Assembly: GCA_029262055.1 (NCBI GenBank)
Contig: JAJDAD010000004.1
Location: 1-37,708 of the forward strand
Direction: 5' to 3'
Source of the DNA: Candidatus Zhuqueibacterota bacterium
GTDB taxonomy: Bacteria > Zhuqueibacterota > Zhuqueibacteria > Oceanimicrobiales > Oceanimicrobiaceae
DNA length: 37,708 bases
Under the pieces are notes generated by a model that searched no databases, had not been told where the DNA came from, and worked only from the letters and a program-made list of their open reading frames with translations. This document shows positions 1 to 37,708 of the stretch, piece after piece. The number at the start of each line of letters is the position of its first letter. Position 1 is the stretch's first letter. A program made the position numbers and the translations under genes.

Positions 1-233
1 CGCCGGAGCTGCCAGACATTTGCAAGAATGTGCCTGACAATACGAAATGAGCTGATATAGCTGAAGAACTCATCGAGGGCAAACCAGTCCAGGTTGTTGC
101 CGCCGGCGCCATGAAAGATATGCCGGGCGCGCCGTTTGACAGGGCTGCCCAGCCCGTTGATCTCGTTGCCGGATTTCGGTTTGTTTTTATACGCAAAAGC
201 GTACTCCGGCAGAGGGGGATTATCAGGCTTCAA
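1..233 (-). CDS. Partial unknown protein, runs off the left edge
   Basis: An open minus-strand frame starts with TTG at 233-231 and continues through the window edge without a stop (about 77 codons seen). The start is chosen because GAGGAG lies about 8 bases upstream and because the TTG overlaps the TGA of the preceding small ORF (TTGA), a usual sign of translational coupling. The visible product is basic and then aromatic-rich, with the segments KRRARHIFHGAGGNN and LDWFALDEFFSYIS; no family is recognised. It sits at the end of a minus-strand run that begins with a methyltransferase. The frame and signals are seen; that it is a real gene is inferred. Confidence 0.4.
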   Translation of the reverse strand, partial: MKPDNPPLPEYAFAYKNKPKSGNEINGLGSPVKRRARHIFHGAGGNNLDWFALDEFFSYISSFRIVRHILANVWQLR

Positions 234-424
234 CGATTGAACTCCTCGTCGACCAGAAAGACTTCCCCCTTGCTTGCCATCGACTGGTAGCGCCGCCGGA
301 TTCGACTGCCCCTGGCAAAGAAGGATAGCAGCATGGCCGCGATGCGCAACAGGAGTGCCAGATCGCGGCGCAAGTTGTTCCAGAACTTGCTTCTTGTGCT
401 GATTTTATGGTCAATTGTTCGCAT
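230..424 (-). CDS. Small hydrophobic/basic hypothetical protein (64 aa)
   Basis: This 64-residue minus-strand ORF has one hydrophobic stretch (LALLLRIAAMLLSFFA, about residues 22-37) flanked by Arg-rich segments, and an acidic tail ending VDEEFNR. It could be a single-pass membrane protein with positive charges on both sides. It overlaps the 39-aa ORF upstream by 14 bases and its stop overlaps the TTG start of the partial gene downstream. No family is recognised. The tight overlap chain is the main reason to believe it is translated; the competing reading frames here keep confidence low. Confidence 0.4.
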   Translation of the reverse strand: MRTIDHKISTRSKFWNNLRRDLALLLRIAAMLLSFFARGSRIRRRYQSMASKGEVFLVDEEFNR

Positions 425-530
425 CGCGAAAACTCATGGTTGCAGGCAGGCTGAAAGGCCGGCTGATGAGCATCAGAAGAACAAGTATTGGCAGGAAGAT
501 CTTAACTGGCTTGATGTTTGTTTCTCTCAA
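411..530 (-). CDS. Micro-ORF, 39-aa putative signal-peptide/membrane protein
   Basis: A 39-codon minus-strand ORF begins at TTG (530-528), overlapping the TGA stop of the methyltransferase (TTGA). The product has a basic N-terminus (RETNIKPVK) and a hydrophobic core (IFLPILVLLMLI), so it looks like a one-helix membrane peptide or signal peptide. No clean ribosome site of its own is seen, so re-initiation after the methyltransferase would be needed. It might instead be the N-terminus of the next ORF separated by a frameshift. No family recognised. Confidence 0.3.
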   Translation of the reverse strand: MRETNIKPVKIFLPILVLLMLISRPFSLPATMSFRDANN

Positions 531-1138
531 GACGCGCTACCCCAGTAATTGAAACTGGCAGGAGCCCAGCCGGGCAGATACATGGTTTCGACTCTTTGAT
601 TCGGGAAACCGCCCTGTCGCAAGAGCGCGGGAATGTCTCGATTCATGTTACACCCGCCGCCTATTCTGCGCCAAACCGGATTCAAACGATTCTGCCACTT
701 GCGGACGCCGGCGTCCGGCGCCAAACCGTGCTCGCAGAAGATGAGTTCGCCGCCCGGCTTGAGCACGCGCCGCATTTCGCGAACTGCTGCCACCGCATCC
801 GGCACCGTGCACAGAGTGTAGGTGACTACCACGGTATCGGCAGCGCCATCTTCCAGTGGGACTTCCTCAGCGGACGCCTGCACAAACCTTACCTCGAACG
901 AGCGATCTGCTGCATTGTTTTGTGCCAGATCCCACATCCGCAAAGACGGGTCGACGCCCCAGATATGCCGCACCTTGGACGAGTCATAGAAGGGCAGATT
1001 CAGTCCTGAGCCGATTCCAATTTCTACAACCCGGCCACTTGCCTCAGGCACCACCTTTTCACGTTGAAGCATGGTGGGTTTCTGGCGGCAGGCAAAGTTC
1101 ACTATTCTGTGCAGAAAGTACTTTTCATAAATGCCCAT
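527..1138 (-). CDS. Class I SAM-dependent methyltransferase
   Basis: A 203-aa Rossmann-fold methyltransferase. Motif I is VVEIGIGSGLNLPFY (about 37-51), followed by an acidic residue in GVDPS, a motif II-like ADTVVVTYTLCTV (about 99-111) and the post-II VLKPGGELIFCEHGL (about 125-139), which is the arrangement of the UbiE/METTL7-like Methyltransf_11 group. ATG at 1138 is preceded by GGAGG with 7 bases of spacing. The substrate cannot be told from sequence: this group includes quinone, thiol and lipid methylases. It is the first gene of a minus-strand run in which each ORF overlaps the next. Length is normal for the family and no key residue looks lost. Confidence 0.85.
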   Translation of the reverse strand: MGIYEKYFLHRIVNFACRQKPTMLQREKVVPEASGRVVEIGIGSGLNLPFYDSSKVRHIWGVDPSLRMWDLAQNNAADRSFEVRFVQASAEEVPLEDGAADTVVVTYTLCTVPDAVAAVREMRRVLKPGGELIFCEHGLAPDAGVRKWQNRLNPVWRRIGGGCNMNRDIPALLRQGGFPNQRVETMYLPGWAPASFNYWGSAS

Positions 1139-1733
1139 GGCGACGCCTCCACTTCAACTGAATCCATAAAAGGCATATCGGCCTTACCGCAAGCTGGGAA
1201 TCAGGGGCTGGCAACAAACATGGCAGCAGAGAAAAAGGTGAAATGGCTATACTGCATTCCATGCGTTTTTCCGACCGTTGATTTGCAGTTGGAAGAAAAC
1301 CTACTTTTGATGAAATCTGTTCGTACATAATCCGGCAATACGAACAACAAAAAGAGAGCAGATAAAAGTTAGGGGATTGTTGTCATAAATGCAAATAGTA
1401 TGCATTTCACTGGTGAGCCGGTTTGGAAACCCGGAGAAATAATAACCGGGCACACCAGCATTAAGCCAAGCTAAAGTCAGGCAATACTATCACTGTACAT
1501 TTGGAGAAATCGTAATGTACGCTCGCAGGGGATCTATGCCGCGATGTCCAAATAGCACCGAATCCGCTGTCTGGCTCAAGAACAGAGTTTGGTTTCAGTA
1601 CGCGACCTCTGGATTGCGTTTCACTATCCCAATGGGTAGTGAACCTGCGATGAAACGCCCAGTGCGGACCCGCATGTCCCGTGTTGTGTGGAGGGCGGGA
1701 GAGAAACCCACCCTTGCCCGATTAGGTGACTTC
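1139..1733. other. Intergenic stretch with a possible intron remnant
   Basis: No protein gene is supported on either strand in these 595 bases. The 1140-1330 part probably holds the promoter of the minus-strand methyltransferase. The last 100 bases resemble the 3' end of a group II intron and are listed separately. A plus-strand open frame starting at 1515 runs through this RNA-like stretch and then antisense to the membrane protein; it is not believed. Confidence 0.5.
1640..1733 (+). ncRNA. Possible group II (IIC-like) intron 3'-end remnant
   Basis: The segment holds AACGCCCAGTGCGGACCCG followed by CATGTCCCGTGTTGTG (1655-1688) and then a second hairpin, AGGGCGGG/CCCACCCT (1692-1714), and ends with TTGCCCGATTAGG. 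This order resembles domain V (CGC-triad type) followed by domain VI of bacterial group IIC introns. The inner stem GTGCG/CGCAT is intact, but the lower stem of domain V does not pair well, so it is probably decayed. No reverse transcriptase ORF lies upstream, so only a tail remains. It ends exactly at the stop of the adjacent membrane gene. Confidence 0.35.
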
Positions 1734-2168
1734 CTATCTAAAACCGGCCGTTGCCCAAGTCACCAAAGCCATGCCCAGAAATGCCATGATCGACGTGGCA
1801 AGTCCAGTCCTTCTACCGCGAAGCCACCCACTCAACCCTACAGTAGCAAGCAACGCATATATGCCAAGAGTGAAGGCCAGAACGCTCACCATTCTCGCTT
1901 GATTCACCGAAGAACTAGCCACGACGTTACTTGGTGCATTGGGATTCAAAACCACGACGAGCATGACCGATGCGACCACAGCGACGACAAAACCACACGC
2001 TGAGAATGCGACACAACCTATTGTCCACCCGGCAAACCGCTTTGGAGAGTCAGATACGACCAATGTGGCAAGGAATGTCGCTGCAAAACCACCGAGAAAC
2101 GCACTCATAAATGCGATTTGGCGTGAGAGTTCTGCTAGGTATTCAGCTGGTATAGCCTGGTTTTCCAC
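1734..2168 (-). CDS. Four-helix membrane protein, unknown function
   Basis: A 144-aa protein with about four predicted transmembrane segments: AFMSAFLGGFAATFLATLVV (about 19-38), WTIGCVAFSACGFVVAVVASVMLVVVL (about 48-74), VSVLAFTLGIYALLATVGLSGW (about 94-115) and LATSIMAFLGMALVTWATA (about 123-141). The start is GTG at 2168, preceded by GAGGA with suitable spacing. No family is recognised; no charged or catalytic motif stands out. It is transcribed toward the methyltransferase but separated from it by about 600 bases, so it is probably its own unit. Confidence 0.65.
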   Translation of the reverse strand: MENQAIPAEYLAELSRQIAFMSAFLGGFAATFLATLVVSDSPKRFAGWTIGCVAFSACGFVVAVVASVMLVVVLNPNAPSNVVASSSVNQARMVSVLAFTLGIYALLATVGLSGWLRGRRTGLATSIMAFLGMALVTWATAGFR

Positions 2169-2256
2169 GTTCGATTGTTCCTCTTTAGTGGTTTTCTGTC
2201 ACTTAACTATTCTATGACCTGCACCCTGGTTAGGTTATTGCCCCCCTGATCTGTGC

Positions 2257-2271
2257 GGGGATACAATCCCC
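2257..2271. terminator. Short perfect hairpin downstream of the CEO synthase-like gene
   Basis: GGGGAT-ACA-ATCCCC forms a 6-bp perfect stem with a 3-base loop, about 95 bases past the stop of the minus-strand gene at 2366. There is no T-tract on either side, so termination is only a possibility. Confidence 0.25.
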
Positions 2272-2365
2272 ATCCATTTGTTCCGCGAGGGACTGCTTAG
2301 AAGTGGTGACGGTTAGCTGTCAAATCCCCCGCGAGCGCGGCCACTTCATCCAATATTCCTCGAAA

Positions 2366-3520
2366 TTAGTTTCTCCCCATATTAATGAGGTGGGGATATA
2401 ACGTTTCACGATTCTGAAATGATATAATATCTGGTTTTTGAATAACGCCGGCATCAATATTCACAGCTTGTCGAATGGTCTCATTTTGTTGCCAGCTCTC
2501 ATACCCCGCTAACACGGTCGGCAAATGGACAACGAGGGCAGCAGAGATAGACCGCGAGGCGCTTTCCCATAGATAGCTTGGTGTATGATCCACGGCATAG
2601 TAATCTACTTTTCCTATTTTAAACATAGGATTCTTAAATGTGGTTGGTTTGGCAAAAAAGAATCCCATACCCTCGTCGCAACTGACGTCAATAATCAGGC
2701 AGCCTGGCTTGAGATTAGATATTTCATCTTCTGTGACAAAAAGGATGGGGTGTTTTGGTTTTTGCAGGGTTCCGTTTACGATTATTTCTGATTGATTCAT
2801 CAGATCAATCAATGGTTGTTCAGTTCCATCGTGCTCTATCACTAACATGCGCGCTTCAGCTTCATTCCCTTCCCGAATACGGACATAGTGACAACCAAGT
2901 ACTTCCTCGCGCACCATATGGTCGGGACGTTGAATGCAAATTGTGATATCTCTAAAGCCACGTGCTTTTAGGGCATATATTGCGCCACGGCTGACTGCAC
3001 CAAAACTAAAAATAAGCGCTTTGCGTTGGTTACCGTAGTGCCCGTCGATTCCTTTCAGTTGCAGGGCGTGTAAAACCGCGCAGTAGCCCGCCATTTCGTT
3101 GTTTTTATAGAAAGTGTGGCGGCCAATCTGTCCATTAGGTCCCCAAACAAACATATCCTCAAAGGCGATCAGTGTCTGCTTGCGATCGATCGCAGCCTGA
3201 GTGTGCGACCTTTGCTGTACACAATGCGGATAGCCCCAAAGGATTCCACCCTCACATAGTTCTTCAAAATCCGCTAATACGGGTTTGGCAAGTATGACAT
3301 TCCCAATATCGGATAGTAGTTCGTGGCGTGTGGCAACTCCACCTGACCGATCTGACATTTCTGAATCGGCAATATCAAAAGGTGTACCATAACCTTCCTC
3401 AAATATTAGCTGCCGGCGAGTTTGTTCCGGAAGGCGCATCAGATGTTCCGGATGGATTGGAATACGTCGCTCATCCTCTTTTTTTGAAGTGCCAATGACG
3501 CCGAATTTTAACATATTCAT
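2366..3520 (-). CDS. N5-(carboxyethyl)ornithine synthase / alanine dehydrogenase-PNT family enzyme
   Basis: This 384-aa protein has the AlaDH/PNT N-terminal domain (KEDERRIPIHPEHL, FEEGYGTPFDIADSEM, ending in DIGNVILAKP) and a Rossmann domain beginning near KALIFSFGAVSRGAIYAL. The C-terminal signature YYAVDHTPSYLWESASRSIS closely resembles the DHTPSLLYKTVSRSLS region known from N5-(carboxyethyl)ornithine synthases, which reductively condense pyruvate with the side-chain amine of ornithine or lysine using NADPH. That activity is inferred from family likeness; saccharopine- or alanine-dehydrogenase-like chemistry is the alternative. It is about 70 residues longer than the Lactococcus enzyme. 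The ATG overlaps the stop of a 65-aa ORF (ATGA), so the two are probably co-translated. Confidence 0.75.
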   Translation of the reverse strand: MNMLKFGVIGTSKKEDERRIPIHPEHLMRLPEQTRRQLIFEEGYGTPFDIADSEMSDRSGGVATRHELLSDIGNVILAKPVLADFEELCEGGILWGYPHCVQQRSHTQAAIDRKQTLIAFEDMFVWGPNGQIGRHTFYKNNEMAGYCAVLHALQLKGIDGHYGNQRKALIFSFGAVSRGAIYALKARGFRDITICIQRPDHMVREEVLGCHYVRIREGNEAEARMLVIEHDGTEQPLIDLMNQSEIIVNGTLQKPKHPILFVTEDEISNLKPGCLIIDVSCDEGMGFFFAKPTTFKNPMFKIGKVDYYAVDHTPSYLWESASRSISAALVVHLPTVLAGYESWQQNETIRQAVNIDAGVIQKPDIISFQNRETLYPHLINMGRN

Positions 3521-3714
3521 ATAGGTTCCTTCTGCTCACAAGAATTTACATCTTTGATATTCAAAGCATTTTCAAAAGTCCAATGTACTCTTTTTATATG
3601 CTTATGCAATTCTTTCATAAAAACGCGATTCTCAATCGCGCCTATTACACACTGATTCACTCTCTCGTTTGCCCTTAAAAGAGGGAAAAAGTACTTAGAC
3701 ATTCCAATACTCAT
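3517..3714 (-). CDS. Small hypothetical protein (65 aa), coupled to the downstream dehydrogenase
   Basis: A 65-aa ORF (MSIGMSKYFFPLLRANERVNQC...) whose TGA overlaps the ATG of the carboxyethylornithine synthase-like gene. It is basic in the middle (MKELHKHIKRVHW) with two Cys residues and no recognisable domain. It could be a leader ORF that tunes translation of the enzyme, a true small partner, or the tail of a broken gene. No ribosome site is evident before its ATG. The ATGA overlap is the only solid support. Confidence 0.35.
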   Translation of the reverse strand: MSIGMSKYFFPLLRANERVNQCVIGAIENRVFMKELHKHIKRVHWTFENALNIKDVNSCEQKEPI

Positions 3715-3812
3715 CTTGAAACTGGTTTATGGTTGTTTGTGAATGTGATTCACGGCCCCCTCGCGGTGAGCCGCACATCCAGAAGCATGCAGAAATTGAA
3801 AAAATACAGAAA

Positions 3813-3947
3813 GCATATAACGACCAAGATCACCGGGCGGGCGGACCAACGCGAGTAACCGTTGAAAAACCAAAAATCTCAAACGGAGCGAACGACGTGG
3901 AATAACCGAAAACGTAGCCGCTCTGGTGCATCGCCCTGTTATCCGGC
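3813..3947 (-). repeat. Likely integron attC recombination site
   Basis: On the minus strand the site opens with GCCGGATAACAGGGC and closes with GGTCGTTATATGC. The terminal ATAAC/GTTAT arms are complementary, and inside them CACC pairs with GGTG and GCGG with CCGC, separated by unpaired bases. This imperfect long hairpin with GGATAAC...GTTAT cores is the layout of attC (59-be) sites in chromosomal integrons. The DUF1428 stop codon (TAA, 3941-3939) lies inside the first core, as is typical of a cassette gene. No integrase gene is in the window. Confidence 0.65.
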
Positions 3948-4331
3948 GTTCGCGTTAGGCGATCGAACGAGCGACTGGAACCCACCGTACGCCATCCGTT
4001 TAGCATCAAAAACTGGATTCGATGGATCGATCAGTGGATCGATCAAATCCGCCATCCTTGGGTCAGCCGCGACCTTCTCGTTTGCCAGATCACGTGCCTC
4101 ACGAGAATCAAATACCACCCATCCAAACACGATGGTTTCATCCTCCGTTGCGGCTACGAGGTCAGTGAACGAGCGCGTTCCCTGCAGATTCAAATCGTCA
4201 CCGACATATTCCCAGTAGTCGAGTGCGCCATGTTCCTTCCAAATCTCTGCAACCGCTTCAACGACACACTTGTACTCGTTTAGGCGATCGCGCGGAACGG
4301 GAAGGACGAATCCGTCGATGTAATGTGCCAT
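3939..4331 (-). CDS. DUF1428 (YbaA-like) family protein
   Basis: A 130-aa protein with the family pattern MAHYIDGFVLPVPRDRLNEYK (N-terminus), GALDYWEYVGDDL (about 35-47), the segment TIVFGWVVFDSREARDLANEKV (about 66-87) and the C-terminal FDAKRMAYGGFQSLV. DUF1428 proteins have a dimeric alpha-beta barrel-like fold of unknown function. Length matches the family. Its stop codon is embedded in an attC-like site, so the gene looks like an integron cassette passenger rather than an operon partner of its neighbours. Confidence 0.9.
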   Translation of the reverse strand: MAHYIDGFVLPVPRDRLNEYKCVVEAVAEIWKEHGALDYWEYVGDDLNLQGTRSFTDLVAATEDETIVFGWVVFDSREARDLANEKVAADPRMADLIDPLIDPSNPVFDAKRMAYGGFQSLVRSPNANAG

Positions 4332-4562
4332 ACCTGCTCCGATCGTGGTAACTGGATTTCGTGTTTTCAGCCGGATAACATATTCATCATTAGATCTGAC
4401 TATTGTTCTGGCAATGGAGGGCTTTCACCCTCTTGCAACGCATAATGCCGTATTTATGGAAAAAACCTAACTGGCTAATATTCCAAACAGAACAATGACA
4501 CGAAACTGACTATGATCCCGAGTTTGCACGCGCGGGGCAAACAGGGGCCTCTACGATTCCGG

Positions 4563-5438
4563 CTATGACGTTTGCAGGCGGACGAACTCCTCGATCCCCA
4601 TCGCTTGCAGGAACGGTCCTTCATGGGCTTCATCGGTGGCGTTGCGTTCGGTAACGCCCAAGTCTACCCCGACCACGCTGCGAAATGGGCGTGTGCCCGG
4701 CGCCATGTCGATTAATTCTACGAGCCGGTCGACCACTGCTGCGGGATCTGTTGGCACTTCCGGATCACTAAACATTCCTTCGAAGGCAGCTCCCATACCA
4801 TCGAACGTCTGGTGCGCTACCTCCGGGTAGCTCTGCGTACGATTATCCTTATCTTGTGGTCGAGGGCTTTGCAAAAAGAGTTCGGTTGTGAACGGCCCCG
4901 GTTCGACAACCACTACGTCCAGGCCTGCGCAGGCCAATTCACGCCGCAGAGCAAGTGAGTACCCCTCGACCGCCCACTTGCTCGCGTGGTACACGGCAAA
5001 AAAAGGTGCCGCCATGCGACCGGCAATCGAACTGATATTGACAATCAGGCCTTTGGCACGCCGCCGCATCGGTGGAAGGAATGCACGGCTCACGCGATGA
5101 ATGCCAACTACGTTCACATCGAGTTGCCGGCTAAGCTCGTCTGCCGTGAACGCCTCCGCGAATCCAACGTACATCTGCCCGGCATTATTGATGATTACAT
5201 CTGGTGCAGCTGTCGCGGCGAGTACAACTGCCGCGGCTGCATCGACAGACGCATCCGAAGTTACGTCGAGATCGAGCACATCGATGTTATCCAACGCACC
5301 AAGTTTTTCTGCAGGACCACTGTTTTTCCCTCCTGCATCGCGCATTGTTGCAAATACCTGGTGTCCACCTGCAGCAAGCCTCTGGGCTGCCAAAAATCCA
5401 AATCCCGAGCTACAACCTGTGATGACTATTGAACTCAT
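4563..5438 (-). CDS. SDR-family NAD(P)-dependent oxidoreductase
   Basis: A 291-aa classical short-chain dehydrogenase. The cofactor motif is TGCSSGFG (7-14), the structural motif NNAG is at 84-87, the catalytic Ser lies in NISSIAG (about 136), and Tyr150 and Lys154 sit in YHASK. The C-terminal 100 residues match the extended group that includes retinol/hydroxysteroid dehydrogenase-like and YusZ-like enzymes; the substrate cannot be read. A 3' tail of AMGIEEFVRLQTS completes the fold. It stands alone between the DUF1428 cassette and a small membrane protein. Confidence 0.9.
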   Translation of the reverse strand: MSSIVITGCSSGFGFLAAQRLAAGGHQVFATMRDAGGKNSGPAEKLGALDNIDVLDLDVTSDASVDAAAAVVLAATAAPDVIINNAGQMYVGFAEAFTADELSRQLDVNVVGIHRVSRAFLPPMRRRAKGLIVNISSIAGRMAAPFFAVYHASKWAVEGYSLALRRELACAGLDVVVVEPGPFTTELFLQSPRPQDKDNRTQSYPEVAHQTFDGMGAAFEGMFSDPEVPTDPAAVVDRLVELIDMAPGTRPFRSVVGVDLGVTERNATDEAHEGPFLQAMGIEEFVRLQTS

Positions 5439-5525
5439 AATTCCCTCCCATGGTAAATAATAGGTTCACTTCTACTCAATTTTCGTTCAGTTTGTACAAC
5501 TCCCACCTTGCCCAGGCCGTAACAC

Positions 5526-5810
5526 TCATTGTTCAAAATCCATTTCTATGCCACCGAACCATTTTGCGGTTAGATTATAGGCCATTGCTCCAAACCCTCC
5601 GGCGACAAAACCGAAGCATGCAAATATGGCCGGCATGCCGATGAGCGCAAAGAATGCAAGCGCTGTGCCTGAGTTCAAGGTGTCCGTTAGAGCCTCATAA
5701 ACAAAGCCGCCAAACGAATATGTGATTCCCGCAACCAGACCCAGACATGCCCCGTAAATTGCCAGCAACTTTGCTGAGAACAGTATGCCGATTCTCTTTA
5801 GCTTTGCCAT
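5526..5810 (-). CDS. Small membrane protein with C-terminal YNLTAKWFGGIE motif
   Basis: This 94-aa protein has two long hydrophobic segments (SAKLLAIYGACLGLVAGITYSF, about 12-33, and ALAFFALIGMPAIFACFGFVAGGFGAMAY, about 49-77) and ends with NLTAKWFGGIEMDFEQ, a tail shared by a widespread family of small archaeal and bacterial membrane proteins resembling DUF3566. The ATG at 5810 is chosen over the one 9 bases upstream because AGGAGG would touch the earlier ATG but lies 9 bases from this one. Longer upstream starts would lack a ribosome site. Function unknown. Confidence 0.75.
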   Translation of the reverse strand: MAKLKRIGILFSAKLLAIYGACLGLVAGITYSFGGFVYEALTDTLNSGTALAFFALIGMPAIFACFGFVAGGFGAMAYNLTAKWFGGIEMDFEQ

Positions 5811-6539
5811 GTAACTCATCCTCCTTACATTGGGTATGGGAGCTTCACAGTGCCCAGCGTCGCTTGCCGCTTCAAGGCGCGATTCCGCTCCCGGACCTGC
5901 AAACTGAAGATCTAGTGCCGGTTGTCCACGCCACGGACTCGCCATTGCGCGGGCCGGTTGGACCTTGACCATGAATTTAAGTGTCCGGTTCAGGTTTTGT
6001 CAAAGCGAAGTGGTCGTGGGCGGTGAACATGCGTCGGTCCAATGTCCGGCGTCTTTCACTGGCTGTCGTGGATTCGGGTTTCCGATCCGATGGCGTCTGG
6101 ACGACGGTTGCGTGGCCCGGCGGCACGCCTTCACGCCGGGTTCCGGAAGCTTTCAAAAAACTTGCAATGGTCTCACGTTCGCAGCAGGGGCCATGTCCCC
6201 ATTTCTTCTGCCCGATTGCGGGTTTCGGCTGGCCGACACACCAGGGTCATTTTTCAATGCTGATCTGGACGAGGATGCTGTTACTGCCTGTTTAGTTTAT
6301 GCATACTTGCCTTGCATTTTTCGCTAAACCGGGCACTTATGACAAAGTAGGGTAACGAACGGAAAAAGTAAAGTGCCTTCTGTTCTGCCGGGTCGTGCAG
6401 GTTACTTGCCCACAGGCAAGGCGATTCGGCGAAAAAAAATCGCGCAGTCAAGAAAAAGAGTTGCATGTCAACATATGTCTGATATATTAACAGTATACTT
6501 TTTGAAAATTTTCATTCCTTACAAGCCTGGAGCTGCAAA
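5811..6539. other. Divergent intergenic region, no convincing gene
   Basis: This 729-base stretch separates the minus-strand membrane protein from the plus-strand hydroxyproline genes. Overlapping plus-strand open frames of about 100-120 codons exist at 5965-6327, but they lack a good ribosome site and recognisable motifs, and all three plus-strand frames are open there, as expected in GC-rich noncoding DNA. The right end (6461-6540) holds the promoter of the hydroxyproline cluster. A small hairpin, CTTGCC-CACA-GGCAAG, lies at 6405-6420. Confidence 0.5.
6461..6499 (+). promoter_or_regulatory. Promoter/operator of the hydroxyproline operon
   Basis: TTGCAT (6461-6466) and TATATT (6483-6488) are separated by 16 bases, a plausible sigma70-type promoter 50 bases before the deaminase start. 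Two perfect 8-bp palindromes, ACATATGT (6471-6478, inside the promoter spacer) and AGTATACT (6492-6499, near the expected transcription start), lie where a repressor would block transcription. The GntR/FCD regulator in the cluster is the natural candidate, since such regulators bind short AT-rich palindromes. Binding is inferred. Confidence 0.45.
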
Positions 6540-7445
6540 ATGACCGTCGATTGGGCCGGTATTTTTCCGGCTGTGACCACGAAGTTCACACAAGAAGACA
6601 AGCTCGACCACCCGGAAATGGAGAGGCACTTTGAGTTTCAGATCGAATCGCGTGTGCATGGCCTGGTGGTAGTCGGGTCTCTGGGCGAAAACGGAGTCCT
6701 GTCCGCCGAGGAAAAGCAGGAGATCGTGCGGACCGCCGTATCGGTGAGCTCCGGTCGCGTTCCAGTGCTTTCCTGTATTGCTGAAACTACGACGACGGCG
6801 GCGAGGCGTTTCGCCGAAAACAGTGTCCGCAATGGCGTCGATGGCTTTATGTTGCTGCCGCCGATGCGCTATGTTGCCGACCGGCGCGAGACCATGCAGT
6901 TTCTTCGCGATGTGGCGGAGGTCTGCGAAAAACCTGTGATGATCTACAACAATCCGGTGGCCTACGGCATCGATGTCACCCCGGAGATGTTTGCCGAGCT
7001 AGCCGACGAACCGAAGTTCGCAGCCATCAAGGAATCCTCTGATGATATTCGGCGGGTGACTGACATTATTAATCTGGTTGGCAAGCGTTACCGCGTGTTT
7101 GTCGGCGTCGACAACATCGCGCTTGAGAGCCTGGTGCTGGGTGGCGACGGCTGGCTGGCCGGCCTGGTCTGCGCTTTCCCGAAAGAAACCGTAGCGATTT
7201 ACGATCTGGTCAAAGCCGGCAGAGTCGAGGAAGCAGTCAAGATTTACCGCTGGTTCAAGCCGGTGCTCGACCTCGATGTCTCGACCAAGCTGGTGCAGAA
7301 TATCAAGCTGGCCGAAGCGATGGCCGGCGTCGGGAACGAAAACGTGCGCAAGCCGCGCTTGCCGCTGGCAGGCGAAGAACGGGAGAGCGTGAAGACGATT
7401 ATTTCAAAAGCACTCGCCACGCGGCCGGAGCTGCCGCAATTATAG
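6540..7445 (+). CDS. DapA-family 1-pyrroline-4-hydroxy-2-carboxylate deaminase (probable)
   Basis: A 301-aa class I aldolase-fold protein of the DHDPS/NAL superfamily. The Schiff-base lysine is K164 in AAIKESSDD, the conserved tyrosine Y136 is in MIYNNP, and the carboxylate-binding loop reads GSLGEN (46-51) in place of the GTTGE of true DHDPS. Beside a 2-oxoglutarate semialdehyde dehydrogenase, a 4-hydroxyproline epimerase and a D-amino-acid oxidase-like protein, the expected reaction is deamination and dehydration of 1-pyrroline-4-hydroxy-2-carboxylate to 2-oxoglutarate semialdehyde. ATG at 6540 follows a GGAG about 7 bases upstream. It is the first gene of the cluster, directly behind the promoter. 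Another pyruvate-type aldolase role is possible but less likely in this context. Confidence 0.85.
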   Translation: MTVDWAGIFPAVTTKFTQEDKLDHPEMERHFEFQIESRVHGLVVVGSLGENGVLSAEEKQEIVRTAVSVSSGRVPVLSCIAETTTTAARRFAENSVRNGVDGFMLLPPMRYVADRRETMQFLRDVAEVCEKPVMIYNNPVAYGIDVTPEMFAELADEPKFAAIKESSDDIRRVTDIINLVGKRYRVFVGVDNIALESLVLGGDGWLAGLVCAFPKETVAIYDLVKAGRVEEAVKIYRWFKPVLDLDVSTKLVQNIKLAEAMAGVGNENVRKPRLPLAGEERESVKTIISKALATRPELPQL

Positions 7446-7509
7446 TGCACGTTTCCCTCCCGGTTGCGGCCTGGTGGCTGAAGGAATGAACCAAACACAG
7501 GACAGATAA

Positions 7510-8946
7510 ATGGACACGCAAAACAATTTTATCAACGGCGAATGGCTGAAACCCGGCCAGACAAAAGATGACATCAACCCTTCTGATGTAAGCGATGTGG
7601 TTGGCGCCTACGCGCAATCCGAAGTCAACGATGTTGAGAATGCGGTAGCGGCAGCCAAAGCAGCCTCCGCGGAATGGGCGGCGAGCACGCCGCAACAACG
7701 GTTTGACGTTCTCGATTCTATCGGTTCGGAGATTCTCGCCCGCAAGCAGGACCTGGGCCGGTTGCTGTCACGCGAGGAAGGCAAGACCCTGCCTGAAGGC
7801 ATCGGCGAAACCGGCCGCGCTGGCCAGCTTTTCAAGTTTTTCGCCGGTGAAGCTCTGCGCATGAGCGGTGAACACATCCGTTCTGTCCGCCCCGGCGTGG
7901 GCATCGATATTCAGCGGGAGGCGATCGGCGTGGTTGGCTTGATCACGCCCTGGAACTTTCCGATCGCGATTCCGGCGTGGAAAATTGCCCCGGCGCTGGC
8001 ATTTGGCAATGCCGTGGTGTTTAAACCGGCAGACCTGGTACCGGGATGCGCTTGGGCATTGACTGAAATCATTTCGAGGTCCGGCCTGCCGCAAGGGGTC
8101 TTTAACCTGGTCATGGGCAAAGGCAGTAAAGTCGGTGAGGCCCTGGTGAACCACCCAGACGTGGCCGGTATCAGCTTTACCGGCTCAGTGGACGTTGGCC
8201 GTCAGATTGCGGTCAAGTGCGCCCAGAGAATGGCAAAAGTCCAACTTGAGATGGGCGGAAAGAATCCATTGGTGGTTCTCGATGATGCAGACCTTGACAT
8301 CGCTGTCGGCTGCGCGATCAACGGTGCCTACTTCTCCACCGGGCAACGCTGCACTGCGTCCAGCCGCATTGTTGTCACCGATGGCATTCACGATAGATTT
8401 GTAGCTGAAATGCAAGCGCAAATGAGCAAGCTTAAAGTTGATGATGCCCTGGCTGAAGGGACGCAGATCGGACCCGCGGTTGACGAAAGCCAGTTAGATA
8501 AGAATTTTGAATATGTCGAGATCGCCAAGCGGGAAGGGGCCAGGCTTGTTTGCGGTGGCGAACGGTTGCAACGGGCGAAGAAAGGCTTCTACATGTCGCC
8601 GGCCCTGTTTACGGAAACCGGCAACGACATGCGCATCAATCGCGAAGAGGTGTTCGGTCCGGTTGCCAGCGTCGTGCGCGTTAAGGATTATGACGAAGCC
8701 CTGGCAGTCGCCAATGATACGGAGTTCGGCCTGTCTTCAGGGATTTGTACCACTTCGCTTAAATACGCCGATCATTTTCGCAATAATGCGCAGGCGGGCA
8801 TGGTTATGGTGAACCTGCCGACTGCCGGTGTAGATTACCACGTACCGTTTGGGGGCCGCAAGGGTTCGAGTTACGGGACACGCGAGCAGGGCAGTTATGC
8901 GGTGGAATTCTACACCACCGTAAAGACCAGCTACACTCTGGCGTAA
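7510..8946 (+). CDS. 2-Oxoglutarate semialdehyde dehydrogenase (ALDH family)
   Basis: A 478-aa aldehyde dehydrogenase of normal length. N149 lies in PWNF, the general base E247 in LEMGGKN, and the nucleophile C281 in TGQRCTAS; the Rossmann motif is FTGSVDVG (223-230). In the trans-4-hydroxyproline route it would oxidise 2-oxoglutarate semialdehyde made by the upstream deaminase to 2-oxoglutarate for the TCA cycle. Substrate is inferred from neighbours and from likeness to the AraE/KGSADH group. It lies 64 bases after the deaminase and is almost certainly in the same transcript. Confidence 0.9.
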   Translation: MDTQNNFINGEWLKPGQTKDDINPSDVSDVVGAYAQSEVNDVENAVAAAKAASAEWAASTPQQRFDVLDSIGSEILARKQDLGRLLSREEGKTLPEGIGETGRAGQLFKFFAGEALRMSGEHIRSVRPGVGIDIQREAIGVVGLITPWNFPIAIPAWKIAPALAFGNAVVFKPADLVPGCAWALTEIISRSGLPQGVFNLVMGKGSKVGEALVNHPDVAGISFTGSVDVGRQIAVKCAQRMAKVQLEMGGKNPLVVLDDADLDIAVGCAINGAYFSTGQRCTASSRIVVTDGIHDRFVAEMQAQMSKLKVDDALAEGTQIGPAVDESQLDKNFEYVEIAKREGARLVCGGERLQRAKKGFYMSPALFTETGNDMRINREEVFGPVASVVRVKDYDEALAVANDTEFGLSSGICTTSLKYADHFRNNAQAGMVMVNLPTAGVDYHVPFGGRKGSSYGTREQGSYAVEFYTTVKTSYTLA

Positions 8947-8987
8947 TTGCAGCTTGCAGTAAACTGAGCCTGAGACAAACTACTGCC

Positions 8988-9632
8988 ATGACGCAACAGC
9001 CTGAAACTTTGTCGGAGAAGTCATACCGGCTTCTCGAAGAGATGATCGTGACCCTCGAGTTGCCGCCCGGCAGCAGTTTTTCGGAAACGGACTTGAGCGC
9101 GAAGCTCGATATCGGCCGGACCCCGATTCGTGAGGCGCTGCAAAAACTCACAACCCAAAAGCTGGTTTCAACACTGCCGCGCCGAGGCATGATAGTTACG
9201 GAGGTCAATATCGTCGAACATCTGGCGTTGCTGGAGACGAGGCGGGTGCTGGATCGTTTGATTGCCGGCAACGCCGCCAGACGTGCGACCGCGGCGCAGC
9301 GATTAACCTTGCTGGAGCTGGCCGATGCGATCGGCAAGTCTGTGCAAGGACAGGATCTGTCCGAATTCATGCAACTGGACCGGCAAGGAGATCGCATTCT
9401 GGAGGCTGCAGCCAGGAATGATTTTGCCGTCAGGGCCTCTGTACCCCTGCATGCACACTGCCGCAGGTTCTGGTACCTTTACCAGGAAAATGGCGATCTG
9501 AGCGAATCAGCGGAATTGCACGCAGGCGTCTTGAGGGCGGTTGCCTCCCTGGGCGAACAAAGGGCGGGGGAAGCGTCCGACCTGCTCCATGACTACCTTG
9601 AACGCTTTAGTCGCTCCGTCCTGGATTTATAA
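8988..9632 (+). CDS. GntR-family transcriptional regulator, FCD type
   Basis: A 214-aa regulator. The winged helix-turn-helix occupies about residues 8-73 (KSYRLLEEMIV, LPPGSSFSETDLSAKL, IGRTPIREALQKL, LPRRGMIV), and the helical FCD ligand domain follows (about 80-212), with the conserved D/H set seen around MQLDRQGD, PLHAHCRRFW and ELHAGVLRAV. FCD regulators of hydroxyproline operons usually repress until a pathway intermediate binds. It sits between the dehydrogenase and the epimerase, so it is expressed with the operon it probably controls; the palindromes at 6471 and 6492 are candidate operators. Confidence 0.9.
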   Translation: MTQQPETLSEKSYRLLEEMIVTLELPPGSSFSETDLSAKLDIGRTPIREALQKLTTQKLVSTLPRRGMIVTEVNIVEHLALLETRRVLDRLIAGNAARRATAAQRLTLLELADAIGKSVQGQDLSEFMQLDRQGDRILEAAARNDFAVRASVPLHAHCRRFWYLYQENGDLSESAELHAGVLRAVASLGEQRAGEASDLLHDYLERFSRSVLDL

Positions 9633-9649
9633 AAAAACCTTTCATCGAA

Positions 9650-10651
9650 ATGGCCAGACACACATTTTCCTGCATCGACGCCCACACCTGCGGCAATCCC
9701 GTGCGAGTCGTGCAGAGCGGCGGTCCCACGCTTGCGGGCAAGAATATGAGCGAGCGTCGCCAACATTTTCTCGCCGAATTCGATTGGATTCGGACCGGGC
9801 TGATGTTTGAGCCACGCGGCCACGACATGATGTCCGGCAGCATTCTTTATCCGGCCAGCGCTGAAGAAAACGACGTTGGCGTCTTGTTTATCGAGACAAG
9901 TGGCTGCCTGCCGATGTGCGGTCACGGCACCATCGGCACCGTCACCGTTATGCTGGAGCATAAACTGATTACCCCGAAAAAGCCGGGGCGTTTGCGACTT
10001 GAAACACCGGCCGGGCTGGTTAAGGTCGAATACCGGCAGGAGGGCGAGAAAGTCACATCCGTCAAGCTGGTGAATGTCCCGGCCTACCTGCACTCGACCA
10101 ACCTGGAAGTTGACTGTGCCAGCCTTGGCAAAACCGTGGTCGATGTCGCCTATGGTGGGAATTTCTATGCCATTGTCGATCCGCAGGAGAACTTCAAAGA
10201 TATGGCGGACTTCTCCGCCGGAGATTTGATTCGCCTTAGTCCTATCCTCCGCAAAGCGCTAAACGAAAAACACGAATTCGTACATCCGGAAAATGAATCG
10301 ATCCGCGGCCTAAGTCATGTTTTGTGGACCGGCTCGCCGCGCAACCCGGAAGCGCACGCCCGTAATGCTGTCTTTTACGGCGACAAAGCCATCGATCGTT
10401 CGCCGTGCGGCACCGGCACTTCGGCCCGCATGGCACAGTGGGCAGCCCAGGGCAAGTTGGATGCCGGACAAGAGTTTGTACATGAAAGCATCATCGGCAG
10501 CCTGTTTCGCGGCAAAGTGGAGGCCGCGACCAGCGTCGCCGGCATGGACGCCATCATTCCTAGCGTCGAAGGTTGGGCGATGGTCACCGGCCTGAACACA
10601 ATTTTCATTGACGACCAGGATCCGTATGCACATGGCTTCCAGGTTGTCTGA
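9650..10651 (+). CDS. 4-Hydroxyproline 2-epimerase (proline racemase family, Cys/Cys)
   Basis: A 333-aa proline racemase-superfamily enzyme with both catalytic cysteines: C90 in PMCGHGTIG and C253 in DRSPCGTGTSA. The Cys/Cys pair marks racemase/epimerase activity, and with a D-hydroxyproline dehydrogenase-like gene next door the likely reaction is trans-4-hydroxy-L-proline to cis-4-hydroxy-D-proline. Other family features include DAHTCGNPVRV near the N-terminus and FEPRGHDMM. It begins 17 bases after the regulator and ends 14 bases before the flavoprotein. True proline racemase is the alternative but does not suit the pathway. Confidence 0.9.
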   Translation: MARHTFSCIDAHTCGNPVRVVQSGGPTLAGKNMSERRQHFLAEFDWIRTGLMFEPRGHDMMSGSILYPASAEENDVGVLFIETSGCLPMCGHGTIGTVTVMLEHKLITPKKPGRLRLETPAGLVKVEYRQEGEKVTSVKLVNVPAYLHSTNLEVDCASLGKTVVDVAYGGNFYAIVDPQENFKDMADFSAGDLIRLSPILRKALNEKHEFVHPENESIRGLSHVLWTGSPRNPEAHARNAVFYGDKAIDRSPCGTGTSARMAQWAAQGKLDAGQEFVHESIIGSLFRGKVEAATSVAGMDAIIPSVEGWAMVTGLNTIFIDDQDPYAHGFQVV

Positions 10652-10665
10652 CTCAGGGCCGGGCC

Positions 10666-11925
10666 TTGGTTGCCAAAACTGATGTTCTGGTCATCGGCGG
10701 TGGCGCAGTTGGCCTGTGTACCGCCTACTATTTGGCGCAGGCGGACCGAAGCGTTACGCTGGTTGAAAAGGGCAAAATCGGTTCCGGCTGCTCCGACAAG
10801 AATGCCGGCCTCATCGTGCCCAGCCACATTATTCCGCTGGCGGCGCCGGGCGTCATCAAAAAAGGTCTGCGATGGCTGTTCAACCCAAACAGTCCGTTTT
10901 ACATCAAACCTCGTTTCAGTCTGGAATTAGCCTCCTGGGTCTGGCAGTTCATGCGGGCCAGCCGCGAGCAGCGAATGCGAGAATCCATACCCGTTTTGCA
11001 TCACCTGTTGCAGGCAAGTTACCCGCTGTTCATGGACTTTACCGGTTCTCAGGAGAGTGGGGCTGTAAAGATGATTGAAGATGGTCTACTCATGATCTAT
11101 AGGACAGCCAAGGCCCTGGAAGCAGACGTGCGCGATGCGGAACGGGCCCGTCAGCTAGGTCTTGAGGTGAGCATTCTGGATCAGCAGGGGCTGACGCAAA
11201 CCGAGACCGGCCTCGCGGTTTCAGCCGTGGGAGGCATCTTCTATCATCAGGATGCGCACCTCGATCCGCAGGATTTCATCGCGAGTCTGACCAGCAAAGT
11301 CAGCGAAAATGCCGTGCAAGTGAAAGCCGAAACCGAAGTCACAGGCTTTGACCTGCACCAGGGTAAGATCCGGACCGTTAAAACAACCGGTGGTGATTTT
11401 TCAGCCAACCAGGTTGTGTTAGCCGGTGGCAGCTGGTCGCCCGAGATCGTCGCTGCCCTGGGAGTGAAGCTACCGATCCAGGCCGGCAAAGGCTACAGCG
11501 TAACTGTTAGCAGGCCCAATGTGAAACCCAGGCTGCCCGCGATTCTGGCTGAAGCCAAAATCGCTGTGACACCCTTCGCAGACAGCCTGCGTTTTTCCGG
11601 TACGCTCGAAATTGCAGGCTTGGACTTGTCAGTCAGCACGCGCCGGGTGCAGGGGATGCTGAACGCGGTTCAGTCCTATTATCCCGAGATGGACATGCAG
11701 GAAGCGTTGCACGCGCCGGTTTGGAGCGGACTCCGTCCCTGCACGCCCGATGGTTTGCCAATAATCGGGAGGGCTGAGGATATCGACAACTTGCTCATTG
11801 CGGCGGGCCACGCGATGCTGGGCATCTCCCTGGCACCGGTCACGGGAAAGATTGTGGCGGAGATGATAGAAGGCAAAGCACCATCGGTCGATGTGACGGC
11901 GTTGAGTCCGACACGGTTCAATTAG
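10666..11925 (+). CDS. FAD-dependent D-hydroxyproline dehydrogenase-like oxidoreductase (DAO family)
   Basis: A 419-aa single-chain flavoprotein of the DadA/DAO family. The dinucleotide motif VIGGGAVGLCTAYYLA is at about 9-24, with the acidic residue in VEKG; GGSWSPEI (about 255) and the C-terminal FAD contacts WSGLRPCTPDGLPIIG and GHAMLGISLAPVTGK are in place. Next to the epimerase, it would oxidise cis-4-hydroxy-D-proline to 1-pyrroline-4-hydroxy-2-carboxylate, passing electrons to the membrane chain. The start is TTG at 10666, 14 bases after the epimerase stop, with only a weak G-rich ribosome site. D-proline or D-alanine activity remains possible. Confidence 0.85.
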   Translation: MVAKTDVLVIGGGAVGLCTAYYLAQADRSVTLVEKGKIGSGCSDKNAGLIVPSHIIPLAAPGVIKKGLRWLFNPNSPFYIKPRFSLELASWVWQFMRASREQRMRESIPVLHHLLQASYPLFMDFTGSQESGAVKMIEDGLLMIYRTAKALEADVRDAERARQLGLEVSILDQQGLTQTETGLAVSAVGGIFYHQDAHLDPQDFIASLTSKVSENAVQVKAETEVTGFDLHQGKIRTVKTTGGDFSANQVVLAGGSWSPEIVAALGVKLPIQAGKGYSVTVSRPNVKPRLPAILAEAKIAVTPFADSLRFSGTLEIAGLDLSVSTRRVQGMLNAVQSYYPEMDMQEALHAPVWSGLRPCTPDGLPIIGRAEDIDNLLIAAGHAMLGISLAPVTGKIVAEMIEGKAPSVDVTALSPTRFN

Positions 11926-11969
11926 CATGGAGCAAACCGCAAGTAAAAGCGCCTGGACAGTTATGATTA

Positions 11970-12177
11970 ACATTTCTCACTTGCATCTATATTCTAAGCA
12001 GTTGCTGACATGTCATACTGAGCACGCAGCGCAAAATTCTCTATTTCTGCCCGAGGCCGACTGTGTGCGAAGAATCTCCCCGGCCACTCGAAGATTCTTC
12101 GCGCTGCAATGGGTCTCTTGACCGAATAATCCGTCACTCTGCGCTCAGAAGGACCTTGAAATACAAGTGAGAAATGT
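11970..12177. repeat. Composite intergenic palindromic element (208 bp)
   Basis: The outer ends are a perfect 14-bp inverted repeat: ACATTTCTCACTTG (11970-11983) and its complement CAAGTGAGAAATGT (12164-12177). Inside lies a perfect 11-bp stem, GCGAAGAATCT (12067-12077)/AGATTCTTCGC (12092-12102), within text such as TGTCATACTGAGC and CTGCGCTCAG, resembling the widespread TGTCATTCTGAGC...GAAGAATCT intergenic repeats. The element looks like a non-autonomous palindromic (REP/MITE-like) insertion between the flavoprotein and dehydratase genes. Confidence 0.7.
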
Positions 12178-12204
12178 GAGTTATTAAGGGAAACGGCACA
12201 TTAA

Positions 12205-13263
12205 ATGAAACGCGATTTCGAACAACGCCTGCAAGGAATGGCGGACTGGCAGTCACCGCCTGGTTGGACTAAAATCACTAGCATCGACGCCCACACCGGG
12301 GGTGAACCGCTGCGCGTCATTATCGCCGGTTTTCCGGACCTGCCCGGTGACACCATTCTTGCCCGCCGGCGGTATGCCAAAAAGAATTACGACGCCCTGC
12401 GCACGGCCCTGATGTGGGAGCCACGCGGTCACGCCGACATGTACGGTTGCATCATCACGCCACCGGTGACGCCTGAAGCTGATTTTGGTGTTCTGTTTTT
12501 ACACAATGAAGGGTTCAGCACCATGTGCGGCCACGGGATCATCGGCGTCACCAAAGTCGCGATCGAGACCGGCCTGATACCACCATCTTCTCCGCAAACA
12601 ACAGTGAGAATCGATACCCCTGCCGGCCTGGTTACCGCTTTTGCTAACCTGGAGGGCCAAAACGTTCGCAGTGTTCACTTTGACAACGTACCCTCTTTTG
12701 TTCTCGCTCCGGACCAGGTTGTGAGCGTGCCGGGCGTGGGTGAGGTCAAATACGATCTGGCGTTTGGCGGCGCGTTTTACGCCTTCGTGCAAGCCGCTGA
12801 TCTGGGGTTGGTTTGCACGCCGGAAAACCACACCCGGCTAATCGAGCAGGGGATGGCAATCAAGCGCGCCATCATGCAAAGCCGGGAAATCATCCACCCT
12901 TTTGAAGCAGATTTGAGTTTTCTTTATGGCACAATTTTTATCGGGCCGGCGGTCGGGGAGGGGGCTGACAGCCGCAACGTCTGTATTTTTGCCGAGGGAG
13001 AAGTCGACCGCTGTCCGACCGGTACCGGGGTCAGCGCCAGGATGGCAATTCATCATGCGCGTGGCGAGATCGCGATCGGGCAACCCATGGTTATCGAGAG
13101 TATTATCGGCAGCAGGTTCACTGCCAGTGTCCGGGAAGTCACCACTTTCGGTCCGCACCAGGCCGTCATCCCCAGGGTTGAGGGAGAGGCCTACACCGTC
13201 GGCCGGAATGAGTGGTTTCTGGATCCGGCGGATTCGTTGGCAACAGGTTTTATACTGCGGTGA
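12205..13263 (+). CDS. Trans-3-hydroxy-L-proline dehydratase (proline racemase family, Cys/Thr)
   Basis: A 352-aa proline racemase-superfamily protein in which the first catalytic Cys is kept (C108 in TMCGHGIIG) but the second is Thr (T272 in DRCPTGTGVSA). This Cys/Thr swap is the known signature of trans-3-hydroxy-L-proline dehydratase (human L3HYPDH type), which removes water to give 1-pyrroline-2-carboxylate. It is therefore a functional paralogue, not a redundant copy, of the Cys/Cys epimerase upstream. The predicted product is the substrate of the reductase at 18923. The peptidase gene follows 35 bases after its stop. Confidence 0.9.
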   Translation: MKRDFEQRLQGMADWQSPPGWTKITSIDAHTGGEPLRVIIAGFPDLPGDTILARRRYAKKNYDALRTALMWEPRGHADMYGCIITPPVTPEADFGVLFLHNEGFSTMCGHGIIGVTKVAIETGLIPPSSPQTTVRIDTPAGLVTAFANLEGQNVRSVHFDNVPSFVLAPDQVVSVPGVGEVKYDLAFGGAFYAFVQAADLGLVCTPENHTRLIEQGMAIKRAIMQSREIIHPFEADLSFLYGTIFIGPAVGEGADSRNVCIFAEGEVDRCPTGTGVSARMAIHHARGEIAIGQPMVIESIIGSRFTASVREVTTFGPHQAVIPRVEGEAYTVGRNEWFLDPADSLATGFILR

Positions 13264-13298
13264 TTCTGCCGCAACAGAACTTTAACGGGGAGGTAAAA

Positions 13299-15575
13299 AT
13301 GCGGCACTCAAGATTGTTCTCACTGCTCATTTGTTTTCTGATTACCTGCACTCTGACCGCGCAGGAAACGAACAACCCCGAGTTATTGTCGCTCGACCGA
13401 ATCTTCAGCAAGAGGGAGTTTCGGACGGAGCGGTTTGGCCCGGTACATTGGCTAAGTGACGGTGGCTACACCAGCCTCGACACGTCGTCCACACATGGAG
13501 GCCGCGAGGTTTTTCGGCATGACCCGGCGACGGGCAGCAGGACAGTCTTGATCCCTATCACAAAACTTACACCTCCAGGAACGAATGCGCCACTGCTAAT
13601 CGAAAATTATGAATTTTCCAAAGATAAATCCCACGCACTTATCTTTACGAACAGCAAGAAGGTCTGGCGAGCCAACACGCGCGGTGACTACTGGCTCATC
13701 GATCTGAAGTCCTGGGATTTGCACCAACTTGGTGGAGATGCCGAGCCCGCCACATTGATGTTTGCCGATTTTTCTGATGATGGAAAAAAGGTCGCTTATG
13801 TTGTTAAGAATAACATCTTCGTGGAGAATGTAGTCTCGCATGAGATTGTGCAGCTTACCGCAAATGGCTCAGCCACTCTCATCAACGGCACGTTCGACTG
13901 GGTGTATGAGGAAGAGTTCGGTCTGCGCAAGGGATTTAAGTGGAGTCCCGACAGCAAGAAAATTGCATTCTGGCAACTGGACGCTGCCGCCATCCCGGAC
14001 TATCACCTGATCAACAATACCGATACGCTTTACCCAAAGCTGATTCCGATCAAATATCCAAAAGTGGGCACCACCAATTCCGCAGCCCGTGTCGGCGTTG
14101 TCGCTGCTGCCGGTGGCGAAACCACCTGGCTCTCTGTGCCGGGTGATCCGAGCAACAACTACATCGCGGACATGGAATGGGCACACAATTCGCATGAGAT
14201 TATTTTGCAGCGTCTCAATCGATTGCAAAATACCAACCAGGTGATGCTTGCTGACGCGAAGACAGGCGCCGTCAAAACGATTTTCACCGAGCGCGATGAT
14301 GCCTGGCTCGATTTGCGCAAGGGGTTTAACTGGCTGGCGGATGGTAAGGAGTTTTTGTGGATCAGTGAGCGCAACGGCTGGCGCCATGTCTACGTCGTAG
14401 GCCGCGATGGTGGGCTCCGGCAAGTGACGCGCGGCGAGTACGACGTCATCAGCATTGTGGACAATGATGAAAAGACGGGCAAGTTCTATTTTATGGCTTC
14501 TCCGGACAACGCCACCCAGCGTTACCTCTACCAGGCGCGGCTCGACGGCAAGGGCAGTCCAAAGCGGCTGAGTCCGACTAACCAGCCCGGTACGCACAGC
14601 TATAAAGTCTCTGATGACCTGCGATGGGCGATTCACACTTATTCGACTTTTGAATCCCCGCCGCGCATATCCCTCATTTCGTTGCCGCGGCACGAAGTTA
14701 TCCGCACTCTGGAAGATAACCAGGAAGTCCGGGACCGGCTCGCAGCCCTGAATTCCAACCTGGTGGAATTTATGCAGATTCAAATCGCCGAGGATGTTAC
14801 CCTGGATGCCTGGATGGTCAAGCCGCCGGATTTCGACCCCGGCAAGAAGTATCCTCTGTTCTTCTATGTTTACGGCGAACCGGCCGGACAGACGGTCGTG
14901 GACCGGTACAGCAGCACGCGTCTTATCTGGCACAAAATGTTGGCACAGAAGGGGTATCTGGTTGCAAGCGTGGACAACCGCGGCACACCGGCACCGCGCG
15001 GTCGAACCTGGCGCAAACAGGTTTATGGTCAAATAGGCGTGCTTGCATCAAAGGATCAGGCTGCCGCCGCGAAAAAGCTTATCACGACCTATCCGTTTAT
15101 CGATGCCGAAAGAGTCGGCATTTGGGGCTGGAGTGGCGGCGGCTCAATGACACTGAACATGTTATTCCGTCATCCGGAGATTTATCACACCGGCATGTCG
15201 GTTGCGCCGGTCCCGAATCAGCGTTTGTATGACACCATCTATCAGGAGCGCTACATGGGTCTGCCCGAAGGCAATGCCGAGGGCTTCGAGCAAGGTTCGC
15301 CCATTACATTTGCCGGCCAATTGCAGGGCAATCTGCTGCTGGTGCACGGCACCGGCGACGACAACGTGCACTATCAAGGCGCGGAGTTGTTGGTCAATGA
15401 GTTGATCAAACACAATAAGCAGTTTAGCCTCATGTCTTACCCGAACCGCTCGCACTCCATCAGAGAGGGCGAGAATACGACCCGGCACCTGTATGGACTG
15501 CTCACCAGGTATTTGATGGAGAATCTACCCCCGGGGCCACGTGTGCAGGAGCCCCTTTCCGGCGGCAGTCAGTAG
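13299..15575 (+). CDS. Dipeptidyl peptidase IV (S9B), exported
   Basis: A 758-aa prolyl dipeptidyl peptidase. An N-terminal signal peptide (basic start, LFSLLICFLITCTLTAQ) suggests export. The beta-propeller carries the S9B-specific WVYEEEF motif (E204-E206) that holds the substrate N-terminus, and the hydrolase domain has S612 in GWSGGGS, D687 in HGTGDDNVHYQ and H719 in NRSHS. It would remove Xaa-Pro or Xaa-Hyp dipeptides from peptides outside the cytoplasm. ATG at 13299 is chosen for the GGGGAGG site 6 bases upstream and because the signal peptide starts there; longer forms overlap the dehydratase gene. It links the hydroxyproline enzymes to a collagen-like peptide source. Confidence 0.93.
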   Translation: MRHSRLFSLLICFLITCTLTAQETNNPELLSLDRIFSKREFRTERFGPVHWLSDGGYTSLDTSSTHGGREVFRHDPATGSRTVLIPITKLTPPGTNAPLLIENYEFSKDKSHALIFTNSKKVWRANTRGDYWLIDLKSWDLHQLGGDAEPATLMFADFSDDGKKVAYVVKNNIFVENVVSHEIVQLTANGSATLINGTFDWVYEEEFGLRKGFKWSPDSKKIAFWQLDAAAIPDYHLINNTDTLYPKLIPIKYPKVGTTNSAARVGVVAAAGGETTWLSVPGDPSNNYIADMEWAHNSHEIILQRLNRLQNTNQVMLADAKTGAVKTIFTERDDAWLDLRKGFNWLADGKEFLWISERNGWRHVYVVGRDGGLRQVTRGEYDVISIVDNDEKTGKFYFMASPDNATQRYLYQARLDGKGSPKRLSPTNQPGTHSYKVSDDLRWAIHTYSTFESPPRISLISLPRHEVIRTLEDNQEVRDRLAALNSNLVEFMQIQIAEDVTLDAWMVKPPDFDPGKKYPLFFYVYGEPAGQTVVDRYSSTRLIWHKMLAQKGYLVASVDNRGTPAPRGRTWRKQVYGQIGVLASKDQAAAAKKLITTYPFIDAERVGIWGWSGGGSMTLNMLFRHPEIYHTGMSVAPVPNQRLYDTIYQERYMGLPEGNAEGFEQGSPITFAGQLQGNLLLVHGTGDDNVHYQGAELLVNELIKHNKQFSLMSYPNRSHSIREGENTTRHLYGLLTRYLMENLPPGPRVQEPLSGGSQ

Positions 15576-15740
15576 TGCACACCAGTCCTGTGAAGGGGCG
15601 GCAATGCGGAGCGCAGAAGAATAAAGTTCTATTCCTCTGCATGCTTCTGCGAAATCCGCGTTCAGAACAGGCGCGAAAGTTTAAACAGACATCGCAGTAA
15701 TTACTTTTGAGAAGATAAAACCGGATTCACGGAGCAGGCA

Positions 15741-16844
15741 ATGAAAATTAAACAAATCGATGTATTTCAGGTTGAGTACAAACTGCTGCAAGAGAAGTAC
15801 TCGTGGTCACGCGGGCAGTCGGTCGACTCGTTCATCAGTACAATAGTCAAACTGTCAACCGACGCCGGCATCAGTGGCTTCGGTGAAGTTTGTCCACTGG
15901 GATCTGCCTACATGTCGGCCTACGCGCGCGGCGTCCCAAGCGGAATTGCTGAAATTGCGCCGGCACTGATCGGCCTGGATCCACGCCAGATAAACAAGGT
16001 CAACGATGTGATGGATCACACCCTGCAGGGGCACAATTATGTCAAATCACCCGTGGACATCGCCTGCTGGGACATCCTCGGTAAAGTCAGCGGTCAACCC
16101 GTTTGTACTTTGCTGGGCGGACGCTATGTGGAAGATTTTCCGTTGTATCGCGCCATTTCGCAGCGAACGCCGGAAGGCATGCAGGAGGATGTTGACAAAT
16201 ACCGCGCTGAAGGTTATCATAGGTTTCAGCTAAAAGTCGGCGGCGACGCCGATGATGACATCGCCCGCATCAAGGCGGTTCTTAAGATAATGCAGCCTGA
16301 CGACACCCTGATTGCTGACGCGAACACGGGCTGGATCATGCGCAACGCGATTCGGGTAGTCAACGCGGTGGCGGGCGGAGATCTTTATATCGAGCAACCC
16401 TGCATCACGATTGAGGAATGTTTGACGGTTCGACAGAATACGACTTTACCGATGGTGATAGACGAACCCATGACCGGCGTCGGCCCCTTCCTGGAGGCGC
16501 ATCGCAAGCATGCCATGGATGTGATTAACATAAAAATTTCGCGGGTCGGCGGATTGACCAAGGCCAAACAACTGCGCGACCTGTGTCAATCTCTTGGCGT
16601 TGCGATGACCCTGGAAGACAGTTGGGGCGGCGATCTGGCAACCGCCGCGATTACTCACCTGGTGGGGAGCACGCGCTCTGAATTCTATTTCACTTCCACT
16701 GATTTTAACAGCTACAACGATCTCAGTATTGCCGAAGACGCGCCTCGCAGGGAGAAAGGCCGCCTGCGCGTCCCGACCGGCGCCGGGCTTGCCATAACGA
16801 TTGATGAAAGCAAGCTTGGTGCGCCGCTGTTTACGGTAGCCTAA
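15741..16844 (+). CDS. Enolase-superfamily enzyme, probable cis-3-hydroxy-L-proline dehydratase or hydroxyproline-betaine epimerase
   Basis: A 367-aa mandelate racemase/muconate lactonizing subgroup protein. The paired bases are K165 (FQLKVGG) and K265 (INIKISRVGG); the metal ligands are D193 (ADANTGW), E218 (YIEQP) and D241 (VIDEP); LEDSWGGD closes the barrel. The Lys/Lys pair fits 1,1-proton-transfer chemistry on proline-like substrates, as in HpbD (4R-hydroxyproline betaine 2-epimerase) and the enolase-type cis-3-hydroxy-L-proline dehydratase. No Rieske demethylase for betaines is nearby, whereas a trans-3-hydroxyproline dehydratase and a pyrroline-2-carboxylate reductase are, so the dehydratase is favoured. 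The exact substrate is inferred. Confidence 0.8.
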   Translation: MKIKQIDVFQVEYKLLQEKYSWSRGQSVDSFISTIVKLSTDAGISGFGEVCPLGSAYMSAYARGVPSGIAEIAPALIGLDPRQINKVNDVMDHTLQGHNYVKSPVDIACWDILGKVSGQPVCTLLGGRYVEDFPLYRAISQRTPEGMQEDVDKYRAEGYHRFQLKVGGDADDDIARIKAVLKIMQPDDTLIADANTGWIMRNAIRVVNAVAGGDLYIEQPCITIEECLTVRQNTTLPMVIDEPMTGVGPFLEAHRKHAMDVINIKISRVGGLTKAKQLRDLCQSLGVAMTLEDSWGGDLATAAITHLVGSTRSEFYFTSTDFNSYNDLSIAEDAPRREKGRLRVPTGAGLAITIDESKLGAPLFTVA

Positions 16845-16863
16845 ACTGATTGCGTTAACCAGC

Positions 16864-16892
16864 ATGTCATTCCTGCGGAAGCAGGAATCCAT
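16864..16892 (+). repeat. Left palindromic repeat of the GIY-YIG unit
   Basis: A 29-bp repeat that begins ATGTCATTCC and contains the self-complementary arms ATTCCTGC/GCAGGAAT. It belongs to the common GTCATTCC(C/T)GCG...GC(G/A)GGAATCC class of intergenic palindromes. Its complement recurs at 17232-17260 with one mismatch by eye. Confidence 0.85.
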
Positions 16893-16927
16893 GAATGTAA
16901 AGGATCTTCAATAGTGGGCCAAGGGAA

Positions 16928-17218
16928 GTGAAGAACTACTATGTTTACATCCTTGCAAGCAAGAAGAACGGTACCTTATACATTGGAGTAACCGGCGACC
17001 TTCTAAAAAGAATCGATGAGCATAAGAATGATCTGGTCAAAGGTTTCACGTCCAAGTATCAAGTTCATCAGCTTGTCTATTTTGAGCAGACCACTGACGT
17101 CCACGCTGCGCTTGTAAGAGAAAAGAGACTAAAAGCGTGGAAGCGGCAATGGAAAATAGAGCTTATCGAACAGAACAACCCTGAATGGCGAGACTTATAT
17201 GGAGATTTGTTAGGATAA
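16928..17218 (+). CDS. GIY-YIG domain nuclease (URI-type)
   Basis: A 96-aa protein that is a single GIY-YIG domain: the YVYIL and YIGVT strands (GIY/YIG equivalents), the conserved Arg in LLKRIDEHK, and the Glu in REKRLKAWKR that binds the metal. Length and ending (NPEWRDLYGDLLG) match the short, free-standing UPF0213/YhbQ-like group. The start is GTG at 16928 with only a weak AAGGGA site. It has no metabolic link to its neighbours and is bracketed by inverted palindromes, so it is probably a selfish or domesticated nuclease. Codon use looks less GC-rich than the adjacent genes. Confidence 0.9.
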   Translation: MKNYYVYILASKKNGTLYIGVTGDLLKRIDEHKNDLVKGFTSKYQVHQLVYFEQTTDVHAALVREKRLKAWKRQWKIELIEQNNPEWRDLYGDLLG

Positions 17219-17231
17219 TAGGACAAAAACA

Positions 17232-17260
17232 ATGGATTCCTGCTTTCGCAGGAATGACAT
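17232..17260 (-). repeat. Right palindromic repeat of the GIY-YIG unit
   Basis: The inverted partner of the 16864-16892 repeat, beginning 14 bases after the GIY-YIG stop codon (ATGGATTCCTGC...GGAATGACAT on the plus strand). Each copy is itself a hairpin (GGATTCCTGC with GCAGGAAT). Confidence 0.85.
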
Positions 17261-17398
17261 CATCAGTGGTACAATGAGATGGTGGTACACGACTTGACCA
17301 CTACCCACTCAAATCAACATAGAGTCTCTTTCGGCGCTAACGCGCACAACGGATTAAATATAGTATCCTGGACCTGACCAAACCGGAGGAACAGAGCC

Positions 17399-18787
17399 GT
17401 GTTTTCAACCGAAACCTATGTAAATCGTAGAAAGAAATTGCAGGGACAAGTCGATGCCGGCTTGCTGGTGTTTTTGGGCAACAACGAAAGCCCGATGAAC
17501 TACGAGGATAATACCTACTTCTTCCGGCAAGACAGTTCCTTTCTCTATTTTTGGGGGTTGAGCAGTCCCGGCCTGGCGGCGACCATCGATCTCGATTCCG
17601 GAACAGAAACGCTGTACGGCGACGATCTTACCGTTGACCAAATCATCTGGATGGGCTCACAGCCGCTACTAAAGGACCGAAGTGTCGCAGTAGGTGTACA
17701 AAACACGCAATCATTCGCAGACTTCTCAAAGACCATCAGGCAGGCTCAGCAACAGGGCCGGCAGGTTCACTTCTTGCCGCTGTACCGGCACGACAACATC
17801 ATTCTGCTCAGCGAACTCCTCGGGGCTGTCCCGAGCAATTTGAAACACCTGGCCTCGTCTGAGTTCACCAAAGCAGTGATCGCGCAACGCATTATCAAAA
17901 GCCCGGAAGAAGTCGGCGAAATCGAAAAGGCGCTCGCAATTACGCATGAGATGCACACCTTCGCCATGCGCAATGCCAGGCCGGGGATGATCGAACAGGA
18001 AATCGCCGGAGCCATGGAAGGTATCGCCGTCTCGCATGGCGGCAACCTCGCTTATCCCATCATCTTTTCCACCGACGGCCAGACTCTGCACAATCACTAC
18101 CACGGCAACGTTATGCAATCGGGTGACATTGCGGTGAACGACTGTGGCGCTGAAGCGCCCTCCGCATACGCCAGCGACATCACCCGCACCATTCCCATTG
18201 GCGGAAAATTTGTCGGAGCGCAGCGCGAGGTTTACCAGATAGTCCTCGAATCGATGGAAAGCGGAATCGCAAAATGCCGGCCCGGGGTGAAGTTTAAAGA
18301 CATCCACCTGCATTGCAGCAAAATTCTGGTCGATGGCCTTAAGAGTCTGGGCCTGATGCAGGGCGACACCGACGAAGCGGTTGCTGCCGGCGCGCATGCC
18401 ATGTTCTTTCAGTGCGGCACCGGACACATGATGGGCCTGGATGTGCACGACATGGAAGACCTCGGCGAGCAGTACGTCGGTTACGACGCGGAAACGCAGC
18501 GCAGCGAGCAGTTCGGGTTGTGTTATTTGCGCCTGGGCAAACAGCTCGAGCCCGGTTTTGTGGTGACGGTCGAGCCAGGTATTTACCTGATTCCTGAACT
18601 GATCGATATGTGGCAGGCGGACAACAAATTGTCCGAGTTCATCAATTATTCCGAGGTTAACAAATTCCGGGACTTTGGCGGCGTACGGATTGAGGAGAAT
18701 ATCTTGATTACGGAGTCCGGTCAAGAAATACTCGGCAAGCCGATTCCCAGAAGCATCGCCGACGTCGAAACACTGGCTGCCGGCTAA
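17399..18787 (+). CDS. Xaa-Pro aminopeptidase/prolidase (M24B)
   Basis: A 462-aa metallopeptidase with an N-terminal creatinase-like domain (about 1-165) and a C-terminal pita-bread domain. The dinuclear metal ligands can be seen: D248 (VNDCG), D260 (YASDITRT), H343 (GTGHMMG), E392 (TVEPGIY) and E432 (RIEENIL). There is no signal peptide, so it would act in the cytoplasm on Xaa-Pro/Xaa-Hyp di- or oligopeptides, complementing the exported dipeptidyl peptidase. The start is GTG at 17399 behind GGAGGA at suitable spacing. A -10-like TATAGT at 17359-17364 suggests its own promoter. Confidence 0.9.
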   Translation: MFSTETYVNRRKKLQGQVDAGLLVFLGNNESPMNYEDNTYFFRQDSSFLYFWGLSSPGLAATIDLDSGTETLYGDDLTVDQIIWMGSQPLLKDRSVAVGVQNTQSFADFSKTIRQAQQQGRQVHFLPLYRHDNIILLSELLGAVPSNLKHLASSEFTKAVIAQRIIKSPEEVGEIEKALAITHEMHTFAMRNARPGMIEQEIAGAMEGIAVSHGGNLAYPIIFSTDGQTLHNHYHGNVMQSGDIAVNDCGAEAPSAYASDITRTIPIGGKFVGAQREVYQIVLESMESGIAKCRPGVKFKDIHLHCSKILVDGLKSLGLMQGDTDEAVAAGAHAMFFQCGTGHMMGLDVHDMEDLGEQYVGYDAETQRSEQFGLCYLRLGKQLEPGFVVTVEPGIYLIPELIDMWQADNKLSEFINYSEVNKFRDFGGVRIEENILITESGQEILGKPIPRSIADVETLAAG

Positions 18788-18819
18788 GCTGTCCCTTGCC
18801 GTAAATGAACGATTCACAA

Positions 18820-18900
18820 GTAGGCCGCATTTTATGCGGCGACTTGAGCATTGGCGGATAGAATCCGCCCTACTTCTGCATTACAAACCCTGACAGGGTT
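18820..18900. repeat. Cluster of three intergenic palindromes
   Basis: The cluster is GCCGCAT-TTT-ATGCGGC (18824-18840), GGCGGAT-AGA-ATCCGCC (18853-18869) and AACCCTG-A-CAGGGTT (18886-18900), all perfect. The first two lie between an outer GTAGG (18820) and CCTAC (18873). They resemble dispersed REP-like repeats. The hairpins could also end transcription after the prolidase, although no T-tract follows. They occupy the region that a longer ATG-started form of the next gene would have to encode, which argues for the downstream TTG start. Confidence 0.7.
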
Positions 18901-18922
18901 AACCCAATCCGGAGTGCTCTTC

Positions 18923-19909
18923 TTGAACAAACCCCTGCGCTTTCTGTCACGTGATGACGTCAGGCAGTCACTGAGCATGGGTGACGCCATCGGGCTGATG
19001 CGCGACGCTTTCGTGCAACTCTCCAAAGGGGAAGCCGTCGTTCCGGTTCGCCTTACCATGGAGATCGAGCGCGAGCAATCACGCACCCTGCTGATGCCGG
19101 CTTACCTGGCGCGCAACCGCCAGACCAGCGTAAAGATTGTCCAGATCCTGGACCAAAATCCTGAGCGCGGCCTGCCGTACATTCAGGCCATCGTGCTGCT
19201 GGCGGACAGCGAAACCGGCCAGCCGCTGGCCATGATGGACGGCGAATATCTCACGGCCCTGCGTACGGGCGCCGCCAGCGGCCTCGCAACCGACCTGCTG
19301 GCGCGAAAAGATGCGTCCACTGCTGCCATCATCGGGGCGGGAGCCCAGGCCCGTTTTCAACTAGAGGCTGTGGCCAAAGTCCGTGACCTCAGTGAAGCCT
19401 TCATTCTGAATCGCAATGTCGCAAAGGCGGAGCAGTTCGCCGAGACGATGAGCGCCCAACTCTCGTTCCCGGTACACGTCGCTGAAACCGGCGCAGTGCT
19501 CAAACAAGCCGATATCATCTGCACCGCCACCAGCGCCCGCGAGCCGGTTTTCAAGCACAGCGATCTCAAGCCGGGAGCGCATATCAACGGCATCGGCGCT
19601 TACAAAGCCGGTATGTGCGAGGTCCCCGCCGAAACCATTGCACACGCAAAAGTGGTGGTCGATCATCGCGAATCGTGTCTCGCGGAAGCAGGCGACTTGA
19701 TCGCAGCAATTGCCGCCGGCGCTTTTTCGGAGAGCGACATCTACGCGGAATTGGGTGAAATCGCTGCCGGCGACAAACCCGGCAGGCAGTCCGACACTGA
19801 AATTACTTTCTTTAAATCCGTGGGCAATGCGGTGCAGGATTTGGCAGCGGCGAGTGCGGTGCTGGCGAAGGCGGAGGCGCTTGGGTTGGGGACGGAGGTT
19901 AGCCTCTAG
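18923..19909 (+). CDS. Ornithine cyclodeaminase/mu-crystallin family: 1-pyrroline-2-carboxylate reductase (probable)
   Basis: A 328-aa protein with the family landmarks [25 protein letters not shown], the NAD(P) motif [30 protein letters not shown] and [15 protein letters not shown]. Most such enzymes in hydroxyproline clusters are reductases (LhpI type) that turn 1-pyrroline-2-carboxylate into L-proline, and here two dehydratases would make exactly that substrate. The TTG at 18923 is chosen because GGAG lies 8 bases upstream and the earlier frame runs through palindromic repeats. A true ornithine cyclodeaminase is less likely from context. It is the last gene of the island. Confidence 0.85.
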
Positions 19910-20194
19910 CTGACCGTCACTGCAAGACACCTCGAAAATGTGAACCTTTAGTACTCCGAATCTTCCTTCTTAAAATTATTTCTTGTTTCACAATATGCTA
20001 GTATCTATGTTGGTGCTGGTGTTGTCTTCGTGATTCTTCCAACATTATCCTTAATGGGCAGGGACAAAGTGGAGAACTACCGTACATTCCCAATAGATCA
20101 ATAAACGAAGTTGTGCTACCTGGACTTTGTCGAGAAATGATCTGATGAACAATTTCCCATTCCATTAAATCACGAGCTAAACACGGAGGTTGCC

Positions 20195-20512
20195 ATGCAG
20201 TACCGCGTTGCCCTCGCTCCCCAGCTTGAGTTATCCGCCTCTGAGTTCGTAGCGGCCTGGAACACGAGTCAACATGCCGAAGGTGCCCCGGCTGTCGTCG
20301 ATGAAGTTCTCAGGGAATCGTTCTTGTCGCCGGAAACCACGGTTGCCCTTATCACGGTGGCAGTGACTATCCCGGCCACCGTGATCGCCAGCTTTGTCTC
20401 GGAATACCTGAAGAAGAAATTCATTGAAAGGGAACCCCCAAAAGTGACGGTCACCACGATCAGTGCCCCGGACGGACAACCCGTCTGGATCGTCAAACAG
20501 ACAGAAGAATAA
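20195..20512 (+). CDS. Small single-helix protein partnered with the CHAT-STAND protein
   Basis: A 105-aa protein with a soluble N-terminal part (YRVALAPQLELSASEFVAAWNTS), one hydrophobic helix (TTVALITVAVTIPATVIASFV, about 48-68), a basic anchor (EYLKKKFIERE) and a C-terminal strand-like tail (VTVTTISAPDGQPVWIVKQTEE). The EFVAAWN motif plus one helix resembles small proteins found before CHAT-domain genes in other bacteria; that likeness is from memory. GGAGG sits 5 bases before the ATG. Its stop is 34 bases before the CHAT gene, so the two are almost surely one operon. It might be a membrane anchor, sensor or protease target. Confidence 0.7.
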   Translation: MQYRVALAPQLELSASEFVAAWNTSQHAEGAPAVVDEVLRESFLSPETTVALITVAVTIPATVIASFVSEYLKKKFIEREPPKVTVTTISAPDGQPVWIVKQTEE

Positions 20513-20546
20513 ACACGACATCGCCAAGACCCAGCGAGGTATGTCC

Positions 20547-23500
20547 ATGGCCACGCCGATCATAGTCCGCGAAGTGAAGAAAAACAAAAAGAGCTTTGCC
20601 GCCACCGTGCAGTTTGACCCGGAGGGCGCGCCGTATGAGATTACGGTAACCGATCCGTTTTCAGAGCAGGAGGAGGATCTGCTGGAATGGTATTTTGAGG
20701 ACTGGTTGAATTTTCCCTTCACCGACAAGGTTCCCGCCGAACAGGCCGCGACCAGCATTCGCGCTTATGGCGAGGCGTTGTTTGAGCAAGTCTTCCGGCG
20801 CAATCCTGATGTTTATCACGAATATCGAGAATTGCGAGCTGAAGACATCAGTCTGGAGATTATCGGCTCGCCGGAGTTCCACGCGCTGCACTGGGAGGCC
20901 CTGCACGATCCCAACGATGAGCGGCCGCTGGCGGTGGATGCGGTGGTGGTGCGCAAAAACCTGAAGCCGGTTAGGAAACGGGCCAAAGTGCAGCCGGCAC
21001 CCCAACTGCGGGTGCTCCTGGTCACCGCCCGTCCGTCCGGTGTGCGCGACGTCAGCTACCGTACCGTCTCCCGGCCCCTGGTTGAGGCATTGGAGACCGG
21101 CAAAGTTGCGGCTCAAATTGATATGGTGCGCCCCGGCACTTTTGAAGCCTTGGTGAACCACCTGGAAGATGTGCGGGACAGGCACGGCGACGGCTACTAC
21201 CACATCATCCACCTCGACATGCACGGAGCCTTGCTCACCTACGCCCAGTATCAAAAAATTGCGGAGGAACACCGGCCTAATCGGTACACCTTCCGCGGCG
21301 ACTACGCCAAAACGCCCATAAAGAAATACCACGGTCAGAAGGCATTCTTGTTTTTTGACGACACCGATGGGAAAGCGGAAAGCGGCGGCGAACCGGTCAG
21401 TGCCGATGACCTGGCCCACCTGCTCAATATGCGCCAGGTACCCGTTGTGATACTCAATGCCTGCCAGTCCGGTAAACAGGTGGGAGAAGCAGAAACCAGT
21501 TTGGGTGGTCGCCTTTTAGCCGCCGGAGCGCAACTGGTGGTGGCCATGGGCTATTCGGTTACGGTATCTGCGGCGCGGCTGTTGATGACCACCCTCTACC
21601 GTCAACTGCTGGCCGGGCGAGAGCCGGCTGTGGCGATTAGGCGGGCGCGGCTGGAACTGTACAACGACAAGCGCAGGCAAGCCGCTTTTGGCCAGGAAAT
21701 CAAGCTGGAAGATTGGCTGTTGCCGGTCATTTACCAGAACCGTGCCCCCGGCTTCGACAAAGACACCTTCCAGGGCGTGGTGGTGACCACCGCTACACCC
21801 TATGCTCCACCCCGCACGACCTATCGTTTTGTGGGGCGCGACGTTGATATTCTGCAAGTAGAGCGCCACTTGTTACATGAGCGCAACCTGTTGCTGATAC
21901 GCGGCATGGGGGGCGCCGGCAAAACCACCTTGCTGCATCACCTGGGCTGGTGGTGGCAAAAGACCCGCTTTGTGGCGCAAGTCTTTTACTTTGGCTACGA
22001 TGCCAGGGCGTATCATCTGCAGGAAATTGTGAGCGCGATCGGCGGGCAGTTGGGGTTGGACCTCTCCGGCATTGCAGCCGATGACCGCGCAGCGGTGCTG
22101 CATGAGTTGAAAAGCACGCGCCATCTGTTGATTATGGACAACCTGGAATCGATCACCGGCGAACAGTTAGCCGTGCAAAACACGCTGCCGCCGGAAGCAC
22201 AAGCAGAGCTCCGCAGCTTTCTGCAGGAACTCCTGAATACTCAAAGCCTGGTGCTGCTCGGTTCCCGTGGTGGTGAAGAGTGGCTGCGTCCGCACCCGCT
22301 GCGCGCTGGCGATGTGTACGATTTACCGGGGCTGGATTACGAGGCGCAGACCGCGCTGGCCCAGGACATTTTGCAGGTGGCGGGCGCGCCCCGCTACCCG
22401 GAGTTGGCCGGGCACCGGGACGACTTCGAACGATTGCTCAAGCTGCTGGGCGGTTACCCGCTGGCGCTGGAGGTCGTGCTGGCCAACCTGGCGCAGGCCA
22501 CCCCGGCTGAAATTATTGCACGTTTGCAGGCAGCAGATGTCGACCTGGACAATCAGAAGGAGGCGGCTGAAAAAACCGACAGCATCCTGAAATGCATTGA
22601 CTATTCCCACAGCAACCTGTCCGAAGACGCGCAGGCGCTGCTGCTGTGCCTGGCCCCCTTTACCGGCGTGATCAATACCGGCTGGCTTGAACAGTACACG
22701 GAGAGGTTAAAAGCTCAACCTGCCCTGGCCGATTTGCCCTACGCCCAATGGCAGACGGTCTTGCAGGAGGCGGTCAACTGGGGCCTGCTGCAGCCGCACG
22801 AAAAGCTCAATGGTTACCTGCGCTTGCAGCCAATTCTCCCATACTTTCTCAAGACCCGTCTGAGTGATGAATCGCAGGCCGCGCCGAAGCAGGCCATAGA
22901 AGCCGCCTTCCGCGAGCATTACAACGGAATCGGCAATCACTTGGTTCAGGCGCTGCGATCAAAAAAAACGGAAGAGAAACAAATTGGCGGTGTGTTAATT
23001 CGGGTTGAGGAAGAGAACATGCTGGGCGCTGTCCAAATTGCGCTCAAACAGCAAGATGATTTTTGGGGCGCCTATGATGCATTAGAAGAGTACCTTGACC
23101 AAGCGAAGTTGTCCGAAAAACGACTTCTTTTAAGTAAGTTGATTGTTGACTCTCAGGCTAACTTCAAGAATTCAAGTGAGGATTTGTCCTCCACATTCCT
23201 ATTGGCAATGGGTCGGCTTGGGCATGTTCAATTACAAACTCAGCAATATGAAGAGGCCGAGCGGACTTATCGCCAAAAACTTGAACGAATCGAAAATCAA
23301 ACCAGTTGGAGTCGCGAACAGAAGCAACGCTCGCAAGCCTCTACCTTACACCAATTGGGCATCGTGGCGCAGGAACAGCGGCAGTGGCCGGCTGCCGAAG
23401 GCTACTACAAAGAGGCGCTGCAAATCAAAATCGAATTCAAAGACCGCTACGAGCAAGCCGGGACCTTGCACCAATTGGGCAGAGTGGCGCAGGAACAGCG

Positions 23501-23840
23501 GCAGTGGCCGGCTGCCGAAGGCTACTACAAAGAGGCGCTGCAAATCAAAATCGAATTCAAAGACCGCTACGAGCAAGCCTCTACCTTGCACAACTTGGGC
23601 ATCGTGGCGCAGGAACAGCGGCAGTGGCCGGCGGCTGCGGAGTTTGGGTTAGAGGCTGCCGAGATTCTTGTTCAGCATGAGGACCAACACAATTTGGGGA
23701 TTGTGTTGCGCAGCTTGGCTCGCGTCTGGCGGGAGACCCGGAAAGCCCAAATCCCCCGAAAAATCGGAGAGTTACTGGGGATTCCGGTTGCCGAGGCAGA
23801 AGCATTGCTGGGTAAGTTCGAAGACACGGGCTCCGAGTAA
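20547..23840 (+). CDS. CHAT protease - STAND (NB-ARC-like) ATPase - TPR protein
   Basis: A 1097-aa multidomain protein. N-terminal part: beta-rich region (1-145). CHAT caspase-like protease (about 150-400) with H226 in HLDMHG and C306 in LNACQSG. STAND ATPase with Walker A GMGGAGKT (453-460), Walker B LLIMDN (D531), sensor LGSRGG (571-576) and LGGYPLALEV (634-643). A winged-helix/linker region follows, then TPRs (about 870-1065). The layout matches signal-sensing STAND proteases, some of which act in phage defence: TPRs sense, ATPase oligomerises, CHAT cleaves. ATG at 20547 is preferred over 20541 because GAGG is 7 bases away. Function as defence is inferred. Confidence 0.9.
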   Translation: MATPIIVREVKKNKKSFAATVQFDPEGAPYEITVTDPFSEQEEDLLEWYFEDWLNFPFTDKVPAEQAATSIRAYGEALFEQVFRRNPDVYHEYRELRAEDISLEIIGSPEFHALHWEALHDPNDERPLAVDAVVVRKNLKPVRKRAKVQPAPQLRVLLVTARPSGVRDVSYRTVSRPLVEALETGKVAAQIDMVRPGTFEALVNHLEDVRDRHGDGYYHIIHLDMHGALLTYAQYQKIAEEHRPNRYTFRGDYAKTPIKKYHGQKAFLFFDDTDGKAESGGEPVSADDLAHLLNMRQVPVVILNACQSGKQVGEAETSLGGRLLAAGAQLVVAMGYSVTVSAARLLMTTLYRQLLAGREPAVAIRRARLELYNDKRRQAAFGQEIKLEDWLLPVIYQNRAPGFDKDTFQGVVVTTATPYAPPRTTYRFVGRDVDILQVERHLLHERNLLLIRGMGGAGKTTLLHHLGWWWQKTRFVAQVFYFGYDARAYHLQEIVSAIGGQLGLDLSGIAADDRAAVLHELKSTRHLLIMDNLESITGEQLAVQNTLPPEAQAELRSFLQELLNTQSLVLLGSRGGEEWLRPHPLRAGDVYDLPGLDYEAQTALAQDILQVAGAPRYPELAGHRDDFERLLKLLGGYPLALEVVLANLAQATPAEIIARLQAADVDLDNQKEAAEKTDSILKCIDYSHSNLSEDAQALLLCLAPFTGVINTGWLEQYTERLKAQPALADLPYAQWQTVLQEAVNWGLLQPHEKLNGYLRLQPILPYFLKTRLSDESQAAPKQAIEAAFREHYNGIGNHLVQALRSKKTEEKQIGGVLIRVEEENMLGAVQIALKQQDDFWGAYDALEEYLDQAKLSEKRLLLSKLIVDSQANFKNSSEDLSSTFLLAMGRLGHVQLQTQQYEEAERTYRQKLERIENQTSWSREQKQRSQASTLHQLGIVAQEQRQWPAAEGYYKEALQIKIEFKDRYEQAGTLHQLGRVAQEQRQWPAAEGYYKEALQIKIEFKDRYEQASTLHNLGIVAQEQRQWPAAAEFGLEAAEILVQHEDQHNLGIVLRSLARVWRETRKAQIPRKIGELLGIPVAEAEALLGKFEDTGSE
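23333..23632 (+). repeat. 120-bp tandem DNA repeat inside the TPR region (about 2.5 copies)
   Basis: Copies start at 23333, 23453 and 23573 (the last one partial). The first two differ at about six of 120 positions by eye. Each unit encodes 40 residues including LGIVAQEQRQWPAAEGYY and KEALQIKIEFKDRYEQA, one TPR. Such DNA-level identity means recent duplication or gene conversion and should make the copy number variable between strains. Confidence 0.95.
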
Positions 23841-24298
23841 CTCGCGCCGGATGCCCGTGACGACTAGAGATAACTGAAAGTCCGGGTGGCACGTGTCTTC
23901 AGACCGTGCGTACCCATGCCGATGAAATGACCACCGCCACAGTCTCTTCAGCCCGTGCGGACTGACAACAGACGATGCCCTTCCCACGAGATTTTCCAAC
24001 CTGCCCACTGGCGAAGAAAAAACCGGTCCTTGCCACCAAAGCAATTGCAAAAAACCAACCCCGGCCTTATCTTATTCCGAATATAAAATCTGAAAGGCCC
24101 ACATTCGGCTTACCGAGACGCCCGTGACTAAATTCCCCGCCAGGTCAGGAGATGGGCACCATTTTTCTTGCGAATTGACAATTTCAAACGATCGTATTTG
24201 CGCAATCACCTCAGAAGGCTTGTCACCGGCTAACTGCTGCCTGTGTGCTCAGATTTTAGTCCGAGTGTGTCTTTGTGTAAAAAAGGAGGGATGACATT
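23841..24298. other. Intergenic region before the MBL gene
   Basis: No gene is supported in these 458 bases. The first 170 bases after the CHAT stop show no clear signal. Bases 24011-24181 are copy 1 of a repeated intergenic element. The remaining 117 bases form the 5' leader of the MBL gene and end in a strong GGAGGG ribosome site. Confidence 0.5.
24011..24181 (+). repeat. Conserved intergenic element, copy 1 (upstream of the MBL gene)
   Basis: It aligns along its length with 29894-30062. Shared blocks include CAAAGCAATTGCAAAAAACC, TTATCTT-TTCCG, CCCACATT-CG, GACTAA, GGTCAGGAG-TGGGCACC and ATTGACAA, while the bases between vary. This mosaic of fixed blocks and variable spacers suggests a structured RNA leader, promoter element or dispersed repeat rather than protein coding. 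GCCCA (about 24101) can pair with TGGGC (about 24154). It ends 118 bases before the ATG of the MBL gene. No known riboswitch is recognised. Confidence 0.65.
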
Positions 24299-25621
24299 AT
24301 GGCGCTAAGGTTTCTCAATAAGAAAACGCACCGCTTCTACTTTGTCAATGAGGCGGGTGAACGAAAAAGTTATGTCCTTACGTTCGGCGATGAGGTCGAT
24401 ACGCGCCAGGGCGCTGCCCCGAGTGGCGCTGCTTTCAGGCGCGTGGCGTACCGCGGCCGTGTCGGCGAGTGGCGCGAACCCGCACTTTCCAGGACGCGCG
24501 GGCTCGAGCTTTATTTTCTCGACGTCGGACAGGGGGATGCCGCATTCATCGTCACCCCGAATAACACGAAAATCCTCATCGACGGTGGCCTGCGCGAGCG
24601 GGCGCTTGGCTTTCTGATTTGGAAGTACCGGCTCGATCTCGCCGGCAACGACGTCACCATAGATCACCTCTTCCTGAGCCACGCTGACAAAGACCATGTC
24701 GAAGGCCTGATTCCTTTGCTCAATCACGATCGCATCACAGTGAATGCTGTCCACCATAACGGCATTGGGCTGTTTGAGTCCGGCTTCAATACCGTGCTCG
24801 GCAACCGCACCGCAGACGGGCGGCTTACCACGTTGCACGATGGACTCAACGACCTGAACGGCTTGAATCTCGCGTCCGGTGGCCAGCAAGTATTCGACGA
24901 CTGGATAGAGGCGGTGCGCGATTCAGGCGCGGCCTATGGCAGGCTGGACCGCTCGACCGGCGTTCTGGATATCGGCGATCCCGCGCTCACCTGCGAAATT
25001 GTGGGTCCGGTTCTGGAACCTGATGGGCAATCGCTAAGATGGCTGGGCGACAAGTCGCATACTATCAACGGGCATTCACTGGTCCTGCGCCTGACGCATG
25101 GCCGGGTGCGAACGTTCTTCTCGGGCGACTTGAACGAGACGGGCAGTGAACACCTGCTGGCAGTCCCTAATGGTGCACTCGATGTGAACGCCCACATTTT
25201 CAAAGCACCGCACCATGGCAGTCATGAGTTCAGCACGGAGCTGTTCCGGGCTGTGCAACCGATGATTACCGTTGTCTCCTCCGGCGAAGTACCCGACCAC
25301 GGACATCCGCGCGCCAACTTTCTTGGGGCCATTGGCGGTGCAGGCCGTGGTGCGGAACCCCTGCTGTTCTCCACCGAAATTGCGGCCTTGTTTGTTGACT
25401 CGGGCGATCCCGCCGCCGTGGCAGATACCGGAACGGTCACCACGTTGGGCGATCTCGACTTCGCGCACGCCGAGGCCAACGCGGAAGCTCGGCGCCGTTT
25501 CAAGAAGGTCTTGCCGGGCATTATCAATGTGCGCAGCGACGGCGATCAAATATTCGCATTCCGGCGAGTCCAGCAAGGCTACCAATGGGAATCGTACGGC
25601 CCGATTGCGCCTGTTCGTTAG
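24299..25621 (+). CDS. ComEC-like metallo-beta-lactamase-fold protein
   Basis: A 440-aa soluble protein. After an 68-residue N-terminal strand-rich domain comes an MBL fold of the ComEC/Rec2 type: LYFLDVGQGDAAFIV (71-85), ILIDGG (92-97), the metal motif SHADKDHVEG (127-136), FFSGDLNETG (about 277) and APHHGSHEFS (about 303), then VPDHGHPRANFLGAI. ComEC-type MBL domains are nucleases or phosphodiesterases; here the channel part is absent, so it is a free hydrolase, often found beside conflict-system genes. ATG at 24299 follows GGAGGG at 8 bases. It lies between the CHAT gene and a two-component system; a direct link to either is not proven. Confidence 0.85.
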   Translation: MALRFLNKKTHRFYFVNEAGERKSYVLTFGDEVDTRQGAAPSGAAFRRVAYRGRVGEWREPALSRTRGLELYFLDVGQGDAAFIVTPNNTKILIDGGLRERALGFLIWKYRLDLAGNDVTIDHLFLSHADKDHVEGLIPLLNHDRITVNAVHHNGIGLFESGFNTVLGNRTADGRLTTLHDGLNDLNGLNLASGGQQVFDDWIEAVRDSGAAYGRLDRSTGVLDIGDPALTCEIVGPVLEPDGQSLRWLGDKSHTINGHSLVLRLTHGRVRTFFSGDLNETGSEHLLAVPNGALDVNAHIFKAPHHGSHEFSTELFRAVQPMITVVSSGEVPDHGHPRANFLGAIGGAGRGAEPLLFSTEIAALFVDSGDPAAVADTGTVTTLGDLDFAHAEANAEARRRFKKVLPGIINVRSDGDQIFAFRRVQQGYQWESYGPIAPVR

Positions 25622-25803
25622 CTTGCGGCACTACCGGTTGGGGAGACAGACAGTCTGTGGTATTTGATGAATATGACGACTGGTCCCAGCATCGAGCGAA
25701 GGTGGGTGTGGCACTTGCCTTCAAAGCCATGACCTTCGCTTACGGGGGAAGGCAAAATCCGCTACGCGCCGTGTGTTTTCTGAAAACAAATGTCTGCGGA
25801 TCC

Positions 25804-25834
25804 TTGACAAACTGCACAATAGTCTCCATATTAT
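25804..25834 (+). promoter_or_regulatory. Probable sigma70-type promoter of the two-component operon
   Basis: A consensus TTGACA (25804-25809) is followed by TATTAT (25829-25834) at 19 bases or CATATT at 17 bases. It lies 140 bases before the kinase start. Confidence 0.5.
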
Positions 25835-25840
25835 TTGTCA

Positions 25841-25860
25841 GACCGCCCGATTGGGCGGTC
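25841..25860 (+). promoter_or_regulatory. Perfect hairpin in the kinase leader
   Basis: GACCGCCC-GATT-GGGCGGTC is an 8-bp GC-rich perfect stem with a tetraloop, starting 6 bases after the -10 box, so it would lie at the very 5' end of the transcript. It could be an operator or a 5' stabilising stem; it is not followed by a T-tract, so termination is unlikely. Confidence 0.4.
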
Positions 25861-25973
25861 GCCGAGGAGGAACATTTTCCCATCTACTATTTTTGAAACG
25901 TAACCTCATTTCTGAATTCAGAACAACTCAGCTATATTCTGTTAATTCTGTCGCGCTTTGGCGTAGGGTTCTA

Positions 25974-28199
25974 ATGGCCAAAATACTCATCACGGATCGC
26001 TTGAGGGGGCTCATCCTCGGTCTCGCTATGGCTGCGGTAGCCTTCGGTTCGGTGGGGATTACCATAGTCTTCTTGTACCGGGCAGGGTTCGAACAGGACC
26101 GTGCTCGCTTGCGCGAAGCTGTTCAAAGTCGCGCGCGTTTTCTGGAAGCTGTGGCTAGGTTTGACGTCATTTTCAGTGCAGACGATGTCCCCGGTGGCGC
26201 TTTTGAGGCAACCCTGAGCCAACTCCGTGAGGCCCATCAGCACTTCGAGGGTTTCGGTGAAACCGGTGAGTTTACCCTTGCCAAACTTGATGGCAAAGAG
26301 ATAATCTTCCTCTTATCGCACCGGCACAGAGATGATTTTGGCACACTCGACGATCATGCGCCAGTTCCGTTGGGTAGCCAATTTGCACGACCGATGCAGT
26401 TAGCCCTGTCCGGAAAATCAGGGACTGTCGTGGATTTGGATTACCGCGGAACAACTGTGCTTGCTGCTCATGAGCCGGTTGTTATCGAGGGCTTGGTGTT
26501 GGGAATTGTTGCGAAAATAGATTTAGCAGAGGTGAAATCACCGTTTCTCAAGGCCTGTTTGGTTGCCGGCGGAGTAGCGATTGTACTTGTCTTTCTCGGG
26601 CTCTCATTGTTCGTACGCATTGGCAACCCTGTTATCCTACGTATGGAAGAGAGCGAAAGGAGGTTCCGTCATATTTTTGAGGAGGTTCCTGTCTCTATTT
26701 GGGAAGAAGATTTCTCAGAAGTTCAAGCCCATTTAGACAAGTTACGAAAAGAAGGTGTAGACGATTTCCCGGAATACTTTGAGGCACACCCTGATGAGGT
26801 GAGACTTTGCGTAAGAAAGGTCAAAGTGTTAGACGTAAATAAGGCAAGTCTTGATTTACACGCAGCAAGCACCAAGGAGGAACTCCTCGGCAACCTCGAC
26901 AAGATTTTCACACAAGAGTCATTTGAGACTTTCAAGAAGGAGCTTGTGGTAATAGCCGCCGGCCGGTCAGGGTTTAAATCCGATGCCATTGTCAAGACGC
27001 TGTCAGGCGATTTACGTGATATCCATCTCAAGTTTTCAACTGTCACTGCTGACGATGCCGGCGGCAAGAGCCGGAGAGCATTGGTAGCAATCACGGATAT
27101 TACTGAACGCAAGCGAGCAGAGGCGGAATTGCGTAAATTGTCCGTTGCAGTTGAGCAAAGCCCGGCCTCTGTCATGATTACAGATACTGAGGGATACTTT
27201 GAGTACGTCAATCCTCGATTCACCGAAATGACGGGCTACAGCAGTGATGAGGTTCTCGGAAAAAAACCGAGCATTTTGAAATCCGGGGAGACTCCGGCCG
27301 CTGAATACGAGCATCTGTGGCGCACTATCACAGCCGGCCAGGAATGGCGTGGGGAGTTTTTGAACAAGGGCAAGACTGGTTCGCTTTTTTGGCAGTCGGC
27401 ATTCATTTCGCCTATCAGAAATCAAGCCGGAGAAATCACACATTTTCTTTCGGTTGAACAGGACATTACTGACCGCAAAAGAGCTGAGACAGCCCTGCGC
27501 GAGAGCGAAAAAAGAATGAAGGGCCTCTCCCACCGTTTGCTTGAGGTGCAGGAGGCTGAGCGGCGTTATATCGCGCGCGAATTGCACGATGAAATAGGCC
27601 AGACTCTGACGGCAGTGAAACTAAATCTACTGAGCCTGCAGCGAGATGTAGAGACGGAACAGGCTCAGCAACGACTCCAGGATGGCGTTAGCATAATCGA
27701 GCGGGCCCTGCAGGAGGTACGCGACCTCTCACTAAACCTGCGGCCGTCTTTGCTCGATGATCTTGGCCTCGTACCCGCTTTACGATGGCTAATTGACCGG
27801 CAGGTGCAGGCAATGAAAGTATCGGCCAGAATCGAACTGGAAGATTTTCATGAACCTTTACCGGCAGTCCTGGAAATCGCCTGCTATCGTATCGTTCAGG
27901 AAGCACTCACCAATGTGGCCAAACACGCAAAAGCAAGCTCAGTCTGGGTCACCTTGACCTGTCACAAAACCCATATTGAACTTATCATTGGTGATGATGG
28001 CGCCGGATTCAATGTACAGCCGACAAGAGCACAGGCGACCTTGGGGCAAAGCCTTGGTCTCCTGGGGATGGAGGAGCGAGCATTGCTTGTTGGTGGCCGA
28101 ATTGAGTTTGAATCTATTTTAGGGAAAGGTACCGAAGTGAAGGTCCTGTTCCCTGTGGAGATTGTCAAGCCATCTTCATCATCGAACCAGGAAGCTTAA
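25974..28199 (+). CDS. PAS-domain sensor histidine kinase, NarL/HisKA_3 type
   Basis: A 741-aa membrane kinase. TM1 (about 11-35) and TM2 (about 191-215) enclose an extracytoplasmic sensor region (about 36-190). Two PAS domains follow: about 225-380 and 388-502, ending in DITERKRAEAEL and DITDRKRAETAL. The HisKA_3 motif holds the phospho-acceptor H538 in ARELHDEIGQ, and the HATPase has N647 (EALTNVAKHA), GDDGAGF (673-679) and LGLLGMEERA. It should phosphorylate the NarL-type regulator encoded 15 bases downstream. ATG at 25974 starts just before TM1 with a weak AGGG site; a longer in-frame form would read through the leader hairpin and is less likely. The signal is unknown. Confidence 0.9.
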   Translation: MAKILITDRLRGLILGLAMAAVAFGSVGITIVFLYRAGFEQDRARLREAVQSRARFLEAVARFDVIFSADDVPGGAFEATLSQLREAHQHFEGFGETGEFTLAKLDGKEIIFLLSHRHRDDFGTLDDHAPVPLGSQFARPMQLALSGKSGTVVDLDYRGTTVLAAHEPVVIEGLVLGIVAKIDLAEVKSPFLKACLVAGGVAIVLVFLGLSLFVRIGNPVILRMEESERRFRHIFEEVPVSIWEEDFSEVQAHLDKLRKEGVDDFPEYFEAHPDEVRLCVRKVKVLDVNKASLDLHAASTKEELLGNLDKIFTQESFETFKKELVVIAAGRSGFKSDAIVKTLSGDLRDIHLKFSTVTADDAGGKSRRALVAITDITERKRAEAELRKLSVAVEQSPASVMITDTEGYFEYVNPRFTEMTGYSSDEVLGKKPSILKSGETPAAEYEHLWRTITAGQEWRGEFLNKGKTGSLFWQSAFISPIRNQAGEITHFLSVEQDITDRKRAETALRESEKRMKGLSHRLLEVQEAERRYIARELHDEIGQTLTAVKLNLLSLQRDVETEQAQQRLQDGVSIIERALQEVRDLSLNLRPSLLDDLGLVPALRWLIDRQVQAMKVSARIELEDFHEPLPAVLEIACYRIVQEALTNVAKHAKASSVWVTLTCHKTHIELIIGDDGAGFNVQPTRAQATLGQSLGLLGMEERALLVGGRIEFESILGKGTEVKVLFPVEIVKPSSSSNQEA

Positions 28200-28214
28200 A
28201 CGGAAATCTGTACT

Positions 28215-28898
28215 ATGAAATCAGCTAAAGTCATTGTGGCCGATGATCATACTCTTGTCCGGGCAGGTATTCGTTCGCTGCTTGAACAGGTGAAGGGAAT
28301 TGAGGTTGTGGCCGAAGCAACTGACGGCCGGGAAGCACTACAAAAGATTCAAGAACACGATCCGGATATTGTCTTAATGGACATTGCCATGCCTGGGCTT
28401 AACGGCCTGGATGCTGCTGCCCGGGCAGCACGCGATTTTCCAGATGTGCGCGTGATTATTCTTTCCATGCATACAACTGAAGAGTACGTTCTGCAGGCGC
28501 TCCGCGCAGGCGCTGCCGGCTATCTGGTCAAGGATGCGGCATTGGCCGAGCTAGGGATCGCCATTGCGTCGGTTCTGCGGGGGGAGACCTATCTCTCGCC
28601 CGCGGTTTCCAAGCATGTGATTGAAAAATATGTTAAGCGCACTCAGACCAGACGAGATGAAGTGGAAGACAAAAACCCGCGGCTATCGGCACGACAACAT
28701 CTCACTTCGCGCCAACGTGAGATCCTGCAGCTCATAGCCGAAGGATCGACAAACAAAGACATTGCATCGACGTTGCGTCTGAGCGTAAAAACAGTAGACT
28801 CGCACCGCACGCAATTGATGGATAAGTTAAATATTCATGATGTCGCGGGCCTTGTGCGCTACGCGGTTCGCATCGGGCTTGTGACCGTTGACCGTTGA
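28215..28898 (+). CDS. NarL/LuxR-family response regulator
   Basis: A 227-aa regulator. The receiver has the acidic pair D10/D11, the phospho-acceptor D56 in DIVLMDIAMPG, the Ser/Thr in IILSMH and the Lys in GYLVKDA. The C-terminal LuxR helix-turn-helix is LTSRQREILQLIAEGSTNKD followed by the recognition region VKTVDSHRTQLMDKL (about 164-210). It is the cognate partner of the kinase upstream. The linker is somewhat long (TRRDEVEDKNPRLSARQH). Target genes are not evident. Confidence 0.95.
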   Translation: MKSAKVIVADDHTLVRAGIRSLLEQVKGIEVVAEATDGREALQKIQEHDPDIVLMDIAMPGLNGLDAAARAARDFPDVRVIILSMHTTEEYVLQALRAGAAGYLVKDAALAELGIAIASVLRGETYLSPAVSKHVIEKYVKRTQTRRDEVEDKNPRLSARQHLTSRQREILQLIAEGSTNKDIASTLRLSVKTVDSHRTQLMDKLNIHDVAGLVRYAVRIGLVTVDR

Positions 28899-29490
28899 TA
28901 GGTTCCTCTGCTACATAACCCCGGAAGCCTGTACTTGCCCTCATCTGCCGCAGCATCGCTTGCACAATACCCCGTGGCGCGCATAGGGTGTTTTCCTGTC
29001 CAAAATAGGGTTTTCCCCTGATTGCTTGTTTGCCGCGTGTAACCTATCTTACTTCCGTTAGTTGTGAAGCGTCAGCCTGGGTCATAGTCGAACCCACGTC
29101 CAGAGAAGTATACGATTCCGACATTGAATATCCAATTTCCTGATGCGCGCCTGATAGTGATTCTGAAGTTGCCGGTCGTGGCGAGTCGGCCTGATGGTCT
29201 GTAATAGGGTGACTTGACACGCAGCCTGAAATGCTACGGTAGCAACCCGTAATAACCGAATTTTGTGCCGAGAACGAACCCGACCCTACTGACGCTACAT
29301 GACCCTATCGAATGCGCAGGGTTACCCCCAAGAAAAATATCCCCGCAGGACACAGGTGATTGTTCAAGAAACTGCCCGGCACCGTCGCGGTTCCTACCCA
29401 GCCCATAGACGTGGGTCCGGTTGTTTGGCGGCCTGAGTAGGAAAAGTCCGTACAGAGCGGAGGTATGTTCATTTAACTTAAAGACTCAAA
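28899..29490. other. Intergenic region with a possible decayed minus-strand frame
   Basis: No intact gene is supported in these 592 bases. On the minus strand, from about 29455 to 29083, one frame stays open except for a single TAG and includes LGTKFGYYGLLP before the stop, and RLATTGNFRITIRRASGNW followed by IFNVGIVYFSGRGFDYD after it. That alternation resembles outer-membrane beta-barrel strands, so it may be a relic of such a gene, but other frames are also open here. The plus strand shows no clear promoter for the zinc-ribbon gene. Confidence 0.3.
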
Positions 29491-29694
29491 ATGATTAAGA
29501 ACCTTCCTGACTGCTTGAAGTGCACCCCCGGAAAATTACTGCCTCTATCTGATTATGGCAGAGGCGGCGCATCGGTTATGTACAAGGCCTGGGTTTGTAT
29601 GAATCCGGAGTGTGGTTTCAACATCCGTATCGACAACGGCCAGGTTAGCCTGGGAAAGCCGATCGTACCTGATTCAAGTCAAGCTCTCGACTGA
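29491..29694 (+). CDS. Zinc-ribbon microprotein (67 aa)
   Basis: A 67-aa protein with two cysteine pairs, C8-x2-C11 (CLKC) and C36-x4-C41 (CMNPEC), separated by 24 residues, the usual spacing for a zinc-ribbon knuckle. The rest is short beta strands (VMYKAWVC, GFNIRIDNG). It could bind nucleic acid or protein; no named family is recognised. The ATG at 29491 lacks a strong ribosome site. It is alone, between the two-component system and the second repeat element. Confidence 0.6.
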   Translation: MIKNLPDCLKCTPGKLLPLSDYGRGGASVMYKAWVCMNPECGFNIRIDNGQVSLGKPIVPDSSQALD

Positions 29695-30080
29695 AAGACT
29701 CCGTCGTCCCGCCATGGACCCACTGACCAGCACCTTCTCTCTGGTCATTTCCAGCTAACTTCGCTCTATCCGACGATTTGTCACGGCAATCAACGCCGGC
29801 GTTTCTACCCGTACAGGCGGCCCTGACATACGCAAGCGCGTGACACGTAACTCACCGCGCACGTAGTCAACCGTAGACAAACACCTAGTCCCTGCCGAAG
29901 AAAAACCCCTACTTTCGCCCAAAGCAATTGCAAAAAACCGGCCCAGGCGTTATCTTGTTCCGGTCCAGGTTCTGAGACCCACATTTCGACTTACGGGGAT
30001 ACCCGCGACTAACCTGCCTGCCTGGTCAGGAGGTGGGCACCTTTTTCCAGCGGCATTGACAACTTTAGGAGGGTAGCAAA
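29695..30080 (+). other. Intergenic region before the DUF885 gene
   Basis: These 386 bases have no supported gene. The first 200 bases show nothing clear. Bases 29894-30062 are copy 2 of the conserved intergenic element, and an AGGAGGG ribosome site follows just before the GTG at 30081. Confidence 0.5.
29894..30062 (+). repeat. Conserved intergenic element, copy 2 (upstream of the DUF885 gene)
   Basis: This is the partner of 24011-24181 in the same orientation. It has extra internal symmetry: CGGG-GATA-CCCG (about 29993-30004), CCTG-GT-CAGG (about 30021-30030) and AGGTG-GG-CACCT followed by TTTT (about 30030-30046), the last of which looks like a small intrinsic terminator or attenuator. It ends 18 bases before the DUF885 GTG start. 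Role unknown. Confidence 0.65.
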
Positions 30081-31745
30081 GTGAAATCTGTCAGTTCAAG
30101 GGCGTCATACGGTTTTGTTTCTTTGCTGGTGGTCTTTAGCTGTTCCTTTTGTGCCAGCGGTCATGCCGCGGACGGCTATGACGACGTGGTGACGCTCTTC
30201 AAGGAGTGGCGCACATTTGAGCGACCGCCGATGCTGGATGGCGCGCCTGACTACACTGCGGAAATGTTCGCCAAGCGCTACGAGTCCTTTAAAAAATATA
30301 GGCAGCGATTGGATGAAATCGATCACAGCAAGTGGCCGGTGGCCGAGCAAGTCGATTGGTATGTTCTTCTGGCTGAAATGAACGGCTTCGACTTTAACCA
30401 TCGTATCCTGATGCCGTGGGCTCGCGACCCCGCGTTCTACAAATCTGTCTGGACCTACAAAAGCGACGTGCCGGCCCATGAAGGCCCCACGCATCATGCG
30501 ACCACTGAACTTTGGACCTATAATTTCCCACTTACAAAAGAAGCAGAAACCCGCCTGATCGCCGACCTGAACGTCATTGCGCCACTCAATAAACAGGCAA
30601 AAACAAATCTCACCGGCAATGCCCGTGAATTGTGGATTGCCGGCATTCGAGATATCCGCGAGCAGAGCGCCATGTTGGTTCAGCTTAGCGACATGGTTGG
30701 CAGCAACGCAAGCAATGCGCTCAAACAAGCCATCGCAGCAGCCAAGGAAGCAACTGACGAGCTGGCCGCCTGGCTGGAGCAACAATCGCCCTCAAAGACC
30801 GGGCCATCCGGAATCGGCAAAGAAAACTACACATGGTATCAGCAAAATGTTCACCTGGTTCCGCTCACCTGGGACGATGAGGTGCGGGTGTTAAAACGGG
30901 AACTGGCGCGTGCCTGGTCATCGCTGAAACTGGAAGAACACCGCAACCGGCATTTGCCCGAGCTCAAAGCTGCATCCTCTCCCGAAGAATATGAGACGCT
31001 GGCAGAGCAAACGGCCCAGGAATTCCTGAGCTTCTTGCGGGAAAAAGAAATCGTGTCGGTTGCGGACTACTTTGAGGCCGCGCTAAGACCACACTTGGGC
31101 AGCTTTGTTCCGAAAGAGAAGCGTAACTTTTTCCGGATCGTCATGCACTACAATCCTGCGCCGCTCTATTCACATTCTTACCATTGGTTTGAGCTGGCTC
31201 GGATGGAACACGAGCCACACCCAAGCGTCATCCGGCGGGATGCCTTGCTTTACAATATTTTTGATAGCCGCAACGAAGGCACGGCCACGGCTGTTGAAGA
31301 AATATTTATGCACGCAGGCTTATATGATGATAATCCTCGTGTCCGGGAATTGGTTTGGATCATGATCGCGCAAAGGGCGGCAAGGGGCCTGGGTTCACTT
31401 TACGCGCACGCCAATGAAATGACGATGGAGGAAGCCGGCAAAGTCCACAGTGAATGGACGCCCCGAGGCTGGATGAAGACAGAGCGCGAGTTATTGATTT
31501 TTGAGCAACACCTGTACTTGCGTCAGCCGGGCTACGGCACCAGCTATATAACCGGTAAATACCTTTTGGAAGAAACGATGGCCGCCTATATCCAGCAGAA
31601 AGAACAGCAGGATGAGCTTTTTAGACTAAAAGATTTTTTTGATGAGCTTAATGCAACCGGAAACATTCCGATCGCGCTTGTCCGTTGGCAAATGACAGGG
31701 TCGAATGCTCATTTAGCATCGATACTGGAAAAATCAGGCAAGTAG
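30081..31745 (+). CDS. DUF885-family exported protein (putative peptidase-like)
   Basis: A 554-aa protein with a signal peptide ([20 protein letters not shown]). It matches the DUF885 group that shares [71 protein letters not shown] and [16 protein letters not shown]885 proteins are helical, M32-carboxypeptidase-like, and suspected metallopeptidases; the glutamates in EGTATAVEE are the likely active region, though a textbook HExxH is absent. The start is GTG at 30081 behind GGAGGG. It is preceded by the second copy of the conserved intergenic element. Actual substrate unknown. Confidence 0.8.
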
Positions 31746-31801
31746 GAGGAACGTCTTCCGAGGTCGTTTATAGGAAAGGAAGGTGCGCGACAGGAGGAAC
31801 T

Positions 31802-31824
31802 CCCGGACGTTCAGGCCGTCCGGG
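31802..31824. terminator. Hairpin between convergent genes
   Basis: CCCGGACG (31802-31809) and CGTCCGGG (31817-31824) form a perfect 8-bp stem with a 7-base loop, placed in the 97 bases between the DUF885 gene and the convergent lipoprotein gene. A bidirectional terminator is the likely role; no long T-tract is present. Confidence 0.45.
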
Positions 31825-31842
31825 GCCCACCCGCTCAGGATC

Positions 31843-32676
31843 CTAGTTTGTGCACTGCACATCCTGCTGATTCTCATCCCAGCAAGATTTTTCTCCGTTA
31901 TTGAAATTGGGATCAATGATGTAACCCTCGCCGGTTTGATTATTCCAGGCAGCCTTGACCGTATCCTGCGCGCCGGCATTTAAGAACTCTACGGAAATAT
32001 CTGGGCTCATTACTTCATAGGTCAATGTACTGCCGACGCCCTGGTCATCGGGATTGTTGTTTGTGAACATGAGGGTACGATCGTCGTCCGAAATATATTC
32101 CCAATCTATGCGTCCGTGGTTGCGTTGTTCGTTCGGATGAGAGTCGTTGTAGAATTGCCAAAAGCCGGAACCTCCATCGATTGCACTGTCGCCCTCGTAC
32201 CACCGGAACTTATCGAGCGGCGTTGGAAGTTGCCTGGACACAAACATCTCCCAGTGTACGACACTAGGCCGGACCTCACCAACCAACTCAAGGGTCAATG
32301 TCTGATTATTGGTGGTTGTCGTAAACTCCCAGTGAAACTTGCCATCGTCTTCCAACGTTGGGTTGGCGCTGAGGGCGGCAGCAGTTGCGGCCACCGGAAT
32401 CGCGGTCGCTGCCAAGACAGCAACATTGAAAATGGTCACCGTCAGGACCGCCCGCAGAAAATTCGCCTGCGTGAACTGGAGTGCCGCATCGCCCAGGCTG
32501 GCTTTCCCACCGTCTTCGGGGAACAGTGAGAAATCCATGCTCATGGTAGTGAGCGGCGGAATCTCCGGAGCAACATCCCCGGGATCGGTAGGGCCATCAC
32601 TACTACAGGAAGGCAGGACGGCCATATAAAAGCAAAGCAGTACAATCAGGCACTTGTCGCCGGTTGCGATTTTCAT
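31843..32676 (-). CDS. Hypothetical lipoprotein (277 aa)
   Basis: The N-terminus MKIATGDKCLIVLLCFYMAV runs into LPSCSSDG, a lipobox with Cys at about residue 23, followed by a Pro/Asp-rich linker (PTDPGDVAPEIPPL). The remainder is beta-rich with a hydrophobic helix near LRAVLTVTIFNVAVLAATAI, and segments such as KFRWYEGDSAIDGGSGFWQF that resemble small lipoproteins of FCB bacteria; no domain name is recognised. ATG at 32676 is chosen for AGGAGG 5 bases upstream; the longer form has no ribosome site. It is probably anchored in the periplasm or on the cell surface. Confidence 0.7.
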   Translation of the reverse strand: MKIATGDKCLIVLLCFYMAVLPSCSSDGPTDPGDVAPEIPPLTTMSMDFSLFPEDGGKASLGDAALQFTQANFLRAVLTVTIFNVAVLAATAIPVAATAAALSANPTLEDDGKFHWEFTTTTNNQTLTLELVGEVRPSVVHWEMFVSRQLPTPLDKFRWYEGDSAIDGGSGFWQFYNDSHPNEQRNHGRIDWEYISDDDRTLMFTNNNPDDQGVGSTLTYEVMSPDISVEFLNAGAQDTVKAAWNNQTGEGYIIDPNFNNGEKSCWDENQQDVQCTN

Positions 32677-33251
32677 CAGATCCTCCTTGGTTGTAGTCTT
32701 GCACAACGGATTCATTGTGCGTATACCCGTCAATTATTGTGCCATTTCAATTATCGAAGGAGCCAGCCTTATTTTGGGCGTCAGAGCCGATTGTTCAGCT
32801 AACTCGTTTTGTGGAGCCTGTTCGACATTGTAGTCTTTCCACTACAGTCGGGCTACATGCATGCCCGCAAGTTACAAAGAAAGAGTTCGATACCTTGCTC
32901 GCACATCCGCAATGACTTGCAGCGCCCGAGTCACGCGGCGTCTGCGACGAAGGCCATAGCTGATTGCAGGCTTGATCCGGGGATTTGTCGCCAACTTGCC
33001 TGGCCCGCTCACTAGCCCCTGATTCACCAATGCGTCAGGAACTCTACTGCTCCCAATAACAAACTCAGAATGAAGATGAATAACAGGTGGGTACCCCTAG
33101 CCTGGAGAAATCAAGAAATGAATATACAACGGCTGTCAATATGAGTATTGAAAAATATTACTGATTGCATGGGGGCTGTTTGCTTCTTATTCGTATATCT
33201 AATATATAATATAGACAATAATAGAGATTGAGAATCAGAAGAGGTGTGACC
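32677..33251. other. Divergent intergenic region
   Basis: These 575 bases separate the minus-strand lipoprotein from the plus-strand repeat protein. No gene is supported. There is a small perfect stem, TGTAGT/ACTACA, near 32830-32847. Base composition turns AT-rich after about 33060, where the promoter of the repeat protein lies. Confidence 0.5.
33180..33210 (+). promoter_or_regulatory. Probable promoter of the T9SS-sorted protein
   Basis: TATAAT (33205-33210) in a very AT-rich stretch, with TTGCTT (33180-33185) 19 bases upstream, about 40 bases before the ATG. FCB bacteria often use other -10/-33 signals, so the -35 call is tentative. Confidence 0.35.
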
Positions 33252-35438
33252 ATGCATAAGTGGATTCTTGCGGTCTTTTGCTTAGCCACAAATATCTTGG
33301 CCCAGACATTTACCTGGCAACAAACCAATGGTCCCGTTGGAGGCTCAGTCAAAGATATTGCTCTAAATGGTCAAAGTGAACTATTTGCATTAGATGGAGA
33401 GAATTTGTTTAAGACCCGCACAGATCAAATAAGCTGGCTTAACATAAGCAAGGATATCAATGCCTCAATGACAACCATCGCTGTGAATTCAAAGAATGCT
33501 CTTTTTGTCGGAACACGCAAACCCCATTTCGGCTCCGAGGGCCGCACTGGCGGAATATTTGGTTCGACGGATAATGGAGAAAGCTGGTTCCACACAAGCC
33601 AGGGTCTGCCGGATGCAACTATCAATGATTTGCAAGTAAACTCCAATGATGAAATATTTGCAGTGACAAACAATGTGATCTCGAAATCAATAGATGATGG
33701 TGAAACATGGCAGGCAATTCTTGATGATTCAACAGGTAATTGGGATGCTTTTGAAACCCTGGCGATAAGTCCCCAGGACCATATTTTTGTGGGAACGTTT
33801 GGAAGCGGAGTACTTCGTTCAACAGATGGTGGAGCACACTGGGCAGTAATCAATACGGGACTGGAGTATAAAATTATCAATGATTTTGCAACTAGTGTAT
33901 CTGGTGCCATTTACATAGGTGTCAGGTTCGGCGGTGTTTACCGTTCCAGAGATAACGGCAACACCTGGGAAGAAATTAATAATGGCCTACCAAATGATTC
34001 ACCAACTATTGGACAGATTGAGGTTAATTCCAAAGGCGGCCTTTTTGCCTCTGTGTTTGGTAATTTCTACGTAAGTCGGGACGGGGGCGATTTGTGGACT
34101 GAAGTCAATAATTCGGAATTCATAAAACACACGAGCGCTATTTTTGTAGACGAACTGAACGAGGTTTATGTCGGGACGTTTGGAGATGGCGTTATACGCT
34201 CAAACGATGACGGCTTGTCATGGCAGCCAGTTAATCATGGCCTGGCAAACTCTTGGGTGACTGCATTTGCCGTCAATCACGATGATGTTCTAATCGCAGG
34301 AACAAATGGAGGCCTTTCCTTTTCCGAAAACAATGGCGATACCTGGCAGCAGCTTGAACAAGATCTATCGTCCCTCTTTCTTTCTCGCATGGCAATAAGT
34401 CCGAACGGGGCCATCTTCACTGGCAGCAGTTGTCCCGGTGACAATAGTCAATTCATGCTCAGATCACTAGATAACGGTTATACCTGGACAGAAATGACTC
34501 AGATGCGGCGATGTATCCTTTCTCTAGTTGTTGCTGCAAATGAAGATATTCTCATCAGCACTTCTTTTTTTATTGACGGGATTTACCGATCGCAGGATAA
34601 TGGCGACTCCTGGGAGCAACTTCATCCTGAACTGGTTGCTCGGGCTTTAGCGGTTACGCAAGACAATCACATTTTTGCTGGAACCCGCACCGGCTTCTTT
34701 CGATCAGATGATGATGGCCAGACTTGGAACTTGGTCCGGACACCGATTCAAGACGCCAGGGCCCCCAATCTTCTCATTGACTCTGAAGATCATATTTTTG
34801 CCGAGCTCACGGATTATTCTTCCCGCAGCCTTTACAGGTCCACGGATAACGGCTTGACCTGGAAATTACTTGCCTTTGGAATTGATGACGTGACTGGGGT
34901 GTGGCGTGCCCGTTTCCAGATCAACACATTATACCAGGACGGTGAAAGTAATCTCTGGGCAGGAACTTCCGAGGGTGTTTATTTTTCCCCTGATAATGGC
35001 GAGACATGGCAGTTGGAGAATCTCGGCTTAGAGGAAATCGAGGTTCGCTCCTTTGGCATGAACAGCAAAGGAACATTGTTTGCCGGCACCAGCGGTGATG
35101 GTATTTTCCGAATTTCAGAATCGGTTGTTTCCATTAACTCACCAGATGCAAGCAAACCCGGGGATTTTAGGCTTGAACAAAACTACCCTAACCCATTCAA
35201 TCCGGAAACCACCATCCGCTATCAAATTCAAGAAGAATCACACGTTAATTTGTCTATCATAAATCTTCTAGGCGAAAAAATTCGGACATTGGTTGATCAG
35301 GATCAAGCAGCCGGTTTGTACAATATAAAATGGGATGGAAAAGATGACTTCAGCCACCAGGCAGCCAGTGGAGTTTATTTCTATCGCCTTACCTCGGGTA
35401 GTCTTGTCACAGTTAAGAGACTCTTATTGATTCAATAG
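33252..35438 (+). CDS. Exported BNR/sortilin-like beta-propeller protein with type IX secretion sorting domain
   Basis: A 728-aa protein. A signal peptide (MHKWILAVFCLATNILAQ) is followed by roughly ten repeats of the BNR/sortilin kind, each with an S-D-x-G-x-T-W turn (STDNGESW, SIDDGETW, STDGGAHW, SRDNGNTW, SDDDGQTW) and a following LFVGT/IFAGT strand, which should form one or two beta-propellers. The last 90 residues carry the FlgD-like sorting domain (LEQNYPNPFNPETTIRYQI, then GVYFYRLTSG and VKRLLLIQ). It should be exported and attached to or released from the surface by a T9SS. ATG at 33252 is chosen for the GAGGTG site. Ligand or substrate unknown. Confidence 0.85.
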   Translation: MHKWILAVFCLATNILAQTFTWQQTNGPVGGSVKDIALNGQSELFALDGENLFKTRTDQISWLNISKDINASMTTIAVNSKNALFVGTRKPHFGSEGRTGGIFGSTDNGESWFHTSQGLPDATINDLQVNSNDEIFAVTNNVISKSIDDGETWQAILDDSTGNWDAFETLAISPQDHIFVGTFGSGVLRSTDGGAHWAVINTGLEYKIINDFATSVSGAIYIGVRFGGVYRSRDNGNTWEEINNGLPNDSPTIGQIEVNSKGGLFASVFGNFYVSRDGGDLWTEVNNSEFIKHTSAIFVDELNEVYVGTFGDGVIRSNDDGLSWQPVNHGLANSWVTAFAVNHDDVLIAGTNGGLSFSENNGDTWQQLEQDLSSLFLSRMAISPNGAIFTGSSCPGDNSQFMLRSLDNGYTWTEMTQMRRCILSLVVAANEDILISTSFFIDGIYRSQDNGDSWEQLHPELVARALAVTQDNHIFAGTRTGFFRSDDDGQTWNLVRTPIQDARAPNLLIDSEDHIFAELTDYSSRSLYRSTDNGLTWKLLAFGIDDVTGVWRARFQINTLYQDGESNLWAGTSEGVYFSPDNGETWQLENLGLEEIEVRSFGMNSKGTLFAGTSGDGIFRISESVVSINSPDASKPGDFRLEQNYPNPFNPETTIRYQIQEESHVNLSIINLLGEKIRTLVDQDQAAGLYNIKWDGKDDFSHQAASGVYFYRLTSGSLVTVKRLLLIQ

Positions 35439-35640
35439 GGTCATGAGTGTCCGTTGAGATCTTGTGAAGGGTGCATAGCATCGAGTTTACAGAAAACAGA
35501 TCAGTCCGAATGTCATCCCTGCATGCTTTCAGTGGCTATTGCAGATAAGCCTGGGCGCTCCCCAAAACTAGCGTGAAGGCGTCCCCGCCGAGCCAAATCT
35601 CATCGAAAATGCTTGACTTTTAAGACAGTCGCTCCCGACT

Positions 35641-36123
35641 CTACTCTGACTTAATGACACCGTCCTCGCCCGCGATCGGATATCGATTAATCATTTGATG
35701 TAGTCTATCTATCAAATCCTTGTTTTCTTGGTATGCTTCCATTTGTGGTCGAAGCATCAGCTCACGAACGAGATCATCATAGTTTTCGACATACGAATGT
35801 AATAAGAACCGCTCCGCCTCTTTCAGAGCTTCGCGGATTCTCCCGAGTTTCCAAAGTGACCGGTGGTAGCCCAATGAGGAGACCTTCGATTTTGGCCGGT
35901 ATTGCGTCGCTTTTTTGAAATACTGCGCCGAGATATCATAATCCTCTCTGTTAAAGTAAATCCCAGCAAGTACAACCTTGGCGACGGCAGAGTTTGGTTT
36001 TCTTTCAAGCAGTAGTTCTAACAATGCAATTGCCTTTTCCTCATTGTTCTCATCGCGCGCTTCGATGGCTCCCTGGAAAAGAGACTTCTCGTCGTCATTA
36101 AATTCCTGCTCCTCGTTTTGCAT
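35641..36123 (-). CDS. TPR-like helical repeat protein (160 aa)
   Basis: A 160-aa acidic protein. Residues 10-95 read as two or three tetratricopeptide repeats (EKAIALLELLLERKPNSAVA, LAGIYFNREDYDISAQYFKK, LGYHRSLWKLGRIREALKEA). No signal peptide. ATG at 36123 follows GAGG at about 8 bases. It begins 16 bases after the stop of a short lysine-rich ORF on the same strand and may be its partner. TPR proteins of this size next to the end of a larger gene can be immunity proteins of polymorphic toxins, but nothing proves that here. Confidence 0.7.
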   Translation of the reverse strand: MQNEEQEFNDDEKSLFQGAIEARDENNEEKAIALLELLLERKPNSAVAKVVLAGIYFNREDYDISAQYFKKATQYRPKSKVSSLGYHRSLWKLGRIREALKEAERFLLHSYVENYDDLVRELMLRPQMEAYQENKDLIDRLHQMINRYPIAGEDGVIKSE

Positions 36124-36139
36124 TATGTCTACCTCAGAT

Positions 36140-36268
36140 TTATTCCAGATCCTTTGGATCTTTTATCTTCTTGAGGGCATTCTTCACATCTTGGTCGGTC
36201 TTATCGCCAGCATTCGTCGCATTATCCTTGCCGCCCTGTTTTTTCGCAGCCAAGTAGGTTGGGTTCAT
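36140..36268 (-). CDS. Short ORF, possibly the 3' tail of a gene broken by the REP/RAYT unit
   Basis: A 42-codon minus-strand ORF whose first codons (NPTYLA) are read from the REP hairpin, followed by a hydrophilic Lys/Asp-rich tail (KKQGGKDNATNAGDK and DVKNALKKIKDPKDLE). The downstream TPR gene starts 16 bases after its stop. The tail looks like coding sequence, whereas the start lies inside the repeat, so the true gene probably once extended upstream and was cut by the insertion. Confidence 0.35.
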   Translation of the reverse strand: MNPTYLAAKKQGGKDNATNAGDKTDQDVKNALKKIKDPKDLE

Positions 36269-36284
36269 CTTTTCGAACCCAACA
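36254..36284 (+). repeat. REP hairpin, left of the transposase
   Basis: The repeat opens with GTAGG; then GTTGGGTTC and GAACCCAAC form a perfect 9-bp stem around ATCTTTTC-type loop bases. It lies 1 base beyond the transposase stop codon and is the inverted partner of 36866-36897. Confidence 0.85.
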
Positions 36285-36285
36285 T

Positions 36286-36837
36286 TCATTCCCCAAATGT
36301 ATTTTCATCAGTACCGTAATCATCGTTACAACCCCACTCGGCCGAATAGTAACCCAGTTTGAGATAACGGCGGAAGCTCGACCATATCCAATCGTGAGGT
36401 TTGCTGACATAACCGTGTTTCACAGGATTGTAATGGATGTAGTCAAAGTGTCTGGTAAAATCAATATCATCTCTTATCAAATGTTCCCAGTAACGTCGTT
36501 GCCAAACTGCAGCTTCTCGTTTTCCTTGCCGAGATTGATTTCGAATGCCTTCATTCCCACCCGCCTTCAGGTAACGTCTGCTGAACATTCCCTTGATTAA
36601 CCGCCAACGTTTGGGATAGTCATAATCATCAGACGGCAGACGCCATATACAATGCATATGGTCGGGAAGCAAACAAATTGCCTCCACCTTGAATGGATGT
36701 TTTTCTGCAACCTCTTTCCAAACCTGTCGTAAAATGCCACGCGCGGGGTTTGAGGTAAGAAACTTGCGCCGGTCAAATGTAACCACCGTAAAAAAATATA
36801 GACCGCCAGGTAGTTTTGTTCGAACATAATCCGACAT
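36286..36837 (-). CDS. REP-associated tyrosine transposase (RAYT, Y1_Tnp)
   Basis: A 183-aa single-strand HUH transposase related to IS200/IS605 TnpA. The HUH motif is HMH in LLPDHMHCIWRLP (about 58-70), and the catalytic tyrosine is in HFDYIHYNPVKHGYV (about 134-148). RKFLTSNPARG at the N-terminus, WQRRYWEHLIRDDIDF and the C-terminal WIWSSFRRY are typical RAYT segments. RAYTs bind and cut REP hairpins, and REPs stand at both ends of this gene. Length is normal and no frameshift is seen. The start lacks a strong ribosome site. Confidence 0.93.
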   Translation of the reverse strand: MSDYVRTKLPGGLYFFTVVTFDRRKFLTSNPARGILRQVWKEVAEKHPFKVEAICLLPDHMHCIWRLPSDDYDYPKRWRLIKGMFSRRYLKAGGNEGIRNQSRQGKREAAVWQRRYWEHLIRDDIDFTRHFDYIHYNPVKHGYVSKPHDWIWSSFRRYLKLGYYSAEWGCNDDYGTDENTFGE

Positions 36838-36865
36838 ATATCTCTTGCGTTAGGTGCCATTAACT

Positions 36866-36897
36866 TGTTGGATTCAAAAAAGACGAACCCAACCTAC
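36866..36897 (-). repeat. REP hairpin, right of the transposase
   Basis: GTTGGATTC and GAACCCAAC pair (one mismatch) around AAAAAAGAC, and the repeat closes with CTAC. It lies upstream of the transposase start and is inverted relative to 36254-36284. Confidence 0.85.
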
Positions 36898-36901
36898 ATG
36901 A

Positions 36902-37573
36902 CTGGACGGAACTTATCGTCCAGCACCCGTTCGGCGTCACGAGATTCCCAAACGCAGCGGCGGCAAGCGTCCGTTGGGCATCCCGACGGTACTCGACCGT
37001 GTTATCCAGCAGGCGATTCTGCAGGTGGTGCAGCCAGTTTTCGACCCGGGGTTTTCCGAGTCGAGCTTTGGCTTCCGCCCGGGTCGTTCTGCCCACGGCG
37101 CGGTCAAGCAAGTGCGGAAGGTATTGGGCAAAGGCGTCTGGGTTGTGGACATCGACCTGTCAAAGTTCTTCGACAGGGTGAATCACGATGTCCTGATGAC
37201 CCGCGTCGCCCGCAAGGTGAAAGACAAACGCGTGCTGTGTTTGATTCGCCGCTACCTGCGCGCCGGCGTCGAGGTGGACGGTAGCATTCAGCCGACCACC
37301 GAAGGCGTGCCGCAAGGTGGGCCGCTTTCACCTTTGCTGGCCAATATCGTTCTGGATGATTTTGACAAAGAACTGGAACGGCGTGGACACCGTTTTGTGC
37401 GCTATGCTGATGACTTCTTGCTTTTCGTCAGAAGCAGACGCGCCGGCCTTCGGGTCGGACGGAGCGTCGTTTGGTTCCTCAAGCAGCGGCTCAAGCCGGA
37501 GATAAACCGGCAAAAGAGTCGTCTGGTGCGTGCCGGGCAGTGCCAGTATCTGGGTTTTTTTTTTTATCGGTAG
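36902..37573 (+). pseudogene. Truncated group II intron reverse transcriptase/maturase
   Basis: An open frame of 224 codons encodes only the middle of an LtrA-type protein: LDGTYRPAPVRRHEIPKRSG, GIPTVLDRVIQQ, FRPGRSAHGAVKQV, VVDIDLSKFFDRVNHDVLM, the RT motif EGVPQGGPLSPLLANIVLDD and the catalytic RYADDFLLF. The first 60-90 residues are missing; the frame opens at a TGA (36899-36901) right next to the REP. The end collapses after QCQYLGFFF in an 11-base T run, so maturase domain X and any HNH domain are absent. With TTG at 36974 as a nominal start, it could not make a working intron protein. No intron domain V was found downstream. Confidence 0.85.
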
Positions 37574-37597
37574 TGTCACGATTTTTGTGTAACTATC

Positions 37598-37648
37598 GAA
37601 AGTGGGTGACGGAGCTAACTCGTAGAGTTAGCGGAGTTACCCACTTTC
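37598..37648. repeat. Strong 51-bp palindrome after the reverse transcriptase fragment
   Basis: Outer arms GAAAGTGGGT/ACCCACTTTC (10 bp, perfect) and inner arms GCTAACTC/GAGTTAGC (8 bp, perfect, 3-base loop) are joined by symmetric 6-base internal loops. No T-tract follows. It could be a transposon or REP-like end, a cruciform target for intron insertion, or a recombination site. Confidence 0.8.
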
Positions 37649-37708
37649 CTCAGGGCCGGGAAAATCCCTTTGAGTAAATGATTCTTGTGTAATACATTTG
37701 ATGCACCT

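Follow-up and report, generated by a model that had tools for sequence, protein, structure and literature searches.

A small and a large gene in the window (by which we mean the whole stretch of 37,708 nucleotides analysed here) form a conserved, protein-coding unit. On balance, we judge it probable that the two genes encode an NLR-like protease switch together with its dedicated small partner, and that this is a CHAT-based variant of the predicted EACC1–caspase conflict system. What would be new here is a compact two-gene relative of the EACC1 systems outside the actinobacteria, with conserved active sites and a defined partner family.

Both genes lie on the forward strand. The small ORF (20195–20512), which encodes the 105-residue EACC1-like partner, is preceded by a GGAGG ribosome-binding site (20185–20189), and its assignment draws on the layout and purifying selection seen in its homologues. 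After a gap of exactly 34 bases (20513–20546), in which a GAGG ribosome site sits 7 nt before the start codon, the large ORF runs in the same orientation from the ATG at 20547 to 23840 and encodes a CHAT-STAND-TPR protein of 1097 residues counted from that ATG. A terminator scan detected no forward terminator in the gap. The coordinates agree with the original prediction, which had placed a 105-residue ORF 34 bases upstream of the large one. By eye, the neighbouring genes in the window are mostly concerned with amino-acid metabolism and do not form a defence island.

The large protein had been predicted to combine a CHAT protease and a STAND ATPase, both with intact active sites, with a TPR sensor, and all three modules were recovered by Pfam searches, alignment and AlphaFold modelling (mean pLDDT 84.7). 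An N-terminal extension (residues 1–70; 20547–20756), which has a conserved EWYFE(D)W motif and no Pfam family, is modelled as three strands and a helix. The CHAT domain (residues 73–383; 20763–21695; PF12770, E 1e-29) contains the catalytic residues His226 (21222–21224, in HLDMHG) and Cys306 (21462–21464, in LNACQSGK). The STAND/NACHT NTPase (residues 427–640; 21825–22466; PF05729, with the Pfam match spanning residues 449–600 at E 3e-6) carries the Walker A lysine K459 (21921–21923, in GMGGAGKT) and the Walker B aspartate D531 (22137–22139). H226, C306, K459 and D531-N532 are invariant across 24 aligned homologues. Past the STAND core the model has a helical region (residues 641–880; 22467–23186), followed by TPR repeats (residues 886–1064; 23202–23738) in near-identical 40-residue units, which Pfam matches over residues 887–1064; the number of recognisable units differs among homologues. 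The effector, the P-loop NTPase with Walker A and B motifs and the C-terminal repeats of an NLR-like STAND sensor are all found, and Foldseek matches include the STAND-TPR protein 6mfv, plant resistosomes and Avs3. In keeping with the original proposal, which was drawn from the architecture, we infer that this protein follows the plan of NLR or STAND sensors and is a protease switched on by a signal, with predicted protease activity.

The succession of effector, STAND NTPase and C-terminal repeat sensor, together with the Avs3 fold match, likens the large protein to Avs/AVAST and bacterial NACHT proteins, but here the effector is CHAT and the unit has two genes. A PADLOC scan of the large protein gave no match to an Avs or bNACHT model, only generic TPR and weak SAVED_CHAT matches; the latter covers the CHAT part only, and the SAVED domain of CalpL and SAVED-CHAT proteins was absent in the Pfam scan. 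With Craspase (Cas7-11, the TPR-CHAT protein Csx29 and the substrate Csx30) the pair shares adjacent genes and a CHAT protease with TPRs, but the order differs, since here CHAT is N-terminal, the TPRs are C-terminal and a STAND NTPase lies between them. No Cas7-11 or type III-E CRISPR gene was seen among the window ORFs, and the small protein had no Csx30-like family match. Bacterial gasdermin operons also set a protease beside a protein that may act on membranes; the partner in the window, in contrast, has 105 residues and lacks gasdermin similarity.

To examine the pairing, loci of the large protein were collected, 80 from genomes and one from a viral contig, and their neighbours were inspected. 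The small gene adjoins the CHAT-STAND-TPR gene in 13 of the 80 genome loci (13 of the 17 that are not cyanobacterial), which belong to a member of the Chloroherpetonaceae, three Chlorobaculum/Chlorobiales, several Chloroflexota including two Chloroploca, and Thiomargarita. It usually lies 3–90 bp upstream of the large gene; in Chloroploca the order is reversed and the small gene is downstream. When a model of the small family was run against the 14,273 ORFs of the large-protein loci, every match was a neighbour of a CHAT-STAND-TPR gene. A genome search with the small family independently found three intact linked copies (in both Chloroploca genomes and in G456), and the small gene of a Chlorobia genome found in the same way (G516) is linked too. 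Family relatives were reached only by inspecting neighbours of the large protein; single-sequence searches with the small protein in plasmids and viral contigs gave no match. The co-occurrence expected of a genuine pair was thus seen in Chlorobia, Chloroflexota, Thiomargarita and a GTA-like viral contig as well as in the window genome. Chance does not explain the arrangement, since many bacteria carry a member of the small family next to the same kind of large gene, and this recurrence, taken with the purifying selection on the small gene (dN/dS 0.27–0.38 in six pairs), establishes the two genes as a conserved, protein-coding unit.

Degraded copies retain traces of the pairing. In Chlorobia, a CHAT remnant lies alongside in two of three decayed copies, and in these two loci (L149 and L150) remnants of both genes are still adjacent. 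At L149 the small gene precedes a frame-broken CHAT gene, at L150 a 28-residue small remnant lies beside a CHAT fragment, and at L151, an exception to the linkage, the N-terminus of the decayed small gene is fused to other sequence. A second copy in G092 (L122) comes after a TPR fragment close to the contig end. One stand-alone member of the small family (L140:8114–8470, reverse strand) lacks the hydrophobic stretch and has no CHAT gene; it lies upstream of a PAS histidine kinase. A family match in G155 was discarded as part of a sensor-kinase-like ORF. On the viral contig (L108:1–16464; IMGVR_UViG_3300042262_000164) the pair stands beside GTA-like tail and muramidase genes; two tandem CHAT-STAND genes are present there, with one small gene between them.

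The pair is thinly spread around the window genome, which alone among 21 close genomes searched has the small gene; the nearest 20 gave no match. The phylum sample held no other close large protein (E ≤ 1e-40). The nearest large protein is from the Chloroherpetonaceae (Chlorobiota), at 70% over 658 columns, and the absence of the pair from close genomes and the phylum sample, together with this relative, suggests that the pair arrived horizontally. In the tree, 53 rows make up a cyanobacterial clade with good support, and the partnered large proteins fall outside it. A relative of the large gene was also found on a cyanobacterial plasmid.

The original prediction could not assign the pairing to a named system. 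A close parallel exists in System 4 of Kaur et al. (2020; PMC7159879), a predicted two-gene system with a 5′ EACC1 gene and a 3′ gene for a caspase-superfamily peptidase that may also carry STAND and repeats; EACC1 has one hydrophobic helix between alpha+beta ends. We found no experimental test of EACC1 systems in the literature searched. The window pair has the same 5′-to-3′ order and domain logic: a 5′ protein of about 105 residues whose alpha+beta ends enclose one hydrophobic stretch, then a 3′ gene that opens with a caspase-superfamily (clan CD) peptidase, here CHAT with intact His and Cys, and in which STAND and repeats follow, as is possible in System 4. CHAT belongs to the caspase superfamily but forms a family distinct from Peptidase_C14, and accordingly the protease differs, being Peptidase_C14 in EACC1–caspase and CHAT (PF12770) here. 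EACC1–caspase pairs are moreover mostly actinobacterial, whereas the present pairs come from Chlorobia, Chloroflexota and the window's phylum; their C-termini are highly variable where ours is a constant STAND-TPR; and the Chloroploca CHAT pairs, unlike EACC1–caspase pairs, have the gene order reversed.

Similarity between the two small families was then measured directly. The Pfam EACC1 family (PF19953) had no match at E ≤ 10 in the window protein and seven relatives, nor in the genome. An EACC1-like query retrieved genuine EACC1s (L128–L138), which match PF19953 at E 1e-27 to 1e-32 (best 2.5e-32) and are mostly followed by a gene annotated as a caspase. Profile alignment of the small family with these (hhalign) gave 97 collinear columns with a score of 23.2 and a weak probability of 18.6. 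In 300 shuffles that kept three segments in place, the mean score was 10.9 and the maximum 21.8, so that none reached 23.2; since an unrelated family pair scored 20.5 as a control, the homology to EACC1 is suggestive only. The pair can therefore be related to a described type of system, and is probably a CHAT-based variant of it, a distant relative and not a proven member, given the failure of PF19953.

A different small partner was found in another lineage. At 35 loci, all but a few of them clearly cyanobacterial, a small hydrophobic family of about 138 residues lies within 2.5 kb of the CHAT-STAND-TPR gene, mostly on the opposite strand (for example L037:14109–14564, L040:13822–14283 and L067:9445–9861, all three on the reverse strand). 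This family has no significant Pfam match and is unrelated to the EACC1-like family. The EACC1-like gene is absent beside the cyanobacterial CHAT-STAND-TPR copies, and no copy was found in the genome of L033 or in 19 cyanobacterial genomes that have the large gene. Of the 18 genome matches that score highest with the 138-residue family, at least 13 coincide with CHAT-STAND loci by their coordinates, which suggests partner exchange on one CHAT-STAND-TPR chassis. A broader reading, in which a common immune chassis bears a lineage-swapped small hydrophobic partner (EACC1-like in Chlorobia, Chloroflexota and the window's phylum, the 138-residue family in cyanobacteria), and in which the protease controls the partner as an effector, so that these bacterial cell-death systems would form a class of their own, undescribed so far and with interchangeable membrane executioners, seems to us unlikely. 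The unrelated cyanobacterial family would make partner swapping directly testable.

In the mechanism that we propose, the C-terminal TPR array and the helical region would sense a signal derived from an invader or from damage. The STAND NTPase, as in other members of its family, would then exchange nucleotide and oligomerise, and the N-terminal CHAT cysteine protease would be activated through His226 and Cys306. The EACC1-like protein, encoded alongside in the same orientation, would act as an obligate partner, either docking the protease at the membrane or serving as a substrate or effector released by cleavage, and the infected cell would die or arrest. If the protease does act on its partner, the pair would be a simple bacterial counterpart of caspase–gasdermin signalling.

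Members of the small family share a beta strand, a helix with an AWN motif, the hydrophobic stretch, which ends in (D/E)-x-L-K, a linker of variable length and a C-terminal PDG beta-hairpin; Pfam, NCBIfam and PADLOC searches with the small protein returned no family match. It had been described as having a single hydrophobic helix. One hydrophobic stretch is indeed present (Kyte–Doolittle 2.3 over 19 residues; above 1.7 in 14 of 16 family members), but the AlphaFold model, an alpha+beta fold of moderate confidence (pLDDT 73.5, from an alignment of 15 sequences), divides it into a strand (49–54) and a helix (61–75), so that one simple membrane helix is not established by the modelling. Hydropathy thus favours membrane contact and the model an alpha+beta domain. 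The latter would fit a soluble adaptor or inhibitor that restrains the protease or links it to EACC- or EAD-like parts and is not a membrane protein, as would the amphipathic look of the conserved (D/E)-x-L-K end and the homologue at L140 without the hydrophobic stretch. Against the hydropathy of the family, and with a moderate model whose PDB fold search gave solely non-significant, eL22-like matches, we regard such a soluble role as possible but on the unlikely side. Rather unlikely, in our estimation, is that the small protein is an executioner or masked toxin from which CHAT cleavage frees a hydrophobic, membrane-damaging fragment in the manner of gasdermins. The variable-length linker after the hydrophobic stretch would suit such a design, and an unrelated small hydrophobic protein near the same chassis at the 35 cyanobacterial loci is what a swappable effector or substrate would produce; however, no conserved cleavage motif was seen in the small proteins, a charged residue occurs within the stretch in about half of the homologues, and the protein, to which no Pfam family matches, falls well short of gasdermins in size.

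The pair might instead serve ordinary regulation that has nothing to do with viruses, for instance proteolysis in stress or development, and here the genomic context has to be weighed. Individual defence neighbours exist: a complete Hma operon (HmaA, HmaB, HmaC) stops some 25 bp short of the CHAT-STAND gene of Candidatus Chloroploca asiatica (L034:605–9972), DarTG lies 2.5 kb from the Chloroherpetonaceae pair, the G456 pair is flanked by TIR (ThsB-like) and DndH-like genes, and L030 has a DUF4062-STAND-TPR gene some 1.1 kb upstream, DUF4062 being reported as an antiphage NADase (PMC13174449). Enrichment in defence islands was nevertheless not seen: raw counts of PADLOC matches among 98 neighbours were not above those among 98 control genes of the same genomes. 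This lack of enrichment and the metabolic context in the window are what ordinary regulation would predict. We nonetheless find that explanation doubtful, given the patchy spread (one of 21 close genomes, with the nearest large-gene relative in Chlorobiota), the decay of copies, the copy on a viral contig and the large-gene relative on a plasmid. Patchy distribution, decay and viral or plasmid carriage are typical of conflict systems. The EACC1-type protease switch remains our preferred reading, and its antiviral function is something we can only infer.

Several other genes were noted. A protein of the MBL fold (24299–25621), ComEC/Avs1a-like and with weak matches to LmuA, Avs1a and DRT-associated MBL models, is encoded 460 bp downstream of the pair; by comparison with AVAST type 1 and Lamassu it was weighed as a third component, and rejected, being absent beside all other pairs. 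The same genome (G000) encodes five further CHAT proteins (C11, C41, C88, C52 and C31), with no small gene seen beside them; those read are TPR-CHAT proteins with a C-terminal CHAT domain, and a protein-kinase gene comes after one of these. Near the end of the window, an ORF at 36974–37573 resembles, by eye, a group II intron reverse transcriptase.
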